Assembly: GCF_002286985.1 (NCBI RefSeq)
Contig: NZ_NSKC01000002.1
Location: 1-64,000, forward strand
Reading direction: 5' to 3'
Length of the DNA stretch: 64,000 nt
Source of the DNA: Halorubrum salipaludis
GTDB lineage: Archaea > Halobacteriota > Halobacteria > Halobacteriales > Haloferacaceae
Positions within the stretch are counted from its first letter, which is position 1; the number at the start of each line of letters is the position of its first letter. Shown piece by piece: positions 1-64,000 of this stretch. Below the pieces are notes generated by a model. The model did not search any database, was not told the DNA's origin, and saw only the letters and a list, made by a program, of their open reading frames with translations. A program made the translations under genes and the position numbers.

Positions 1-16
1 CACGCATACACGGTCG

Positions 17-101
17 GCCGATCGAGAGGTCGGAACCACCGACACAGGCGTCTCTTCCACAGATTGTGGAGAGAGTCTCGGTTCGAGTCCGAGAGTCGGC
101 G
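17..101 (+). other. tRNA-like leader of 5S rRNA
   Basis: The bases just upstream of 5S rRNA fold into a cloverleaf-like shape. GCCGAT (17-22) pairs with GTCGGC (95-100). One hairpin is GTCGG/CCGAC (29-43) and a second is TCCAC/GTGGA (56-70), extended by CTC/GAG across a bulge. A canonical T-arm follows: stem 77-81/89-93 around the loop TTCGAGT. It lacks a valid anticodon loop and D-loop, so it is not a tRNA. In Haloferax the 5S 5' end is known to be matured by tRNase Z acting on a tRNA-like structure. A cut after G101 would release 5S here. The fold is seen by eye; the processing role is inferred. Confidence 0.6.
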
Positions 102-102
102 T

Positions 103-223
103 AAAGGCGGCCAGAGCGGTGGGGGAACACCCGTACCCATTCCGAACACGGAAGTTAAGCCCACCAGCGTACCGGGAAGTACTGGAGTGAGCGATCCTCT
201 GGGAACCGCGGTTCGCCGCCTGC
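103..223 (+). rRNA. rrf: 5S ribosomal RNA
   Basis: The sequence matches haloarchaeal 5S rRNA. GGCGGC near 106-111 pairs with GCCGCC at 215-220 to close helix I. The conserved blocks CCCGTACCCAT, GAACACGGAAG and AAGCCCACCAGCG lie in the expected order, and the length of about 121 nt is normal. The exact ends are set from the closing helix and could shift by 1-2 nt. 23S rRNA would lie to the left of the window. No tRNA-Cys follows, although one is common in this position in other haloarchaea. Confidence 0.95.
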
Positions 224-252
224 CCATTCATACGGGAGAATACTCCCACTCA

Positions 253-281
253 CAGCCCACGGACACCGTGTCCGTGGGCTG
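253..281 (+). terminator. rRNA operon terminator hairpin
   Basis: A perfect 14-bp inverted repeat starts CAGCCCACGGACAC with a one-base centre, followed by ATTTGCTATT. It lies 30 nt after 5S rRNA and before the next gene. Archaeal termination mainly uses T-runs, so the hairpin may serve processing or stability instead. Confidence 0.6.
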
Positions 282-405
282 ATTTGCTATTCGGCGAGCG
301 GCAGTGCCGTCTACCGCACGCGACCGCATTTCGATCGCCGCGGCTCTCAATATTGAGACTTGTTCCCATAAGTTTATGCACGTTCTCCGTGAAGCGAAGG
401 TAATC

Positions 406-1272
406 ATGGCCGCTCCGACAGACTCCGCTCGCGAGTTTGCGGTGCGCGTGTCCGACCGCGGACGGCCGCCGGTTCGTGATCGGGACGTCGGAGAGCGGGT
501 GATCTCACTACTGTTCGGAACGGGAATCGAGGAGTGGCGACGCGGGTGGCGCCGAACCGTCGGAACGGTGCCGGACCGGGAGGCGATCGTTTCCGCGAGC
601 GATCACACCCGCGGTGCCGCGACGGCGACGCAGGTCGTCCCGGACCGGGGGCTCGCGTACACCGTGCTCGGTGCGCCGGTCGACGTCGATCGGATCCTCG
701 AGGCGGTCACGGGCCACTTGGCGGATGCTCGCGGCCTCGAGGTCACGGTGATCGTCGACGATATCGAACCTCTCTTGGCCGAGCACGGCCCGGAGACGGT
801 GAGCGAACTCCTCGACGGCTTGCGGCTCCGACTCGACGACTGTCGGAGCACCGTCGTGATCGGCTGTTCGTTCACGGAGCGGACGGCGCCGTCGGCCGCG
901 TCCCTGTTCGATCCGGCCGACGACGTCGAACGGATGGACCACGCCCTCGCACCCGCTCTCGACGAACTCCGACGGAACGATCCGACGACGTTCGGGTACG
1001 TTCGGCGGCACTGGGCGGAAGCGCGGGCCGGTATCGAACGGTGCGATCGGAACTACCCGCAGGCGAAGCAGGTTCACGCGGCGCTTTCCGAGCCGGAGAC
1101 GACGCCGCGGACGCTCGGAACGGCGCTGTCGGGACTGGTCACGCTCGGCGTCGTCGACACGTGGAGCGAGACCGTCGGCCCGACGCGGTACGATCTCACC
1201 GCGTACAGGCCGACGCGCATGTGGGCGGTCGGGGCGACCCTCGCGGCCGCCGACGGGTCGTTCGACGACTGA
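406..1272 (+). CDS. Uncharacterised haloarchaeal protein (DUF7504-like)
   Basis: This gene encodes 288 aa. Start ATG 406 is chosen over an upstream in-frame ATG at 304 because a TATA-like run (TAAGTTTATG, 369-378) sits about 30 nt before it and the family N-terminus begins around here. The middle has a RecA-like strand pattern ending in VTVIVDDIEPLL, but no clear Walker A. The C-terminal third resembles a winged helix ending in a short beta hairpin (GPTRYDLTAY). This matches haloarchaeal orphan-ATPase-like DUF7504 proteins from memory. The function is unknown; the gene stands alone after the rRNA operon. Confidence 0.75.
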   Translation: MAAPTDSAREFAVRVSDRGRPPVRDRDVGERVISLLFGTGIEEWRRGWRRTVGTVPDREAIVSASDHTRGAATATQVVPDRGLAYTVLGAPVDVDRILEAVTGHLADARGLEVTVIVDDIEPLLAEHGPETVSELLDGLRLRLDDCRSTVVIGCSFTERTAPSAASLFDPADDVERMDHALAPALDELRRNDPTTFGYVRRHWAEARAGIERCDRNYPQAKQVHAALSEPETTPRTLGTALSGLVTLGVVDTWSETVGPTRYDLTAYRPTRMWAVGATLAAADGSFDD

Positions 1273-1287
1273 GGCCGCGGTCAGTCG

Positions 1288-1584
1288 TCACCTCTCGGCG
1301 TCGCTCTGGTCGCCTCCGGGAATTTCCAGGTCGTGTGAGACCACGGTACCGTCGGGTTCGAGGGTCACCGTACCGAGCGTCGCCGTCTCACCCGTTCGGA
1401 AGCGATCGGCGACGGACTCAAGCACGGACTGTCGATCGAGCTGCTCCCAGACCGCGTCGGCGACGAGCGACTGGAACTCCTCCGGATCGGTCCACCCGGA
1501 GTCGACGTCGGAGGGGACCCCGACGACGACTCGGAACTCCGCTTCGGTGAGGTGGATCCCGACCCCGAACGTGTCTGCGCACAT
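1288..1584 (-). CDS. Small haloarchaeal hypothetical protein
   Basis: This gene encodes 98 aa, is acidic, and has no signal peptide, membrane segment or metal motif. On the minus strand, ATTTAAAAAG (about 1602-1613) lies 24 nt upstream of the ATG, fitting a leaderless transcript. It converges with the preceding gene (15 bp gap) and is divergent from the EamA gene. I do not recognise the family. The body shows alternating beta/alpha patterns and a long helix near residues 35-60. Confidence 0.7.
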   Translation of the reverse strand: MCADTFGVGIHLTEAEFRVVVGVPSDVDSGWTDPEEFQSLVADAVWEQLDRQSVLESVADRFRTGETATLGTVTLEPDGTVVSHDLEIPGGDQSDAER

Positions 1585-1699
1585 GCGTCGCCGTTCGGCC
1601 CCGCTTTTTAAATCCCCGTCGGACGCGTCGCGCTCGGCGTCCCTCGGGGGCGTCCCGAAACCGGTAACCGGGTGCGATGGGAACCCGAGAGTCGAACGG

Positions 1700-2587
1700 A
1701 TGTCGACGGATCCCCGCGTCTCGCCGATGCTCGGGCTCGCGGTCGCGGTGGCCGCCGTGAGCGGTGGGGCGGTCCTCGTCCGTCTCAGCGACGCCCCGAG
1801 TTCGGTCGCCGCGTTCTATCGGGTGCTGTTCACGACGGTGCCGCTGGTCCCGGTCGCGCTCTGGCGATATCGGGCGCAGCTCGCCGAGGTCACCCGCAGC
1901 GATCTCGGGTTCGCGACACTCTCTGGGATCGCGCTCGCGTTGCACTTCGCCGCGTGGTTCGAGAGCCTCGCGTGGACGAGCGTCGCCGCGAGCGTCACGC
2001 TCGTCCAGGCGCAACCGGTGTTCGTCGCCCTCGGGGCGTGGCTTCTGCTGCGCGAGCGCGTGACCTCGCGGATGGTCGCGGGTATCGTCGTCGCCGTCGC
2101 CGGAATGGCGGCGATGTCGCTCGGTGACTTCCTCGGCGGCGTGCTCGTCGGACCCCGGCCGATCTACGGGAACGGGCTGGCCCTGTTCGGGGCCGTCATG
2201 GCGGCCGGATACGTGCTCGCCGGTCGGTCGCTCCGCCAGCGGGTCGCGCTCGTCCCCTACGTGGTGATCGTGTACGGAGTCTGTTCGGTCACGCTCCTCG
2301 CGATCGTCCTCGCCGAAGGGCACGGGCTGACCGGGTACCCGCCGAGGGAGTGGGCGATCTTCGCCGGGCTCGCGATCGGGCCCGGACTGCTGGGCCACAC
2401 CGTGATCAACTGGGCGCTCGAGCACCTCGAATCGAGCGTCGTCTCCGTGTCGCTGCTCGGGGAGCCGGTCGGGGCGACGGTCCTCGCGTTCGCGTTCCTC
2501 TCGGAGGCGCCGACGGCGTTCACGATCGCAGGCGGTGCCGTCGTGCTCGCCGGAATCGTGCTCACCGCCACCGAGAGCGGGACGTGA
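1700..2587 (+). CDS. EamA/DMT-family transporter
   Basis: This 295-aa integral membrane protein has about ten hydrophobic segments arranged as two EamA repeats. The first runs from AVAVAAVSGGAVLVRLS and includes the AFYRVLFTT signature. The second carries the matching ALEHLESSVVSVSLLGEPV signature late in the protein. Such drug/metabolite transporters export or exchange amino acids or metabolites across the cytoplasmic membrane. Start ATG 1700 follows low-complexity Arg-rich frame extension and gives a normal short N-terminus. The substrate cannot be read from sequence. A histidine kinase follows after about 94 bp. Confidence 0.9.
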   Translation: MSTDPRVSPMLGLAVAVAAVSGGAVLVRLSDAPSSVAAFYRVLFTTVPLVPVALWRYRAQLAEVTRSDLGFATLSGIALALHFAAWFESLAWTSVAASVTLVQAQPVFVALGAWLLLRERVTSRMVAGIVVAVAGMAAMSLGDFLGGVLVGPRPIYGNGLALFGAVMAAGYVLAGRSLRQRVALVPYVVIVYGVCSVTLLAIVLAEGHGLTGYPPREWAIFAGLAIGPGLLGHTVINWALEHLESSVVSVSLLGEPVGATVLAFAFLSEAPTAFTIAGGAVVLAGIVLTATESGT

Positions 2588-2681
2588 CCGTCGGGCCGGC
2601 GTTTCCCGAACTGCGGTACGACGTTCTCGAAGCCGATATTTGCGGGTTAACCTTCAAATGCGGTTGGTCCGATCCCTCCGT

Positions 2682-4274
2682 ATGCACCGGCGGTCCGTCG
2701 TGATGTACGTCGGAGGAGACGATCCGGACGTGCGGACGCGCGTGTCGGACGCGGTGGAGGCCGCGTGGGGCGGTGCGCGGGCTCCGGAGTACCGAGCGAC
2801 GGCTCCCGACGCGCTGCTGGAGGCGGCGGAAGACGCCGATCTGCAGCCGCTGGCGGACGCCTGCGGGATCGTCACGACGACCGAGGCTGTCGGAGAGCCG
2901 TCGGTCGCCGAGCGGCTCGCACAGACGCCGGACACCGTTCCCGTCATCGTCGTTCTCGAGGGCGAGACCGCCGAGGAGTTCCGGCTCGCGCTTCGGGCGG
3001 GCGCCGCCGACGTGGTTTCCGGCCCGGCGCCCGCACGATCCGAGTCGGATCCGGCGGCCGACCCCCTCGTCGAGCGACTGCGCGGTGCGGTGGAGCCGCG
3101 GCGGGTTCGGTTCGGGGCGGACGACGCGGATCGCCTCCGCGAGGTCCTGCTGGACTCCGGGTCGACGCTGATGAGCACGCGGTCCGACGAGGTCGACACG
3201 AAGATCAGCTGGACCATAGAGAGCGTCGGCGAACACGCCGAGCTCGACCGGATCGTCTGTTACCTCCGGGACGGGGAGGCGCTCGATCCCGCGTACGTCT
3301 GGTGTCCGGACGGCTGTGACACCGAGCCGCGCGCGCTCGACCAGTTCCCGGAGTCCGACCGCCTCTCGACCTTCGAGAACGTGGTCAGATCGTCGGCTCC
3401 GCCGGAGTCGGCGGAGCGGTCGACGGCCGAGCGCGACACGGCCGGAACGGGGGTCGACTCGCCGGCGACCGTTCACGTTCCGCTCGTGGCCGACTGGGAA
3501 CTCGTCGGCGTGCTGGCGTTCGAGACCGACGCGCGGCGCACGTGGACCGACGAGGAGGTCGACCTCTATCGGACGTTCGGCGACCTGATCGCGCACACCA
3601 TCGCGCGCAACGATCGGCGGCTGGAGCTCCGCCGACGGACCGAGCAGCTCGAACAGTTCAGCTCGGTCGTCTCCCACGACCTCCGGAATCCCCTCAACGT
3701 CCTGTCGGGGTACTTGGAACTGGTGGAAAGCGAGGTCTCGCCGTCGACGTACGAACCGATGGATCGGGCGGTGACCCGGATGGAGACGCTCATCGACAAC
3801 CTCCTGATGTTGGCGAAGCGCGGGGAGACGATCGGCGAGACCGAGTCGATCTCGGTGACGGGGATCGCCGAGGAGGCCTGGCAGACGGTCCGTGCCCCCG
3901 ACGCGACGCTGACGATCGCCGACGAGATCGGGCAGGTGCGCGCGGATCCGAACCGGCTCAGACAGGTGTTCGAGAACCTCTTCCGGAACGCCGTCGACCA
4001 CGGCGGTCCGAGCGTCGCGATCGAGATCGGTCCCCGAACCGACGGCGCCGGCGGCGCGGGGATGTACGTCGCCGACGACGGGCCGGGCGTCCCCGCCGAC
4101 GTGAGCGACTCCCTTTTCGACTCCGGATTCTCGACCGCGGACAGCTCGGGTATCGGGCTCGCCATCGTCGACCGGATCGTCGACGCTCACGGGTGGGATG
4201 TCGACGTCCACAACGACGACGGCGCAGTGTTCGAGCTCTCCTTCGACGCGGGAACGCCGGTGACCCCGGCCTGA
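2682..4274 (+). CDS. GAF-domain sensor histidine kinase
   Basis: This 530-aa soluble kinase has no membrane segment. Residues about 5-150 look like a degenerate receiver-type domain, followed by a GAF-like domain (about 160-310). The HisKA H-box has phosphoacceptor H332 (VVSHDLRNP). HATPase_c has an N-box near 430 (NLFRNAVDHG), a G1 box near 464 (VADDGPGVP) and a G2 box near 489 (GIGLAIV). It should sense a cytoplasmic cue through GAF and phosphorylate a separate receiver not encoded here. The start ATG 2682 is chosen because translation further upstream is Arg-rich junk; ATG 2703 is an alternative. A SRPBCC gene converges downstream. Confidence 0.88.
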   Translation: MHRRSVVMYVGGDDPDVRTRVSDAVEAAWGGARAPEYRATAPDALLEAAEDADLQPLADACGIVTTTEAVGEPSVAERLAQTPDTVPVIVVLEGETAEEFRLALRAGAADVVSGPAPARSESDPAADPLVERLRGAVEPRRVRFGADDADRLREVLLDSGSTLMSTRSDEVDTKISWTIESVGEHAELDRIVCYLRDGEALDPAYVWCPDGCDTEPRALDQFPESDRLSTFENVVRSSAPPESAERSTAERDTAGTGVDSPATVHVPLVADWELVGVLAFETDARRTWTDEEVDLYRTFGDLIAHTIARNDRRLELRRRTEQLEQFSSVVSHDLRNPLNVLSGYLELVESEVSPSTYEPMDRAVTRMETLIDNLLMLAKRGETIGETESISVTGIAEEAWQTVRAPDATLTIADEIGQVRADPNRLRQVFENLFRNAVDHGGPSVAIEIGPRTDGAGGAGMYVADDGPGVPADVSDSLFDSGFSTADSSGIGLAIVDRIVDAHGWDVDVHNDDGAVFELSFDAGTPVTPA

Positions 4275-4313
4275 GCGTTCGGACCTCTCTCGGCCGGGAT
4301 CGAAAGCCGGGAG

Positions 4314-4811
4314 CTACGGCTCGAACCGCGCGACCGTCCGCCGGTGGCGGTCGCGGAACATCCCTTCGAACCCGACCTTCGCGAACGGCCCCGCCGCGTC
4401 CCCGAGGGGGCCGAACGGCAGCCGGTACGAGACGGTGTCCACGAGCAGGGTCTCGTCTCCGTCGGCGTAGAACGCGTGCGTGTGTTCCCATTTCCGGAAC
4501 GGACCGCCGGACATCTCGTCGACGAAGTGGGCGCGGTCGCCGGGATCCTCCCCGTCGCCGGGCTCGCGCTCAGTGATCCGCGAGGTCCACCGCTGTCGCG
4601 GACCGACGCCGAAGGGCCGTATCGACATCCCTATCTCCGATCCCTCGACGAGCACGTCCGGATCCGGCGCTCCGTCCGGCCCGGTGACGCCGGTGATTCG
4701 GAGATGCATCCACTCGGGCGTGAGTTCGCGGAGCCCGTCGATCGTGGAGTGAAACGCCCACACCTCGTCGATGGGAGCCGGCACGCGGGTCGTCCGTCGG
4801 TACGTCGGCAT
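4314..4811 (-). CDS. SRPBCC/START-like family protein
   Basis: This 165-aa protein begins MPTYRRTTRVPAPIDEVWAF, the typical opening strand plus helix of polyketide-cyclase/START-like SRPBCC folds. It ends with the long C-terminal helix FAKVGFEGMFRDRHRRTVAR. Conserved features include the WEHTHAF strand and VDTVSYRLPFGPLG. Family members bind hydrophobic ligands in a central cavity; no specific ligand can be assigned. It is transcribed away from the adjacent glycosylase, with a divergent gap of 117 bp. Translation upstream of 4811 in the same frame is low-complexity and is not taken as coding. Confidence 0.85.
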   Translation of the reverse strand: MPTYRRTTRVPAPIDEVWAFHSTIDGLRELTPEWMHLRITGVTGPDGAPDPDVLVEGSEIGMSIRPFGVGPRQRWTSRITEREPGDGEDPGDRAHFVDEMSGGPFRKWEHTHAFYADGDETLLVDTVSYRLPFGPLGDAAGPFAKVGFEGMFRDRHRRTVARFEP

Positions 4812-4928
4812 ACGACCGTTACGGGACGAACGGGCAAAAACCCGTCTTCGGCGGCGGTTCGCGGGGTCGGTCCGTTCGCAACTGACCGACCGAAACCCGC
4901 ATACGGCCGCGGCGCCATCCGATCGGTA

Positions 4929-5855
4929 ATGGAGCGAGGCGCGATCGACGTCGCCGATCTGGCCGGCCCGTTCGATCTCCAAGCGACGGTCGAGAGCGGA
5001 CAGAGCTACCTCTGGAACCGCGCCGACGGCGGGACCTACGAGGACCTCCACGCGCACGGCGGCGACGCGTGGTACGAGACGGTCGTCGACCCGATACCCG
5101 GCGTCGTCGACGAGCGGGTCCCCGTTCGGGTGCGACAGGAGGGCGGGGTCCGCGACGGAACCCTTCACTGGGAGTCGTCGACCGACGCGGTCCCGCTCTT
5201 GGAACACCTGTTCCGGCTCGACGACGACCTCGACGCCATTCTCGACGCGACTCCCGATCTCCCGCTCCTCGAACGCGCGTACGACGCCTACGAGGGGATG
5301 CGGCTCACGCGCGACCCCGTCTTCCCGTGTCTGATCTCCTTCATCTGCTCGGCGCAGATGCGCGTCGCGCGGATCCACGGGATGCAGCGTCGCCTCCGCG
5401 AGACGTACGGCGATATCGTCGAACTCGACGGGGAGGCGTATCACGCGTTCCCGACGCCGGACCAGCTCGCGGCGCGGACCGAGCAGGAGCTCCGCGACCT
5501 CTCTCTGGGCTACCGCGCCCCCTACGTCCAGCGGACCGCGGAGATGGTCGCGACCGGCGAGGCGCACCCCCGGGAGGCGTCAGACCTTCCCTACGAGGAG
5601 GCGCGTGAGTCGATGACGCGCTTCGTCGGCGTCGGCGACAAGGTCGCTGACTGCGTCCTGCTGTTCTCGCTCGGCTTCCTCGAGGCGGTCCCGCTCGACA
5701 CCTGGATCCGGACGACGATCGAGGAGTACTACCCGGACTGCGAGCGCGGGAACTACGCCGACACGTCGCGCGCGATCCGGGAGCGGTTCGGCGGGGAGTT
5801 CGCGGGCTACGCGCAGACGTACGTCTTCTATCACCTCCGCGCGGGCGGCGAGTAG
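4929..5855 (+). CDS. ogg: 8-oxoguanine DNA glycosylase/AP lyase (OGG1-type)
   Basis: This 308-aa HhH-GPD base-excision repair enzyme removes oxidised guanine. The N-terminal beta domain carries the SGQSYLWNR motif (about residues 23-31), equivalent to the OGG1 FRW region. The helix-hairpin-helix reads FVGVGDKVADC, placing the Schiff-base lysine at K238, and the catalytic aspartate is D257 in AVPLDTWIRT. The C-terminal helix YAQTYVFYHLR also matches the family. ATG 4929 gives the family N-terminus. It is single-gene and divergent from the SRPBCC gene. High UV and oxidative exposure in brines fits the photolyase also found in this window. Confidence 0.93.
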   Translation: MERGAIDVADLAGPFDLQATVESGQSYLWNRADGGTYEDLHAHGGDAWYETVVDPIPGVVDERVPVRVRQEGGVRDGTLHWESSTDAVPLLEHLFRLDDDLDAILDATPDLPLLERAYDAYEGMRLTRDPVFPCLISFICSAQMRVARIHGMQRRLRETYGDIVELDGEAYHAFPTPDQLAARTEQELRDLSLGYRAPYVQRTAEMVATGEAHPREASDLPYEEARESMTRFVGVGDKVADCVLLFSLGFLEAVPLDTWIRTTIEEYYPDCERGNYADTSRAIRERFGGEFAGYAQTYVFYHLRAGGE

Positions 5856-5992
5856 CCCGATTCGATTCGACGCGGCTCCACGTGGCTCGACGCGACCCAA
5901 CCCGGCGCGACGCGGACCGCTCCGGCGTCGTTTCGCCTCGGAGACCTGTCGGCCGAACTTTCATGCCGGTTCGCGTGGTACTGCCCCCCGTG

Positions 5993-6442
5993 ATGGACTG
6001 CCGAGTCGTCGTCGAGGCCGCCGTTCCGGTGTACGACGTGGAGACCGCCGACGAAGCGGTCCGGATCGCCATCTCCAAGACGGGCGAGATGCTGAACCCG
6101 GACCTCAACTACGTCGAGATCGAGACGGGACGCCGCACGTCGCCCGGCGGCGAGGAGCTCCCGCCTGCCTTCGTCGCCGCCGACGAGGCCCTCGTCGCGC
6201 TCCGGCTCCGGATGGACGTGTTCAACGTCGACCGCGAGAAACACGCGAGCCGCGTCGCCCGCAAGGAGATCGGTCAGCGGCTCCGAAACATTCCGCTGAA
6301 GGTGCTCAGCGTCGAGGAGATCGAGGACGACTCCGAGGCGGAGCCGTCGCCCGACGGGTCGGCGGACGGGGATCAGGCCTCCGGAGACGCGATCGACTCC
6401 GCCGACGGGGGAGACGACGACGCGACCGGAGTCCGGGACTAA
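5993..6442 (+). CDS. UPF0212 (DUF555) family protein
   Basis: This 149-aa protein matches the archaeal UPF0212 core: an EAAVPVYDV opening strand, ADEAVRIAISKTGEMLNPDL helix, LNYVEIE strand, then AFVAADEALVALRL and VFNVDREKHASRVARKEIG. The usual Cys pair (CPACG) of many members is replaced by TSPGGEELP, so no zinc site is present. About 45 acidic, low-complexity C-terminal residues are haloarchaeal padding. An alternative start at 5963 adds ten residues. I prefer 5993 because AACTTTCATG lies about 35 nt upstream and the family begins near there. The function is unknown. Confidence 0.88.
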   Translation: MDCRVVVEAAVPVYDVETADEAVRIAISKTGEMLNPDLNYVEIETGRRTSPGGEELPPAFVAADEALVALRLRMDVFNVDREKHASRVARKEIGQRLRNIPLKVLSVEEIEDDSEAEPSPDGSADGDQASGDAIDSADGGDDDATGVRD

Positions 6443-6560
6443 CGCTCGGACTGACGGTTCTCGCTCGGGACGAAACGCACCGCGATGGGGACTCAGCAGT
6501 CCGTTTTGGCCGGCGTTGTCACTGAGAACGTAACGATCGGTCGCAGGTAGCGACGAAGAT

Positions 6561-6794
6561 TCAGTCCGCGGTCGGGGCCAGCGGCTCCGATTCAGACTCT
6601 TCCATCGGCTCGGTGATTCCCTCGGTCAGCTTAAAAACGGCGGCTTTGTGGTCGGTCTTCGACTTGTGAATCGATGTCGGTTTGACGCCGAGTTCCTCGT
6701 AGGCGTCGAGGTCGATATCTTCGTCCCAGAACTCGCACTGCTTTCGTACTTCCGCGAGGAGGCCGTGAAGGTGGATGAGTTCCTGCTTCTTCAT
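6561..6794 (-). CDS. UPF0058 family protein
   Basis: This 77-aa protein opens with MKKQELIHLHGLLAEVRKQC, the diagnostic N-terminus of archaeal UPF0058 proteins. It has two predicted helices and an acidic tail. It may be a small nucleic-acid or complex-associated protein, but no function is established. The minus-strand promoter AATAATATAAAC (about 6819-6832) lies near 30 nt upstream, so translation is probably leaderless. The 270 bp upstream, to the next gene, shows only this promoter and nothing else I can identify. Confidence 0.9.
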   Translation of the reverse strand: MKKQELIHLHGLLAEVRKQCEFWDEDIDLDAYEELGVKPTSIHKSKTDHKAAVFKLTEGITEPMEESESEPLAPTAD

Positions 6795-7065
6795 GAGTAC
6801 CAGTCCTTTGCTACCGGAGGTTTATATTATTATCCTGAGTCACGTTACCATGGGTAGCTCCGATTTCCGCGTTTCGGGGGTAGAGAGGCGGCTTTTCGCG
6901 TTATCGATCGGGAAGATTCTGCGGCCCGGCCGCTGCTGATCGACCGCCGGACGTCGTGGTTTCCGTCGGTCGATGCGCGATATGCTCGTCTGTCGATGTG
7001 TCCCGGACCGCGCTGCGGTCGCGCGCGCTCGACGGACCGACGTGGATCGTCTGAGCCGCCGTGCG

Positions 7066-7245
7066 TCACTGGAACTGCTTGACCGCTTCGAGATCGCGTT
7101 CGGTCCGCATGAACTCCGTCAGTCGGCGCGTCGCGTGACAGTCGGGACAGCTGAAGTTCGAACGAAGCCGCTGAAGGTCAGCGGGGTTGTCCTGCCACTC
7201 CTTGTTACACTCCGGACAGACGAGTCTGACGAACGCGTCTACCAT
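7066..7245 (-). CDS. Small zinc-ribbon protein
   Basis: This 59-aa protein has two Cys pairs, CPECNKEW near residues 10-13 and CPDCHATR near 33-36, forming one zinc ribbon, plus a basic C-terminal helix. Start 7245 (MVDAFVRLVCPEC) is chosen because TTTTTAACCC at about 7269-7280 sits 26 nt upstream as a TATA box; an upstream ATG at 7260 would place the promoter inside the gene. Such single zinc ribbons are abundant in haloarchaea, and several are regulatory or RNA-binding. The specific role of this one is unknown. Confidence 0.82.
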   Translation of the reverse strand: MVDAFVRLVCPECNKEWQDNPADLQRLRSNFSCPDCHATRRLTEFMRTERDLEAVKQFQ

Positions 7246-7378
7246 GTGAGTGACGTACACGGGGCCGGGTTAAAAACGTACGTGGCGGCTGCGCCGCGCG
7301 ACGACGTGGCCGAAGCCGGCGTCGATCGAGAGGGGTCGCGACCGAGACGACCCAGACGAACACGGGGACGGAGACGAC

Positions 7379-8389
7379 TCAGGCGGTCAGCCCCTCGCTG
7401 GCGTCGAGGAGCTCCTTGTACCGGTTCCGGATGGTGACCTCCGAGATGTCGGCCACCGCCGACACCTCGCTCTGGGTCACCTTCTCGTTCGAGAGGAGCG
7501 CGGCCGCGTACACCGCCGAGGCGGCGAGGCCGACCGGCGACTTTCCGCTCGTGATCCCGGACCGCTTGGCGCTGTCGAGCAGCTCGCGGGCGGCTCGCTG
7601 CGTCTCCTCCGAGAGATCGAGCCGCGAGACGAACCGCGGGACGTAGCTCTCGGGGTCGGCGGGCTGGATCTCCAGTTTCAGCTCGCGGATGACGTACCGG
7701 TACGTCCGGGTGAGCTCCATCTTGTCGACCCGCGAGACGGCGGTGAACTCGTCGAGGCTCCGGGGGTTCCCGGCCTGCCGGGCGGCGGCGTACAGCGCCG
7801 CGGTCGCGACGCCCTCGATGGAGCGTCCCGGCAGGAGGTTCTCGCTCAGCGCGCGGCGGTAGATGACGGATGCGGTCTCGCGGACGTTGTCCGGGAGGCC
7901 GAGCGCCGAGGCCATGCGGTCGATCTCGCCGAGCGCCTGCTTGAGGTTCCGGTCCTTCGAGTCGCGGGTGCGGAACCGCTCGTTCCAGGTGCGGAGCCGC
8001 TGCATCCGCTGGCGCTGGCTGCTGGAGAGGGACTTGCCGTAGGCGTCCTTGTCCTGCCAGCCGATGTTGGTCGAGAGCCCCTTGTCGTGCATCATGTTCG
8101 TCGTCGGGGCGCCCACGCGCGACTTGCTGTCGCGCTCGCTGGAGTCGAACGCGCGCCACTCCGGCCCGCGGTCCACCGAGTCCTGTTCGACGACGAGCCC
8201 GCAGTCGGTACAGACCGTCTCGCCGTGTTCCGTGTCGGTCACGAGGTTCCCGTCGCACTCCGGACAGGTCGTGGTCCGCTCGCTCGCGGACTCCGTCTCG
8301 TCCGTCGTCGATTCGGCCGACTCCGTGGTTCGGTCTCGCTCGATCTCGCTGTCGTAGCCGCGTATGTGTGTCTCAGTCATGGTGTTCAT
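7379..8389 (-). CDS. tfb: Transcription initiation factor TFB
   Basis: This 336-aa archaeal TFIIB homolog has a zinc ribbon with C42, C45, C60 and C63, then the B-reader/B-linker ([26 protein letters not shown]). Two cyclin folds follow, the second ending in a helix-turn-helix (VTIRNRYKELL) that contacts the BRE. It recruits RNA polymerase to TBP-bound promoters. The 40-residue acidic, Ser/Thr-rich N-terminus is longer than in the second TFB of this window. ATG 8380 is an alternative start. Unlike most genes here it has a predicted 5' UTR of about 60 nt, so it may be under translational or leader control. Confidence 0.95.
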   Translation of the reverse strand: MNTMTETHIRGYDSEIERDRTTESAESTTDETESASERTTTCPECDGNLVTDTEHGETVCTDCGLVVEQDSVDRGPEWRAFDSSERDSKSRVGAPTTNMMHDKGLSTNIGWQDKDAYGKSLSSSQRQRMQRLRTWNERFRTRDSKDRNLKQALGEIDRMASALGLPDNVRETASVIYRRALSENLLPGRSIEGVATAALYAAARQAGNPRSLDEFTAVSRVDKMELTRTYRYVIRELKLEIQPADPESYVPRFVSRLDLSEETQRAARELLDSAKRSGITSGKSPVGLAASAVYAAALLSNEKVTQSEVSAVADISEVTIRNRYKELLDASEGLTA

Positions 8390-8467
8390 GGTGTCTTACC
8401 GATCGAACCTCGACAGAAATACTGGAGCCGGGTTCGCCGATTCGCTAACTCATAGTAAGCACCGAGA

Positions 8468-8483
8468 GTATATAAATCTTTGC
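8468..8483 (-). promoter_or_regulatory. TFB promoter (BRE/TATA)
   Basis: Read on the minus strand this is CAAAGATTTATATAC, a strong BRE plus TATA box. It lies about 85 nt before the TFB start codon, giving transcription from about 8449 and a leader near 60 nt. Confidence 0.7.
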
Positions 8484-8597
8484 CCTCTTTCACAAGCAAT
8501 GATATCTGAAAAACCTCCTACCGGTCGTATGTGAGGGTATAACGGGATCGGCGCCGTTTCGCTGCAGCGTCGGATCGCGGGCCGAAGCGATCAGAAG

Positions 8598-8608
8598 TAT
8601 ATAAAACA
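8598..8608. promoter_or_regulatory. Second TATA box, target unassigned
   Basis: GTATATAAAAC reads as a good TATA box on either strand, 209 nt upstream of the TFB start. On the minus strand it would give TFB a second, longer transcript; on the plus strand there is no gene to drive. The rest of the 319-bp gap shows nothing recognisable. Confidence 0.4.
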
Positions 8609-8708
8609 CGGCGTTTGAGTCGGCGTCGCCGACCCGGCGTCAACGAGAAAGCGCCGCCGAACTGGTGCTGCCGAGCTGGCGCCGCCGACCCTTTTTGAGG
8701 AACCGACC

Positions 8709-10787
8709 TCAGGGGCGACGGCGCGCGACGAGCGCGACCGCGATCAGCGCGACCAGGGCGACGACCGCGCCGAAGCCGGGCGCTTCGTCGCCGCTACCGT
8801 CGTCGCTCGCCTCGTCATCGCTCATCTCGTCGTCCGACATGCCGTCATCATCTGACATGCCGTCGTCGTCCGACATGTCGTCGTCGGCGTCATCGCCGTC
8901 CCCGCCGTCCGTCTCGTCTCCCATCTCTCCGCTCGCGACCGTCAGGTCGGCGGCGGACATCACGGGTCCGCTCGCGGCCGCGTACGGGCCGTCATCGGCG
9001 CCGTCGCTGCCGGGGAAGTCGTAGGCCTCGTTGCCGTTGGTGTCGCGGTGCGCCATCGCGAAGACCGAGTCGTCCTCGGTCAGCGGGTCGTCCAGCGCGA
9101 TCTCGACGTCGGTGTGCGTCCCCGGTCCGAGGTACGCGCTGGTGCCGCGGATGGAGTCGAACACGGCGCCGTCGGCGAGCGACGAGTCGTGAACCGTCAC
9201 GAACCCGCCGTCGTGGAGCGTCACTTCGTCGACGACGACGGTGTCGCCGTCGGTCTCCTGCGCGGTCGCCGCGACGAACGCGGTCACCTGGGCGCTCGTG
9301 CCGGCCGTCACCGGGGCGTCCTCGCCGGTCAGGAAGGGGCCGTCGGCGTCTCCCTCGCTGTCGACGAAGTCGTACGCCTCGTTGCCGTTGGTGTCGCGGT
9401 GCGGCATCGCGACGAGCTGCTCCGTGTCCGTCAGCGGCTCGTCGAGCTCGATCGTCACGTCCTCGTGGACGCCGGCCTCCAGGTACGCGCTGGTGCCGCG
9501 GACGGAGTCGAACACGGCGCCGCCGCCGAGCGAGGCGTCGTGGATCGTCACGAACCCGCCCTGGCTCAGGTCGACGCGCTCGACCGTGACCGTCGCGCCG
9601 TCCGAATCGGCCGTCTCGAACGCGACGCCCGCGGAGACGGTGACGTTCCCGTCGTCCATCACGATGTCCGACGAGTCGGTCGTGTACGGGCCGTCCTCGC
9701 TGCCGTCACTGCTCGGGAAGTCGTACGCCTCGTTGTCGTTCGTGTCCCGGTGCGCCATCGCGAACAGCGCGTCGTCCTCGGTCAGCGGGTCGTCGAGCTC
9801 GACGACGACGTCGCGGTGGATCCCCGGTTCGAGGTACGCGCTCGTTCCGCGGATCGAGTCGAACGTCGCGCCGTCCGCGAGCGAGGAGTCGTGCATCGTC
9901 ACGAACCCGCCCTCCGGCAGGTACACCTCGTCGACGACGACCGCGTTGCCGCCGGAGGACTGCGCGTCGAAGCTCGCCCGCGCGTCGTCGTCGAGTTCGA
10001 CGTCGATGCCGGTCATCACGATCTCGTCGTCGGCGTCGAGGTACGGGCCGTCCTCGCTTCCCTCACTGCTGGGAAAGTCGTACGCCTGATTGTCGTTCGT
10101 GTCCTGATGCGCCATCGCGAAGACCGTGTCGTCGTTCTGTAGCGGGTCGTCGAGCCGGACGCGAACGTCCTCGTGGACGCCCGCTTCCAGGTACTCGGTG
10201 GTGCCGCGGATGGAGTCGAACACGGCGCCGTCGGCGAGCGACGAGTCGTGGACCGTCACGAACCCGCCCTCGCTCAGCTCGACGCGGTCGACGATCACGT
10301 ACTCGCCCTCGCCGGGCTGGTCGGTCCCGCTCACGCTCGCGGAGACCGTCACGTTCGCGTCGTCCATCGCGATGTCGCCGTCGACCGTGTACGGGCCGTC
10401 GGCCTCGCCGTTCGAGGAGACGAACGTGTACGCGCGGTCGTCGTCGGTGTCCCGGTGCGCCATCGCGTGGAACGTCCCCGACTCGACCGCGTCAGTGAGC
10501 TCGACCGTCACGTTCTCGTGCGTGCCCGCGTCGAGGTACGCGCTCGTGCCGACGACGCTCCCGAGGGTGTTCCCGTCGGTCAGCGAGTCGTCGTGGATCG
10601 TCACGAAGCCGCCGTCCGGGAGGTGCACCTCGTCGACGACGACCGTGCTGCCGCCGGACGCGCCGTCGGCGAAGCTCACGCTCGCCTCGTTGGTACCGCT
10701 CTGTGCCGCGACCGCGCCAGTCGCGCCGGCGACCGCCGACACGACCACCACGACCGTCATCGCCAATGTCAATGCGCTCTTGCGCAT
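8709..10787 (-). CDS. PGF-CTERM surface protein with five DUF7282-type repeats
   Basis: This is a 692-aa secreted, surface-anchored protein. A Sec signal peptide (MRKSALTLAMTVVVVVSAVAG, cleaved near AAQS) leads. Five repeats of about 105-125 residues follow. Each has GGFVTxHDxSL, RGTSAYL, DVxVxLDDPL, FAMAHRDTNxNxAYDF and DGPY. An Asp/Ser/Met-rich linker (MSDDDG repeats) precedes the sorting signal, PGFG plus a hydrophobic helix plus RRR. That tripartite PGF-CTERM signal is recognised by archaeosortase A, which replaces it with a lipid anchor. The promoter lies 23 nt upstream. Repeat type suggests an adhesive or S-layer-associated role; this is inferred. Repeat 4 (VDLSQGGFV) is the most divergent. 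Confidence 0.92.
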   Translation of the reverse strand: MRKSALTLAMTVVVVVSAVAGATGAVAAQSGTNEASVSFADGASGGSTVVVDEVHLPDGGFVTIHDDSLTDGNTLGSVVGTSAYLDAGTHENVTVELTDAVESGTFHAMAHRDTDDDRAYTFVSSNGEADGPYTVDGDIAMDDANVTVSASVSGTDQPGEGEYVIVDRVELSEGGFVTVHDSSLADGAVFDSIRGTTEYLEAGVHEDVRVRLDDPLQNDDTVFAMAHQDTNDNQAYDFPSSEGSEDGPYLDADDEIVMTGIDVELDDDARASFDAQSSGGNAVVVDEVYLPEGGFVTMHDSSLADGATFDSIRGTSAYLEPGIHRDVVVELDDPLTEDDALFAMAHRDTNDNEAYDFPSSDGSEDGPYTTDSSDIVMDDGNVTVSAGVAFETADSDGATVTVERVDLSQGGFVTIHDASLGGGAVFDSVRGTSAYLEAGVHEDVTIELDEPLTDTEQLVAMPHRDTNGNEAYDFVDSEGDADGPFLTGEDAPVTAGTSAQVTAFVAATAQETDGDTVVVDEVTLHDGGFVTVHDSSLADGAVFDSIRGTSAYLGPGTHTDVEIALDDPLTEDDSVFAMAHRDTNGNEAYDFPGSDGADDGPYAAASGPVMSAADLTVASGEMGDETDGGDGDDADDDMSDDDGMSDDDGMSDDEMSDDEASDDGSGDEAPGFGAVVALVALIAVALVARRRP

Positions 10788-10804
10788 GAGAGAGTCGACC
10801 GCGG

Positions 10805-10816
10805 ATATATAAAAAG
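10805..10816 (-). promoter_or_regulatory. Promoter of surface protein gene
   Basis: On the minus strand this reads CTTTTTATATAT, centred 23 nt upstream of ATG 10787, which implies a leaderless transcript. It is one of the most AT-rich TATA boxes in the window, fitting high expression. Confidence 0.75.
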
Positions 10817-10915
10817 AGATTTTCCGAACTCCCGCCGCGTTCTCACCCAAATTCGTTCGGAAAGGCTCCCAAAATACGTTTGCAAGCGCTGATGTTCCGT
10901 TTCTCGGAACAGCGG

Positions 10916-11281
10916 TGATCGATAGCGCGAGTGGATCTCGCAGCTCGGCGGTGGTAATTGGATATTTAAACAGGAATGAGCGATTGCGACGATCGCTTAT
11001 AAAGAACGATGTGGTGGCGTCGCCGGCGGCGAAGCCGCCGGCTGCAAGCGAGAGCTGTGCTCTCGCCCTGCGTGCCTGCGAGGCCGCTCCGCGGCCGAGG
11101 AGCACGCGCGAGGGAGTCGGGCGGCCGGAGCGAAGCGGAGGCCGGCCGACGAGGCTGGGGCTTTGAAGGTCTTCACCGCAACATCGTCGATCACTTATAA
11201 ACACCCGCCAGCACCACCGCAATCAGACTTATAAACAACCACGCTACCAACGTACGAGACTCACTCCCGTCATCGATCAAG
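10916..11281 (+). repeat. Dispersed structured element, copy A (deleted form)
   Basis: This non-coding copy is bounded by imperfect inverted ends. TGATCGATAGCGCGAGTG at the left matches TGATCGATGACGGGAGTG read inward from the right end (20 of 25 positions over the full end). Inside lie GATCGCTTATAAA, hairpin 1 (GGCCGC/GCGGCC), hairpin 2 (11121-11150, GGCCGG/CCGGCC) and GAGGCTGGGGCTTTGAAGG. Two further TTATAAAC boxes follow. Compared with copy B it lacks everything between the two GGCTGGGG motifs, as if lost by recombination between them. It fills the 554-bp gap upstream of the surface protein gene; short ORFs here are artefacts. Confidence 0.8.
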
Positions 11282-11341
11282 CTGTACCTCAACACTCACG
11301 GATACTCGCTCGACAGTACGGTAAAAGCGCTCCCGGTCGGC

Positions 11342-11650
11342 TCAGTCCCACGTGACCCACACGAGGAAGAGGAGCCCGGCAGTCTGGAGCACGTGGAGCG
11401 CCATCATCCCGCGCCACGCGATCGGCGGCACCGCCTCGGACGCGAACCAGACCGACAGAGTCGGGTCGAGCAGGTAGATGTACAGCGCGAACGCGTTCTC
11501 CCCGAGGAGGAACACGCCGAACATCGCCAACCCGAGGGCGTGCTTCGAGCGGAACTGCGCGTAGTTCCGCCCCCACACCCAGACGAGCGCGAGCAGCAGG
11601 GCGACGTTCACCCCCGCCGAGACCCGCGCCACGTCGAACCAGAGACTCAT
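11342..11650 (-). CDS. Small four-helix membrane protein (DUF7521-like)
   Basis: This 102-aa protein is almost entirely hydrophobic, with three to four transmembrane helices. It has a conserved-looking FGVFLLGENAFALYIYL segment and ends MALHVLQTAGLLFLVWVTWD. It lies downstream of, and in the same direction as, a winged-helix regulator. From memory this pairing (HTH plus DUF7521 membrane protein) recurs in haloarchaea. A TATA-like GGTTATACCC near 11678 provides its own promoter. The function is unknown; a membrane partner or target of the adjacent regulator is a reasonable guess. Confidence 0.75.
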   Translation of the reverse strand: MSLWFDVARVSAGVNVALLLALVWVWGRNYAQFRSKHALGLAMFGVFLLGENAFALYIYLLDPTLSVWFASEAVPPIAWRGMMALHVLQTAGLLFLVWVTWD

Positions 11651-11749
11651 CGTACACCTGCTATCGGCGGGCCGGGTATAACCGCTTTCCCAAATTCGTT
11701 CCGAATACGACCCGCAACGCGGCGCTGACGGGTCGAAACTGCCGATCGG

Positions 11750-12031
11750 TCAGTCGTCATCTGTTTGCTCCATGATCGTTTCGATAGTGTCCCAGTGCTG
11801 ACGCGCCCGCGGCGTCGGGAGGTAGATGGCCCCGTAGTCGTCGCCGCTACGCTCGACGACGTCGTTGTCCATCAGTACGTCGAGGTGGTGTCGAACGGTC
11901 TTGTAGTCCAGATCGAGGTCCTCGGCGAGCTGGTTCGCGTTCCGCGGGCGGTCGTCGAGCGCCCGCAACAGCCGGACGCGGTTCGCTCCGCCCCGCGTTC
12001 CGGTTAGCACGTACCAGAGTGCCGCTTCCAT
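11750..12031 (-). CDS. ArsR-like winged-helix transcriptional regulator
   Basis: This 93-aa protein has a single winged helix-turn-helix: RVRLLRALDDRPRNANQLAEDL, then the recognition helix DYKTVRHHLDVLMDNDVV and the wing ERSGDDYGAIYLPT. The YKTVRHHL motif is typical of haloarchaeal ArsR/HTH_20 proteins. No metal-binding Cys cluster is present, so it is not a classic metal sensor. It precedes the small membrane protein gene at 11342-11650, separated by about 100 bp. It probably acts as a dimer on nearby promoters; targets cannot be read from the sequence. Confidence 0.87.
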   Translation of the reverse strand: MEAALWYVLTGTRGGANRVRLLRALDDRPRNANQLAEDLDLDYKTVRHHLDVLMDNDVVERSGDDYGAIYLPTPRARQHWDTIETIMEQTDDD

Positions 12032-12116
12032 CGTATTCGAGTCGTGCGCACGCCACCTAACTCCACCGCTCCCGGACGCGGTCGGCGGGGATCGCGATCG
12101 CGGGCCGCGCGTCCCG

Positions 12117-13073
12117 CTACCGGCTCCGGCTCACCGGGAACGCCACTCTGTCGGGGTTCTCGTTGAACCGCTCCAGAATCCGTTCGTACAGCCGGTTCTT
12201 CACGCGCTGTCCGCGGCGCGGGTGGGTGAGATAGCGGACGCGCAGCTCCACCCACGACTCCTCCTGTTTCACGTTCACCGTCGGCTTGTCGTACACCTCC
12301 AGCTCCACGGGCGTCTCGGCGAGCGCCTCGCGGTACGCCGCGATGCCCGCGGCCATCTCGTCGCCGAGGAGATCGGTGGCCTCCTCGGCCATGACCTCGC
12401 GCGCGAAGTCGAGATCGGTCTCGTAGGCGACCTGCACGGCGACCTCGTTCCACACGTACGCGGAGCCGCCCCCGCCGAAGTTGACCACGTTCGAGGAGAG
12501 CACGACGCTGTTCGGCACGGTCACCACCCGCCCGGACGGCTGATTCGTCGTCACCAGCTCGCCGTTGATCTCCCACAGCGTCGTCACGAGGAAGTCGACG
12601 CCGATCACGTCTCCCTTCGCGTCGTCGATCCGGACGCGGTCGCCGACGCCGTACGGCTGTTTGACCGTGATGTACACCCACGCGATGAGCGAGAGGAGCG
12701 GCTGCTGGAGCGCGAAGGTGATCGCGAAGCCGATGACCCCGAGCGAGAATAAGAGTCCGAGCCAGTTCTCCGTCAGCACCGCGAGCGTCGCGACCGTGCC
12801 CACGAACCCGAACGCGAGGCGCAACACGTTGCGCGTGTTGTACGCCCGTCGCTTGTTCGCGGAGCGCATCAACAGCTGGACCGCGAGGAGGTACGACCCG
12901 TACAGCACGCCGAACACGGCGACGACGAGCAGCGCGCGTCCGACGACGAGGGTCGCGGGATAGCCGATCAGGTCGGGCCAGTCGGCCAGCGCGCCGGTCG
13001 TCGTCACGAGGCCGCCGGCGGCGCCGGCGACGACGCCGAGGCCGATGGCGCCGAGTCCGAGCGGTCGTCTCAC
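12117..13073 (-). CDS. mscS: MscS-family mechanosensitive channel
   Basis: This protein is 318 aa from GTG 13073. Three N-terminal transmembrane helices are followed by the pore helix region (LFSLGVIGFAITFALQQPLLS) and the conserved beta domain KQPYGVGDRVRIDDAKGDVIGVDFLVTTL, with VPNSVVLSSNVVNF. A cytoplasmic cage domain completes it. It would open on membrane tension to release solutes after hypo-osmotic shock. An ATG at 13163 would add 30 Arg-rich residues and leave only 3 bp to the upstream stop. GTTTTTGCGG near 13100 fits a TATA for the GTG start. A second, shorter MscS protein is encoded at 45.9 kb. Confidence 0.88.
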   Translation of the reverse strand: MRRPLGLGAIGLGVVAGAAGGLVTTTGALADWPDLIGYPATLVVGRALLVVAVFGVLYGSYLLAVQLLMRSANKRRAYNTRNVLRLAFGFVGTVATLAVLTENWLGLLFSLGVIGFAITFALQQPLLSLIAWVYITVKQPYGVGDRVRIDDAKGDVIGVDFLVTTLWEINGELVTTNQPSGRVVTVPNSVVLSSNVVNFGGGGSAYVWNEVAVQVAYETDLDFAREVMAEEATDLLGDEMAAGIAAYREALAETPVELEVYDKPTVNVKQEESWVELRVRYLTHPRRGQRVKNRLYERILERFNENPDRVAFPVSRSR

Positions 13074-13166
13074 GGTCGTCGGTCGCGGCCGACCGCAAAA
13101 ACGGTTGTGACGGCGGGCGGGGCCGGAGCGGGCGCGCCGTCGACCGTCGAACCGCGGCTGCAACGA

Positions 13167-14429
13167 CTACTCGGTCGCGACGCGCGCCAGCGCCCCCGCG
13201 AGGACCTCGGTCGCCGCGGCGCAGTCGCTCCAGTCGGTCCACTCGCGCGGATTATGCGAGATCCCGTCGCGCGAGGGCGCGAACAGCAGCGAGGCGTCGG
13301 TGACCGCCGCCACCCGCATCGCGTCGTGGGCGGCCCCGGAGTGGAGGTCGATCGCGGTCCGGCCCGCCCCCTCGGCCGCCGCGTGCGCCTCGTCGCGGAG
13401 CCGGTCGCTCATCGGCGTCGGCGCCACGTCGAAGGGGCGCTCGAAGCCCGTCTCGACGCCGCGCTCGCGCTCCAACCGGTCGAGCGAGTCGCGCGCGGCG
13501 GCGACGATCCGGTCCATCGAGTCCGCGGTCACGTCCCTGACGTCGACGCCGGCCTCGACGCGACCGGGGACGACGTTGGTCGCGTTCGGCGAGATGGACA
13601 GCGAGCCCACCGTGCCGACCGCGGAGGGACTCGAGTCGTCGACGACCGCGTTCGCGGCCGCCTCCACGTCGAGGACGAACTCGCTCGCGGCCGCCAGCGC
13701 GTCGGTCCGCTCGCCCATCGCCGTCGCGCCCGCGTGGTTCGCCTCCCCCTCAATCGTCGCCTCGCAGTGGGTGATCCCCGTGATCGTCGTTACCACGCCG
13801 GCGTCGGCGGCCGCCTCCTCTACGACCGTGTCCTGCTCGACGTGGAGCTCGTAGAACGCCGCCCACGACGCCGGATCGACCTCGTCGTCGCCGCGGTAGC
13901 CGATTCGGTCGAGGGCCTCGCCGAGCGTCTCCCCGGCGTCGTTCTCGTACGCGAGCACCTCGTCGAGGTCGGTCACCCCGGTCGCGACGCTCGATCCGAG
14001 CAGCCCGTTCCCGAACGTCGCGCCCTCCTCTTCGGTGAAGCTCACGACGGCGACCGGCCGGGCCGGCTCGACGCCGGCGTCCCGCATCGCGCGCACCGCC
14101 TCCAGCGCCGCGTACACCCCGAGCGGGCCGTCGAAGATCCCGCCCTCGGGGACGCTGTCGAGGTGGCTCCCGCTCGCGACGGGCGCCGCGTCGGGATCGG
14201 CCGAGTCGGGGGTCCACGTCCCCACGAGGTTGCCGACCGGGTCGACGGAGACCTCGAGACCGGCGTCCTCGAACCGCTCGACCAGCCGGTCTCTGGCCGC
14301 GCGGTTCGCCTCGGTGCCGGTCAGGTTCGTTCGGCCGCGCTCCTCGGGGTCGTCCGACGCGATCCGTCCGAACGCCGCGTTCGCCTCCAGGTCCGCCCGG
14401 AGGCGGTCGGCGTCGACTGGCAGGTCCAT
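13167..14429 (-). CDS. Zn-dependent hydantoinase/carbamoylase-type amidase (M20)
   Basis: This 420-aa enzyme is of the N-carbamoyl-L-amino-acid hydrolase/allantoate amidohydrolase family. Metal and catalytic motifs in order are GSHLDSVPEGGIFDGPLG (metal His and Asp), EEGATFGN (Glu pair), HVEQDTVV (metal His) and a C-terminal HSGAAHDAM. It likely cleaves a carbamoyl or ureido amide in pyrimidine or purine catabolism; the exact substrate is undecided. Start 14429 (MDLPVDADRLRAD) is preferred because upstream in-frame sequence is Ala/Pro-rich and overlaps the promoter region of the divergent 14533 gene. It ends about 94 bp before the mscS start. Confidence 0.9.
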   Translation of the reverse strand: MDLPVDADRLRADLEANAAFGRIASDDPEERGRTNLTGTEANRAARDRLVERFEDAGLEVSVDPVGNLVGTWTPDSADPDAAPVASGSHLDSVPEGGIFDGPLGVYAALEAVRAMRDAGVEPARPVAVVSFTEEEGATFGNGLLGSSVATGVTDLDEVLAYENDAGETLGEALDRIGYRGDDEVDPASWAAFYELHVEQDTVVEEAAADAGVVTTITGITHCEATIEGEANHAGATAMGERTDALAAASEFVLDVEAAANAVVDDSSPSAVGTVGSLSISPNATNVVPGRVEAGVDVRDVTADSMDRIVAAARDSLDRLERERGVETGFERPFDVAPTPMSDRLRDEAHAAAEGAGRTAIDLHSGAAHDAMRVAAVTDASLLFAPSRDGISHNPREWTDWSDCAAATEVLAGALARVATE

Positions 14430-14532
14430 GCCCGGATCGGGGGCCGGCGGGGCAAAACGGTTCGTGGTCGGAGCGCCAGCGGTTCTCGGGGCAGCCAAAG
14501 ACACTTATTGCTCGACGGAGTCGTCGGGAGTG

Positions 14533-14745
14533 ATGTCCCCGATACTGCTACAGGGAGGAGCCGGTGCGCTCTTCTTCCTGTTCGGCCTCCTCACGCTGCT
14601 CGTACAGCTCGGTATCATCGTCTGGATCTACTCCGACGCCCAACAGCGGAGCGACCAGCCCGCGTTCCTGTGGGCGATCGTCGCGTTCCTCGCGCCGCTT
14701 CTGGGGCTCGTGTTGTACCTCATTCTCGGTCGCAACCGGTACTGA
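14533..14745 (+). CDS. Small membrane protein, PLDc_N-like
   Basis: This 70-aa protein has two transmembrane helices separated by the loop WIYSDAQQRSDQPAFLWAIV, and ends LYLILGRNRY. This pattern matches the cardiolipin-synthase N-terminal (PLDc_N-type) two-helix domain found as a free-standing protein in many archaea. ACACTTATTG sits about 30 nt upstream of the ATG, supporting a leaderless start. It converges with the cation exchanger gene (43-bp gap). The function of such isolated domains is unknown. Confidence 0.83.
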   Translation: MSPILLQGGAGALFFLFGLLTLLVQLGIIVWIYSDAQQRSDQPAFLWAIVAFLAPLLGLVLYLILGRNRY

Positions 14746-14788
14746 GTACCGATCTGAGCGATCTGGCCGATCGGGGCGAACCCTCCGT

Positions 14789-15820
14789 TCACACGCCCCG
14801 AAGGACGGTCGTCGCCCCGACCGTCTCCGCAACCACCCACGCGACGAACAGGAGGTACGCGACCAGAAGCGTCGACGACTCCCGCTCGGTGAGCGACAGG
14901 TCCGTCCGGAGCGTCGCGAACAGCAGCACGGTCGCGACGGTGAGCACGCCGAGCATCGGGACGGCCGTCGAGAAGTTCACGTCGACGCTCCCGACGATCA
15001 ACACCCCGACCGGGATGGCGACGAGCAGGTCGAACGTGTTCGACCCCAGCACGTTCCCGAGGCTCGTCCCGCCGCGCCCCTCGCGCGCGGTCCGGACGCT
15101 CACCAGGGCGTCGGGGAGGCTCGTCGCGGCCGCGACGATCGTGACGCCGGCGAGGAACTCCGGGATCCCGAACGCGGACCCGAGCGACTCCACCGACCCG
15201 ACCAGCCGCTCGACGGCGACGCCGATGAGGAGCAGCCCGGCCGCGAGCTTCCCCCACTCGCGGCGGACGGCCACGCCCTCCCGCACGCGCTCGACCGCCG
15301 CGTCGCCGACGTCCTCGTACTGGATGAACAGGTAGAGCCCGTACAGCGTGAGCGGGATCGCCGCGACGGGCCGGGTCAGCTCCCCCACGATCGGGTCCGA
15401 GGAGACCGGGAAGTAGATCACCGCGAGCGAGAAGGTGACCACCAGCGCCGACACCGCGATCATGTAGAACTGCGCCTCCTTGTACACGATCGCGCGGCTC
15501 GCTTCGAGGTCCCCGTCGGCGCCGAACCCGGAGAGCCCGGGAATGACGAGGACGTTGAAGATCGCGGAGCCGACGAGCGCCCCGACGCCCATGTCGAAGA
15601 CGCCGGTGGCCGCGGTGACGACGACGCTCGCGAACTCCGGGAAGCTCGACCCGACGGCGACGACGATCGACCCCTGTACCACCGCCGGCAGGCCGTAGTA
15701 CCCAGACAGCGTCTCCGCGGCCTCCTCCAGCCACCCGCTCCCCACCCAAATGGCGCCGGTGGCGACGGCGATCACGACGAGGTGGAGTACCGAGCCGTCC
15801 GCGAGCCCCCAGCCGAGCAT
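14789..15820 (-). CDS. Sodium/calcium exchanger (CaCA family)
   Basis: This 343-aa membrane protein has two alpha-repeats characteristic of the CaCA superfamily. The first contains AVGSSFPEFASVVVTA and GSAIFNVLVIPG. The second contains AAATSLPDALVSVRTA and LGNVLGSNTFDLLVAIP. About ten to eleven helices are visible. It exchanges Ca2+ or other cations against Na+ or H+ across the cytoplasmic membrane. Its start lies only 4 bp after the malQ stop, so it is probably the third gene of the amylase-malQ operon, although its function has no obvious link to glucan metabolism. Confidence 0.92.
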   Translation of the reverse strand: MLGWGLADGSVLHLVVIAVATGAIWVGSGWLEEAAETLSGYYGLPAVVQGSIVVAVGSSFPEFASVVVTAATGVFDMGVGALVGSAIFNVLVIPGLSGFGADGDLEASRAIVYKEAQFYMIAVSALVVTFSLAVIYFPVSSDPIVGELTRPVAAIPLTLYGLYLFIQYEDVGDAAVERVREGVAVRREWGKLAAGLLLIGVAVERLVGSVESLGSAFGIPEFLAGVTIVAAATSLPDALVSVRTAREGRGGTSLGNVLGSNTFDLLVAIPVGVLIVGSVDVNFSTAVPMLGVLTVATVLLFATLRTDLSLTERESSTLLVAYLLFVAWVVAETVGATTVLRGV

Positions 15821-15824
15821 CGGG

Positions 15825-17327
15825 CTACCTCACATGTCGGCCGGCGAGCTCCCACAGCCGGTCAGCGATCTCGTCGTCGAGCGCCTCGCGGCGGACGCGC
15901 CACTCCCAGTTGCCGCCGAGGGTGCCCGGCTCGTTGAACCGCGCCTCGCTGCCGAGCCCGAGCAGGTCCTGGACCGTCGTCATCGCTAACACCGCCTCCG
16001 AGGCCCACACCTCGTCGATGATCTCCCACTCGGTCGGGCGGCCGCCGTCGGCGCCGACGTTGTACCGGAAGCAGTCGCGCTGGCGCTCGGGGAGGTCCTC
16101 GAAGTAGCCGACCCACGTGTCCGTGTCGTGGGTCGACGTGTAGCCGACGACCCCCTCAGGGTAGTGCATCGGCTGGTACTCGTCGCCCTCCGCGCACCAG
16201 TCGGCGTACTGCGGGACGCGCATCCCGGGGAAGCCGAACTCGGCCATCAGATCGTCCATCGCCGGCTCCTCGAACCCGAGGTCCTCGGCGATGAAGGGCG
16301 CCTGCCCGAGCTCGCGCTCCACCGCCTCGAACAGGTCCCGCCCCGGCCCCTCGTGCCACTCGCCGGCGGCCGGGTCGTCGCGGTCGGCGGGGATCGCCCA
16401 GTACTTCACGAAGCCGAGGAAGTGGTCGAGCCGCGCCACGTCGGCGAGCTCGAACAGCCGCCGGAACCGCGCGATCCACCAGTCGTAGTCGCGCTCCGCG
16501 AGCCGGTCCCAGTCGTAGACGGGGTTCCCCCAGCGCTGGCCGTCGTCGCCGGCGTTCGGCGGCACTCCGGCCACCGCCGCGGGGCGGTTCTCCTCGTCGA
16601 GCCGGAACGCCTCGGGGTTCGCCCACACGTCCGCGGAGTCGAGCGCGACGTAGATCGGCACGTCGCCCACGATCGAGACGCCCTCCTCGTCGGCGACGGC
16701 CCGGAGTTCCTGCCACTGCCGGTCGAACGTCCACTGGAGGAACTCGCGGAACCGGACCTCGGTCGCGTGGCGCTCGCGGGCGTCGGCGAGCGCCTCGGGC
16801 TCCCGCGTCCGGAGCGGCTCGGGCCACTCGGTCCAGGTGTCCTCGCTCCTCGCGTCCGAGAGCGCCCGGAACAGCGCGTAGTCGTCGAGCCACGGCTCGC
16901 GCTCGCGGAAGGCGTCGAACGCGGGGGGAGCGCCGCCGGCTCCCTCCCCGCCCCCCGCCTCGTCGAACCGCTCGAACGCGGCGCGCAACAGCGGCTCCTT
17001 GTACTCGCGGACGGCCTCGTAGTCGACCCGGTCGGCCGGGAACTCCGGGACCGGTTCGAGGTCGCCCTCGTCGAGCCACCCGTCGTCGACGAGCCCGTCG
17101 AGGTCGATCAGGAGGGGGTTCCCGGCGAACGCCGAGGGCGACTGGTACGGGGACTCCCCGGCGGCGTCCATCGTCGGACCGAGGGGACAGATCTGCCAGT
17201 GGCGGACGTCGGCGTCGCCGAGGAACGAGAGAAACGCCTCCGCGCCGTCGCCGAGGTCGCCGATGCCGTGTCTCCCCGGGAGCGAGGTGACGTGACAGAA
17301 CACGCCGCCGGAGCGGTCGAGTCGCAT
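15825..17327 (-). CDS. malQ: 4-alpha-glucanotransferase (GH77)
   Basis: This 500-aa enzyme transfers alpha-1,4-glucan segments between maltodextrins (amylomaltase). It opens with MRLDRSGGVFCHVTSLPGRHGIGDLG, as family members do. Catalytic motifs are ARLDHFLGF (nucleophile Asp), IAEDLGF (acid/base Glu) and STHDTDTWVGY (third Asp). FRLDEENRPAAVAGVPP with GQRWGNPVYDW is also diagnostic. The length is normal. An upstream in-frame start at 17369 adds 14 residues but is not supported. It follows the GH13 gene by 85 bp and precedes the exchanger by 4 bp, so maltodextrins made by the amylase would feed this enzyme. Confidence 0.95.
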   Translation of the reverse strand: MRLDRSGGVFCHVTSLPGRHGIGDLGDGAEAFLSFLGDADVRHWQICPLGPTMDAAGESPYQSPSAFAGNPLLIDLDGLVDDGWLDEGDLEPVPEFPADRVDYEAVREYKEPLLRAAFERFDEAGGGEGAGGAPPAFDAFREREPWLDDYALFRALSDARSEDTWTEWPEPLRTREPEALADARERHATEVRFREFLQWTFDRQWQELRAVADEEGVSIVGDVPIYVALDSADVWANPEAFRLDEENRPAAVAGVPPNAGDDGQRWGNPVYDWDRLAERDYDWWIARFRRLFELADVARLDHFLGFVKYWAIPADRDDPAAGEWHEGPGRDLFEAVERELGQAPFIAEDLGFEEPAMDDLMAEFGFPGMRVPQYADWCAEGDEYQPMHYPEGVVGYTSTHDTDTWVGYFEDLPERQRDCFRYNVGADGGRPTEWEIIDEVWASEAVLAMTTVQDLLGLGSEARFNEPGTLGGNWEWRVRREALDDEIADRLWELAGRHVR

Positions 17328-17412
17328 GGGTCCCCCTGCGACCCCCACCGACTCAAGCGTTGTGACCACGCGGTCCCGGCGGGCGCGCCGGCGCCCCCCC
17401 GCGGCTGGCGGA

Positions 17413-19560
17413 TCAGCGCTCGGTCTCCCGGACGACCGCCACGTCGTCGACGCGGATCCGCTCGGCCCCCTCGCCGTCGACGACCACGCAGGGCTCGTCG
17501 GTCACGAGGTTCCGCTTCCCGTGGTCGGCGCCGACCGCGACGCTCGCCGGCTCGGGCGCGAAGTTGAGGACGACGACCAGCGACTCCTCGCCGTCGCTCC
17601 GGCGGAACGCCACCACGTCGTCGGGGTGGACGTCGCCGCTGGCGACGATCGGCCGCTCCGCGAGGTCGCCGCTGGCGACGTGGTATCCGATCCGGTCGAG
17701 GTCGCCGTCGGGGCCGAGCGCGGGGTGCTCGTCGCGGACCGCGAGCAGCCGCTCGTAGCGCTCGCGGACGCCCTCGCGGGCGTGCTCCCACGCGATCGCG
17801 TCGCGCCGGCCGCGCTGGCCGATCTCCTGGCCCGCGTAGATCATCGGGACGCCCGGCAGGGTGACGATCGCCGCGCCCGCCGCGGCCGCGGCGGCGTCCC
17901 CGCACTCGACGCGGTAGCGCGTCTCGTCGTGGTTCTCGATGTACTGGAGGAACTCGGCGTGGTCCGGGAAGCCGATCTCCGCGCGCTGGTCGATCGCGTC
18001 CAGCACCGACGCGGCGGGGTCGACGCCCCGCCCGATCTGGCGGAGCTGGAAGTACAGCGTCGCGTCGAAGTGCACGTCGAACATCCCCTCGTGGAAGCCG
18101 GGGATGTACGGGATCGTCTCGTCCATCAGCAGGAACTCCCGGTCGATGTCCTTCACCCGGTCGCGGAGCTCCCGCCAGAAGGAGTCGGGGACCGCCCACG
18201 CCATGTCGCAGCGGAACCCGTCGACGAGCGGCGCCCACTCGTCGACCACGTCGAGGAGGAACCGCCGCACGTCGAGGCTCGCGTGGTTCAGGTTCGCGAT
18301 CAGCTCCCAGTCGAAGTACGTGCCCGGCTCGCCCGACTCCTGCCACTCGTAGCGGTCGCGGTACGGGGAGTTCGGGTTCTCGTAGGCGTCCTCGAACCAC
18401 TCGTGGTCGCGCGCGGTGTGGTTCGCGACGAAGTCGAACAGCACGCGCAGGCCGTGGTCGTGGGCGGTCTCGACCAGCGCCTCGTAGTCGTCGCGGTCGC
18501 CGAGGTCCTCGGCCACGTCGAAGAAGTCGGTGATGTTGTAGCCGTGCGGCTTCCCGTCGTGCTGGAGGACCGGCGTGAGCCACAGGGTGTCGACGCCGAG
18601 GTCGGCGATCGCCGGGATCCGCTCCGCGATCGCGTCGAACGTCTCTCCCCGCTCGCCGTCTCCATCGCCTCCGTCCCCGCCGCCCTCGCCGCCCCCGCCG
18701 CTTCCGTCGGCGAACGTCCGCACGTACACCTCGTAGACGGACGCGTCGCGGGTCCACGCCGGCGGGTCGTTGAGCCGAACCGTCTCGAAGTCGGGCGCGT
18801 CCGGACCGCCGATCCGCCCGGCCCCCTCGCTTCCCCGGACCGTCCCGGCGTCGCGCCGCTTGACCGCGACCGCGTCGGCGACGCTGACGCGCGGCTCCCG
18901 TCCGGGCTCCGCGGCGACGGCGACCCCGTGGACGCGCAGGCGGTCCGCGACCGCGGCCGCGGGCACCCGGAGCTCCCGTCCGTCGTCGCTCGTCTCCAGG
19001 GCGTCCCGCGGGTTGGTCCGCCCCTCCGCGACCGCGCTCTCCACGTCGCGGTCGTCGACGACGAACGTCACCCGCAGGTCCTCCGGGGCGAGCGAGGAGC
19101 GGGGGTTCGGCGTCGGCGTCGCGCGGACGACGATCTCGGGGGCGCCGTCGTCGGGCGCGCCGCCGTCTCCGCCGTCATCCACGGTCGCGTCCAGTCGCAC
19201 GCGCGGCCGTCCCACTCCCTCGTGACCGTGCGACTCCGCGTAGCCGACCGGGGCGTCGCCGGCGGTTCGGTCGCGGATCGCCGTCCCGCTTCCGCCCGCC
19301 ACGTCGACGCCCTCGTAGCTCGACGGGAACGCGCGGATCGTCAGCAGGTGGTCGCCGTCCGGCGCGTCGAGGCCGATCCGGTAGCGCCCGGGGACGTCGG
19401 GAGTGAACTCGGTCACCGGGTCGGGGCCGACCGTCGCCTCGCTGTCCGGGGGCGCGTCGACGACGCGCCACGCGTAGGACGCGCTCGGGTCCGGATCGCG
19501 CGGTGCGAGCTCCGTGGTCTCGCCGGTCGCGAGGAATCGCGGGGGTCCGGGATGGTGCAT
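17413..19560 (-). CDS. Alpha-amylase family glycosyl hydrolase (GH13)
   Basis: This is a 715-aa protein. Residues 1 to about 275 form beta-rich regions that may bind glucan or set domain spacing. The GH13 barrel starts near RDASVYEVYVRTFADG. Catalytic residues are visible in DGFRCDMAW (nucleophile Asp near 449), LLMDETIPY (acid/base Glu near 480) and ENHDETR (transition-state Asp near 545), with VANHTARDHEWF upstream. No signal peptide is seen, so it probably acts inside the cell on storage glucan or imported dextrins. A Gly/Asp linker precedes the barrel. It is divergent from the double glucoamylase across 166 bp. Confidence 0.92.
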   Translation of the reverse strand: MHHPGPPRFLATGETTELAPRDPDPSASYAWRVVDAPPDSEATVGPDPVTEFTPDVPGRYRIGLDAPDGDHLLTIRAFPSSYEGVDVAGGSGTAIRDRTAGDAPVGYAESHGHEGVGRPRVRLDATVDDGGDGGAPDDGAPEIVVRATPTPNPRSSLAPEDLRVTFVVDDRDVESAVAEGRTNPRDALETSDDGRELRVPAAAVADRLRVHGVAVAAEPGREPRVSVADAVAVKRRDAGTVRGSEGAGRIGGPDAPDFETVRLNDPPAWTRDASVYEVYVRTFADGSGGGGEGGGDGGDGDGERGETFDAIAERIPAIADLGVDTLWLTPVLQHDGKPHGYNITDFFDVAEDLGDRDDYEALVETAHDHGLRVLFDFVANHTARDHEWFEDAYENPNSPYRDRYEWQESGEPGTYFDWELIANLNHASLDVRRFLLDVVDEWAPLVDGFRCDMAWAVPDSFWRELRDRVKDIDREFLLMDETIPYIPGFHEGMFDVHFDATLYFQLRQIGRGVDPAASVLDAIDQRAEIGFPDHAEFLQYIENHDETRYRVECGDAAAAAAGAAIVTLPGVPMIYAGQEIGQRGRRDAIAWEHAREGVRERYERLLAVRDEHPALGPDGDLDRIGYHVASGDLAERPIVASGDVHPDDVVAFRRSDGEESLVVVLNFAPEPASVAVGADHGKRNLVTDEPCVVVDGEGAERIRVDDVAVVRETER

Positions 19561-19640
19561 GTCACCCCCATCGGCGCCCGGGGTCTTCGGTGTTGCTCCT
19601 GCGCGGGTCGCCGTCGACCGGGCGTCCCCAGGGCCGGATC

Positions 19641-19684
19641 GCGTCGCGCCCCGCAGACGGCAAGCGTCGCGCCCCGCAGACGGC
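19641..19684. promoter_or_regulatory. Direct repeat pair in divergent glucan promoter
   Basis: A 21-bp sequence beginning GCGTCGCGCCCCGCAG occurs twice, at 19641-19661 and 19664-19684. The 23-bp spacing puts both copies on nearly the same face of the helix. It lies in the 166-bp gap between the divergent amylase and glucoamylase genes and ends about 42 bp before the glucoamylase ATG. It is a candidate operator for coordinate control. No clear TATA box is visible in this gap. Confidence 0.45.
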
Positions 19685-19726
19685 CTCGTTCGTCAAGGCT
19701 TTCACGCCGGGAATCGCAGGGAACCC

Positions 19727-22700
19727 ATGCGACTGCGAACCGCTCTCACAGAACACGAACGTCGGCGCGGCGAGCGCTACCCGGCGGAGCGACCCACCAC
19801 CGCCGGCGCGTTCACGGGCGACGACGGACGGCTCGTCCACGTCGGACCGGACGGCACCGTCCACGACTGTTCGTACTCCCTGTCCGGGGTCGGCGGCGCC
19901 GACCGGCTCCGCATGGGGATCACGGCCGGACGGGGCGTCCGCTGGTTCGACGACCTCACCACGACCCGACAGCACTACGACGGCGACACGCCCCTCGTCG
20001 AGACCGAGTACGACGCCGGGCGCTACACCATCCACCAGTTCGACCTGGTGGTGAGCGACACCCACCTCACGCACGTCGAGCTGCGCGGCGCCCCGCCGGC
20101 CGGCGCGGAGCTTGTCGCCGCCTGCGCGTTCTCACCCGACATGGTCGAGGGGCGCGTCGGCAACCTCGTCCACGAGGAGGCCGGCCCCGAGGCCGGCAGC
20201 GTCGTCGAGGTGTACCACCGCACGGAACATGACTTCCTCACCGCCTCCACGGGGCTGTCGGCCGCGCACGGCCAGCGGCTCCGCACGGTCCCGGAGCTGC
20301 TCGGCGAGAACGGCGAGGGGTTCCCGCACCGCGGCGAGATCGACCAGCGCGAGGACTCCCGGCTCACCCCCGACGTGGTCGTCCGCGCGCCCTTCGAGCG
20401 CGACGGGCGGACCGAGCGCGTCACGCTCGCGAGCCGCGCCGTCCTCGACAGGCGCGAGACCCGCGAGACGGTCGACGACGCCAAGGACGCGATCACGGAC
20501 GGCCCCGACCGTCAGCGCCGCATCGACGAGCTGTCGCGGGTCGCGACCGCCTACCCCGACGCCGACGACCTCCGCGAGGCCGCCGAGGGCCGCGGGCCGG
20601 TCGTGCCCGCCGACGCGCCGCGCCGGTCGGTGCTCGCGAGCGACCTCCGCGCGCTCGACCTGCTCACCGCCGAGTCCGGCGCGCGGATCGCCGCCCCCGA
20701 GTTCGACGCCTTCTACTCCACCTCCGGCGGCTACGGCTACACGTGGTTCCGCGACGAGGCGGAGACCTCGCTGGCCCTGCTCGGCGCGAGCGACGAGCTC
20801 GGTCTCGACGCCGACGAGGAGCTGCTCGCGAGCGCCTCCTTCTTCTGCCGCACGCAGGACGCCGACGGCTCGTGGCCTCACCGGGTGTGGGCCGACTCCG
20901 GCAAGGTCGCCCCCGGCTGGGCGAACGCCCGGATCGAGGGGGCGAACGGCACCCCCGGGCCGAACGACCAGCTCGACCAGCCCGCGTCGGTCGTCGCCTT
21001 CCTCGCCCGGCTCCGCCGGACCGCGGACCTCCCCCCGGAGTGGCGCGACCGCGTCGACGACACGATCGCGGACGCGCTCGATTTCCTCCGGGAGACGACC
21101 GAGGACGACGGGCTCCCGCGGCGGTGCCAGAACTGCTGGGAGAACGCGCTCGGGCGCTTCACCCACACCGGCGCGACGTACCTCCGCGCGTTCGCCGCCG
21201 CGGCGCGCGCGCCCCTCCCCGACGACGTGCGGGCCGACGCGGCCGCGGCCGCCGCCGCCGCGCTCGCGGGCTTACACGAGCGCTGGAACCCGGACACGGA
21301 GCGGTTCCCGCAGCGCGCGAGCGCGGAGGACCGCGACGACCGCCCCGACGCCAGCACCTTCGCGCTCGCGGGCGCGGCGTCCGAGTACGCGGCGCTCCGC
21401 GAGGAGCGCGCGGGGGAAACTGACGGAGGTGCCGCCACCGCCGCGGCCGATGTCGACTTCGACGCCTTTCTCGACCGCGTGACGACGCACGTGTTGACGA
21501 CGATCGGCGAGCTCCGCCGCGAGACGGCGGACGTGGAGGGGCTCGTCAGGTTCACGGGCGACGACTGGCGCACCGCGGAGCAGGGCGGCGCGAAGGTGTG
21601 GTCGATCGCGACGCTGTGGGGATCGACCGCCGCCGCCGAGCTGGGCGGGCTGGTCCGGGAACGGGGCGGGGACGCCGGCGATCTGTTCGGCGCCGCCCGG
21701 GACCTCTACGCGCTGTGCGAGCCCGACGGGCCGTTCGTCAACGACGCCGGGCTCATCGCCGAGCAGGCGTTCGACGACGGCGACCTCGACGGCGCGACCC
21801 CGATCGCGTGGTCGCACGCCCTCCGGATCGACGCGACTGTGACGCTCGCCCGACACGGGGCGCTCCCGGTCCCCCACGACGAGCCGCGGGGGCCGGGCGA
21901 GGCGCCCCACTGGACGACCGGTCGGAAGTTCGGCGTCGGCACCCCGGCCGACCACGAGGCCGACGACCCGGTCCCGGTCTGGTTCACGCTGACGGAGGGC
22001 GCGCTCACCGAGGCGCGGTTCCCCCGGATCGACGTGATGAACGTCCGGACGTTCGACTTCCTCGTCGCCGACCCGGAGACGGGGTACACGGTCCGGACCT
22101 TCGACGAGACGAGCCACGTGACGGCGACGGAGACGGTCGAGCGGACCACGGAGCCGACCGCGGACGACGCCCTCGCGTACCGCCAGACGATCCGGGAGAC
22201 CGGCGACGGCCACGGCCACACCTGGACGCTCACCGTCGAGTACGCGGTCGACACCGACGGCGACGCGATCCTCGCGGACGTGTCGTTCGAGGGGAGCCGC
22301 GAGTACGACGTGTACGCCGTGGTCGACACCACGGTCACGAACGTCGGGACGAACGACCGCGGCGACCGCGTCGGCGGCGCCGACGGGTACCACCTGCTCG
22401 CGCGCAACGACGACGCCGAGCGCGGTCCGGGGAAGCTCGTCGACGACGGCGGCGACCCCTTCGAGGTCGCCCTCGCGCTCGACAGCGCCGGCGGCTTCGA
22501 GTGGGCGAGCGCGCTCGCGGCTGGCGGCGACGCCGCCGACGCGCTGTTCGCGGACGGCGACCGCGGCGAGGGGAGCGAGACCGCGGCCGGCAACGTGGTG
22601 CTCACCGGGCTGGTCGGCAGCGGCACCGAGGTCTCAGACGCGGTCGCGCTCGGGTTTGCCGAGAACGCCGACACTGCCGCCGCGCTCGGCGAGGCGCGCG

Positions 22701-24448
22701 GTGCCGTCTCCCGCGGGTTCCCGGCGGTCTCCGAGTCGTACGTCGAAACGTGGCGCGAGTGGCTCGCGGACCGGGAGTTCCCCGACTCCGTAATCGGCGA
22801 CGCAGAGTTAGCGACCCAGTACCGGTTCGCGCTGATGACGCTCGCGGCGGTCGAGGACAAGCGGCACGACGGCGCCGGGATCGCCAGCCCGTCGGTGCCG
22901 TGGGGCGAGACCGAGTACGCCGCGGAGGACAGGGGGTACGGCTACAACTTCGTCTGGTCGCGGGACCTCTATCAGGTGTTCACCGCGCTGATCGAGGTTG
23001 GCGAGATCGAGCGCGGCGCGAACGCGCTCGCGTACCTCTACAACACCCAGCAGGACGACGACGGGTTCCTCCCGCAGAACACCTACATCGACGGGCGCAC
23101 GCGGTGGGGCGGCGAGCAGATGGACAACATCGCCTTCCCGTCGGTGATGGCGTGGCAGCTGTACGAACACGGGACCGCGCCCGCCGACGCCGACTACACC
23201 TACGACCAGGTTCGCCGCTCGCTCGGCTACATCGCCGCTAACGGCCCGGAGACGGCCCAAGAGCGCTGGGAGGAGGAGGCCGGCTTCTCGCCGTCGAGCA
23301 TCGCCGCCGAGATCGCGGGGCTGGTCTGCGGCGCCGCGCTCGCGGTCGCCGAGGCCGATCGGATCGAGGCCGACCGAGTCGAGACCGGCGGTGCCACCGC
23401 CGGGGAGTCCCCCGACTCGCTCCGCGCCGACGCCCTCGCGTGGCTCGCGCTCGCGGATGACTGGGCGGCCCGCGTCGAGGAGTGGTGCGCGACCGCGACG
23501 GGCACCGAGCGGCACGGCGAGACGCCCTACTACGTGCGGATCACGGCCGACGGCGACCCGGAGATCGGTCGCCCGCGAACGATTGCCAACGACGGCCCCA
23601 CCTACGACGAGCGGGAGATCGTCGACGGCGGCTTCCTCGAACTGGTCCGGCTCGGCGTGAAGCCCGCCGACGACCAAGTGGTCCGCAACTCCGTCTCCGT
23701 GGTCGACGACTCGATCCGCGTCGACACCCCGTACGGCCCCGCGTGGTACCGGTACGTCGGCGACGCGTACGGCGAGCTCGCGCGCGGCGACCCCGGAGCG
23801 CCGTGGGCCGGGACCGGAGACGGTCGCGGGCGCCTGTGGCCGATCTTCACCGGCGAGCGCGGCGAGTACGAGCTCCGCGCCCGCGCCGACGGCCCCGACG
23901 GCTTCGGCGGCACCGACGAGGACGCCCTCGAACCCGACGCCCTTCTGGAGACGATGGCCGGGTTCGGCAACTCCGGCCGCATGCTCCCCGAGCAGGTGTG
24001 GGACCGCGAACACCCGACCGACTACGGCTGGGAGTTCGGCGAGGGAACCGGGGGGGCCACCCCCCTCGCGTGGTCGATGGCCGGCTTCATCCGGCTCGCG
24101 CACGGCGTCGACGCCGGCGAACCCGTCGAGACGCCGACGGTCGTCCGCGACCGCTACGTTGAGCGCGCCCGGTCGGCGCCCCCGGAGCTGACGGCGACCG
24201 ACGACTACGTCGACGACGCCCTCGTCGTCGCCGGCGAGACCGACGCGGACACCGTCGCCGTGTACACGCCCGACGGCTCCGAGACCGCGACGCCGACGGA
24301 CGGCGAGTACGAGTTCCGCCTCGACCCGGCGCTCGACGCGAAGACGATCGTCGTCGCCGCCGCGAACACCGGTGAGGATGGCAATGATAACGCGGTCCTC
24401 GGCGAGTTCGCGGGCGCCGGCACCGCGGTCGAGCGGCTCCGGCTGTAG
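19727..24448 (+). CDS. Double-domain GH15 glucoamylase/glucodextranase fusion
   Basis: This 1573-aa protein holds two GH15 modules. Module 1 (residues 1 to about 720) has a beta-sandwich, then an alpha6/alpha6 barrel with WFRDEAETSLALL (near 339), CQNCWENALG (near 467) and LIAEQAFDDG plus TPIAWSHALRID (near 676). Module 2 (about 725-1573) starts with a glucodextranase-type beta-sandwich (GRKFGVGTPADHEADDPVPV). Its barrel has NFVWSRDLYQVF, FLPQNTYIDGR, FSPSSIAAEIAG and the base motif GRMLPEQVWD (near 1420), followed by a short C-terminal beta domain. No signal peptide is seen. It would release glucose from alpha-glucan ends intracellularly. A tandem GH15 pair in one chain is unusual. Confidence 0.9.
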   Translation: MRLRTALTEHERRRGERYPAERPTTAGAFTGDDGRLVHVGPDGTVHDCSYSLSGVGGADRLRMGITAGRGVRWFDDLTTTRQHYDGDTPLVETEYDAGRYTIHQFDLVVSDTHLTHVELRGAPPAGAELVAACAFSPDMVEGRVGNLVHEEAGPEAGSVVEVYHRTEHDFLTASTGLSAAHGQRLRTVPELLGENGEGFPHRGEIDQREDSRLTPDVVVRAPFERDGRTERVTLASRAVLDRRETRETVDDAKDAITDGPDRQRRIDELSRVATAYPDADDLREAAEGRGPVVPADAPRRSVLASDLRALDLLTAESGARIAAPEFDAFYSTSGGYGYTWFRDEAETSLALLGASDELGLDADEELLASASFFCRTQDADGSWPHRVWADSGKVAPGWANARIEGANGTPGPNDQLDQPASVVAFLARLRRTADLPPEWRDRVDDTIADALDFLRETTEDDGLPRRCQNCWENALGRFTHTGATYLRAFAAAARAPLPDDVRADAAAAAAAALAGLHERWNPDTERFPQRASAEDRDDRPDASTFALAGAASEYAALREERAGETDGGAATAAADVDFDAFLDRVTTHVLTTIGELRRETADVEGLVRFTGDDWRTAEQGGAKVWSIATLWGSTAAAELGGLVRERGGDAGDLFGAARDLYALCEPDGPFVNDAGLIAEQAFDDGDLDGATPIAWSHALRIDATVTLARHGALPVPHDEPRGPGEAPHWTTGRKFGVGTPADHEADDPVPVWFTLTEGALTEARFPRIDVMNVRTFDFLVADPETGYTVRTFDETSHVTATETVERTTEPTADDALAYRQTIRETGDGHGHTWTLTVEYAVDTDGDAILADVSFEGSREYDVYAVVDTTVTNVGTNDRGDRVGGADGYHLLARNDDAERGPGKLVDDGGDPFEVALALDSAGGFEWASALAAGGDAADALFADGDRGEGSETAAGNVVLTGLVGSGTEVSDAVALGFAENADTAAALGEARGAVSRGFPAVSESYVETWREWLADREFPDSVIGDAELATQYRFALMTLAAVEDKRHDGAGIASPSVPWGETEYAAEDRGYGYNFVWSRDLYQVFTALIEVGEIERGANALAYLYNTQQDDDGFLPQNTYIDGRTRWGGEQMDNIAFPSVMAWQLYEHGTAPADADYTYDQVRRSLGYIAANGPETAQERWEEEAGFSPSSIAAEIAGLVCGAALAVAEADRIEADRVETGGATAGESPDSLRADALAWLALADDWAARVEEWCATATGTERHGETPYYVRITADGDPEIGRPRTIANDGPTYDEREIVDGGFLELVRLGVKPADDQVVRNSVSVVDDSIRVDTPYGPAWYRYVGDAYGELARGDPGAPWAGTGDGRGRLWPIFTGERGEYELRARADGPDGFGGTDEDALEPDALLETMAGFGNSGRMLPEQVWDREHPTDYGWEFGEGTGGATPLAWSMAGFIRLAHGVDAGEPVETPTVVRDRYVERARSAPPELTATDDYVDDALVVAGETDADTVAVYTPDGSETATPTDGEYEFRLDPALDAKTIVVAAANTGEDGNDNAVLGEFAGAGTAVERLRL

Positions 24449-24536
24449 TTGAAGGCGGTTTTTAAGCCGACACCGTTGAACGCCCCCGATCCGCCGGGGT
24501 CACGTTCAACCCGGTGGTCGCTGAAGACACCTCCCT

Positions 24537-24985
24537 TGATCGACGGCGGGAGTGAGTTTTGTAGTTCGTCGGTGGCAAGGTAGTATTTAAATGGTCGTGA
24601 GCGACGGCGACGATCGCTTATAAATATGTGCGGTGGCGCGTGCCTGCGAGCGGCCGACAGGCCGCGAGGAGCACGCGCGAGGGAGTCGGCCGGCGCTTAT
24701 AAGCGCCGGGCGACGAGGCTGGGGAGGCGTGAGGCTGCGGTGCGGTCGCGGGGTGGGACTCAAAGGGGCAGCCGCGAGGCGGGCGCAGGCGACGTAAGCA
24801 CCGCAGCGAAGGAGCGACAGCGACTGAGCGAGGAGCACAGCGAGCGTGCGCCCGCCTCGCCGGCTGGGGCTTTGGAGGTGTTCACCACAGACACGTCGAT
24901 CACGTATAAACAGCCGCCAGCGACACCCCAATCTGACTTATAAACAACCGATCCGCCAATTTGCCATACTCACTCCCGCTGTCAA
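24537..24985 (+). repeat. Dispersed structured element, copy B (full)
   Basis: This is a complete copy between convergent genes. Both ends carry a GCGGGAGTGAGT motif in inverted orientation. Inside, in order: GATCGCTTATAAA; hairpin 1 (CGGCC/GGCCG); a perfect palindrome at 24690-24709 (CCGGCGCTTA/TAAGCGCCGG); GAGGCTGGGGAGGCGTGAGG; and CTCAAAGGGGCAG. A 13-bp stem pairs 24775-24787 with 24847-24859, its loop containing CGACGTAAGCACCG. Then come CTGGGGCTTTGGAGG and two TATA-like boxes. CTCAAAG pairs with CTTTGGAG outside a GGG/GGG internal loop. Short ORFs inside are artefacts. Confidence 0.85.
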
Positions 24986-24991
24986 TTGCGC

Positions 24992-25450
24992 TCAGCCGAG
25001 CGCGGCCACGTCGAGCTCGACGGTCTCTTCGTCTCCGTCACCCCCGCCGGCGTCGAGTTCGACGCTCTCGACCACCGACTCCCGAATCGTCTCGCGCCAC
25101 GACTCGACGGCCTCGGTGTGTCGCTCTCTGCGGGTCTCCAGGTCGGCGTCCGGGTTGTCCGCCATCGTCTCGTCCACCTCCGGGTACGGGGGGACGTCCG
25201 CGACGAGGTCGCGCGGGTCGACGTGGATCGGGGCGGGGTCGGCGTCGGTGCCGGTCCCGTCCTCGCCGTCCGCGTCGAGCGCGTGCAGCCGGGCGCGCAT
25301 CCGCCCCGAGAAGGGCGGCGTCACGCGGAGCGCGACCTCGCGATCGCTCCGGAGGGTCGCCTCCAGCGCGGTCGCCACGTCGTCGCGGTGGACCGCGATC
25401 GACCGGATCCGGCGCGGTCCGTCGGACGCGGCCGACCCCTCGTCAGTCAT
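24992..25450 (-). CDS. Acidic haloarchaeal hypothetical protein
   Basis: This 152-aa, highly acidic protein is translationally coupled to the MutS-like gene: its ATG at 25450 overlaps that gene's last 8 bp. The N-terminal half (RRIRSIAVHRDDVATALEAT, then VALRVTPPFSGRMRARLH) looks folded and beta-rich. The C-terminal third contains a helix rich in Glu/Arg and a Gly/Asp tail. I cannot name the family confidently. Coupling suggests it works with the MutS-like ATPase or is simply expressed at the same level. It converges on element B. Confidence 0.75.
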   Translation of the reverse strand: MTDEGSAASDGPRRIRSIAVHRDDVATALEATLRSDREVALRVTPPFSGRMRARLHALDADGEDGTGTDADPAPIHVDPRDLVADVPPYPEVDETMADNPDADLETRRERHTEAVESWRETIRESVVESVELDAGGGDGDEETVELDVAALG

Positions 25451-27305
25451 CGCCCTCCGACCACTCCGCGTCCGAGAGTGTGCGCTGGACCGCCTCCTCG
25501 CCGACCGCGCCGGCGAGGTGCTCGAACCCGGCCCGGACGCCGCGGTCCTTCGCGTTCGCCACCAGCCGGGAGACGATGAACTCCGGCGTCGACTTCCCCA
25601 CCGTGCCGAACCGCGGCTGGTAGTCGACTCGGAGGTCCAGGTCGCTCGTGAGCCCCTCGGCGAAGATGCCGTCGATCCGGGCGGGCTCCGGGAGCGGACT
25701 CAGGTCCTCCGCGAGGTGGGTGACGTACACCCCGAGCGCCCCGCGATCGACCGTGAGCGTCACGAGCCCGTTCAGGAGATCCGCGGCCCGCCCCGGCTCC
25801 GTGATGGCCTCGAACTCGTCGACCAACATGAGGGTCCGGCCGTCGGCGACCAGGGGCGGCACCACCGACTTCAGCGTCGACTCTAACACGCCGGCGTTGA
25901 AGGAGGCGTGCCGCCGGTGGAACACGATCCGGTCGAACGCGCCGACCTCGGCCTCCTCGGCCGGCACCGGGAGGCCCATGGACGCCAAAAGCGCCACCGC
26001 ACACAGCGTCTCCAACAGGGTGGTCTTCCCGCCGGAGTTCGCCCCGGTGAGGACGCTCACGCGGTCGCCGGTCGGCGGCGCCTCGGCGCTCGCCACGCCG
26101 GGGTCGCCCGCGAGCGAGTGGGTGCCGATCGCGTACGACACCGGCTGGACGTCGCCGTCGATGAAGAGGTTGCGGGCGTTGCGCACGGCCACGCCGTCGT
26201 CGACGAGGGTCGGTCGGGTCAGGTCGAACGCGGCCGCGAACCGCCCGAGCGACAGCAGGAACGCGGCGTCGGAGACCGCCGCGACCGCGGCGGCGACGGT
26301 GCTCGCGCCCGATTCGTCGCGTTCGTCGTCGTCGGTCTCGGGATTCTCGCCGTCCCCGCCCTCGACCCCCATCCCGCCGAGCCGCTCGCGGATGTCGTCG
26401 GCGACGGTCGCCTCGCGCTCCGCGACCGCCTCCTCCAGCTCCGTCACCAGGTCGCGGAGCGTGGCGGAGACGAAGTCGGCGGCGTCGAGCGCCTCGTCCG
26501 GCGCGACCGAGCGCACCGTCGCCGGGTCGACGCCGGTCTCGCGCGCGACGTGGTCGACCGTCGCCGCCTCCAGCGCCTCGAAGTCCCGCAGTGAGCCGTC
26601 CCGGACCGCGTCGAGCACGTCGAACGCGGAGTTCGCGAGGTCGCGGGCCGCGTCGAGCCGGTCGCGCCGACGGTCCAGCTCGTCGTCCGCGCCGCGCGCG
26701 ACCTCGATCTCGCCCTCGCCGCCGGCCCCCGCCGGACCGATCGCGCCCCGCACGTCCGCGAGGGCGTCGGCGGCGTCGCGCAGGGCGTCCCCGTCCAGCG
26801 CGCCGATCCCCTCGAACGGAGCGTCGGTGAGCCCGGCCTCGCGCAGCGCGACGGCAGTCTCGACGGCCGCCAGGTCAGAGCCCTCCGCGTCGTCGTAGTC
26901 GTCGAACGACTCGATCACCCGCTCGCGCTCGCCGTCGTCGAACCCTTCCCACGCGTCGCAGGCGGCGACCACCTCGTCGAGCCGGGACTCGACCGCGTCC
27001 CGGTCGGTGAGGGGCGTCAGCACGCGGATCCGGTCGGCGGCGTGGGCGGTCAGCGCGTGGCCCGCCGCCAGCGCGAGGAGGTCGTCGTACACCGAGCGCG
27101 TGTCCCCGGTGGCGAGGACGTCCATCCCGGCCTCGCCGTTGGCCCGGCGGAGGATCCGGGTGGCCCGCCCGCGGTGGATCCCGGCGTCGACGAGCGCCCG
27201 CACGTCGGCCGCCTCGATCGCCTCGATCGCCCGCTCGGTCCCGAGCGACTCCGCGAGCCGCTCGCTCGTCTTCGGGCCGATCCCCCAGTAGTCCTCCAGT
27301 CGCAT
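25443..27305 (-). CDS. HhH and MutS-type ATPase domain protein
   Basis: This 620-aa protein combines an N-terminal helix-hairpin-helix (YWGIGPKTSERLAESLG) with a long charged, helical middle. A MutS-type ABC ATPase follows at the C-terminus: Walker A LTGANSGGKTTLLET near residue 420 and Walker B LMLVDEFEAI near 493. It lacks the mismatch-recognition domain of MutS1 and the Smr nuclease of MutS2, so it belongs to the archaeal MutS-related branch. Likely roles are recombination or branched-DNA processing; neither is established. A low-complexity acidic insert (GGDGENPETDDDERDES) precedes the ATPase. Confidence 0.88.
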   Translation of the reverse strand: MRLEDYWGIGPKTSERLAESLGTERAIEAIEAADVRALVDAGIHRGRATRILRRANGEAGMDVLATGDTRSVYDDLLALAAGHALTAHAADRIRVLTPLTDRDAVESRLDEVVAACDAWEGFDDGERERVIESFDDYDDAEGSDLAAVETAVALREAGLTDAPFEGIGALDGDALRDAADALADVRGAIGPAGAGGEGEIEVARGADDELDRRRDRLDAARDLANSAFDVLDAVRDGSLRDFEALEAATVDHVARETGVDPATVRSVAPDEALDAADFVSATLRDLVTELEEAVAEREATVADDIRERLGGMGVEGGDGENPETDDDERDESGASTVAAAVAAVSDAAFLLSLGRFAAAFDLTRPTLVDDGVAVRNARNLFIDGDVQPVSYAIGTHSLAGDPGVASAEAPPTGDRVSVLTGANSGGKTTLLETLCAVALLASMGLPVPAEEAEVGAFDRIVFHRRHASFNAGVLESTLKSVVPPLVADGRTLMLVDEFEAITEPGRAADLLNGLVTLTVDRGALGVYVTHLAEDLSPLPEPARIDGIFAEGLTSDLDLRVDYQPRFGTVGKSTPEFIVSRLVANAKDRGVRAGFEHLAGAVGEEAVQRTLSDAEWSEGDD

Positions 27306-27393
27306 ACCTCGTGGTGTCCCCCCGGCGTCTTGGCGTTTTCGTCGGGGCGCCCCGCGTGGACGCGGTCGGCGGCGGTCGGAGCCGCCGCTCGCC

Positions 27394-28542
27394 TCAGCGC
27401 GACTGCCGGTAGATCAGGTTCCGCTGGATGTCGTTGGCGCCCTCGTAGATCACCGGGATGCGCACGTCGCGGTAGACGCGGGCGATCCGGCGGTCGGTGA
27501 GGATCGAGCGCCCGCCGTGGAGCTTCATCCCCTGCTCGGCGCAGTCGGTGGCGACCTCGGTGGACTTGGTCTTCGCCAGCGCGGCCCAGTAGCCGGCGTC
27601 CTCGTTGTTCGCGACCTTCTCGCAGGCGCGCCAGTTGAGCGCCCGCGCCGACTCGAAGCCGATCCGCATGTCCGAGAGGGTGTGTTGGACCGCCTGGAAC
27701 TCGTTGACGGTGCGGCCGAAGGCGTTGCGGCCGTGGACGAACTCCTCGGCCTCCTCGATGGCCGCGGCCGCGAGTCCCAGCCCGTGGCCGCCGACGACGA
27801 CGCGGCCGTGGTTGAAGAAGTCCGCGAGCACGTAGAAGCCGCCGCCCTCGCTCCCGACGACGTTCTCCTCGGGGACGAAGCAGTCCTCGAAGACGATGTG
27901 GCCCTGCTTGGAGGCGCGCATCCCCATCTTCTCGGGGATGTGCTCCGCCTCGTAGCCGTCCGAGTCGGTCTCGACGATGAACAGCGTGTAGTTGGAGTAG
28001 CGGTCCTCGCCGTCGCCCGTCTTGGCGTACACCGTGAGCCAGTCGGCCTCGACCGCGTTGCCGACCCAGTACTTCTCGCCGGTGAGCTCGTAGCCGCCCT
28101 CGACCTTCTCGGCCTTCGTCGTCATCCCCGCGAGGTCGGAGCCGGTCTCCGGCTCGGAGACCGCGAGCCCCGAGATCTGGTCGTTCTCCGCGACCGGTCG
28201 GAGGTACTCCTCCTTCTGTTCGTCCGTCCCGTACTGCTCGACCATCTCGCAGCCGAAGCTCGCGAGCTGGAGCGTGAGCGCGATGCCCGCGTCAGCGCGG
28301 TAGAACTCCTCAGCGATCGCGAGCACCTGCGCGAGGTCGTACCCCTTCCCGCCGTACTCCTCGCCGATGTCCTGCGCGACGAGCCCGGCGTCCATCCCCG
28401 CCTCCAGCACCTCCCACGGGTACTCGCCCGACTCGTAGTACTCCTTGGCGTTCGGGGCGATGTGCTCGGCGGCGAACTCCCGGGCCTCCGCTTTCACGTC
28501 CCGCGCGTGCTCCGGAACGACGCTGTCGTCGAGTAGGTCCAT
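27394..28542 (-). CDS. acd: Acyl-CoA dehydrogenase
   Basis: This 382-aa FAD enzyme, of standard length, introduces a trans double bond at C2-C3 of acyl-CoA during fatty- or branched-chain acid breakdown. The FAD/substrate loops SGLAVSEPETGSDLAG and YWVGNAVEADWLTVYAKT are clear. QLHGG-type helix GMKLHGGRSI is present, and the catalytic base is E367 in YEGANDIQRNLIYR. Specificity cannot be judged. It is a single gene on the minus strand, with a 61-bp gap to the menE stop upstream and an 88-bp gap downstream to the MutS-like gene start. Confidence 0.94.
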   Translation of the reverse strand: MDLLDDSVVPEHARDVKAEAREFAAEHIAPNAKEYYESGEYPWEVLEAGMDAGLVAQDIGEEYGGKGYDLAQVLAIAEEFYRADAGIALTLQLASFGCEMVEQYGTDEQKEEYLRPVAENDQISGLAVSEPETGSDLAGMTTKAEKVEGGYELTGEKYWVGNAVEADWLTVYAKTGDGEDRYSNYTLFIVETDSDGYEAEHIPEKMGMRASKQGHIVFEDCFVPEENVVGSEGGGFYVLADFFNHGRVVVGGHGLGLAAAAIEEAEEFVHGRNAFGRTVNEFQAVQHTLSDMRIGFESARALNWRACEKVANNEDAGYWAALAKTKSTEVATDCAEQGMKLHGGRSILTDRRIARVYRDVRIPVIYEGANDIQRNLIYRQSR

Positions 28543-28603
28543 GGGCTACGTGTGGCCCCCGCGGGCAAAACGTTCGTGGAACAACGAAAAACTCCGGGTG
28601 AGT

Positions 28604-30919
28604 TTACACCTGATCGTCCGAACCCGCATCGTTCGGCTCCTCGTCCGCGGCCACGGAGTCCCCGTCTGCTCCTTCCGGGTCTCCGTCTGCGGCCTCCGAG
28701 TCCTCCTCTGCGTCTCCCGAATCTCCGCCTCTCTCCGTCGAATCTGCGTCCGAATCTCCCGACTGGTCGTCCGCACCCGGTGATTCCCCGTCCACGTCCG
28801 TCGAGTCGGATTTTCCGTCCCCCGAGTCGGATTTTCCGTCCCCCGAGTCGGATTTTCCGTCCCCCGAGTCGGATTTTCCGTCCCCCGAGTCGGATTTTCC
28901 GTCCCCCGAGTCGGATTTTCCGTCCCCCGAGTCGGATTTCCCGTCTCCCGCGTCGGCGGGCCCGTCAGTCGGCTCGGCGGAGCCGATCTCGTCGGGCAGC
29001 GTTGACGGGTCCGGCGTCTCGCCCGGCGACTCGTCGCTTCCGTCGACCCCGTGCGGTTCCGCCGATTCGATCGGACTCGACGAGTCCTCGGATTCCGAGG
29101 CGTCCGCCGGATCGGCCGGATCAGCCGGATCAGCCGGATCAGCCGGATCGGCCGGATCGGCGGGCTCGAACCCGGCCGTCTCCAGATCGGCGTCGGCCTC
29201 GCGCCGCGGGTCGTGCCCGCGCTCCCGGAGGATCCGGCGGACGGCCTCCCGGTCGACGGTCCCGGACACGGTTCGGGGGAGCTCGTCGACGTACGCGACG
29301 GTTTTCGGGATCTTGAACCCCGCGAGTCGGTCCCGGGCGAATGAGACGAGCTGCGCTTCGTCCACGAGCGGCGCCGGGTCGCTCTCGGCCCGACGGTCTA
29401 TGTCGCCCTCCGGCGGCTCGGGCGAGCCGTCGCCCTCCGAGCCCTTGCCGCCGACCTCCTCCTCCGAGTCGTCAGGATCGGCCGGATCAGCCATGTTGGC
29501 TGGCTCGTCTAGCTCGTCCGGGTCGGTTGGGCCGGCGACTCCCAACAGGTCACCGACCGCGAGCAGCGCGGAGACGCGCTCGCCCCACACGTCGTCGTCG
29601 AGCCCGACCACGGCGGCGTCCTCGACCTGCGGGAACTCCCGGAGCACGTCGACCACCTCGCCGGGCTCGACGTTCTCGCCGCCGGTGACGATCCGGTCGT
29701 CGAGCCGGTTGAGCACGTAGAGGAACCCCTCGTCGTCGATGCGCCCCACGTCGCCGGTGTGGAGACCGTGCGGGCCGAACGCCGAGCGGTCGAGGGTGCC
29801 CTCTTCATCCCCCGGCGGTCCGGCGATGTATCCGGGCGTGATCGTCGGACCGTCGACGACGATCTCGCCGGCCTCCCCGGGCTCGGCCGGCGTCCCGTCC
29901 CCGTCGACGACCGTCACGTCCGTGCCGAAGACGGGTCGGCCGACGGTTCCGAGCCGCCCCCGCGTCTGCCGCGGCGTCGCGGTCGCGATCTGCGAGGCCG
30001 ACTCGGTCATCCCGTAGGTCGGGTACACCGGGATCGAGTAGTCGCGGCAGCGCTCGATCAGCTCGTCCGGGGCGGGCGCCCCGCCGAGCAGCACCACCCG
30101 GAGCGTGTCCGAGAGGGTCCCCCGCCGGTCGAGCATCTGCTTGAGCATGGTCGGGACCAGCGAGATCCCGGTCACGTCGTAGGCGTCGATGTCGTCGGCG
30201 GTGCCGCCCGGATCGAACCCCTCGCGGAGCACGAGCGTCGTCCCGTAGAGCGCGGAGCGGTACACCGGGGCGAGCCCGCCCATGTGGTGGAGCGACAGCG
30301 ACACGAGCCACCGGTCCCCGCCGTCGACGCCGAGCCGGAACGCGGAGGCGACCGCCGAGCTGTACACGTTGCCCGCGGTGAGCGGGACCGGCTTGGGCTC
30401 GCCTGTCGTCCCCGAGGTGAACAGGACACAGAGGTAGTCGGACTCGGCCCACTCCGCCGGCTCGACGGGGTCCGGATCGACGCTGTGGACCGCCGTGACG
30501 CTCTGGGACGCCGGATCGTCCACGGAGAGCACCGGGATCTCACCGACGGCGTCGCACTCCTCGACGGCGCCCACCGCGGCGTCCTCCGTCGGCTCCGCGC
30601 ACACCACCGCGTCGAGGTCGGCCCGCTCGACGCGCTCGGCGAGCTCCCGCTCCGTCAGCTCCTGTCCGAGGGGGACGAACGTCGCCCCGATGCGCATCGC
30701 CGCGTGGACGAGCCCGACGGTGCCGACGTAGGGGGGCGTGAGGACGCCGAGCCTGTCGTCCGCCTCGACGCCGTGCCCGACGAGCCGGCCGGCGGTCTCG
30801 GAGACGAGCCGGTCGAGGTCGGTGTAGGTCCACGCCTCGCCGTCCTCGGCGCGGATCAGCGCGGTGTGGTCCGGCGAGGAGACGACCCGATGTGACAGCC
30901 AGTCGCGCATCGTCGTCAC
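28604..30919 (-). CDS. menE: o-Succinylbenzoate-CoA ligase with acidic repeat tail
   Basis: This 771-aa protein is an acyl-adenylate ligase. Motifs are LFTSGTTGEPKPVPL (P-loop), YGMTESASQ, HTGDVGRIDDEGFLY, NRLDDRI and GGENVEPGEV, best fitting MenE of menaquinone synthesis. The A10 motif reads PRTVSGTVDR, so the usual catalytic lysine (GK) is Thr. An acidic insert of about 60 residues splits the C-terminal subdomain near residues 465-525. The last 200 residues are disordered: a PAD repeat, then seven GDGKSDS units, then Asp/Glu/Ser-rich sequence. A normal MenE is about 500-550 aa. Start ATG 30910 is an alternative. It lies 15 bp after uspA. Confidence 0.88.
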   Translation of the reverse strand: MTTMRDWLSHRVVSSPDHTALIRAEDGEAWTYTDLDRLVSETAGRLVGHGVEADDRLGVLTPPYVGTVGLVHAAMRIGATFVPLGQELTERELAERVERADLDAVVCAEPTEDAAVGAVEECDAVGEIPVLSVDDPASQSVTAVHSVDPDPVEPAEWAESDYLCVLFTSGTTGEPKPVPLTAGNVYSSAVASAFRLGVDGGDRWLVSLSLHHMGGLAPVYRSALYGTTLVLREGFDPGGTADDIDAYDVTGISLVPTMLKQMLDRRGTLSDTLRVVLLGGAPAPDELIERCRDYSIPVYPTYGMTESASQIATATPRQTRGRLGTVGRPVFGTDVTVVDGDGTPAEPGEAGEIVVDGPTITPGYIAGPPGDEEGTLDRSAFGPHGLHTGDVGRIDDEGFLYVLNRLDDRIVTGGENVEPGEVVDVLREFPQVEDAAVVGLDDDVWGERVSALLAVGDLLGVAGPTDPDELDEPANMADPADPDDSEEEVGGKGSEGDGSPEPPEGDIDRRAESDPAPLVDEAQLVSFARDRLAGFKIPKTVAYVDELPRTVSGTVDREAVRRILRERGHDPRREADADLETAGFEPADPADPADPADPADPADPADASESEDSSSPIESAEPHGVDGSDESPGETPDPSTLPDEIGSAEPTDGPADAGDGKSDSGDGKSDSGDGKSDSGDGKSDSGDGKSDSGDGKSDSGDGKSDSTDVDGESPGADDQSGDSDADSTERGGDSGDAEEDSEAADGDPEGADGDSVAADEEPNDAGSDDQV
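28803..28950 (-). repeat. 21-bp coding tandem repeat in menE tail
   Basis: Seven 21-bp units (GAGTCGGATTTTCCGTCCCC plus one base on the plus strand) start at 28803, 28824, 28845, 28866, 28887, 28908 and 28929. They encode GDGKSDS. The first six are essentially identical at DNA level, so the array is young and probably variable in length between strains. Confidence 0.92.
29106..29165 (-). repeat. 9-bp coding tandem repeat in menE
   Basis: About six copies of a 9-bp unit (GCCGGATCA or GCCGGATCG) encode PAD tripeptides just after the ligase core. A shorter run of the same unit occurs near 29481-29492 in the insert. Confidence 0.8.
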
Positions 30920-30934
30920 CGGGGCCGCGATCGG

Positions 30935-31369
30935 TCACTCATCGGCGGGCTGGCGCACCGTCAGTACCGGCACGTCGGAGGTGCGGACCACCCGCTCCGT
31001 GACGCTGCCGAGCAGGTAGCGGTCGAGCCCCCGCCGGCCGTGCGTCCCCATCACGATCACGTCGATACCGTTCTCCTCGACGTAGTCGCGGATCGACTGG
31101 TACGCGGTGCCGGTGGCGACCGTCGTCTCGCAGTCGACGCCCGCGTCCGCGGCGGCGTCGGCGACTCGGCGCGTGGCCTCCTTCCCCTCGGATTCCAGCG
31201 CCTCGACGACGACGTCGGCGCCGGCTTCGAGCGTCGAGTACGCCGCGCCGTCGACGACGTAGAGGGCGTGCAGGCGGGCGTCGTACTGTCGTGCGAGGTC
31301 GATCGCGTGCTCGATCGCGGCGTCCGACGCCGGACTGCCGTCGGTCGGCACGAGGATCTGGGAGTACAT
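30935..31369 (-). CDS. Universal stress protein (UspA)
   Basis: This 144-aa single-domain protein has the Usp fold. It opens MYSQILVPTDGSPASDAAIEHA and has the ATP-binding signature GTHGRRGLDRYLLGSVTERVV, so it is of the ATP-binding type. It ends SDVPVLTVRQ as typical. On the minus strand GGGTTTTTAATC lies about 30 nt upstream of the ATG, giving a leaderless start. menE begins 15 bp beyond its stop, so the two may be co-transcribed. The physiological trigger is unknown. Confidence 0.94.
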   Translation of the reverse strand: MYSQILVPTDGSPASDAAIEHAIDLARQYDARLHALYVVDGAAYSTLEAGADVVVEALESEGKEATRRVADAAADAGVDCETTVATGTAYQSIRDYVEENGIDVIVMGTHGRRGLDRYLLGSVTERVVRTSDVPVLTVRQPADE

Positions 31370-31462
31370 CTCGTCGCACGCTACGCTCGGTGTCGATTAA
31401 AAACCCGATCACGGCGACGCGTCAAACCCGCCGCTCCTCGGAGGGCGTCGTCGACGGCGGTC

Positions 31463-32416
31463 CTACCGGAACCCCATCGCTTCGATCTGCTCTTGATACC
31501 GGTTGCGGATGGTGACCTCGGTGACCTGCGCGACGTCGGCGACCTCGCGCTGGGTCTTCTTCTCGTTGCACAGCAGCGACGCGGCGTAGATCGCGGCGGC
31601 GGCGAAGCCGGTCGGGGACTTCCCGGAGAGCAGTCCCTGTTCCGCGGAGACGTCGATGATCTCTGTCGCCTTCGACTGGACCTCCTCGCTCAGCTCGAGC
31701 GACGAGGCGAACCGCGGGACGAACTGCTTCGGGTCGACCGGCTTCAGCTCTAATCCGAGCTCCTGGGAGATGTAGCGGTAGGTGCGCCCGATCTCCTTCT
31801 GCGGGACGCGCGACACGTCGGCGACCTCGTCGAGCGAGCGGGGGATCCCCTCCTGTCGGCAGGCCGCGTAGAGGGCGGCGGTGGAGACGCCCTCGATCGA
31901 GCGCCCGCGGATGAGGTCCTCGTTGAGCGCGCGTCGGTAGATGACGGAGGCGACCTCGCGGACCGATCGGGGTACCCCGAGCGCGCTGGCCATGCGGTCG
32001 ATCTCAGAGAGCGCGAACTGGAGGTTGCGCTCGCCCGCGTCCTTCGTCCGAATCCGCTCCTGCCACTTGCGCAGCCGGTGCATCTGCGACCGCTTCTCGG
32101 AGGACAGCGACCGGCCGTAGGCGTCCTTGTCCTTCCAGTCGATCGTCGTCGTCAGCCCCTTGTCGTGCATCGTCTCGGTGATGGGGGCGCCGACGCGCGA
32201 CTTCGACTGGCGCTCCGAGTGGTTGAACGCGCGCCACTCCGGGCCGCGGTCGATGTTCCGTTCGTCCAGCACCAGGCCGCAGTCCTCGCAGACGAGCTCT
32301 TGATCGGCGTCGGTGACGATATCGGTGGAGTCACACTCCGGACAGGACACCGTTTCTTCGTCCGATTCTTGCTCGGTCTCCCGCTCCTGTTGGCGCTGGC
32401 GGCTCGGACGTTCCAT
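31463..32416 (-). CDS. tfb: Transcription initiation factor TFB (second copy)
   Basis: This 317-aa TFIIB homolog has zinc-ribbon residues C25, C28, C43 and C46, B-reader [33 protein letters not shown], and two cyclin repeats ending [17 protein letters not shown]. It is close in layout to the TFB at 7379-8389 but has a shorter N-terminus. Its promoter, AAAGGTTTAAATGCGG on the minus strand (32433-32448), lies about 25 nt upstream, so this mRNA is leaderless. Multiple TFBs in haloarchaea partition promoters and stress programmes; which regulon this one serves is unknown. The two copies here differ in the B-reader flanks and in leader architecture. Confidence 0.95.
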
Positions 32417-32432
32417 TATAAGGTTTCTGGTT

Positions 32433-32448
32433 ATTGCCGCATTTAAAC
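32433..32448 (-). promoter_or_regulatory. Promoter of second TFB
   Basis: On the minus strand this reads AAAGGTTTAAATGCGG, a BRE-like A-run followed by TTTAAA, about 25 nt before ATG 32416. Confidence 0.7.
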
Positions 32449-32675
32449 CTTTGTCCCGGGTCGCAGGTTCGCCCGGCTCAAGCGCCGCTCCGACTGAACG
32501 AGTAAACCGGCTTGAAGGCTACTCTGTGGCCCGTTTACCGCGTCTGGGTTGATTCGAGCCGACTCCGGATCGGCCGGTTGCGACGACGGGACGAACGCGG
32601 GTTGTGACGGCGACACGAACACGAAACGTGACCGAGCTCGACGGTCGGAACCGCCGGCAGATCCGGGCCGATCAC

Positions 32676-32785
32676 TGGCCGAGATCGGACTGCTATCGGG
32701 CTGATGTCGGACTACTATCGGGCTGATGTCGGACTACTATCGGGCTGATGTCGGACTGCTATCGAGCCGATGTCGGATCGATGCC
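32676..32785. repeat. 22-bp tandem repeat upstream of 32862 gene
   Basis: GGGCTGATGTCGGACTACTA-type units start at 32698, 32720 and 32742, with degenerate copies on both sides (GAGATCGGACTGCTATC; GAGCCGATGTCGGATCG). The period of 22 bp is close to two helical turns. The array ends 25-30 bp before an AT-rich promoter, so it may be a regulator landing array. The remaining intergenic sequence from 32449 to 32675 shows nothing recognisable. Confidence 0.8.
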
Positions 32786-32802
32786 GAGCCGTCGTCGTCC
32801 GC

Positions 32803-32861
32803 GATATATTACTATAAAGCATTTACCAAAGCTTTTGTATTACTAATACATATAGAGGAGT
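32803..32861 (+). promoter_or_regulatory. AT-rich promoter with Shine-Dalgarno-like site
   Basis: This 59-bp stretch is far richer in AT than its surroundings. It has TATA-like sites ATATATTACTATAAAG (near 32802-32817) and AATACATATAG (near 32846). AGAGGAG sits 3-9 nt before ATG 32862, an unusual Shine-Dalgarno match among mostly leaderless genes here. Confidence 0.55.
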
Positions 32862-33263
32862 ATGAGCACGACGCAGTCCGACGGGATCGAAGCCACGCTC
32901 CGCGGCTGTCGCCCCGCGGAGATAGACCCCATCGTCGTCGACGCCGCCGACCTCGAAAGCACCGCTCCCGAACACCTCCGCGACCTCAAAGCCGAGTTCT
33001 CCGCCCGCGGCTACCAGCCGGCGACGCTCTCCGTCGCGGCCTGCTTCGACTGCGACGACGCGCTCTCCACCCAGCGCGAGGCCGACCGGCTCCGCGAGTT
33101 CGTCCGCGCCGCCTCCTTCCTCGGCGCCGGCCGGATCGAGGTCCGGCTGGGCGAGGTCGCCGACCGAGAGGCCGCCGAGCCGGCGCTGTCGGCGCTCGCC
33201 GAGCGCGCGCGCCGCGAGGGCGTCGAGCTCGTCCGCGTCGACGACGGCTCGTCCCCCGCCTGA
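32862..33263 (+). CDS. Haloarchaeal hypothetical protein, methyltransferase operon
   Basis: This 133-aa protein begins MSTTQSDGIEATLRGCRPAE. It contains VAACFDCDDALSTQREADRLREFVR, in which CFDCD could be a Cys pair but has no partner pair. A beta/alpha layout with EVRLGEV and GVELVRVDDG strands suggests a small Rossmann-like fold. It ends 4 bp before the methyltransferase start, a clear operon. I do not recognise the family; a role accompanying RNA methylation is only inferred from the neighbour. Confidence 0.8.
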   Translation: MSTTQSDGIEATLRGCRPAEIDPIVVDAADLESTAPEHLRDLKAEFSARGYQPATLSVAACFDCDDALSTQREADRLREFVRAASFLGAGRIEVRLGEVADREAAEPALSALAERARREGVELVRVDDGSSPA

Positions 33264-33267
33264 CCGG

Positions 33268-33891
33268 ATGGCGTCGAAGCGTTCGCTCGCGACCAAGCTC
33301 GGCGTCGTCGCCGGCTTCGAGGCGCCCAGCGCCGCGCTCGAACAGTACCCGACGCCCCCCGATCTGGCGGCGCACGTCGTCCACCTCGCGGACCTCCACG
33401 GCGACGTCGACGGGCGGACCGTCCTCGATCTGGGCACCGGGACCGGCATGCTCGCGCTGGCCGCCGCCCTCCGCGGCCCAGCGCGCGTGCTCGGGATCGA
33501 ACTCGACCGCGACGCGCTCGCGACCGCGCTCGAAAACGAGCGTCGGGTCGCCGCCAGCGCCCCCGTCCACTGGCTGCAGGGCGACGCGACGCGGCTCCCG
33601 CTCGACGTGCCCGACCCCGTGACCGTCGTGATGAACCCGCCGTTCGGCGCGCAGGACGGGAACCGGAACGCCGACCGCGGGTTCCTCGCGACCGCGAGCC
33701 GCGTCGCGGCCGTCTCCTACTCGGTCCACAACGCCGGCAGCCGCGAGTTCGTGGAGGCGTTCGCGGCCGACAACGGCGGCGAGGTCACCCACGCGTTCGC
33801 CGCCGACTTCGCGATCGAGGCGCAGTTCGACCACCACACCGACGCCTCCCGAGACATCGACGCCGAAGTGTACCGGATCGAGTGGGCCTGA
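33268..33891 (+). CDS. METTL5-like N6-adenine methyltransferase
   Basis: This 207-aa class I SAM-dependent methyltransferase has the SAM motif VLDLGTGTGMLALAAALRG (near residues 51-69). The acidic loop is LGIELDRDAL. The catalytic tetrapeptide is N123-P-P-F-G, the NPPF of N6-adenine methyltransferases. The opening KLGVVAGFEAPSAALEQYPTPPDLAA, with EQYPTP, is typical of METTL5-type enzymes, which methylate adenine in small-subunit rRNA in eukaryotes. An archaeal rRNA substrate is therefore likely but not shown. It is second in a two-gene operon. Element copy C begins just after its stop. Confidence 0.9.
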   Translation: MASKRSLATKLGVVAGFEAPSAALEQYPTPPDLAAHVVHLADLHGDVDGRTVLDLGTGTGMLALAAALRGPARVLGIELDRDALATALENERRVAASAPVHWLQGDATRLPLDVPDPVTVVMNPPFGAQDGNRNADRGFLATASRVAAVSYSVHNAGSREFVEAFAADNGGEVTHAFAADFAIEAQFDHHTDASRDIDAEVYRIEWA

Positions 33892-33892
33892 G

Positions 33893-33989
33893 GGCGACGA
33901 TCGCTTCTAAACATCCGCCAGCACCACCACACTCCGGCTTATAAACAACCACTCTACCACCGTGTGGGACCTCCTCCCGCTCCCGATCA
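33893..33989 (+). repeat. Dispersed structured element, copy C (end remnant)
   Basis: Only the right-hand end of the element is present. GCGACGATCGCTTCTAAAC is followed by CCGCCAGCACCACC, then GGCTTATAAACAACCACTC and an end CTCCCGCTCCCGATCA. It is nearly identical to the last 90 bp of copy A. The core hairpins are missing. It lies between convergent genes. Confidence 0.75.
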
Positions 33990-34072
33990 CTGGGTACCGG
34001 TCTGACCGATCGAGATGTGAAACGGTCCACTGCGGAGGACTGCGACGGAACCGCCCGTTCCCCTCCACCGAC

Positions 34073-34441
34073 TCACCCGATTCGGTCGGCGTACCGACGA
34101 CCGAGCAGGAACGCGACGACCGCACAGCCCGCGGCGAACGGGACCGCCGTGTCGACGCCGACGAACCCGCGAGTCGGCGGCACAGTGTACGAGACCGCGG
34201 CGGCGACGAGCACGGCGTAGCCGAAGGCGGCGACCCCGAGCAGGGGCGGCCGTGCCCGCGGGAGGGCCCAGAGGCGCGTCCACGTCGCGATCCCCGCCGC
34301 GGCGCCGGCGAGGAGTCCGATCGGAAGCCCGACGATCGCCGAAAAGGCGATCCGGGCCGCGAGGAGTTCGGTGAGCAGCGCGGCGACGGCGAGGAAGGTC
34401 GCGAGCGCGACGCCGATCGCCGCGGCGGGACGGGCGTTCAT
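34073..34441 (-). CDS. Hypothetical four-helix membrane protein
   Basis: This 122-aa protein is Ala/Leu/Val-rich with four predicted transmembrane helices. It has a short positively charged cytoplasmic loop (WTRLWALPRARPP) and ends LLGRRYADRIG. No family is recognised. It lies about 42 bp downstream of engB in the same direction and may share its transcript. No metal or catalytic motif is visible. Confidence 0.75.
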   Translation of the reverse strand: MNARPAAAIGVALATFLAVAALLTELLAARIAFSAIVGLPIGLLAGAAAGIATWTRLWALPRARPPLLGVAAFGYAVLVAAAVSYTVPPTRGFVGVDTAVPFAAGCAVVAFLLGRRYADRIG

Positions 34442-34483
34442 GCGCGCGACATCGCCGCCAGCCGACTTAAAAGACGCGCGGCC

Positions 34484-35104
34484 TCAGGAGACGAACTTCA
34501 GCAGGTCGTCGCGGTTGTGCTCGTGGAAGCGCGTCCGGAGGCACTCCTCTAACGCCTCGATGTCGCCGCGCTTCGCGCAGATCGGGGCGATCCGGTCGGA
34601 CCACTGCTGCCACGGCGGGTAGAGGCCGAGGCGGTCGCAGATCTCGTCGAGCCGCTCGTCAAGGTCGTCTATCTTGTCGGTCTTGTTGACCGCGACGATG
34701 GGCTCGACGCCGACGTCTTCGAGGAAGCCGTACATCTCCACGTCGTGCGGGATGTTCCCGCGCTCGGCGTGGCGGTCGATGATGTCGACGGCGGCCTTCC
34801 CGTCCATCACGACGACGCCAGCCAGGATCGAGTCGGCGTTCTCCTCCAGGTAGCGCACGATGTTCGTCTTGATCGCCTCGCGGTGCTCCTCCTCGACGCC
34901 GGACATGAACCCGAAGCCGGGCAGGTCCGTGAACATGAACCCCTCGCTGGCCCAGTCGAAGTGGTTCGGCTGGCGGGTCACGCCCGGCTTGCCGCCGGTC
35001 GAGAAGTCGTGACCCGTGAGCTCGCGCATCAGCGTGGACTTGCCGACGTTCGAGCGCCCCACGAGGACGACCTCGGCGTCGCGGTCCGGCCGGTCTTCGA
35101 ACAT
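34484..35104 (-). CDS. engB: GTP-binding protein EngB
   Basis: This 206-aa TRAFAC GTPase has G1 GRSNVGKS, G3 [10 protein letters not shown] and G4 NKTDKI, with a switch region [13 protein letters not shown]. Bacterial YihA/YsxC relatives act in large-subunit ribosome assembly, and the archaeal form is thought to do likewise. The length is normal. It is followed by a small membrane protein gene and preceded by the DUF4013 gene, whose stop lies 60 bp upstream on the same strand. AACCGTTTAAAAGG near 35125-35133 provides a TATA box about 25 nt before the ATG. Confidence 0.95.
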
Positions 35105-35164
35105 ACCCGTACGTGGGCGGTTGAACGGTTTAAAAGGCGCGTCGCGGGACCGCAGTCGGACCGC

Positions 35165-35878
35165 TCAGTAGGTGACTTCGTCGCCGCCGACCGCGCCGGT
35201 GTCGGGGTCGGCCGGATCGGCGTCGATCTGCTCGTTCACCGTCGCGAACGCGGCCCCGAACATCCGGAAGACGGCGACCTGCCCGTAGAACTGGACGAAG
35301 GGGACGAGGAGGAGTCCGATGATCGTCGCCGCGAGCACGCCCGCGACGACCCACGTGATCACCGCCACGACGATCGGCATCAGCACGGCGACGAGGTACT
35401 CGGTGCTCAACAGGGTGGGCTTCAGGAGGTCGATGTCGAACGCGGCGGCCATCTCGCCGCGGGCCGCGTACGCCGTCAGGCCGGCGGGGACCGCGTAGTA
35501 GACGAGGAATAGTACCGGAATGAACGCCAGCGCGAGCAGGAGACCGACGACGCCGATGAGGGCGCCGGCGTCCCCGCCGACCGCGCCGCCGGTGCCGACC
35601 ACGACCGCGACGACGACCCCGTACACGATCACCGGAACCACCGTGTACGCGATCGTGATGATCGTTCCGATGACACCCTTCATCAGGAGGTCGCCCCAGT
35701 CGGTGAACTCCGGCGGCACCTCCTCGCCGGCGATCGTCTCTTCGAGCACCCGCACGAGGTACCCGACGATGACGAACGCCGGGAGGAGGAGCACGGAGAA
35801 GAGCCCCAGTATCCCGCCGATGATGATCCGGCCGATCCAGTCGCCGCGAACCGGGTACGAGAGTCCGTCTTCGAGCAT
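35165..35878 (-). CDS. DUF4013 family membrane protein
   Basis: This 237-aa protein opens with the soluble segment MLEDGLSYPVRGDWIGRIIIGG typical of DUF4013, followed by five to six hydrophobic helices. The conserved loop LVRVLEETIAGEEVPPEF and the WGDLLMKGVIG segment lie between helices. The last cytoplasmic residues are acidic. The function is unknown; related proteins are widespread in methanogens and haloarchaea. Its promoter GTATTTATAC (35901-35910 on the minus strand) lies 28 nt upstream of the ATG. Confidence 0.9.
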   Translation of the reverse strand: MLEDGLSYPVRGDWIGRIIIGGILGLFSVLLLPAFVIVGYLVRVLEETIAGEEVPPEFTDWGDLLMKGVIGTIITIAYTVVPVIVYGVVVAVVVGTGGAVGGDAGALIGVVGLLLALAFIPVLFLVYYAVPAGLTAYAARGEMAAAFDIDLLKPTLLSTEYLVAVLMPIVVAVITWVVAGVLAATIIGLLLVPFVQFYGQVAVFRMFGAAFATVNEQIDADPADPDTGAVGGDEVTY

Positions 35879-35994
35879 AAGTTACTTCACACGAATCTGA
35901 TGTATAAATACACCGGTAAATAAACGATCGCAGGACGCGAGGGGGACGGCTTCGGGGTCGAGGGGTACTTGTCGCCCCGCTTCCTCTTTGATCC

Positions 35995-36747
35995 ATGGAC
36001 AAGCAGGCCGTTCGCGAAGCCGTCTGGGACGCCTTCGACGCGGGGGATCAAGCGCGGTTCCCGTTCCCGCCCCACGGTCGGATCCCGAACTTCGCCGGGG
36101 CCGACGCGGCCGCGGAGCGACTCGCCGACGCGCCCGAGTGGCGCGACGCGGCGACCCTGAAGTGCAACCCCGACGCGCCGCAGCTGCCGGTCCGCCGGGC
36201 CGCGCTCCGCGCCGGGAAGACCGTCTTCGTCGCCCAGCCGCGGCTCCGCGACCCGGACCCGTTCCTCCGGCTCGATCCGGCCGAGATCCCGCCCGAGGAG
36301 ATCGATGACGCCACCACCGTCTCGGGAATCGACGAGTACGGCGTTCCCACCGCGCCCGAGGACGTGCCGCGCGTCGACCTGATCGTCGCCGGCTCCGTGG
36401 GCGTCACGAGCGACGGCGCCCGGATCGGAAAGGGCGAGGGGTACAGCGACTTAGAGTGGGGCGTGCTCAGCGAGCTCGGCGCGGTCGACGCGGACACGAC
36501 GGTCGCGACGACGGTCCACGAGCTGTCCGTCCTCGACGGCCCCGAATCGGCGGTCGAGGGGAGCGAGTCCGATCTCCCCGCGCCGGACGCCCACGACGTG
36601 CCGCTCGACTTGGTTGTGACTCCGGAGCGAACGGTTCGGACCGAGACCACGGACGCGCGACCGGACGGAATCGACTGGAACGCGCTCGACGACGAGCGAC
36701 TGGACGCGATCCCGGTGCTCGCTGAGCGAGCGCCGGAGAGAGAGTGA
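35995..36747 (+). CDS. 5-formyltetrahydrofolate cyclo-ligase family protein
   Basis: This 250-aa protein is of the MTHFS/MTHFSD type. It begins MDKQAVREAVWDAF. The family signatures are VFVAQPRLRDPDPFLRL, a central VDLIVAGSVGV and the nucleotide-binding GKGEGYSDLEWG near residue 145. It could convert 5-formyl-THF to methenyl-THF, but haloarchaeal proteins of this branch are uncharacterised and lack the short N-terminal Arg/Lys cluster of canonical MTHFS. A disordered acidic stretch (GSESDLPAPDAH) lies before the last strand. It stands alone, with a convergent zinc-ribbon gene downstream. Confidence 0.87.
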   Translation: MDKQAVREAVWDAFDAGDQARFPFPPHGRIPNFAGADAAAERLADAPEWRDAATLKCNPDAPQLPVRRAALRAGKTVFVAQPRLRDPDPFLRLDPAEIPPEEIDDATTVSGIDEYGVPTAPEDVPRVDLIVAGSVGVTSDGARIGKGEGYSDLEWGVLSELGAVDADTTVATTVHELSVLDGPESAVEGSESDLPAPDAHDVPLDLVVTPERTVRTETTDARPDGIDWNALDDERLDAIPVLAERAPERE

Positions 36748-36785
36748 AGAAAGCCGGTTCGATCGCCGTCCGACCGAGTCGCGAG

Positions 36786-37013
36786 TCAGTCTGCGGGCTG
36801 CGACGGCGCCGGGGCCGACCGCTCCGTCCGGTGGTCGGCGACGTGGCCGCACTCCGGACAGACGACGGTGCGCTCGTCGCCGTCGCTGACGACGAGCCAC
36901 CCCTCCGAAACGGGGTTCTCGAAGCTGCATTCCGCACAGAACAGCACCGACTTCGCGCGGAAGGACTGGGAACCGCTGGCGTCCGACCGAGGACCGCTGG
37001 CGTCTGCGTTCAT
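36786..37013 (-). CDS. Small zinc-ribbon protein
   Basis: This 75-aa protein has Cys pairs CAEC (near residues 26-29) and CPEC (near 52-55), one zinc ribbon flanked by disordered Ser/Ala/Pro ends. The core LFCAECSFENPVSEGWLVV followed by TVVCPECGHV resembles haloarchaeal DUF8106-like proteins from memory. CCCTTATACC on the minus strand (37036-37045) lies 26 nt upstream of the ATG, fitting a leaderless start. The function is unknown. The 214 bp upstream, to RaSEA, hold this promoter and a purine-rich stretch. Confidence 0.8.
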   Translation of the reverse strand: MNADASGPRSDASGSQSFRAKSVLFCAECSFENPVSEGWLVVSDGDERTVVCPECGHVADHRTERSAPAPSQPAD

Positions 37014-37227
37014 ACGTTACCTCAGTATCCGGAGGTATAAGGGTCTTTTTCGACCTGATCGATCGGTATGGTCCGCATTCTCATGCAAATTCCGTCCGAA
37101 AAAACGGGAGAACCAGATCGAACGTTTCGGAATAGTGGAATAAGCTGATCGCGATTGCCCTCGATCGCTCCCGTTTCGGACGGGGGGCGAAAGGAGGTGG
37201 TCGGAAGGGGGTGGGCGAAAGGCGGAG

Positions 37228-38322
37228 CTACCGCGCGAGCGGCATGTTGTAGCTCGTCTCCTCCTCCATCACGAGCTCCCACGTCGCCTCGCACTCGCAG
37301 GACACCTGCTCGAAGACGCTCGGGTCCTGCCGCTTGTCGAAGTCCTTGATCGCTGTCTGGACGCGGTCATCGCACTCGCCGCAGTTGTGCGCCCCGCGGT
37401 CGGAGCCGTGTCCGACCGGGTCGGAGACCACGATGGCGTCGACGTCCGCGGTCTCCTCGAGGACGTGCGCGACCGACCAGAGCCACGGCGGCCGGTAGCC
37501 GCCCTCGAAGAACAGCTCGTCGACCATCGTGTAGCGCTGGACATTCGTCGGGTTCATCGAGACGGTGTGACAGCCGTCGACGTCGGCGCAGCGCCGGATC
37601 GAGTCGATCATGTCGGCGGCGGCCTCGGGCTCCGCGAGGAAGGGGGGCTTCATCAGGAGGTACGCCTTGATCCCCACGTCGGCGTCGAACTCGGCGTCTG
37701 CGGCGGCCGCCTCCGCGCAGGCGTCCTCGAAGTCGGCGAAGTCGAAGTACTTGTTCACGCAGTCGTGACGGACGCGGTCGGTCGCCGTTTCCAGCCCGAC
37801 CGCCACGTCGGTCGCGATGCCGTGGTCCGCGAAGTCGCCGATCTTCTCTCGGCTCACGAAGTCCGGCAGCGACTCGACGACGATCCGGTCGCGGTCCGCG
37901 AACGTCTCGGCGATGGCGCGGCGGGTCTCCGCGGGGACCTCGCGCTCGTCGAGGAACGAGCCGGAGGTGTAGATCTTGATCAGCTCTGCGGGGGCGTCCG
38001 CCTCCTCGCGCTCGTGGTCGAGGCAGACCTCGATCTGGTTCATGAGGGCTTCGTGGCTCACGCTGCCGCCCTCCACGGACTCCGCGACGTAGCCGCACAT
38101 CGTGCAGCCGCCGGCGCGGGCCCACCGACAGCCGCCGGTGTTTAAGATGATCGTGAGGGAGTTCACGACCCCGTCGGGCGTGTTGTCCTCGTCGATCCAC
38201 ACGCGGGTGGGCTGGGTCGGGTCGTACGTCTCCGAGCGCTCGGCGCGGATGTCGCGCATCACGGCGTTGTGCGCGTCCATCCCGCGCCCCTGCTCGTACG
38301 CGTCGGGGCTCGGCTTGCTCAT
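37228..38322 (-). CDS. Archaeosine synthase radical SAM subunit RaSEA
   Basis: This 364-aa protein carries a radical-SAM cluster motif with C65, C73 and C76 (CRWARAGGCTMCGY). That CX7CX2C spacing and the context SLTIILNTGG identify RaSEA. It works with ArcS to turn preQ0-Lys at tRNA position 15 into archaeosine. Other matches are IYTSGSFLDEREVP, VGLETATDRVRHDCVNK and the C-terminal Cys sites HNCGECDD and VSCECEATW. Start 38322 is chosen because upstream frame extension is Arg-rich. ArcS itself is not in this window. Confidence 0.93.
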   Translation of the reverse strand: MSKPSPDAYEQGRGMDAHNAVMRDIRAERSETYDPTQPTRVWIDEDNTPDGVVNSLTIILNTGGCRWARAGGCTMCGYVAESVEGGSVSHEALMNQIEVCLDHEREEADAPAELIKIYTSGSFLDEREVPAETRRAIAETFADRDRIVVESLPDFVSREKIGDFADHGIATDVAVGLETATDRVRHDCVNKYFDFADFEDACAEAAAADAEFDADVGIKAYLLMKPPFLAEPEAAADMIDSIRRCADVDGCHTVSMNPTNVQRYTMVDELFFEGGYRPPWLWSVAHVLEETADVDAIVVSDPVGHGSDRGAHNCGECDDRVQTAIKDFDKRQDPSVFEQVSCECEATWELVMEEETSYNMPLAR

Positions 38323-38359
38323 TACCGGAGGAAGCGGGCGAACGCGTAAAGCCGTGTCG

Positions 38360-38980
38360 TCATTGCGAGCGGCGCGTGCGTGACGCCTCGTCCGGGTCGG
38401 TCTCGTCGCCCGAGCCGATCCCACCGGCCGCGACGAGCGCGGCCGACCCGATCGCCGCCCCGACCGCGTTGACGGCGGCGTCGCGCCACGCGAACGACCG
38501 CCACGGGATCGGTGCCTGCACGAGTTCGATCCCGAGACCGAACGCGACCGCTCCGGCGGCGGCGAGGAGGAGCCCGCGCCGCCCCCGACCGATCGCGCGG
38601 CTCGCGAGGACCGTCAGGACCGCGTAGCCGACGAGGTGGAACGGGTCGGTGAGCCCGACTTCGAACGGAAGCGCGCCGACCGCGCCGATTCCCGGCCAGC
38701 CGGCCCCGCTTTCCGCCCCGCCGCCGGACGCGACACGCGACACGGGAATCACCGACGCGACGAGGACCGCCAGCGCGAACGCGACGGTGCCCAGCCGCGC
38801 GTCGCTCCGCCCTCTCCCTGCGGCGGGGTCGGCGTCGCCGTCGGCGTCATCGGTCTCGTCGGCGTCGCTGGCGTCGCCGTCGGCGTCATCGGTCTCGTCG
38901 GCGTCGCTGGCGTCGCCGTCGCGTCCGCGGTCGGTCCGATTCACGCCCTCTCGTCCGCGGCCAGCGAAGTTAGCGGTCAC
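38360..38980 (-). CDS. VanZ-like membrane protein with duplicated acidic leader
   Basis: This 206-aa protein has about 60 disordered N-terminal residues, including a 13-residue block DGDASDADETDDA repeated twice as a 39-bp duplication. A VanZ-like domain with four helices follows: LAVLVASVIPV, FHLVGYAVLTVLASRA, AVAFGLGIELVQ and WRDAAVNAVGAAIGS. The DxxxHxxxY-type motif (DPFHLVGYAVL) and the ELVQ...D pattern are family hallmarks. The function is unknown. The start is uncertain: an internal site after the acidic leader is possible. It ends 37 bp upstream of the RaSEA start. Confidence 0.82.
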   Translation of the reverse strand: MTANFAGRGREGVNRTDRGRDGDASDADETDDADGDASDADETDDADGDADPAAGRGRSDARLGTVAFALAVLVASVIPVSRVASGGGAESGAGWPGIGAVGALPFEVGLTDPFHLVGYAVLTVLASRAIGRGRRGLLLAAAGAVAFGLGIELVQAPIPWRSFAWRDAAVNAVGAAIGSAALVAAGGIGSGDETDPDEASRTRRSQ

Positions 38981-39219
38981 GGACTGCCCCGATTCGGACG
39001 CCGTCGCCTCCCGGCGCGTCGTCCCTCCCGAAACCGCTCGGCAGTACGGCCCTCGTCTCGTCCGTGCGACACATGCGCAAGCGTCGTCATGTCGGCGATT
39101 TTCTCCGGATTCTTCGAGACCACCGTTTATATATCGCCCCGTCGACCGCGGGGGCTCCGACGTAACCGGTTCCCGTTTCGACCGGAGGTGAACAACTAAC
39201 CCGCTACAGTCCGTCTATA
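38981..39219. promoter_or_regulatory. Divergent vanZ/AOR promoter region
   Basis: This 239-bp region separates the VanZ-like and AOR genes. ACCGTTTATATATCG at 39121-39135 is a strong TATA box on the plus strand and would start the AOR transcript near 39155, leaving a 5' UTR of about 65 nt. GACCGGAGGTGA at 39179-39190 is purine-rich but too far from the ATG to be a Shine-Dalgarno site. Confidence 0.5.
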
Positions 39220-41166
39220 ATGAACGAGCATTACATGACTGAAATGGGCGGCTACAGAGACCGAGTTGCACAGGTCGATCTCGGGGACGGAGCGGTCGAC
39301 TACCGGGGGATCGACGAGGAGGACGCGGAGAAGTACATCGGCGCGCGCGGGCTCGGCGTCAAGTACGTCTTCGACGCCGGCCCGGACGTCGACCCGCTGG
39401 GGCCGGACAACCGGCTCGCGATCATGACGGGTCCCCTCACGGGGACCCAGACCGTGATGAGCGGTCGGATCGCGTTCGTTACCAAGTCCCCGCTGACGGG
39501 GACGGTCACCGACTCGCACCACGGGGGCTGGTCCGGAGCGCGGCTCAAGTGGGCCGGGCTCGACGGTCTCCTGCTCGACGGCGCGAGCGACGAGCCCGTC
39601 TACCTGTTCGTCGAGGACGGCGACGTCGAGGTACGCGACGCCTCCCACCTCTGGGGGCAGGGCGTCCACGACACCATCGACCAGCTCGGCGAGGAGGTCG
39701 ACGGGAAGGTCGGTCGGAACGTCTCCGTGATGGCGATCGGACAGGGCGGCGAGAACGAGGTGCGCTACGGCTGCGTCATCAACGAGGACGACCGCGCCTC
39801 GGGCCGCGGCGGCACGGGCGCCGTGATGGGCTCGAAGAACGTGAAGGCGGTCGTGGTGAAAAGCGGCACCGACATGCCGAAGCCGGCCGACCCTGAGACG
39901 TTCCAGGAGGGGTACCAGCAGGCGATGGAGGTCATCCGGGAGTCCGACGTGACCGCCCCCAACGAGGGCGGGCTCTCGATGTACGGCACCAACGTCCTGA
40001 TGAACGCGACGGAGGAGATCGACGGCCTCCCGACGAAGAACGCGCGACACACCTCCACCGAGGCGTACAGCGAGGCCGACGGCGTCGACGTCCAGGCCGA
40101 GCGCGTCTCCGGCGAGAACGTCCGCGAGAACATCCTCGTCGACGAGCCGACCTGTCACTCCTGTCCGGTGGCGTGTAAGAAGGAGGTCGAGGTCGACGTG
40201 GTCCACAAGGGCGAGGACATGAACGTCCGCATGGAGTCGTACGAGTACGAGTCCGCGTGGGCGCTCGGCCCGAACTCCGGGCACGACGACCGCGACGAGA
40301 TCGCGGTCATGCTCGACCGCTGTAACGACCTCGGCATCGACACCATCGAGTCCGGCAACATGATGGCGATGGCGATGGAGATGAGCGAGGAGGGCAAACT
40401 GGAGGGCGTCGGCCACCTCGACTGGGGCGACTCCGAGACGATGATCGACCTCATCGACGAGATCGGTCACCGCTCCTCGGACCTCGGCGACCTCCTCGCG
40501 GAGGGCCCCGAGCGCGTCGCCGACGCGAAGGACGCCCACGGCAACAAGCTCTCCGTCAAGGGCCAGACGATGGCGGCGTACGACCCGCGCTGCATGAAGG
40601 GCATGGGGATCGCGTACGCGACCTCCAACCGCGGCGCCTGCCACCTGCGCGGCTACACGCCGGCCGCCGAGATCCTCGGCATTCCGGAGAAGGTCGATCC
40701 GTACGAGTGGGAGGGGAAGGGCGAGCTCACCGTCACCTTCCAGAACCTGCACGCCGTCTCCGACTCCTTCGACATCTGCAAGTTCAGCGCGTTCGCGGAG
40801 GGGATCGAGGAGTACGTGCTCCAGTACAACGGCATGACCGGCCGCGACCTCACGGAGGACGAGCTGTTCGAGGCGGGCGAGCGCGTCTACAACCTCGAAC
40901 GCTACTACAACAACCTCGCCGGCTTCGACGGCAGCGACGACACGCTGCCGAACCGGTTCATCGAGGGGCACCCGGACGCCATCCCCGGCACGGGCGCCAG
41001 CGAGGGCCAGCTCGTCGAGCTCGACCAGATGCTCGACGAGTACTACGAGACCCGCGACTGGGTCGACGGCGTCGTCCCCGACGAGAAGCTCGAGGCGCTC
41101 GGGATCGACATCGGGCCCGGGACCGGCGTCTCCGCCGGCGACTCCGCGGCGCCCGCCGACGACTGA
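39220..41166 (+). CDS. aor: Aldehyde ferredoxin oxidoreductase
   Basis: This 648-aa enzyme oxidises aldehydes to acids with ferredoxin, using a bis-pterin tungsten or molybdenum centre. Domain 1 has ARGLGVKYVFDAGPDVDPLGPDNRL and GRIAFVTKSPLTG. The 4Fe-4S ligands are C312, C315 and C319 (CHSCPVAC) with C520 (DICKFS). Pterin-binding motifs include ESYEYESAWALGPNS. Family length is normal. An in-frame ATG at 39235 is an alternative start. No accessory ferredoxin gene is adjacent, although a 2Fe-2S ferredoxin lies at 56449. The presence of AOR in a haloarchaeon suggests fermentative or amino-acid catabolism. Confidence 0.94.
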   Translation: MNEHYMTEMGGYRDRVAQVDLGDGAVDYRGIDEEDAEKYIGARGLGVKYVFDAGPDVDPLGPDNRLAIMTGPLTGTQTVMSGRIAFVTKSPLTGTVTDSHHGGWSGARLKWAGLDGLLLDGASDEPVYLFVEDGDVEVRDASHLWGQGVHDTIDQLGEEVDGKVGRNVSVMAIGQGGENEVRYGCVINEDDRASGRGGTGAVMGSKNVKAVVVKSGTDMPKPADPETFQEGYQQAMEVIRESDVTAPNEGGLSMYGTNVLMNATEEIDGLPTKNARHTSTEAYSEADGVDVQAERVSGENVRENILVDEPTCHSCPVACKKEVEVDVVHKGEDMNVRMESYEYESAWALGPNSGHDDRDEIAVMLDRCNDLGIDTIESGNMMAMAMEMSEEGKLEGVGHLDWGDSETMIDLIDEIGHRSSDLGDLLAEGPERVADAKDAHGNKLSVKGQTMAAYDPRCMKGMGIAYATSNRGACHLRGYTPAAEILGIPEKVDPYEWEGKGELTVTFQNLHAVSDSFDICKFSAFAEGIEEYVLQYNGMTGRDLTEDELFEAGERVYNLERYYNNLAGFDGSDDTLPNRFIEGHPDAIPGTGASEGQLVELDQMLDEYYETRDWVDGVVPDEKLEALGIDIGPGTGVSAGDSAAPADD

Positions 41167-41242
41167 GGGCAGTCGCGACTCCGCGACTCCCGCGGACGGC
41201 TCGCGTTTATTTTTTAAGTGTCCCGCGCCGGTAGCGCCGCGT

Positions 41243-41587
41243 ATGGTCCACAACCCGCTCTCTCCCTCCGAGGCCCTCCGAACGCCGGTCGGGGCGATGC
41301 TCGCCCTGTTCTCGCTACTCGTGATCGCCTACTCCCTCGTGATCGTCGGACAGGTCCTCCTCGGCGTGATGGTCGGCGTCGCGCTCCCCGTCGGCCTGTA
41401 CGTCAGCTACCGGCTGTTCGCCGCGCTCGACTCGATCGCCGACGCGACGCAGCGGATCGCCGACGCCCGCGAACGCGAGGCCGAAGCGTCGGGCCGGCTC
41501 GGATCGGCGACGCGACGCGACTCCGCTCCGGGGCGCGACGGCGATGCATCGCGGTCGTCGGACCGGCTGTCGGAGCGCGAGCGGTAG
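41243..41587 (+). CDS. Haloarchaeal two-helix membrane protein
   Basis: This 114-aa protein has two transmembrane helices (AMLALFSLLVIAYSLVIVG and VMVGVALPVGLYVSYRLF), then a coiled-coil-like Ala/Arg/Glu stretch and a disordered Arg/Ser/Asp tail. GTTTATTTTTTAAG at 41205-41218 lies about 31 nt upstream as promoter and may also terminate AOR transcription. The family is common in haloarchaea; no function is known. It converges with the lipoprotein operon (41-bp gap). Confidence 0.8.
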   Translation: MVHNPLSPSEALRTPVGAMLALFSLLVIAYSLVIVGQVLLGVMVGVALPVGLYVSYRLFAALDSIADATQRIADAREREAEASGRLGSATRRDSAPGRDGDASRSSDRLSERER

Positions 41588-41628
41588 GCGGCCCCGGCGT
41601 TCACCCCTTCCTCGCCGGTCCCCCTCGG

Positions 41629-42993
41629 CTACCCGCCGCGGGATTCGACCGCGTCGCCGACCGACGCCAGCACGGGGTCCGCCTCGTCGCCGATCAGTTC
41701 GATCCACCGGTACGCGGCGAACGCCTCGGCGGCCCGGCGGGCCTCGGGACTGCTCGCTTCGAGCGCGTCGTCGGGCTCGGCGAACAGGGGGCGGAACCGT
41801 CCCCCGAGCCAGCGCGCCAGGGGGTTCGCGCTCGTCACGAGCCGGTCGACCGACCGGACCGCGTCCTCGCGTGCGTCCTCGACCGCGTCGGCGTCTTCCG
41901 GGAACAGCGTCTCCCCGTCCTCGATCAGTCCGGCGAGGTCGTCGAGCGCCCGCAGTCGGACGCCGGCGAGCGCAGTCCGCGTGAGCGCCGTCGCCGGGTG
42001 GTCCGGGGTGTAGTCGCCGACCGGGACCGGGTCGAACCGGAGGTCCTCGAAGGTCCGGTGGGTCACGCGAGAAAGGAGCGAGACGCTGGGCGCGTCGCGC
42101 GCGACCGGCCGGTCGTCGAGGAACGCGTCCATGCCGGGGCTTCCCCTGAGACCGATCGGGTCGTTCTCGTCTTCGTGAAGCTCTCGGAGCCGGTCGCCGA
42201 TCGCGGCGCCGACCCGCTCCGCTGCCGCGCGAAGCGGGGCCCCGACCGCCCGCGGTTCCGAGAGCGACTCCCGGTACCGGTCGCGGAGGTGTCGCCCGGC
42301 TTCGATCTGCGACTGCACCCGTTCGACGTCGCCGACCGCCTCCCCGGTTCGAAGCGGGTCCGCGCCGTCCGCGACGCCCGTAGAGCCGACGAGGTCCCGG
42401 CGGCTCGCAACGTCGAGCCAGCGCTCGATCGGGCCGTACACGGCCGCGCCGGCGAGGGGCGACGACGCGGTCCCCGGGAGGTCGTCCCTCATCTCGCCGA
42501 TCCGGTTCCGGACGGTCCCCACGCGCTCCGTCACCCCTCGCGGGTCGCCCTCGGTCGTCACGGCGGCCCACGTCCCGACTGCGGTCGCGGCGCGGCCCCG
42601 CGCGGTCGCGAAGCGCTCGGCCCGCGCGAGCGGCGTGAGCGACTCCCCCGGCGTCGGGACCGCGTCGCGGGCGTCGTCGCGCCCCGCCGCGATCTGCTCC
42701 CGGATCGCCCCGTTCGGAAGCCTCTCCGCCGTCAGCGGGTCGGGGATCGGGTCGAGCAGTCGGTCGACGCGGTCGGCGAACGCGGCCGAGGCCCTGGAGT
42801 CGATCGACACGGGGACGAGCCGCGGTCGGTCGGGGACGGGCGCCTCGACCGCCGCCGACGCCCCCGCCGTGTCGAGCGACGGCGGGTCGTCCCAGAACCC
42901 TCGGTCGCGCCCCCGGTCGCCGTCGAGACACCCGCCGAGCGCGAGCGCGCCGGCGGCGGACAGCGCCTCCCGGCGAGTGAGCCGCCGGGTCAC
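41629..42993 (-). CDS. Tat-exported lipoprotein, large partner
   Basis: This 454-aa protein has a twin-arginine signal with lipobox: MTRRLTRREALSAAGALALG followed by G-C22, so it is exported folded and lipid-anchored to the outer face. The rest is alpha-helical, with repeated ERxxxxR patterns and no metal motif. I do not recognise the family; similar helical lipoproteins occur in haloarchaea. Its ATG overlaps the stop of the upstream lipoprotein gene by 4 bp, so the two are translationally coupled and probably form one envelope complex. Confidence 0.8.
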   Translation of the reverse strand: MTRRLTRREALSAAGALALGGCLDGDRGRDRGFWDDPPSLDTAGASAAVEAPVPDRPRLVPVSIDSRASAAFADRVDRLLDPIPDPLTAERLPNGAIREQIAAGRDDARDAVPTPGESLTPLARAERFATARGRAATAVGTWAAVTTEGDPRGVTERVGTVRNRIGEMRDDLPGTASSPLAGAAVYGPIERWLDVASRRDLVGSTGVADGADPLRTGEAVGDVERVQSQIEAGRHLRDRYRESLSEPRAVGAPLRAAAERVGAAIGDRLRELHEDENDPIGLRGSPGMDAFLDDRPVARDAPSVSLLSRVTHRTFEDLRFDPVPVGDYTPDHPATALTRTALAGVRLRALDDLAGLIEDGETLFPEDADAVEDAREDAVRSVDRLVTSANPLARWLGGRFRPLFAEPDDALEASSPEARRAAEAFAAYRWIELIGDEADPVLASVGDAVESRGG

Positions 42994-43778
42994 GAGCGGT
43001 CACCTCCGGACTCCCCGGCGGTCGGTCCATCGCCTAAGTCCTCGTCGTCCGAGCCCCCGTCGTCCGGGCTCCCGTCGTCCGCGCTCCCGCCGAGCGCCGT
43101 GTCGTCTCCCGGGACGGTCGCGTTCGCGTCGATCCGGTCGTACTCCGTCTCGACGGCCCGACAGGGAGCGCGCCCGCTCGCTCCCGACCCGGTGAGCCGC
43201 GAGTCGAGCGCGGCCGGGAGCCTGAAGAGCAGTCCGACGGCGTCGCGCGCGCCGGCCTCGCAGGCCGCGTCGGGCGGCCGGAGCTCCCGGCAGTACTCGT
43301 ACTCGACGCGACCCGGCCGCCACGAGACCGACCGGATCCGGAGCCGGTAACACGACTTGATGCCGGCGCGGGCGACGAACACCGTCTCCGTCTCGTAGTC
43401 GGTGTCGTCGAGGAACGACCGGACCCGCGAGCGGTCCGCCTCGTCGACGCCCGCGGCGACCGTCAGCTCGGCCGCCCGGTCGTCGGTCGTCACGATCTCG
43501 CGGGAGACCGGAGCGGGGTCGGTGTCGGCCTCGTCGCTCCCGCCGCCGGCTCCGTCATCCCCGTCACTCCCGTCACCACCGGCTGCCCGGTCGAGAACGG
43601 CCGCCTCGCCGCCGGGGTTTCTGACCGTCAACACGGTCGGGTCGTCGTCGCTGCCTGCGGTCGATCGGCTCGTCGAGGTCGCGCCGTCGCCGCCGGGCGG
43701 ATCGGTGCGGAGGCAGCCGCCGAGCGCGAGCGCGCCGAGCGACGCGCTCCGGAGGAGGGCTCGCCGCGTGGGGGACAT
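42990..43778 (-). CDS. Tat-exported lipoprotein, small partner
   Basis: This 262-aa protein starts MSPTRRALLRSASLGALALG with lipobox Cys at C22, again a Tat lipoprotein. A Ser/Thr/Gly/Asp-rich linker (23-90) leads to a beta-rich domain (LTVAAGVDEADRSRVRSFL, CYRLRIRSVSWRPGRVEYEYC). Two Cys in that domain could form a disulfide. A disordered acidic tail rich in DDG follows. Start 43778 is preferred over 43805 because the RR motif then sits at the N-terminus. No function is known. It is the first gene of a two-gene operon. Confidence 0.8.
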   Translation of the reverse strand: MSPTRRALLRSASLGALALGGCLRTDPPGGDGATSTSRSTAGSDDDPTVLTVRNPGGEAAVLDRAAGGDGSDGDDGAGGGSDEADTDPAPVSREIVTTDDRAAELTVAAGVDEADRSRVRSFLDDTDYETETVFVARAGIKSCYRLRIRSVSWRPGRVEYEYCRELRPPDAACEAGARDAVGLLFRLPAALDSRLTGSGASGRAPCRAVETEYDRIDANATVPGDDTALGGSADDGSPDDGGSDDEDLGDGPTAGESGGDRS

Positions 43779-43826
43779 GCCCCCGGCTTGGACCGGTCCC
43801 GACAAACGTCTTGTGGCCGGCCGACC

Positions 43827-44939
43827 TCACTCGAACACCGCGTCGAACGCCGACGCGCCGAGCGGATCGAACGTGCCGGCGGCGACGTTCTCGCGGAGGT
43901 GGTCCAGGTCGCTCGCCCCGACGAGCGACGAGGTGACGCCCGGCGCGCTCCGCGCGAAGTTGAGCGCGCGCTGGGCCGGGGTCTCGCCCGCGAGCGTCGC
44001 GTCGACGTCGGCCGGGATCGCCCCCTCGACGGCGAGTTCGCCCTGCCCGATGCTCGCGCTCGTCACCACGGAGAGCCCCGCCTCGTGAGCGAGTTCGAGC
44101 GTCGAGACCGGCTCCGCGTCGCTCTCCCCGCCCGGGAGCCGCTGATTCCGCCGCGTGAAGGCGTCCGCCATCGCGACGTTAAATGGGAGCTGTACCGCCT
44201 CGAACCCGTGGTCGTCGCCGGGGCCGACCGCCTCGCCGGCGGCCTCGGCCCGCGCGAGCACCTCGGCGAGCGAGAGGTAGCGCTCGTCGTCCTCCGGGAC
44301 CCGGAACGCGTCCCACGTCGCGACGCCGTAGGCCCCGATGTCACCCGCGGCGCGCCGACGCTCCAGCAGCTCGAAGGCCGCCTCCAACTGGTCGTACACG
44401 TCCGATCGCGACCTGACCGCCAGCTGCGTCTCCGGGTTGTGGACGTAGTAGCAGTCGATCGCGTCGAGCCCGAGCCGCTCTATCGACCGGTCGAGGGACC
44501 ACTCAAGGAAGTCGGCGGAGATGGCGTGCGCCCCGTTCGCGAGGTCGTCGGGCGCGACGATCCCGGGCTCGACGAATCGCTCGCGGACGTACGCGGCGGG
44601 GTCGTCGGGACGCTCGCCGTCGAACGGGAGGAATCCGCCCTTCGTGGCCACGACGATCGACTCGCGGTCGATCGGCGAGTCCCGGACCGCCTCGCCGACG
44701 ACGCGCTCGGCGCGCCCGCATCGGTAGTTGACCGCGGTGTCGACGTGGTTCACGCCGGAGCGGAGCGCGAGGTCGATCGCCTTCCGGTACGCGTCGTCGA
44801 CCGCGGGGGTCGGGTCGCCGAGGTACGTCCCGATCCCGACGCTGGAGACCACGCCCGACCCGAACCGGCGGAAGTAGGTGCGACCGAAGGCGTCGCCGAA
44901 CTCGTCGCGGTAGTCCCAGAGGGCCTCGCGGGTCGCCAT
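43827..44939 (-). CDS. Aldo/keto reductase
   Basis: This 370-aa TIM-barrel oxidoreductase has its catalytic tetrad in order: Asp and Tyr in HVDTAVNYRCGRAERVVGEA, Lys in VVATKGGF and His in CYYVHNPE. NADPH-binding C-terminal elements are SLVGASDLDHLREN. Insertions of about 40 residues make it longer than typical AKRs (about 320 aa). The substrate is unknown. Start 44939 (MATREALWDYRDEFG) is chosen; 15 upstream residues of frame extension include a start at 44984 that would overlap the promoter. It is divergent from dacZ. Confidence 0.92.
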   Translation of the reverse strand: MATREALWDYRDEFGDAFGRTYFRRFGSGVVSSVGIGTYLGDPTPAVDDAYRKAIDLALRSGVNHVDTAVNYRCGRAERVVGEAVRDSPIDRESIVVATKGGFLPFDGERPDDPAAYVRERFVEPGIVAPDDLANGAHAISADFLEWSLDRSIERLGLDAIDCYYVHNPETQLAVRSRSDVYDQLEAAFELLERRRAAGDIGAYGVATWDAFRVPEDDERYLSLAEVLARAEAAGEAVGPGDDHGFEAVQLPFNVAMADAFTRRNQRLPGGESDAEPVSTLELAHEAGLSVVTSASIGQGELAVEGAIPADVDATLAGETPAQRALNFARSAPGVTSSLVGASDLDHLRENVAAGTFDPLGASAFDAVFE

Positions 44940-45060
44940 GTTCGTCCGATCGGTTGCGCCGCGAGGTGAAAAGTCGCGCGGCACCGCGGCCCCTCGCCGT
45001 CGCCGGCGCGCTCGCCGGCGCTCCGAGAGTTGTCAGACGCACGCACGACGCCGACGCAAC

Positions 45061-45071
45061 GACTATACGTC
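45061..45071 (+). promoter_or_regulatory. dacZ promoter TATA box
   Basis: GACTATACGTC is centred 27 nt before ATG 45093. This position decides the start codon: the in-frame ATG at 45030 would lie upstream of the promoter. Confidence 0.65.
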
Positions 45072-45092
45072 GTCCGGGAGTTCCTGCGAGTA

Positions 45093-45902
45093 ATGGCCTC
45101 GCTCACCGACCACCTGTCCGATCTCGTCGAGGACGCCGACGCCGTGTTGCTGTTCTCGCCGACGAGCTCGTTCCACGACCGGTTCGAGGACGGCGACACG
45201 GAGATCGTCGTCGTCGCGCCGGACAACGACGTCGACGCCGAGGTGTTCGTCGAGCTCCCCCTCCCGTTCGACAACGTCAAAGACCGGATCCGGTTCGGGA
45301 TCGAGGGCGCGATGGACGCCGAGCTCGTCTCGGAGGGCGACGAGGTCGTCTGTATCGCCTCGGTGTTCGACGGCGGGTCGGACGCGGTGGTCCGCGTCAC
45401 CGTCGACGAGACGGTTCACACCGGGATCTACGACCTCTTCGTCAACTCCCGGGCCGAGCCGAGCGTGATCCGCGACGTGTTCGAGGTCGCGATCGAGCTC
45501 GGACAGAAGGGGCAGAAGGGGAAGCCGGTGGGCGCGCTGTTCGTCGTCGGCGACGCAGGCAAGGTGATGAACAAGTCCCGTCCGCTGTCGTACAACCCCT
45601 TCGAGAAGTCGCACGTCCACGTTGGCGACCCCATCGTCAACGTCATGCTCAAGGAGTTCTCGCGGCTCGACGGCGCGTTCGTCGTCTCCGACTCCGGGAA
45701 GATCGTCTCCGCGTACCGCTACCTCGAACCGGGAGCGGAGGGCGTCGACATCCCGAAGGGGCTCGGTGCGCGCCACATGGCCGGCGGGGCGATCACCCGC
45801 GACACGAACGCGACCGCGATCGTCCTCTCCGAGTCGGACGGGCTCGTGCGGGCGTTTAAGGCGGGAGAGCTCGTCCTGGAGATCGATCCGGAGGAGTACT
45901 AA
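45093..45902 (+). CDS. dacZ: Diadenylate cyclase DacZ
   Basis: This 269-aa archaeal c-di-AMP synthase has a C-terminal DisA_N catalytic domain. The DGA motif is at D193-G194-A195 (LDGAFVVSDSGKI). The second motif reads R227-H228-M229 (GARHMAGGAITR) instead of RHR, followed by T and D residues that complete the site. The N-terminal 130 residues are the usual archaeal extension. Haloferax DacZ is essential and its product level affects osmotic balance. An MscS-type channel gene begins 5 bp downstream, so c-di-AMP signalling and osmotic release are probably linked. The transcript is predicted leaderless. Confidence 0.93.
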   Translation: MASLTDHLSDLVEDADAVLLFSPTSSFHDRFEDGDTEIVVVAPDNDVDAEVFVELPLPFDNVKDRIRFGIEGAMDAELVSEGDEVVCIASVFDGGSDAVVRVTVDETVHTGIYDLFVNSRAEPSVIRDVFEVAIELGQKGQKGKPVGALFVVGDAGKVMNKSRPLSYNPFEKSHVHVGDPIVNVMLKEFSRLDGAFVVSDSGKIVSAYRYLEPGAEGVDIPKGLGARHMAGGAITRDTNATAIVLSESDGLVRAFKAGELVLEIDPEEY

Positions 45903-45907
45903 CCGCC

Positions 45908-46696
45908 ATGTCCGCGGTACCGACACCGGTCTCCGAGTTCGTCGCGGCGGTCCCGGACCGGATCTGGCTCGCGCTGTTCGTGCTGCTGTTCGGGCTGCTG
46001 GCGGCGTACGTCGTCGGCGTGATCAACCGCCGGCTGCTGACCCGCGCGGGCGTTCCCGAGGTGATCGAGGGGACCGCCTTCGAGCGTACCGCCCGCGAGT
46101 TCGACACCTCGACGGTGCGAATCTTAGCGCAGCTGTCGAGCTACTTCATCCTCGCCGTCGCCGTCATCGTCGCCCTGACAGTCGCCGACGTGAACTACCT
46201 CGAACGGTTCTGGTCCGACGTCGCCGCGTTCCTGCCGCGGCTGTTCGTCGCGGTCGTCGTCCTCATCGTCGGGATCGTCGTCGGCGACAAGGCGGAGCTG
46301 CTCGTCGCCGAGCGGCTCCGCGGGATCAAGCTCCCCGAGCTCGGCGTGTTGCCGCCGCTCGTGAAGTACAGCGTCGTGTACGTCGCCGTCCTGATCGCGC
46401 TCGGGCAGGTCGGGGTCCAGACCATCGCGCTGGTCGTGCTGCTGGCGGCGTACGCGCTCGCGGTCGTGCTGTTCGCCGCGCTCGCGACGAAGGACCTCGT
46501 GGCCAGCGCCGCCGCCGGCGTCTTCCTCCTCCTGCGACAGCCGTACGGGATCGGCGACGAGGTGCGGGTCGCCGGGGAGCGCGGCATCGTCCAGGAGGTC
46601 GACCTGTTCGTCACCCGCATCGAGGCCGATGGCGAGGAGCACGTGGTGCCGAACCACTCCGTGTTCCGCGACGGGATCGTGTTGATTCGGGAGTGA
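45908..46696 (+). CDS. MscS-type channel in dacZ operon
   Basis: This 262-aa membrane protein has four hydrophobic helices. The MscS-like pore-proximal segment LVASAAAGVFLLLRQPYGIGDEVRVAGERGIVQEVDLFVTRI is followed by VPNHSVFRDG. It stops soon after the beta domain, so the large cytoplasmic cage of canonical MscS (as in the 12117-13073 protein) is missing. Its ATG lies 5 bp after the dacZ stop, so the pair is an operon. A role in solute or ion release controlled directly or indirectly by c-di-AMP is a reasonable inference. Confidence 0.88.
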   Translation: MSAVPTPVSEFVAAVPDRIWLALFVLLFGLLAAYVVGVINRRLLTRAGVPEVIEGTAFERTAREFDTSTVRILAQLSSYFILAVAVIVALTVADVNYLERFWSDVAAFLPRLFVAVVVLIVGIVVGDKAELLVAERLRGIKLPELGVLPPLVKYSVVYVAVLIALGQVGVQTIALVVLLAAYALAVVLFAALATKDLVASAAAGVFLLLRQPYGIGDEVRVAGERGIVQEVDLFVTRIEADGEEHVVPNHSVFRDGIVLIRE

Positions 46697-46750
46697 GGAC
46701 CGGTCCCGACGCCCCGCCGAAATCGAGTGCGGAACGCATATACTCGACCG

Positions 46751-46772
46751 CATTTTAGGCCGGCCTAAAATG
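46751..46772. promoter_or_regulatory. 22-bp perfect palindrome over kinase start codon
   Basis: CATTTTAGGCC is followed directly by its exact reverse complement GGCCTAAAATG. The final ATG is the kinase start codon. A TATA-like GCATATACT sits at 46736-46744, so the palindrome covers the predicted transcription start. A dimeric repressor bound here would block initiation. Confidence 0.7.
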
Positions 46773-48026
46773 AATCGGTACGAGGAGCAGATCGTCGGGG
46801 CCCTGTTCGACGTCGTCGACGCCGAGGAACACGGCGAGGCCAGACGGCTGTTGATGCGCGCGTACGAGTCGAACGCGACGGGCGACCGCGACGAGCTGAT
46901 CGAGCGGCTCGTCTCGGAGCTGGTCGTCGTTCTCAACGAAGAGCTCACCCGCCGCGAAGGGGCCGACGTTCTCACCGACACGATCGGTTTCCTTCTCGAT
47001 CGGTTCCTCTCGGTCGTGGAGGTCGCCCCCGTGGCGATCGTCGTCGTCGGCCCCGACGGGACCGTGCAACTGTGGAACGACGGCGCGGAACGGCTCTTCG
47101 GTTGGTCAGAGTCGGACGCGCTCGGACGCCGGTTCGTCTCTGGGGAGGCGGAGACGGAAGCGGAGGCGGAGGTGGACGGAGGTGCGGAGGCGGCCGACCC
47201 GCTCGAGTCGTCCCTGCAGCGACTCAGAAACGGCGAGCGGTTGACCGGCGTCGAGGCGCGTCACCCGCACCGCGACGGGTCGCTGCTCGAGGTTCGGTTC
47301 TGGGCGGCTCCGCTTCGCGACCGCGACGGGGAGTTCACCGGAGCGACGTACGTCGCGACCGACATCGGCGAACGGAAACGGCGAGAGCAGCGGCTGACCG
47401 TTCTCAACCGGGTGTTGCGACACAACATCAGAAACGACGCGAACGTCATCGCGGGACACCTCGAAGCGATCGCCGCGAATCGCCCCGACGACGATCCGCA
47501 CGTCGAGGCGATGGACCGACGCCTCTCGAGCATCGTCGATCTGAGCGAGGCCGCGCGACAGCTCGAGCGTCTGCAGGGCTCCGACGGAGAGGAGAGCCAG
47601 ACGACGTACGACCTCTCGTCTCTAGTGGAGGGGCGAGCCGGCGATCTCCGCGCGACCCACCCGACCGCGGACGTCGCCGTCCGGTCCCCGGCCGACGCCG
47701 AAGCCGTGGCTCACGAGCTCTTTCCGTACGCGCTCGACAACGTCCTGGAGAACGCGATCGAACACAACGACTCGCCGTCGCCCCGCGTTCGCGTGACGGT
47801 CCGCGCGGACCGAGACGGCGCCTCCGTCACCGTCGCGGACGACGGCCCCGGACTCCCGCCCCACGAGCGCGAGGTGTTGACGAGGTCCGACGAGACGAAG
47901 CTCACCCACAGCACCGGGATGGGACTCTGGTTGGTCCGGTGGATCGTTCGCGCCTCCGGCGGCGAGTTGCGGGCCGCGAAAAGCGACCTCGGCGGTACCG
48001 CGGTGACGGTGTCGCTCCGCGGGTGA
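46770..48026 (+). CDS. PAS-domain sensor histidine kinase
   Basis: This 418-aa cytoplasmic kinase has an all-helical N-terminus (1-80), then a PAS domain (about 85-205; APVAIVVVGPDGTVQLWNDGAERLFGW). The phosphoacceptor is H218 in VLRHNIRND, the haloarchaeal H-box variant with HN instead of HD/HE. HATPase_c has N-box NVLENAIEHND (near 325) and G1 VADDGPGLP (near 356), ending MGLWLVRWIV. No receiver gene is adjacent. A perfect palindrome over its start codon suggests tight transcriptional control. An acidic low-complexity loop lies inside the PAS domain (SGEAETEAEAEVDGG). Confidence 0.9.
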   Translation: MNRYEEQIVGALFDVVDAEEHGEARRLLMRAYESNATGDRDELIERLVSELVVVLNEELTRREGADVLTDTIGFLLDRFLSVVEVAPVAIVVVGPDGTVQLWNDGAERLFGWSESDALGRRFVSGEAETEAEAEVDGGAEAADPLESSLQRLRNGERLTGVEARHPHRDGSLLEVRFWAAPLRDRDGEFTGATYVATDIGERKRREQRLTVLNRVLRHNIRNDANVIAGHLEAIAANRPDDDPHVEAMDRRLSSIVDLSEAARQLERLQGSDGEESQTTYDLSSLVEGRAGDLRATHPTADVAVRSPADAEAVAHELFPYALDNVLENAIEHNDSPSPRVRVTVRADRDGASVTVADDGPGLPPHEREVLTRSDETKLTHSTGMGLWLVRWIVRASGGELRAAKSDLGGTAVTVSLRG

Positions 48027-48033
48027 CCCTCGC

Positions 48034-48104
48034 GCCCCCGTTCCCACACTACGGGTGGCCCCGTTCCCTCGCTATAGGTGGCCCCCGTTCCCACGCTATG
48101 GGAG
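48034..48104. repeat. Imperfect 23-25-bp triple repeat
   Basis: Three units of the form CCCCGTTCCCACRCTAYRGG lie at 48034, 48059 and 48082, between the kinase stop and the GNAT promoter (CGATATAACC near 48111). Each includes a CTATAGG or CTATGGG core. They may be degenerate operator copies or simple slippage. Confidence 0.6.
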
Positions 48105-48146
48105 CAGCTATCACGATATAACCCCGCGGAGCACCGACGGGCACGT

Positions 48147-48815
48147 ATGAGCCACGACGCCACCGCCGCCTGCGACGGCTGGGACGGCAGCGAGTGCGAG
48201 GGGACGGTCCACTGTCCGCCGCGCTGTCCGCGCTTCGTGGACAAACAGGGGGCCCGGTGGACGATCCGCCCCGCGGTCGACGAGGACGCGCCGTACCTCG
48301 TCGAGATGTACGAGCGGTTCGGTCGGGCGGACCGCGCGCAGGGGCTTCCGCCGGTGAGCCGGAACCGGTGCGTCGACTGGGTCGAGTCGATGCTGGCGGA
48401 GGGGAGCAACGTCGTCGCCGAGCGGGACGGCGAGCTGTTCGGCCACGCCATGTACACGCCGAGCGACGCGGCGGTCCCCGAACTCGCCGTCTTCGTCCAC
48501 CCCGCGATGCAGGGGCGGGGCGTGGGCACGGAGCTGTGTCGGCACGTGATCGCCGACGCCGCCGCGGGCGGTCGCGACGGGATCGTGCTCCACGTCGAGA
48601 CGGGGAACCGCGTCGCCCGCAGCGTCTACCGGACGGTGGGGTTCGAGGTCGTCGAGCGCCGGGGGGACCTCCGGATGCGGCTCGACCTCGACGACCCGAT
48701 CGCGACCGAGGTTCGCTGGCCGCCGCTCGCTCGCGAGGGGCCGACTGAGCCGCTTCCGCGGGAGCCGCTCCCGATCGAGGTCGGCGGGACGCGGGCCGCG
48801 GGCGCCGACGACTAG
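48147..48815 (+). CDS. GNAT-family N-acetyltransferase with Cys-rich leader
   Basis: This 222-aa protein begins with a Cys-rich segment (CDGWDGSECEGTVHCPPRCPRF, four Cys) that may bind zinc. The GNAT fold follows: WTIRPAVDEDAPYLVEMYERF, ELAVFVHPAMQGRGVGTELCRHV (acetyl-CoA pyrophosphate loop QGRGVG) and VLHVETGNRVARSVYRTVGFEVV. A disordered Pro/Glu tail closes it. CGATATAACC lies about 31 nt upstream, giving a leaderless start at 48147. The substrate is unknown. The Cys-rich leader is uncommon among plain GNATs. Confidence 0.87.
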   Translation: MSHDATAACDGWDGSECEGTVHCPPRCPRFVDKQGARWTIRPAVDEDAPYLVEMYERFGRADRAQGLPPVSRNRCVDWVESMLAEGSNVVAERDGELFGHAMYTPSDAAVPELAVFVHPAMQGRGVGTELCRHVIADAAAGGRDGIVLHVETGNRVARSVYRTVGFEVVERRGDLRMRLDLDDPIATEVRWPPLAREGPTEPLPREPLPIEVGGTRAAGADD

Positions 48816-48925
48816 CCGAGCGGGGACGGAAGCAGCGCACGGCGGGTGCCTTCCGGCGTTCGCCTCCGGAGGAACGGAAGGGGAATCTGCGCGTATTTAA
48901 GGAATAAACGCCGGGAGACGCGCCG

Positions 48926-49243
48926 TCAGGAGTCCCGCCACTTGTGGCCGCACTCGACGCAGGTGAACAGCCGCACCTCGTAGGAACCGCCCGGCTTCGG
49001 CATCATCTCGGAGGTGGCCCGGTCGCCGTCGCAATCGTCCGCCGGACAGGGCTCCCGCGTCGTCTCGGCGGCGTCCCCAGTCGCGTCGGCCACCGCGGGC
49101 GCCCCGTCGTCCCGCTGTCCCTCTCGGGTCGCCATCGACGCTTCCGCCTGCGAGTCCCGCGGCTCCTCGTTCTCGCAGGAGCGACAGACCCACGCGTCGC
49201 CCTCCGTGTGCATCATCGACCCGCACCCGTCGCAGAATTGCAT
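48926..49243 (-). CDS. TFS-like RNA polymerase factor lacking the acidic tip
   Basis: This 105-aa protein has two zinc ribbons: C4, C7, C20 and C23 (FCDGCGSMM...CRSC), and C66, C71, C95 and C98 (CPADDC...CVEC). The layout is that of archaeal TFS/RpoM, the TFIIS homolog that rescues stalled RNA polymerase. In TFS the C-terminal ribbon hairpin tip holds a catalytic Asp-Glu pair. Here the tip reads MMPKPGGSYEV with no such pair, and the first Cys spacing is CX4C. Cleavage stimulation is therefore unlikely; it may inhibit or modulate polymerase, as Sulfolobus TFS4 does. The linker is acidic and disordered. Confidence 0.85.
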   Translation of the reverse strand: MQFCDGCGSMMHTEGDAWVCRSCENEEPRDSQAEASMATREGQRDDGAPAVADATGDAAETTREPCPADDCDGDRATSEMMPKPGGSYEVRLFTCVECGHKWRDS

Positions 49244-49504
49244 CGTTGACGGATCTACGTGCGTGGTGGATAATAGGCTTTAAAATCCGGCTCCGCTCGG
49301 AGGCCAGCGAGCCGCCCCGAGCGATCCGACCGCTCTGCCAGGACTCTGAACCCGACTGCTTCCGACGAGAACGCGCTCGAAGCAGAGGCGCTATACGGGT
49401 GTACAGAGGCGCGGCGCTGTTGAAATCACACTTTCAGACACAGAATCAGGTGAAACAGCGGATCGGCGAGGGTGCCTATTTACTGGCGGCTTTATATCAG
49501 ATTG

Positions 49505-49783
49505 TTACTCTTCATTCATCAAATGACGAAGGTTCTGCTGAGTGTTCGAGTCCTCACTGAACTCGAAGTCGGTTGCCTCAGAAATCCTCCGCATCGCATC
49601 TCTTGTATGTCCTTCACAAATCTCGAGTTCTGCGATTGAATGGTTGCCGTCGCTTGCTTGTTTCTTAAATATTCGTCCACTGTCGTCCTCGAACTGGATT
49701 ACAAAATAGTGGCCGCCTTTGTCGTCGCTGAATTCCTTGAACGAACTCAACTTCTCTATAAAATCGTTAGCGTCACTTGACAT
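49505..49783 (-). CDS. Low-GC orphan gene
   Basis: This 92-aa protein (MSSDANDFIEKLSSFKEF start) contains a beta hairpin GGHYFVIQFEDDSGRIFKKQ followed by helices ending QQNLRHLMNEE. The composition is far from the neighbours: about 45% GC by eye, many Lys, Asn and Ile, and few Arg. No family is recognised. AATATATAAATT lies only 8-17 nt before this ATG, too close for a normal TATA. ATG 49822 is an alternative start but also fits poorly. It looks horizontally acquired. The 261 bp to the right-hand end of the TFS-like gene promoter hold nothing else identifiable. Confidence 0.65.
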   Translation of the reverse strand: MSSDANDFIEKLSSFKEFSDDKGGHYFVIQFEDDSGRIFKKQASDGNHSIAELEICEGHTRDAMRRISEATDFEFSEDSNTQQNLRHLMNEE

Positions 49784-49993
49784 ACAGAAATTTATATATT
49801 CCAATAACTTAGTAGATACCATCCAACAATTGACCGCAACAGGGTCGGGCGATGTCTCTTTCTGAGGGTTTCGACAGGGCCGGAGGTGCTCGACGGAGTC
49901 AGACGGCCCGCTCCGAGACGCGCGGATCTCCTCTCCGAACCCACCGCCCCGACCGCAACGATTAGGGACGGGCGACCCCACGATACCGTAGCC

Positions 49994-52441
49994 GTGGAGG
50001 ACGCCATCGAGTGGCTGCGGAACCGACCGTTTTACGAGGGACAGATCGCGGAGCACCGCCGCCTGCCCGCCCGCGAGCCCGAATTCCGTGACGTCGACCT
50101 CGCGCCCCGGATGGCCGACGCGCTCGCGAAGGAGGGGATCGACCGCCTCTACCGCCACCAGGTCGAGGCGATCGAGGCGGTCCGCGACGGCGACGACGCC
50201 GTGCTCGCCACCGAGACCGCGAGCGGCAAGTCGCTGGCGTACACCGTGCCGGCCTTCGAGGCGGCGATGGACCACGGGGGGCGGACCCTCTATATCGGCC
50301 CCCAGAACGCGCTGATCGCTGACCAGGAGGAGAGCCTGAGCGACCTCGCTCACGGGCTCGGCTTCGGCAGCGGCGTCTCGGTCGAGTCGTACACCGGGCG
50401 GCTCTCGCGGAGCGAGAAACGGGAGGTGCGCGACCGCGAGCCGACCGTGCTGCTGTCGAACCCGGACATGCTCCACTACGCGCTGCTCCCGTACGCCGGG
50501 CGCCTGTGGGACTGGTTCTTCTCCTCGTTGGAGTACGTCGTCATCGACGAGGTCCACAGCTACCGCGGGGTGTTCGGCTCGCAGGTCGCCCTAACCTTAC
50601 GCCGGCTCGCGCGGACCTGCGAGCGGTTCGGGTCGAGCCCGCAGTTCGTCTGCTGTTCCGCGACGATCAACAACCCCGTCGAGCACGTCGCGACCGTCAC
50701 CGGCCGCGACCCCGACGGGATCGCGCTCGTCGACGAGGACACGTCGGGGCGGGGACCGCGCGACTGGGTGCTGTGGAACCCGCCCGAGTACGACGACGAC
50801 TGGCAGGAGCGCGGCAGCGGGCGCCGGAAGTCGAGCCACGCGGAGAGCAAGCGGCTCTTCGTCGACCTCGTGACGGCGGGCGCCCAGACCCTGGCGTTCA
50901 CGCGCGCCAGACAGACCGCGGAGCAGTACGCGACCGACAGCGCGAGCGACCTCCGCGAGCGGGGCGAGCGCGACCTCGCGGGGAAGGTCGGCGCGTATCA
51001 GGCGGCGCTGACCGACGACCGGCGCCGCGAGATCGAGGCGGACCTCCACGCCGGCGACCTCCGGGGCGTCTGGTCGACGAGCGCCCTCGAACTCGGCGTC
51101 GACGTGGGCGGGCTCGACGCCGTGATCTTGGACGGCTACCCCGGCACGCGGATGTCGGCGCACCAGCGCGCGGGGCGGGCCGGCCGCGGCGACGACCCGG
51201 CCCTCGTGGTGATGGTCGGCGGCGAGGACCAGCTCGACCAGTACCTCATGCGCAACCCGAGCGACTTCTTCGAGGCGCCGCCGGAGGACGCGATCTGCGA
51301 CCCGGAGAACCGGCAGCTGCTCCCGGGCCACGTCGCCTGCGCGGCCGACGAGAGCTGGCTCTCGCCCGACGACGAGCGGTTCTTCGGGGGGTCGTTCCCC
51401 GGCGTCGTCGCGGACCTGACCGACGAAGGCGTCCTGGACAGGCGGGAGGTCGCTGACGGGATCCGGTGGACCCACACCGGCTCGTCGAGCCCGCAGCAGT
51501 CGGTGAGCCTCCGGACCGCCGGCGACCGGGAGGTCGACCTGATCGACTCCTCGCGCAACGAGACGGTCGCCTCGCTCGGCTTCGGCGACGCGCTCCGGGA
51601 CGCCCACCCCGGCGCGATCTACCACCAGCAGGGCCGGACCTACGAGGTGACGAATCTCGACCTCGACCGCGACGTGGCGGAGCTGCAGTCGTCGTGGGCC
51701 GACTACTACACCCAGCCGCTCACCGAGAAGGACATCGTCGTGAACGCGGACCTCGGCGAGCGCGAGCTGTCGGCCCGCCCGGACGTGCCGGTCCGGTTCG
51801 CCGACGTGACCGTCACGGAGCAGATTACGGGATTCGTCCGGAAGGACGCCAAGACGGGCGAGTCGCTCGGGGAGTCGACGCTGGACCTCCCCGAGACGAC
51901 GCTGCGGACGAAGGCGCTGTACTTCCCGGTTCCGGGAGACGTCGAGTCGGAGATGCGGGCGCTCGGCGACTCCCTCGACGGCGGGTCCGCCGACGCCGAC
52001 GCCGACGGCGACGTGGAGGGAAATGCCGACGACGCGGGGGCGGCGACAGACGGCGGCGAGAGCGTCCCGGGCGGCGAGTACGCCTTCAACGGCGGTATCC
52101 ACGCGGCCGAGCACGGGCTCATCTCGCTGTTTCCCTTCCACCTGCTCTGTGACCGCGCGGACGTGGGGGGTATCTCGACGCCGTACCACCCCCACACGGA
52201 CGCGCCGGCGGTGTTCGTGTACGACGGCCACCCCGGGGGGGTCGGGCTCACGCGGCGCGGCCACGAGCGGATCGAGGAGCTGATGGCCCGCACGGCGCGG
52301 CTGATCGACTCCTGCGACTGCGAGGGCGGCTGTCCCGCGTGCGTCCAGTCGCCGCACTGCGGCAACGCCAACGAGCCGCTGGCGAAGGCGCCCGCGGTGC
52401 GGCTGCTGGAGGCGCTGACGGGCGGGAACGCGGATCGGTGA
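49994..52441 (+). CDS. DEAD/DEAH helicase of the Hrq1/MrfA family
   Basis: This protein is 815 aa from GTG 49994. The SF2 core has motif I ATETASGKS, motif II IDEVHSYRG, motif III CCSATINN and motif VI HQRAGRAGRG. A C-terminal DUF1998-like region ends with a four-Cys site (CDCEGGCPACVQSPHCGN). This architecture matches bacterial MrfA and yeast Hrq1, 3'-5' helicases in repair of mitomycin and cross-link damage. An acidic insert lies before the Cys domain. ATG 49886 is an alternative start, but the added residues are low-complexity and GATTAGG lies about 28 nt before the GTG. It is followed after 70 bp by psiE. Confidence 0.9.
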   Translation: MEDAIEWLRNRPFYEGQIAEHRRLPAREPEFRDVDLAPRMADALAKEGIDRLYRHQVEAIEAVRDGDDAVLATETASGKSLAYTVPAFEAAMDHGGRTLYIGPQNALIADQEESLSDLAHGLGFGSGVSVESYTGRLSRSEKREVRDREPTVLLSNPDMLHYALLPYAGRLWDWFFSSLEYVVIDEVHSYRGVFGSQVALTLRRLARTCERFGSSPQFVCCSATINNPVEHVATVTGRDPDGIALVDEDTSGRGPRDWVLWNPPEYDDDWQERGSGRRKSSHAESKRLFVDLVTAGAQTLAFTRARQTAEQYATDSASDLRERGERDLAGKVGAYQAALTDDRRREIEADLHAGDLRGVWSTSALELGVDVGGLDAVILDGYPGTRMSAHQRAGRAGRGDDPALVVMVGGEDQLDQYLMRNPSDFFEAPPEDAICDPENRQLLPGHVACAADESWLSPDDERFFGGSFPGVVADLTDEGVLDRREVADGIRWTHTGSSSPQQSVSLRTAGDREVDLIDSSRNETVASLGFGDALRDAHPGAIYHQQGRTYEVTNLDLDRDVAELQSSWADYYTQPLTEKDIVVNADLGERELSARPDVPVRFADVTVTEQITGFVRKDAKTGESLGESTLDLPETTLRTKALYFPVPGDVESEMRALGDSLDGGSADADADGDVEGNADDAGAATDGGESVPGGEYAFNGGIHAAEHGLISLFPFHLLCDRADVGGISTPYHPHTDAPAVFVYDGHPGGVGLTRRGHERIEELMARTARLIDSCDCEGGCPACVQSPHCGNANEPLAKAPAVRLLEALTGGNADR

Positions 52442-52511
52442 GGCGGATCGACGACCTCCCTGACCGCGTTCACCCAAAGCCACTTGCTCCCGCGCACTCA
52501 CCGATCCGGCG

Positions 52512-52958
52512 ATGGCGATCGATCTCGACGACGCGGCGGATCCCGCCGCCCGGGCGATGGAGTGGCTCGTGTTGGGGGCGGCGTACTTCCTGCTCATCCT
52601 GTTTCTCATCGGCGTCTTCGACCTGTTCATCTCGCTGTACCGGCTGCTCGTCACGGGCGATTTCACCGATCCCATCGAGGTGGTGGGACTGCTCGACAGC
52701 GTGCTGCTCCTGCTCATCATCGTCGAGGTCCACCGGACGCTCGTTGCATACGCCCGGGGCCAGCCCGTCCTGCGGATCGTCGTGAGCGCCGCGATCATCG
52801 CGGTCTCCCGGCGTGTGATCAGCTACCGGCTCGACGACTACGCCACGGGGGAGGAGGCGCTGCTCGCGGCGGTCGCAATCGGGGCGCTGGTGCTCTCGCT
52901 CACGGTCGGGTACTTCCTGCTCGACCGCGTGAGCGTGCCGGGTCGCCTCGAGCTGTGA
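52512..52958 (+). CDS. PsiE-family membrane protein
   Basis: This 148-aa protein has four transmembrane helices, matching the phosphate-starvation-inducible PsiE family. It has WLVLGAAYFLLILFLIGVFDLF, the LDSVLLLLIIVEVHRTLVAY motif with Glu and His in helix 3, and RRVISYRLDDY. The function is unknown even in E. coli. It sits between the repair helicase and photolyase genes on the same strand, with gaps of 70 and 39 bp, so a three-gene transcript is possible. Confidence 0.85.
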   Translation: MAIDLDDAADPAARAMEWLVLGAAYFLLILFLIGVFDLFISLYRLLVTGDFTDPIEVVGLLDSVLLLLIIVEVHRTLVAYARGQPVLRIVVSAAIIAVSRRVISYRLDDYATGEEALLAAVAIGALVLSLTVGYFLLDRVSVPGRLEL

Positions 52959-52997
52959 TCCCGGTGGTTTCACGGTCGTCGCACCCGTGGCGATCCC

Positions 52998-54554
52998 ATG
53001 GAGCTGTTCTGGCACCGGCGGGACCTCAGAGTCGCCGACAACGTCGGGCTCGCGGCCGCGGCGGGGACCGAGGACGACGCCCGCGGGCCGGCCGCCCCCG
53101 TGTTCGTCTTCGACCCGGACGTGCTCGCCCACGCGAGCGACGTGCGAGTCCGGCGCCTGCTCGACGGGCTCGCGGCGCTGCGGGACGACTACCGCGACCG
53201 CGGCGGCGACATCCTCGTCGCCCGCGGCGACCCCGAGACCGTGCTTCCTGCGTTGGCCAACGCCCTCGACGCCGACCGCGTCGTCTGGAACCGCGACTAC
53301 TCGGGGCTCGCACGCGAGCGCGACGCGGGCGTCCGCCGGGCCCTCAACGAGGCCGGGATCGAGCGCGAGGCCCACCACGACGCGGTCCTCCACGACCCGG
53401 ACACGATCCGGACCAACGCCGGCGACCCCTACTCGGTGTACACCTACTACTGGCGGAAGTGGACCGACCGCGAGACCGACCCGCTCGCGCCGACGCCGGA
53501 GGCGGACGACCTCGTCGGCGCGGACGCGTTGCGGGCGGCGGTCGGGGGCGGAGGCGGCGCCCTCGCCGACGGCGGCCTCGAACCGGAAACCGATAGCGCC
53601 GCGATCGACCGCGTCGCCGTCGGCGATCTACCCGCGCCCGCCGATCTTGGGTTCGCAGAGCCGGACGCCGAGCTCGGCCCCGCGGGCACCGACGCGGCCC
53701 GCGAGCGACTCGACGACTTCCTCTCGGAGGCGGTGTTCTCGTACGACGCCGAGCGCGACTACCCCGCGCGGGAGGCGACCTCCCGCCTGTCCGCCTTCCT
53801 GAAGTACGGCGAGATCGGGATCAGGGAGACGTACGAGGCGACCGAGGAGGCGATGGCCGCGGCTGAGGAAAAGGCCGGAAAGGGAGACGGGGACGACGAC
53901 AACGACGACGAGGGACCCGCCGCCGCGGTCGAGGAGTACCAACAGCAGCTCGCGTGGCGGGAGTTCTACGCGCAGGTCCTCTTTCACAACCCCGAGGTCG
54001 TCACCGAGAACTACAAGGAGTACGAGGAGGGGATCGCGTGGCACGACGACCCCGAGGAGATTGCGGCGTGGAAGCGCGGCGAGACCGGCTACCCCATCGT
54101 CGACGCCGGGATGCGACAGCTCCGAGAGGAGGCGTTCATGCACAACCGGGTGCGGATGATCGTCGCCTCCTTCCTCACGAAGGATCTGCTCGCGGACTGG
54201 CGACACGGGTACGACCACTTCCGCGAGCGGCTGGTGGACCACGACACCGCCAACGACAACGGCGGGTGGCAGTGGGCGGCCTCGACGGGGACTGACGCCC
54301 AGCCCTACTTCCGCATCTTCAACCCGATGACGCAGGGCGAGCGCTACGACCCCGACGCGGAGTACATCACGGAGTACGTCCCCGAGCTCCGGGGGCTCGA
54401 CGCCGACCTGATCCACGGGTGGCACGAGCTGTCGCCGACCCAGCGCGTGAACGCCGCGCCCGACTACCCCGCGCCGATCGTCGACCACGCGGAGCGGCGC
54501 GAGGAGGCGCTGGCGATGTACAAGCGGGCGCGCGGTGAGGACCCGGACGAATAG
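52998..54554 (+). CDS. phr: Deoxyribodipyrimidine photolyase (class I)
   Basis: This 518-aa FAD/antenna flavoprotein repairs UV-induced pyrimidine dimers with visible light. The N-terminal antenna domain starts MELFWHRRDLRVADN. The C-terminal FAD domain has QQLAWREFYAQVLF, YPIVDAGMRQL, EAFMHNRVRMIVASFL and TANDNGGWQWAASTGTDAQPYFRIFNP, with the Asn/Asp pattern near FAD typical of CPD photolyases. A lysine/acid-rich insert (KGDGDDDNDDEG) near residues 295-310 extends it. It is downstream of the MrfA-like helicase, making this a small DNA-damage cluster. Confidence 0.94.
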   Translation: MELFWHRRDLRVADNVGLAAAAGTEDDARGPAAPVFVFDPDVLAHASDVRVRRLLDGLAALRDDYRDRGGDILVARGDPETVLPALANALDADRVVWNRDYSGLARERDAGVRRALNEAGIEREAHHDAVLHDPDTIRTNAGDPYSVYTYYWRKWTDRETDPLAPTPEADDLVGADALRAAVGGGGGALADGGLEPETDSAAIDRVAVGDLPAPADLGFAEPDAELGPAGTDAARERLDDFLSEAVFSYDAERDYPAREATSRLSAFLKYGEIGIRETYEATEEAMAAAEEKAGKGDGDDDNDDEGPAAAVEEYQQQLAWREFYAQVLFHNPEVVTENYKEYEEGIAWHDDPEEIAAWKRGETGYPIVDAGMRQLREEAFMHNRVRMIVASFLTKDLLADWRHGYDHFRERLVDHDTANDNGGWQWAASTGTDAQPYFRIFNPMTQGERYDPDAEYITEYVPELRGLDADLIHGWHELSPTQRVNAAPDYPAPIVDHAERREEALAMYKRARGEDPDE

Positions 54555-54556
54555 GT

Positions 54557-54619
54557 GGAATAGACGGAATGGACGGAATGGACGGAATAGTCGGAATCGG
54601 CGGAATGGACGGAATAGGC
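54557..54619. repeat. 9-bp tandem repeat between convergent genes
   Basis: Seven 9-bp units of consensus GGAATRGAC begin 3 bp after the phr stop codon. Unit variants include GGAATCGGC and GGAATAGTC. The array separates the convergent phr and mvaD genes and is likely to vary in copy number. Confidence 0.85.
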
Positions 54620-54647
54620 AGAAGCCGGCGACGAACCGGCGGCTCGG

Positions 54648-55646
54648 TCAGAACAGCGCTTCGCTCTCGTCGAGCACCCGTGCCGGGCCGCCGACCTCCC
54701 ACACGTCGGTGTCGATGCCGATCTCGGCGATCCGGCTCTCGACCTCGTCGACGTGGTCCGCGAGCGTGTTGACGTACACGGAGGCGCCGGTGTCGGTCGA
54801 GAAGTAGACGGGGACGCCCTCCTCGCGGAGCTCGCGGACCGCGTTGAATACCGCGATCGTCTCGGGCTGCCAGTACACCCACCCCGAGGGGCCGGTCATG
54901 GTGGTCGCGGTGAGCGAGAGGGAGTCGTGCTCGGCGGTCTCGAAGATCCGGTCGAAGTCGCCCGCGCGGAGGGCGTCGGTCATCTCGACGAGCTGGTCCT
55001 GGACGTGAGCGGTCCGCGCCTGCATCATGTGGCTCGCGGCGGCCTCGCGGTGGGCCTCCTCGGTCTCCTTGTACGCGGGGACGTGCGCGGCGACGATCCG
55101 GAGGTCCTCCTCGGGGTCGAACCCGTCGTCGCCCGTCCCCACGTCGAGGCGGTACGAGCGGCAGTCCTCGTCGTTGAGCCCGGCGTCGAGCCGGGAGTAC
55201 GCGCCCGTCACCGCGCGGGCCGCGGAGGAGGAGCCGCGGCGGGCGACGGTGGAGACCTCGGGGAGCGACAGGTCGAGGCCGGCGGCCTCGGTGAGGGCGA
55301 GCGCGGCGGCCGCGAAGCCGGACGAGGAGGATCCGAACCCGATGTTCGACGGGAAGGAGTTCTCGCTCTCCAGCCGGACCGCCGCGTCGACGCCGGCCAG
55401 CTCGCGGACGTGGTCGACGACCATGTCGATGCGCTCGGCCGCGCGCCCGTCGACCTTCTCGCCGCCGATGACGTAGGTGTCCTCGCTCGCGTCGGGCTGC
55501 CACTCGACGGTGGTCGTCGTCGCGGTCGGGGCTGTACAGAGGCTGATGCTGTCGTGGTACGGGAGTCGGAGCTGCTCGTCGCGCATCCCGTGGTACTTGA
55601 CGAGCCCCTGGATCGGGTGGGATCGCGCGGTGGCCTTCTCGGTCAT
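54648..55646 (-). CDS. mvaD: Phosphomevalonate decarboxylase
   Basis: This 332-aa GHMP-superfamily enzyme is of the archaeal alternative mevalonate route. It decarboxylates 5-phosphomevalonate to isopentenyl phosphate for ether-lipid and carotenoid synthesis. Key motifs are SHPIQGLVKYHGMRDEQLRLPYHDSISLC, the nucleotide loop NSFPSNIGFGSSSSGFAAAA and STDTGASVYVN near the C-terminus. Haloferax has the same enzyme. GACTAATCCC (minus strand, about 55667-55676) lies 26 nt upstream as promoter. The 5' side of element D begins about 35 bp beyond this promoter. Confidence 0.94.
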   Translation of the reverse strand: MTEKATARSHPIQGLVKYHGMRDEQLRLPYHDSISLCTAPTATTTTVEWQPDASEDTYVIGGEKVDGRAAERIDMVVDHVRELAGVDAAVRLESENSFPSNIGFGSSSSGFAAAALALTEAAGLDLSLPEVSTVARRGSSSAARAVTGAYSRLDAGLNDEDCRSYRLDVGTGDDGFDPEEDLRIVAAHVPAYKETEEAHREAAASHMMQARTAHVQDQLVEMTDALRAGDFDRIFETAEHDSLSLTATTMTGPSGWVYWQPETIAVFNAVRELREEGVPVYFSTDTGASVYVNTLADHVDEVESRIAEIGIDTDVWEVGGPARVLDESEALF

Positions 55647-55711
55647 ACCTCGGGAAGCGTCCGGCGGGGGATTAGTCGTTGCGATGGGCGAGAGTGAAAG
55701 CGTAGCAGATT

Positions 55712-56029
55712 ACAGCGACGACGTATCGATTCGATCGAGACCGATGCGGTGGCGCGCCCCGGCGAGCGGCCCGGAGGGCCGCGAGCCGACGGTGCGAGGG
55801 ACGCGGTGAGCGCTCGCAGAGCGCGAACCGCGAGGCTGGGGAGGCGTGAGGCGCGGTGCTGTGCGGGGCGGGACTCGAAGGGGCAGTCGGCTCCGGGAAG
55901 ACGGCCGACGTAAGCACCGAGGAAGCGAACGAAGTGAGCGACCGAGGCGCGCAGCGAGGCCTTCGACCGGAGCCGACTGGGGCTTCGGAGGCGTTTACCG
56001 CGGTCTACGATCGATTGCGTATCAATGAG
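55712..56029 (+). repeat. Dispersed structured element, copy D (full core)
   Basis: This copy has hairpin 1 (GCGGCC/GGGCCGC), hairpin 2 (GCGCTC/GAGCGC inside GCGGT/ACCGC), GAGGCTGGGGAGGCGTGAGG and CTCGAAGGGGCAG. A 12-bp stem pairs 55885-55896 with 55967-55978, its loop containing CGACGTAAGCACCG. Then comes CTGGGGCTTCGGAGG. Relative to copies B and E the outer pair is CTCGAAG with CTTCGGAG: A-T has become G-C on both sides. The ends lack the CTTATAAA boxes. It lies upstream of mvaD. Confidence 0.85.
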
Positions 56030-56040
56030 AGGTGCGACAG

Positions 56041-56304
56041 TTAGTCTGAGTTCCGAAGCAGCAGGTAGATCACGACCACCAAGAGCATCACGTCGATCCC
56101 CGCGATCACCGTCAGCGGTGTTCCGAATCCCCACTGCCACGCCCACTCGCTGCCTCGGTCCTTCGCGTCCTTATAAATCCACCTGCCGAGCGTCGCCCAG
56201 AGGACGATCAGCGCCGCCAGCAGGAACAGTTCGTCGCGGGCGACGGTGACGCCCGGAAGCGGTTGGTACGTCAGGAGCTGCGCGAGGGAGGGCGCGGGGA
56301 ACAT
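56041..56304 (-). CDS. Small two-helix membrane protein
   Basis: This 87-aa protein has two transmembrane helices (LFLLAALIVLWATLGRW and LTVIAGIDVMLLVVVIYLLL) around the charged loop IYKDAKDRGSEWAWQWG. The loop pattern resembles PLDc_N-type proteins such as the 70-aa protein at 14533-14745 (WIYSDAQQRSD). GGGTTTTTACAAAC on the minus strand (about 56328-56341) lies 25-30 nt upstream. The gene is divergent from the ferredoxin gene. Its function is unknown. Confidence 0.78.
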   Translation of the reverse strand: MFPAPSLAQLLTYQPLPGVTVARDELFLLAALIVLWATLGRWIYKDAKDRGSEWAWQWGFGTPLTVIAGIDVMLLVVVIYLLLRNSD

Positions 56305-56448
56305 CGCGTGAGCCGATCGACACGCCGTTTGTAAAAACCCATATGTACCAGTCGCCCGTCCGCCGTCCGACCAATCGCGTATCCGTCCCCGCGACGGCGA
56401 CGCGATCGAGGGGAACCCTTTTTGACGGGTCGGCGGGTACACCGCGCC

Positions 56449-56796
56449 ATGACCGAGTACACCGTCGAGTTCGTCGGCACCGACGAGACGATCGAGGTGG
56501 CCGACACGGAGACGATCCTCCAGCCCTGCATCGAGGCAGGGATCGCGCAGGAGTACTCCTGCCGCGTCGGGATGTGTCTCGCCTGCTCCGCGGAGATCGT
56601 CGAGGGCGAGGTGACCCAGCCGGCGGCCCGCGGACTCACCGACGAGGAGGCCGAGGAGTACGCGCTCACCTGCATGGCGCGACCGCAGTCCGACCTGAAG
56701 CTCGACCGCGGGAAGTACCCGCCGAGCATCGAGGACGACGCGGCGACCGAGGCGGGCGATTCGGATTCGGACGGGATCGCGGCCGACGACGACTGA
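56449..56796 (+). CDS. fer: 2Fe-2S ferredoxin
   Basis: This 115-aa plant-type ferredoxin carries electrons at low potential. The cluster ligands follow CX5CX2C...C: YSCRVGMCLACSAEI, then LTCMARP. The preceding strand-helix TILQPCIEAGIAQEY is typical. A halophilic acidic tail (DSDSDGIAADDD) closes it. It is shorter than the classic halobacterial ferredoxin with its N-terminal insertion, so it is a secondary, specialised ferredoxin. ACCCTTTTTGAC at 56416-56427 lies about 26 nt upstream as promoter. Confidence 0.93.
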   Translation: MTEYTVEFVGTDETIEVADTETILQPCIEAGIAQEYSCRVGMCLACSAEIVEGEVTQPAARGLTDEEAEEYALTCMARPQSDLKLDRGKYPPSIEDDAATEAGDSDSDGIAADDD

Positions 56797-56852
56797 TACG
56801 CGGGAGGCGAGTGGCCCGTTTCTCATACGCGAACTGTGGCTCGTCGCGGATC

Positions 56853-57377
56853 GGTTGATCGCTTATAAGTGGTTGACCGCGGATCGACGGCAACCACCGC
56901 CAAAGCCCCAGCCGTTCGCTTATAAATCACTGACTGCGGATCGATGGCGAACTCCTCCAAAGCCCTAGCCGCTCGCTTATAAGTTGTCGACCGCGGATCG
57001 ACGACGAACTCCTCCAAAGCCCCAGCCGCTCGCTTATAAGTTGTCGACCGCGGATCGACGACGAACTCCTCCAAAGCCCCAGCCGTGCTCGGCTCCCACA
57101 GCTCGCTGCGCTCCTCAGTCGCTCGTTTCACTCACTCCTTGCGGTGCTTGCGTCGCTGGGGTTCGCCGAGCACGGCTGCCCCTTTGAATCCCACCCGTCC
57201 CGCACCGCCCCGCGCCTCACGCCTCCCCAGCCTCGTCGGTCGCCCTCCGCGTTGCTCCGGGCGACCGACTCCCTCGCACGCGCTCCTCGCGGCCGCCGAT
57301 GGCGGCCGCTCGGAGGCGCGCGCCCACCGCCTCGTTCGTTTATAAGCAATCGCCGTTCGTTTATAAGTGATCGTCGC
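56853..57377 (-). repeat. Dispersed structured element, copy E (full, amplified tail)
   Basis: This copy is in minus orientation between convergent genes. It starts next to the permease stop with two TTATAAAC boxes. Hairpin 1 is GGCCGCC/GGCGGCC. Hairpin 2 is a perfect 11-bp stem (57235-57245 with 57259-57269). GAGGCTGGGGAGGCGTGAGG and TTCAAAGGGGCAG follow. The long hairpin has a 12-bp stem (57081-57092 with 57166-57177). The 3' tail is a tandem array: CAAAGCCC starts at 56901, 56958, 57015 and 57072, exactly 57 bp apart, each unit with a CTTATAA box. Short ORFs here are artefacts. Confidence 0.88.
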
Positions 57378-58433
57378 TCACGTCTCGAACCCGTTCTCCG
57401 CGACGATCGTCCGGACGCCGGCGTACGCGACCGCGGCGAGGCCGACGTACGCGACCACGAGGGCCGTCGTCGTCGCGTCGGCGCTGTCGATCGCGAGCCG
57501 CGCGACCGCGTTCGCGGGGCCGCCCGCCATCGCCGTGGCGCCGCCGAAGAGGACCAAGACGCCGATCGAGTAGAGGAACTGCGCCGCGCGCCGGTCGGGC
57601 GCGAGCGCCGAGATGGCGAGCGCCAGCGCGACGACAAGCGCGGTGAGCGCGGTCATCAGCACGAGGATCGACGGGACGTTCGCCACCGGCGTCCCGTTCG
57701 CGCGGAGCAGGAGCAGCCACAGCAGCGCCTGTCCGGGCGCGATCGCGACCGCCGCCAGCGCCTTCCCGTCGACGATCTCGCCGAGCGTGACGGGCGCGAC
57801 GCGGAGCAGCTCGAAGGTCCCCTCGTCGAGCTCCTCGGTGATCGAGTCGACCACGAGCGACCCCGAGATGAAGACGGGGAGGAAGACGAGGACGGGGATC
57901 AACACGGTGTACGTGAACGTGAAGTACGGGCTGGTGCCGGTCCTGTCGGGCAGCGGCAGCGGGGATTCGCTCAGGTAGGCGGCCCGGTCCGCGCGCTCCT
58001 GACGCTCGTACGTCCGGAGCAGATCGCGGAGCTGAACGACGATCACGGTGGTCTCCACCGTCGCGTCCGGCGCGGTGACCACCACCGAGATCCCCCCGTC
58101 GTCGTTGCGGTTCGCGACCACCACCGCGTCGGCGGCGTTGCGGTCGAAGGCGAGCCGCGCCTCGCCGGCGTCCTCGTAGCGCGTCACCGAGGCCCCGTCG
58201 ACCTCGCTCGCGGCGCGTTCGAGGTCGCTCACGGCGTCGCCCGCGCCAGCGACCTCCACCTCCGCGCCGCCGAGCGAGCCGGGGTCGTACATCGAGACGA
58301 GCCCGACGACGAGGAACGACGAGAACGCGGCGATGAACAGCTGGATCCCGATCGCGAGCAGGATCGTCTTCTCCGCGCGCAGCCCCGACAGCTCCCGGCC
58401 GGCGATCGTCAGGCGGCTGTCCCGGCTACGCAT
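57378..58433 (-). CDS. ABC-2 type transporter permease
   Basis: This 351-aa protein has one N-terminal helix, a large extracellular domain of about 120 residues, and five C-terminal helices, the ABC-2/NatB-like layout. The SGSLVVDSITEELDEGTFELLRVAPVTLGEIVDGKALAA segment is the conserved cytoplasmic loop that contacts the ATPase. It is third in the operon, overlapping the upstream permease gene by 8 bp. Together with the two upstream genes it forms an exporter; the substrate is unknown, with Na+ or a peptide possible by analogy with NatAB. Confidence 0.9.
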   Translation of the reverse strand: MRSRDSRLTIAGRELSGLRAEKTILLAIGIQLFIAAFSSFLVVGLVSMYDPGSLGGAEVEVAGAGDAVSDLERAASEVDGASVTRYEDAGEARLAFDRNAADAVVVANRNDDGGISVVVTAPDATVETTVIVVQLRDLLRTYERQERADRAAYLSESPLPLPDRTGTSPYFTFTYTVLIPVLVFLPVFISGSLVVDSITEELDEGTFELLRVAPVTLGEIVDGKALAAVAIAPGQALLWLLLLRANGTPVANVPSILVLMTALTALVVALALAISALAPDRRAAQFLYSIGVLVLFGGATAMAGGPANAVARLAIDSADATTTALVVAYVGLAAVAYAGVRTIVAENGFET

Positions 58434-60339
58434 AGAGACGCACCACCCCGAAGTTGTACGCGGCGTGGATCAGCGTCGCTAGCGCCAGCGTCAGGACGTA
58501 GTACGTCCGGTTCCGGCTCGCGCCCACCGCGGCGAGCGTCGTCGCGAACCCGTGGAGGAGGAGGGGCGCGAAGAACAGCACCGCGACGGCGAGCGGTGAG
58601 AGCCCCTCCGCCCCGGCCACGCTCCCGAACGCGGCGCGGCCCACGTACAGCTCCGTGAGCCCGACCGCCTGCACGACTGCGGTGGCCTTCTCCGCGAGGA
58701 AGAAGCCGACCGCGGAGGCGACGCCGACCGCGACGGCGACCCGGTCTGTCCGGGCGAAGGCGTCGCGCTCGAACCCCGCGTAGAGGTGGACGCTCTTGGC
58801 GACCTCCTCGATGAACGCGATGGTCACGAGGAGGACCGGAATTGACACCGTGACCGGCAGCGCGAACAGCAGCGCGACGGCGAGCAGCTCCGCGACGAAC
58901 ACGAAGGGGATGGTGCAGGCCGTGAGGACGGCGACCGGGGCGAGCGCGCGGAGCCCGGACCGTGAACGGAGCGACCCGGTGCCCGCCTCCCCGACCGACC
59001 GGAGCCGCACCGCCAGCGCGTCGAGGAACTTCCGCCCGACAGGCTTCTGGGCGAACATGTCCTCCTCGCGGTAGACCCCGAGCCCGAGCCCGAACAGGAG
59101 CGCCGCCCCGACGGTCATCGGCCCGGTCGAGAAGAGGATCTCGCCGAGCCCGACCGCCTCCCCTTGCAGGTCGAAGACGACCAGCGTGAGCGGCGAGACG
59201 AGCGCCACGGGCGTGACGTTCGTGAAGATCGCCGGCACGAACGCGTACGTCGTGAGCAGGACGCTCACGCCGACCGTGACGAAGGTGAGCTCCTTGAACG
59301 ACCGCGCGAACATCGCGCCGACGAAGGTGGCCCCGAGGAACGCCATCGCCACCGGGAGCACGGCCACGACCGAGAGCGCGCCGCCCCCGACCGCGGCCGC
59401 GATGAGCGCCGTGACGAGCGCCGCGACCGCGACGTACGGGAGGGTCTTCCCCGCGACGATGTCGACCGGGGACAGCGGCGTGACGAGCAGCGGCTCCCCG
59501 CGCCGGTTCGTCCGCTCGTCGAGGACCGACGAGCCGTACGCCTGGATGAGGAAGTTCATCGGCACGAGGAAGACGAAGGCCAAGAGGAGCGAGACGAACG
59601 GGAACGGAGGCGAGATCGCCCCCGGCGACCCGACCGTGTCGGCGCGGAACGCCCCGCCGCCGATCGAGGGGACCGCGAGCCCGCCGTCGCCGCCCTCCGC
59701 TGTGCCGTCTCCGCCGGTCTCGCCGGTCCCGTCGCTCCCGTCGGCGGAGTCGCCATCGCTCCCGTCGCCGTCGCCGCTCCCGTCCCCGCCCTCTCCGGAG
59801 CCGGCGTCGCTTCCGCCGTCGCCTCCCCCGAGGGTCGACCCCTCGTCGAGGCCGCTGGTCCGCCCGACGTACTGGAGGGCGACGGTGATCGGGAACGCGG
59901 CGGTCCGGTTCTCCTCGGCGGCCATCAGGCGCTCGTTGTGCGCCTCGACCGCCTCTCGGAACTCGGCCGCCGCGGCCTCCCCCTTCGGGGTGTCGCTGGC
60001 GCGGACCGTGACCGTCTCGACCGTCCCGCTCCGCGTGCCGTCGAACACGACGAGGTCGGCCGTGTCGCCGAGGACCGCGTCGTCGACGGGGACGCCCGTC
60101 AGCGCCGGCGCCTCCTCGACCGCGTCTGTGTAGGGTGAGTCACCGTCGACGGCGACGCGGTACACGTCGCGGTCGACGTCGAGCCCGACGACGCCGGCCG
60201 CGAGCCCCCCGCCGAGGACGCCGCCGGCGACGAGCAGGAGCGCGAGCGCCGCGAGCAGGGTCCGGCGGTCGACGCCGCCGCCCGCGCGGGCCGCCTCCCA
60301 GCGGGCGACCCGGAGGATCCGTTGGAGTCGGTCGATCAC
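58426..60339 (-). CDS. ABC-2 permease fused to PrsW-like protease
   Basis: This is a 637-aa fusion. Residues 1 to about 430 are an ABC-2 permease: one helix, an extracellular domain with a Gly/Asp/Ser-rich linker, then helices with SSVLDERTNRRGEPLLVTPLSPVDIVAGK. Residues about 455-637 are a PrsW-type intramembrane metalloprotease. E511-E512 with K515 (FIEEVAKSVH), a helix with H596 (HGFATTLAAVG) and H624 (LIHAAYN) form the expected metal site. It overlaps the ATPase gene by 4 bp and the next permease by 8 bp. PrsW cleaves membrane-bound signalling proteins in bacteria. Here proteolysis may be coupled to export. Confidence 0.9.
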   Translation of the reverse strand: MIDRLQRILRVARWEAARAGGGVDRRTLLAALALLLVAGGVLGGGLAAGVVGLDVDRDVYRVAVDGDSPYTDAVEEAPALTGVPVDDAVLGDTADLVVFDGTRSGTVETVTVRASDTPKGEAAAAEFREAVEAHNERLMAAEENRTAAFPITVALQYVGRTSGLDEGSTLGGGDGGSDAGSGEGGDGSGDGDGSDGDSADGSDGTGETGGDGTAEGGDGGLAVPSIGGGAFRADTVGSPGAISPPFPFVSLLLAFVFLVPMNFLIQAYGSSVLDERTNRRGEPLLVTPLSPVDIVAGKTLPYVAVAALVTALIAAAVGGGALSVVAVLPVAMAFLGATFVGAMFARSFKELTFVTVGVSVLLTTYAFVPAIFTNVTPVALVSPLTLVVFDLQGEAVGLGEILFSTGPMTVGAALLFGLGLGVYREEDMFAQKPVGRKFLDALAVRLRSVGEAGTGSLRSRSGLRALAPVAVLTACTIPFVFVAELLAVALLFALPVTVSIPVLLVTIAFIEEVAKSVHLYAGFERDAFARTDRVAVAVGVASAVGFFLAEKATAVVQAVGLTELYVGRAAFGSVAGAEGLSPLAVAVLFFAPLLLHGFATTLAAVGASRNRTYYVLTLALATLIHAAYNFGVVRLYA

Positions 60340-61388
60340 TCGGCCCCCTCCGGCGGCTCGGCCGGTCGCGTCTCGTCGCTCGCTCGCTCCCCGTCCCCGT
60401 CGTTGCCCCCGTCAGCAGCCTCCACGCCGCCGCCACCGGTGTACCGCCCGGGCATCGGCCGGCCGACGATGTCGAGAAACACGTCCTCCAGGCTCGGCTC
60501 TCGGGTGCGGATGTCGACGACCTCGCCGCCCGCCGCCGCCGCGGCCTCACGGACCGCCTCGACCGCGTCCATCGTCGGGACGGTGGTGCGGAAGCGGTCG
60601 CCGACCTCCTCGATCGCGGCGTCGAGGGCGTCGGGGCTGTCGAGATCGTCACGGTCGCCGAGAATCTCGACCAGCGCGTCGGTCCGAGCCGGGGAGACGT
60701 CGGTGAACACGCGGTAGGTCGTCTCGCCGTGTCGCTCGCGAATCCCGTCGACGCTTCCGCGGGCGACGATCCGCCCCTCGTTCATCACCGCGACGCGGTC
60801 GCAGACAGACTCGACGTGATAGAGGTTGTGAGCGGAGAAGACGACGGTCTTCCCGGTCTCGCGCAGCTCGTGGGTGAACTCCAGCACGGAGTTCGTCGTC
60901 ACCGGGTCGAGCCCCGAGGCCGGCTCGTCGTACACGAGCACGTCGGGGTCGTTGACGAGCGACCGGGCGATGGCGACCTTGCGTTTCATCCCCTTCGACA
61001 TGTCGCCGAGCCGGCGCTCGCGGTGGTCCAGTTCGAGCCGGTCGAGCGCCGCTTCGATCCGCTCGTTCGCGGCCTCGCGGGGCACGTCGTATAAGTCGGC
61101 GAAGAAGCGCAGGTACGACAGCGGCGTCATCTCCTCGTAGAGCGGCGACTCCTCCGGGAGGAAGCCGAGCTGCCGGCGCATCTCCGGGTCGTCAGAGGCG
61201 AAGCCGGCGACCTCGACCTCGCCGTCGGTGGGGTCGACGAGCCCGGCGAGCACCTTCAGCGTCGTCGTCTTCCCGGCGCCGTTCGGTCCGACGATGCCGA
61301 ACACCTCGCCCTCTTCGACGGAGAAGGTGCTGTCGACGACGGCCGCGAAGTCGCCGTACGTCTTCCGCAGCCCCTCCACTTCGATCAT
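60336..61388 (-). CDS. ABC transporter ATP-binding protein
   Basis: This 350-aa ATPase is of the NatA type. Walker A is GPNGAGKTT, the signature motif LGDMSKGMKRKVAIARSL and Walker B VLVYDEPASGLDP. About 120 residues after the ATPase fold form a beta-rich C-terminal domain typical of ABC-2 exporters, then an acidic tail. It is first in a three-gene operon with overlapping ORFs (4 and 8 bp), so stoichiometric expression is likely. It powers the two permeases downstream. Confidence 0.94.
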   Translation of the reverse strand: MIEVEGLRKTYGDFAAVVDSTFSVEEGEVFGIVGPNGAGKTTTLKVLAGLVDPTDGEVEVAGFASDDPEMRRQLGFLPEESPLYEEMTPLSYLRFFADLYDVPREAANERIEAALDRLELDHRERRLGDMSKGMKRKVAIARSLVNDPDVLVYDEPASGLDPVTTNSVLEFTHELRETGKTVVFSAHNLYHVESVCDRVAVMNEGRIVARGSVDGIRERHGETTYRVFTDVSPARTDALVEILGDRDDLDSPDALDAAIEEVGDRFRTTVPTMDAVEAVREAAAAAGGEVVDIRTREPSLEDVFLDIVGRPMPGRYTGGGGVEAADGGNDGDGERASDETRPAEPPEGAE

Positions 61389-61539
61389 GCGCTCGGGTCC
61401 GCCGTCGGGCGGGTTAAACCCACGCCCGCGGCTATCACCCGCGAGAACGCGGGGAAGGCGCGGAACGGTGGAAGATGCGTGGAGCGACGGGAGGTGCGCG
61501 GAACGGTGGGAGATGAACGGAACGGAGCGGTACGGCCCC

Positions 61540-62616
61540 TCAGTCGTCGCTCCAGGCGTCGCCGTGCGAGCGGTATCCGTCGAACTCGCCGACCTCGATC
61601 TCGCGTTCGATCTCGGCGCGCGTCTCGGCGTCGATCTGGACGATGTGACAGAGGGGGTGGCCCGGCGCGGCGACCGGGTTCTCCAGCGACCCGAGGATCA
61701 GCCCGTCGAAGGGCGCCTCGACCGCGTGTTCCTCCGTCTTGAAGTGGTTCGTGATCGTACAGATCGTCTCGCCCTCGTAGACCAACGGGTACGGGCCCCA
61801 CTCCATCTCGACGAGCCCGCCGGTGTCGGCGCGGAGCCACCGCTTCGTACTGTCTGCGGCGGTCGACTGATACCACCCCGGCCAGTGGACGGCCTCGCCG
61901 GGCGTGATCTCGTACTCGGCGAGGACGCTCTCGACGCCCTGTAACGCCTTCTCGATGAGCACCGGTTGGAACCGGTGGGCGCGCCCCATCTCGACCGTGA
62001 CTGTCGGGATCCCGTCCGCGGTCGCAGTCGACCGGAGCGACCCCTCGTCGCCGGTCCCGTACAGCACCACGTTCGTCGCGAACGCCCGCGCGAGCCGCCG
62101 GACGCCGGGATTGTCGAGGTCGGCCCGGGCGTGGTAGATCGTCGTCCGGTTCTGCGTCGACGTGTGGAAGTCGAGCCCCAGGTCGCACTGCGCGACGAAC
62201 CGCCGGTAGATCCGGTTGGCCATCCGCTCGGTGGTGTTCGAGCGCTCCTTTCCGGGGAACGACCGGTTCATGTCTTGGTCGTAGATGGGCGTGTCGCGGC
62301 GCTGCGCCTCGTAGGCCGGAACGTTACACACGTGGAGACAGACCAAGGTCCCGTGGAGGTCGCCGGGCGAGTAGCGGTCGGCGACCTCCTGGACCACCTT
62401 GACCCCGTTGAGCTCGTCGCCGTGAATGCCGGCGCTCAAGAAGAGGTTCGGGCCGCCGCCCTCCCCGTTGACGATCGTCACCGGCATCTCGATCGGGTCG
62501 CCGAGGTACGTCTCGCCGACCTCGTACCGGATCCGCCGCTTCTCGCCGGGCTCGACCTCGGCGTCGTACCGGAACGGCTCCGGTTCGGATCGCGCTTTCG
62601 GGTGCGGATCGCTCAT
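61540..62616 (-). CDS. Succinylglutamate desuccinylase/aspartoacylase-family hydrolase
   Basis: This 358-aa M14-like zinc hydrolase has zinc ligands in GIHGDELNG (His and Glu) and DFHTS (His). The catalytic Glu is in VTVEMGRAHRF. The C-terminal beta domain contains VHWPGWYQSTAADSTKRWLRA and GLILGSLENPVAAPGHPLCHIV. Members remove acyl groups from amino acids; this branch is uncharacterised. It stands alone, with 151 bp to the ABC operon. That gap carries a 20-bp near-duplicate (GCGCGGAACGGTGG) at about 61458 and 61496 but nothing else recognisable. Confidence 0.9.
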   Translation of the reverse strand: MSDPHPKARSEPEPFRYDAEVEPGEKRRIRYEVGETYLGDPIEMPVTIVNGEGGGPNLFLSAGIHGDELNGVKVVQEVADRYSPGDLHGTLVCLHVCNVPAYEAQRRDTPIYDQDMNRSFPGKERSNTTERMANRIYRRFVAQCDLGLDFHTSTQNRTTIYHARADLDNPGVRRLARAFATNVVLYGTGDEGSLRSTATADGIPTVTVEMGRAHRFQPVLIEKALQGVESVLAEYEITPGEAVHWPGWYQSTAADSTKRWLRADTGGLVEMEWGPYPLVYEGETICTITNHFKTEEHAVEAPFDGLILGSLENPVAAPGHPLCHIVQIDAETRAEIEREIEVGEFDGYRSHGDAWSDD

Positions 62617-62694
62617 ACGTCGCCGTCGCGCGTCGGGACCAAAACCGTTCGGCCGCCGGTAGCCTTACGGCGTCCCTTCGAGAACACTCTCCGC

Positions 62695-63633
62695 ATGAGC
62701 GACCGACGGGGGAGTACTGAGGGGCGCGACGACGCGCCGGACGGGGCCGGCGGCGCCGCGGCGTCCGATCACCCGGGCGAGCGGGCCGAGGACGCCGCCA
62801 CCGAGGGTCCGGCCGGAACTGTCGGGAACGCTCCCATCGATCCCGCGGTCGCTGCGACGACCCGCGAGGAGCTGCGCACCACGTTCGACTACCAGGTCGA
62901 GCGGCTCCGCGAGATCGACAACAAGGCGATCGAGATCCTGAAGGCGAACCTGCTGCTCATCGGGATCGTCGTCACCGGCGGCTCCATCGTCGTCCAGACG
63001 ACGGTGGACCTGGCCGCCTTCTTGAACCCCTTCACCGTGGTCGGTGGGCTCCTCCTGCTCGCGTCGACCGGGCTGGCCGCGGTCACCTACACCGCGTCGG
63101 ACCTCCGCGGCGGGCTGGACCTCAAGGCCGTCGACGCCGTGGTCACCGCCGAACGGAACGGGGGGTCGGACTCTTCCGACGCCCCGGAGTTCGACGAGCG
63201 GCTCCTCCGGAGCTACGCCGAGTGGATCGATTACAACGCCCGGGTCACCGCCGTCAACGACCTGCTGGCGACGGTGACGGTCCTGCTGATCTTCGTCGCC
63301 TTCGTCTACGTGATCGCGGGGGTCGTCGTGGGGGCGGCGGGGCTCACGCCGGTCGAGTCGTGGACCTCGTTCCTCGTTCTCACGGCCTTCTCGGTCGCGT
63401 TCACGTGGGTCTCCGCCCACATGGACCACCTCGGTCCCGAGACCACCCATCCGGCGGCGTCGTTCGCCGGGATCCCGCTCTCGAAGGGCGGAGACAGGCG
63501 GCAGGCGTGGTCGTCGCTGCGCGCCATGCTCGGTCGGGCCCCCACCGAGGAGGAGGAACTCGGAATCGCGCCGACCGAGACGGGTCTCGACGCGGATGGA
63601 GCGAGCCGCGACGACGCGGACTCGGAGCGGTAG
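62695..63633 (+). CDS. Haloarchaeal four-helix membrane protein
   Basis: This 312-aa protein has a disordered acidic N-terminus (about 60 residues), a coiled-coil-like segment (TREELRTTFDYQVERLREIDNK), two helix pairs and an acidic C-terminal tail. The pairs are ANLLLIGIVVTGGSIVVQT with VGGLLLLASTGLAAVTY, and TVTVLLIFVAFVYVIAGVVVG with SFLVLTAFSVAFTWVSAHM. The layout (helix pair, soluble loop, helix pair) resembles bacterial Pycsar or SLATT-type membrane effectors in outline only, and I would not call it one. Function unknown; divergent from the desuccinylase-like gene. Confidence 0.78.
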   Translation: MSDRRGSTEGRDDAPDGAGGAAASDHPGERAEDAATEGPAGTVGNAPIDPAVAATTREELRTTFDYQVERLREIDNKAIEILKANLLLIGIVVTGGSIVVQTTVDLAAFLNPFTVVGGLLLLASTGLAAVTYTASDLRGGLDLKAVDAVVTAERNGGSDSSDAPEFDERLLRSYAEWIDYNARVTAVNDLLATVTVLLIFVAFVYVIAGVVVGAAGLTPVESWTSFLVLTAFSVAFTWVSAHMDHLGPETTHPAASFAGIPLSKGGDRRQAWSSLRAMLGRAPTEEEELGIAPTETGLDADGASRDDADSER

Positions 63634-63747
63634 TGAGAACCGGGGGGCGGACGGTGCGGGGACCGATCGACGGTCCCGAGAAAACGCGATACCGGTCGGT
63701 ACGCGAGCCGGGAAAGCAGAGAGAAACCCGCGCTTACTCGCCGGGCG

Positions 63748-63867
63748 TTACTCCTCTTCTTCCTCTTCTTCGACGGGGCCTCGTCCTCGTTCCCAGACGG
63801 CTTTCGCCGATGTGCCGTTCGGTGCCGTGTGCGAGACGTCTTTCATGGTGTCGCGGTCGTTTGCCAT
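63748..63867 (-). CDS. Very small acidic-tailed protein
   Basis: This 39-aa protein, MANDRDTMKDVSHTAPNGTS at the start, contains AVWERGRGPV and ends in a run of seven Glu. It is supported by a promoter: GGGTTAATACGGGG on the minus strand (63893-63906) lies about 26-30 nt upstream of ATG 63867. A longer reading from 63936 would place the promoter inside the gene. Similar tiny DxMKDV...VWERG proteins occur in haloarchaea as far as I recall. The function is unknown. The last 60 bases of the window show no assignable feature. Confidence 0.65.
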   Translation of the reverse strand: MANDRDTMKDVSHTAPNGTSAKAVWERGRGPVEEEEEEE

Positions 63868-64000
63868 CTTGGCGCAGGATAGCGAGGATCCCCGTATTAA
63901 CCCTTCGTGGAAAGAGATAATGAGACCTGATACCATTTAAGGAATTAATATGTGTCGGCTTAACTGCGACGAGACCGTTGGACGGATCGTGACTTTCCCG

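Follow-up and report, generated by a model that had tools for sequence, protein, structure and literature searches.

A four-unit 57-bp array in Halorubrum salipaludis is probably the amplified arm of a dispersed, palindrome-rich element

The analysed stretch of Halorubrum salipaludis DNA (64,000 nucleotides, hereafter the window) contains a tandem array in the gap between two convergent genes. The left-hand gene (56449–56796, forward strand, from the list of open reading frames) encodes a 2Fe-2S ferredoxin-like protein (EYSCRVGMCLACS); it stops 62 bp before the array and has orthologues in all 52 Halorubrum genomes searched. The right-hand gene (57378–58433, reverse strand) encodes a membrane protein; inspection of the translation points to a probable ABC transporter permease, and no more than about 5 bp separate the stop codon from the element described below. 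The array spans positions 56859–57085, with a period of 57, 4.0 copies, 87% matches, and 0% indels (TRF). The first-pass annotation had described an exact 57-bp period with a TATA box in each repeat, and both descriptions hold: CAAAGCCC starts at 56901, 56958, 57015, and 57072, and TTATAA is found in four of four units. Read on the forward strand, unit 1 (56859–56915) has TTATAA at 56863 and CAAAGCCCCAG at 56901; unit 2 (56916–56972) has TTATAA at 56920 and a variant box, CAAAGCCCTAG, at 56958; unit 3 (56973–57029) has TTATAA at 56977 and CAAAGCCCCAG at 57015; and unit 4 (57030–57085) has TTATAA at 57034 and CAAAGCCCCAG at 57072, where the box doubles as the left foot of a hairpin. Units 3 and 4 are identical across the 57 bp compared, and the identity of neighbouring units is 0.75–0.82 where units 1 or 2 are involved; units 1 and 2 are the older ones. 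Two motifs that had been ascribed to every repeat, or to most of them, proved less general. The palindromic CGATCCGCGGTCGA block and the minus-orientation GGCTGGGGCTTTGGAGG are exact in units 3 and 4 only; the latter gives way to GGCGG in unit 1 and to CTAGGGC in unit 2, and the former corresponds, family-wide, to a weakly conserved GCGGATCGACGG stretch with no palindrome. The window holds other tandem repeats as well, with periods of 351 bp (8982–10277, 3.7 copies), 21 bp (28795–28956, 7.7 copies), and 22 bp (32685–32777, 4.2 copies).

The array runs into a core hairpin (57072–57186, forward strand), recognised from fold z-scores and from covariation over 45 copies, with semi-conserved inner arms. 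Its foot pairs CAAAG (57072–57076) with CTTTG (57182–57186), an unpaired internal loop sets CCCC (57077–57080) opposite GCCC (57178–57181), and a 14-bp stem joins 57081–57094 to 57164–57177. The fold z-scores are −4.95 (forward strand) and −3.90 (reverse strand) for DNA, and −5.58 and −5.22 for RNA. To its right, on the same strand, follow a conserved box TTTGAATCCCACCC (57183–57196; family form TTTGAGTCCCACCC, in other genera TTTCAGTCCCACCC); a second conserved box CCTCACGCCTCCCCAGCCTCG (57215–57235), seen when oriented copies were compared; a second hairpin GTCGGTCGCCC..GGGCGACCGAC (57235–57269), whose sequence varies between copies; a third hairpin, an inverted repeat around CTCCTCGCGGCCGCC..GGCGGCCGCTCGGAG (57279–57322); and a right sub-terminal TTTATAAG block (57333–57374). 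According to the alignment of orthologues, this last block, with TTATAA at 57340 and 57361, is tandemly doubled here with a 21-bp period and single in orthologues. Oriented copies have a common anatomy, which consists of one or more left-arm units in which CAAAGCCCCAG starts 38 nt after TTATAA, the core hairpin from CAAAGCCCCAG to GCCCCTTTGAGTCCCACCC, the CCTCACGCCTCCCCAGCCTCG box, two further hairpins that are copy-specific in sequence, and the right TTTATAAG block. In three copies (L012, L018, and L026) the loops of these two further hairpins often read GCGCTTATAAGCGC or CCCTTATAAGGG, so that CTTATAAG also centres perfect palindromes. The sequence TTCGAGTCCC is tRNA-like in look and has no pairing partner for the T-arm.

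The array had been taken for the tail of a repeated element, and the dispersal of the same unit pattern through the genome bears this out. A 400-bp element query gave 45 matches in the 3.5-Mb genome of H. salipaludis, with copies matching at 69–89%. A search for the exact pattern TTATAA...CAAAGCCCCAG gave 95 occurrences in this genome and none for the reversed control; the pattern is therefore not due to chance. Of 34 other Halorubrum genomes, 27 carry such units, in as many as 181 copies, and none of the 24 genomes searched outside the genus does; the hairpin of the element recurs, without the TATA unit, in other haloarchaeal families. Loci were sampled around sequence matches and by synteny. 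Copies on the reverse strand of the window include one with a single box and no TATA (55815–55995), flanked by a small gene and one that resembles diphosphomevalonate decarboxylase genes; a full-length one whose two ends carry terminal inverted repeats (GCGGGAGTGAGT..; 24546–24979), useful as a boundary reference; and one without the core hairpin (11125–11200), in which CAAAGCCCCAGCC is fused to the CCCCAGCCTCGTC of the second box, and which looks as expected for a deletion between two CCCCAGCC repeats. Elsewhere (L191/L203, G052:C9:3446–3696), two family hairpins stand opposed about 12 bp apart and make a large compound palindrome.

Terminal inverted repeats near TGATCGATAGCGGGAGTGGGTATTGCA were found in 14 copies, with ends 280–545 bp apart. 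The genome of H. salipaludis has many opposed pairs of terminal repeats 300–630 bp apart and none 1–3 kb apart, and therefore no transposase-bearing version was seen. Its sole Y1 transposase locus (L284) carries none of the motifs of the element. Rfam 15 gave nothing on the element and one chance-level match elsewhere, 50,697 phage records gave 0 matches, and plasmids gave partial matches only, in 21 haloarchaeal records. The open-access literature, with subscription papers and ISfinder outside the search, yielded no description of the family.

The history of the array can be followed at its own site. The ferredoxin/permease gap carries the element in seven Halorubrum species, at one and the same offset (+104 nt from the ferredoxin stop to the first box), and the numbers of units are 4 (in H. 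salipaludis), 2, 2, 1, 1, 1, and 1. The first box of L079 reads CCAAGCCCCAG; the second units of L079 (54 bp) and L080 (60 bp) are without TTATAA, and L082 has lost it in its sole unit. The hairpins at this site are of clearly different sequence types between species, and those of L081 and L082 are broken or replaced. L086 is the one orthologous gap in which the gene order is kept and the element is absent; it may be an empty site or may equally reflect a loss. Because this one gap holds 1, 2, or 4 units and differing hairpin types among seven species, the four-unit array is most simply explained as having arisen after insertion. Counterparts of the copy at 55.8–56.0 kb, with other hairpins, are present in L079 (G015) and L093 (G022); at this decarboxylase-side position G015 has tandem units reading GGCAATAAG, and L085 shows a deletion scar. 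The stretches of four relatives show further differences in presence and absence; for instance, a copy follows the gene ending GCCGACGACTAG in G015 and G030, and there is none in the window at 48.8 kb. In G030 (C2 near 1449380, L273) the left and right arms of one chimaeric hairpin are of different sequence types, likely a snapshot of one-arm recombination.

Tandem units are common across the family, with at least two boxes in 27 of 41 elements of the H. salipaludis genome and in 25 of 67 other elements. Box spacings are exactly 57 in 59 of 78 cases and multiples of 3 in 75 of 78. Adjacent units have a mean identity of 0.71 (up to 1.0), compared with 0.55 for units of different elements. In another haloarchaeal family (L197, L200) the equivalent arm is duplicated without any TATA, and duplication is thus a habit of the arm, independent of the TATA box.

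Taken with the orthologous sites, these patterns make it probable that the array represents the left arm of an intergenic, palindrome-rich Halorubrum element that is dispersed and carries no genes, the arm having been amplified by slippage or unequal recombination. Insertion into the ferredoxin/permease gap would have preceded the separation of several Halorubrum species, and the arm of the element would then have been tandem-duplicated to four units in the lineage of H. salipaludis. The most likely mechanism is replication slippage or unequal recombination, acting between CAAAGCCCCAGCCG boxes beside the stable hairpin. Hairpin sequences may have been exchanged as blocks between copies, presumably by gene conversion, with their pairing kept. 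Mobilisation would occur in trans, by a putative transposase, and copies would be tolerated chiefly at gene 3′ ends. The TATA boxes belong to the conserved parts of the element, and their multiplication is probably a by-product. Several observations count against this explanation. Many adjacent pairs of units are only 0.45–0.6 identical, like unrelated units, yet stand 57 bp apart; the maintenance of this spacing between dissimilar units suggests a geometric constraint, for which by-product duplication does not account. Terminal inverted repeats were not found on the 57-kb copy, the 14 end pairs, whose ends are fuzzy, showed no target-site duplication by eye, the search for opposed repeats in the H. 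salipaludis genome found no autonomous partner, and no element was caught moving.

The arms of the 137 hairpins that we collected vary freely yet match each other. In an ungapped alignment of 45 copies, in which an artificial TTCG spacer links the arms, 95.7% of the cells are paired, 212 cells are double-changed (68 when shuffled), and covariation reaches 0.69, compared with 0.15 when shuffled and at most 0.09 when the partner is slid by 1–3 columns. Arms match at 91% within their own hairpin and at 51% when re-paired between copies. The foot covaries too, being CAAAG/CTTTG in Halorubrum and GAAAG/CTTTC or GGAAG/CTTCC in other haloarchaeal families. Only 3 of 765 cells are G-U, unlike a typical selected RNA helix, which points to folding at the DNA level or to arms that change jointly by copying. 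If the latter, the covariation could be mutational and not selected, with template switching copying arm onto arm and recombination swapping cassettes. We regard this as a possibility to be held tentatively; it applies to the hairpin and does not conflict with the array being an amplified arm. It fits the way arms change together with wobble intermediates nearly absent, the wholesale block differences at orthologous sites, and the two arm types of the chimaeric hairpin in G030. However, the CCCC/GCCC loop is unpaired in 102 of 105 Halorubrum hairpins, and arm-to-arm correction should erase it.

DNA-level folding might instead have a function. The first-pass annotation had correctly placed the array between convergent genes and suggested that it could buffer them, and such gaps are indeed favoured by the family: 22 of 38 elements lie in them, and among 100 gaps with a length of 200 bp or more 28 are convergent (Fisher p = 0.0015; gene positions from a codon-usage gene caller, and an approximate baseline from five blocks that includes element-bearing gaps). 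The element could thus be a DNA device at convergent 3′ ends, whose cruciforms, with their C4/C4 and G4/G4 loops, absorb supercoiling or block read-through, and whose units act as spacers or protein sites. Pairing that is kept with almost no wobble is expected if DNA folds rather than RNA, and the same site is retained in several species. Yet the enrichment fits promoter avoidance by a mobile repeat as well as it fits a 3′-end function, for gene-less mobile repeats are in any case found there, insertions elsewhere being harmful. Moreover, some orthologous gaps have no element (L086) or a broken hairpin (L081). A T stretch serves as the main intergenic terminator motif in Haloferax, where some hairpins occur as well (PMC7237163); the element has no such stretch and is therefore not a standard terminator. 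We consider this functional reading unlikely.

The annotation had further proposed that TATA boxes reiterated at a fixed spacing could give phased transcription starts. Each unit would then be an archaeal promoter that starts about 26–27 bp on, at a conserved GTGA, and fires rightward into the hairpin to yield a structured noncoding RNA, extra units adding starts. Part of this design is present. Of the 68 units in the genome sample, 52 have TTATAA, and in 35 of these the spacing to the box is 38 nt; G-9 and A-8 before the box carry 1.6 bits each, with much of the sequence between weakly conserved; and a strongly conserved purine pair lies about 26–27 bp downstream of the TATA centre, the position at which an archaeal transcript would be expected to start. 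The RNA fold z of −5.6 and the strong covariation agree with a structured transcript. The rest of the design fares poorly. Compared with 14 reference promoters only, the forward direction shows GCTCGC, without the purines of a BRE, and the minus direction is somewhat closer. TATA is lost in orthologous units, TATA-less units duplicate, and successive boxes do not fall on one helix face, because 57 bp correspond to 5.4 helical turns. Against an RNA product stand the scarcity of G-U cells noted above and the lack of any Rfam match. Stem mismatches show no G-T excess on the forward strand, and a rightward hairpin RNA is therefore unsupported by the wobble test. That test was itself set aside as an indicator of the transcribed strand: A-C and G-T mismatches number 28:12 unique events, and the A-C tendency loses significance (17:11) when one position is removed. 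The element thus resembles haloarchaeal promoters in its TTATAA at a fixed distance from a purine pair and differs from them in that its BRE is not evident and its TATA is lost between orthologues. The TATA-like boxes belong to the unit of the element, with no sign of a purpose-built promoter array; the promoter-array idea is weakened, and we rate its odds as poor.

More doubtful still is a haloarchaea-wide hairpin family in which structure is conserved and sequence is not, where cassettes are exchanged and the C4/C4 (G4/G4) loop pairs copies by quadruplex, as a site of recombination or synapsis. The G4/G4 on the other strand and further G-tracts nearby could aid a quadruplex between copies, and haloarchaeal cells have very high potassium. 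Finally, that the units encode a 19-residue peptide repeat is hardly credible and largely refuted: 57 and nearly all spacings are multiples of 3, and one minus frame is open through the 57-kb array, but every frame contains stops in many units (54 stops in 154 distinct units in the best one), and hence the multiples of 3 are not due to coding.

Its sequence suggests that the element is most likely MITE/SMR-like. The SMRs and MITEs of Haloquadratum walsbyi (PMC3119063) are likewise short, gene-less, and dispersed, with no target duplication seen and with nested insertions of extra palindromes, and full-length copies here have terminal inverted repeats. These repeats showed, however, no link to a transposon among their opposed pairs in this genome, and the internal covarying hairpin and tandem arm units are further differences. 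Palindromes, heterogeneous sequences, core deletions between short repeats, and different repeats at one position ("SwitchRepeats") are shared with palindrome-associated transposable elements (PATEs) and IS605-type transposons (PMC3119063); the sole Y1 locus of this genome has none of the element's motifs. None of the published haloarchaeal classes (PMC3119063) formally accommodates the element: PATEs, whose near-terminal palindromes resemble those of an IS605 transposon, have no terminal inverted repeats, unlike its full-length copies; SMR copies are usually >95% identical, and those of the element are far more divergent; and its agreement with MITEs is partial, at about 280–545 bp and with no stop-free frame through the units it being too short for a transposase. 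Bacterial REPs and REPINs also form many intergenic palindromic copies, but REPs measure 20–40 bp (PMC3733652, PMC3116915); the element described here is longer and has conserved boxes, and no linked Y1 (RAYT-type) transposase was seen for it.

Many Halorubrum genomes carry tens to more than 100 of these units at gene ends, where an annotator might take them for promoters or discard them as unrelated noise. A single element family accounts jointly for these TATA-like boxes, for the tandem arrays, and for the hairpins in convergent gaps. It also provides a natural system for studying how arms stay paired amid sequence turnover, and whether selection or template switching is the cause.
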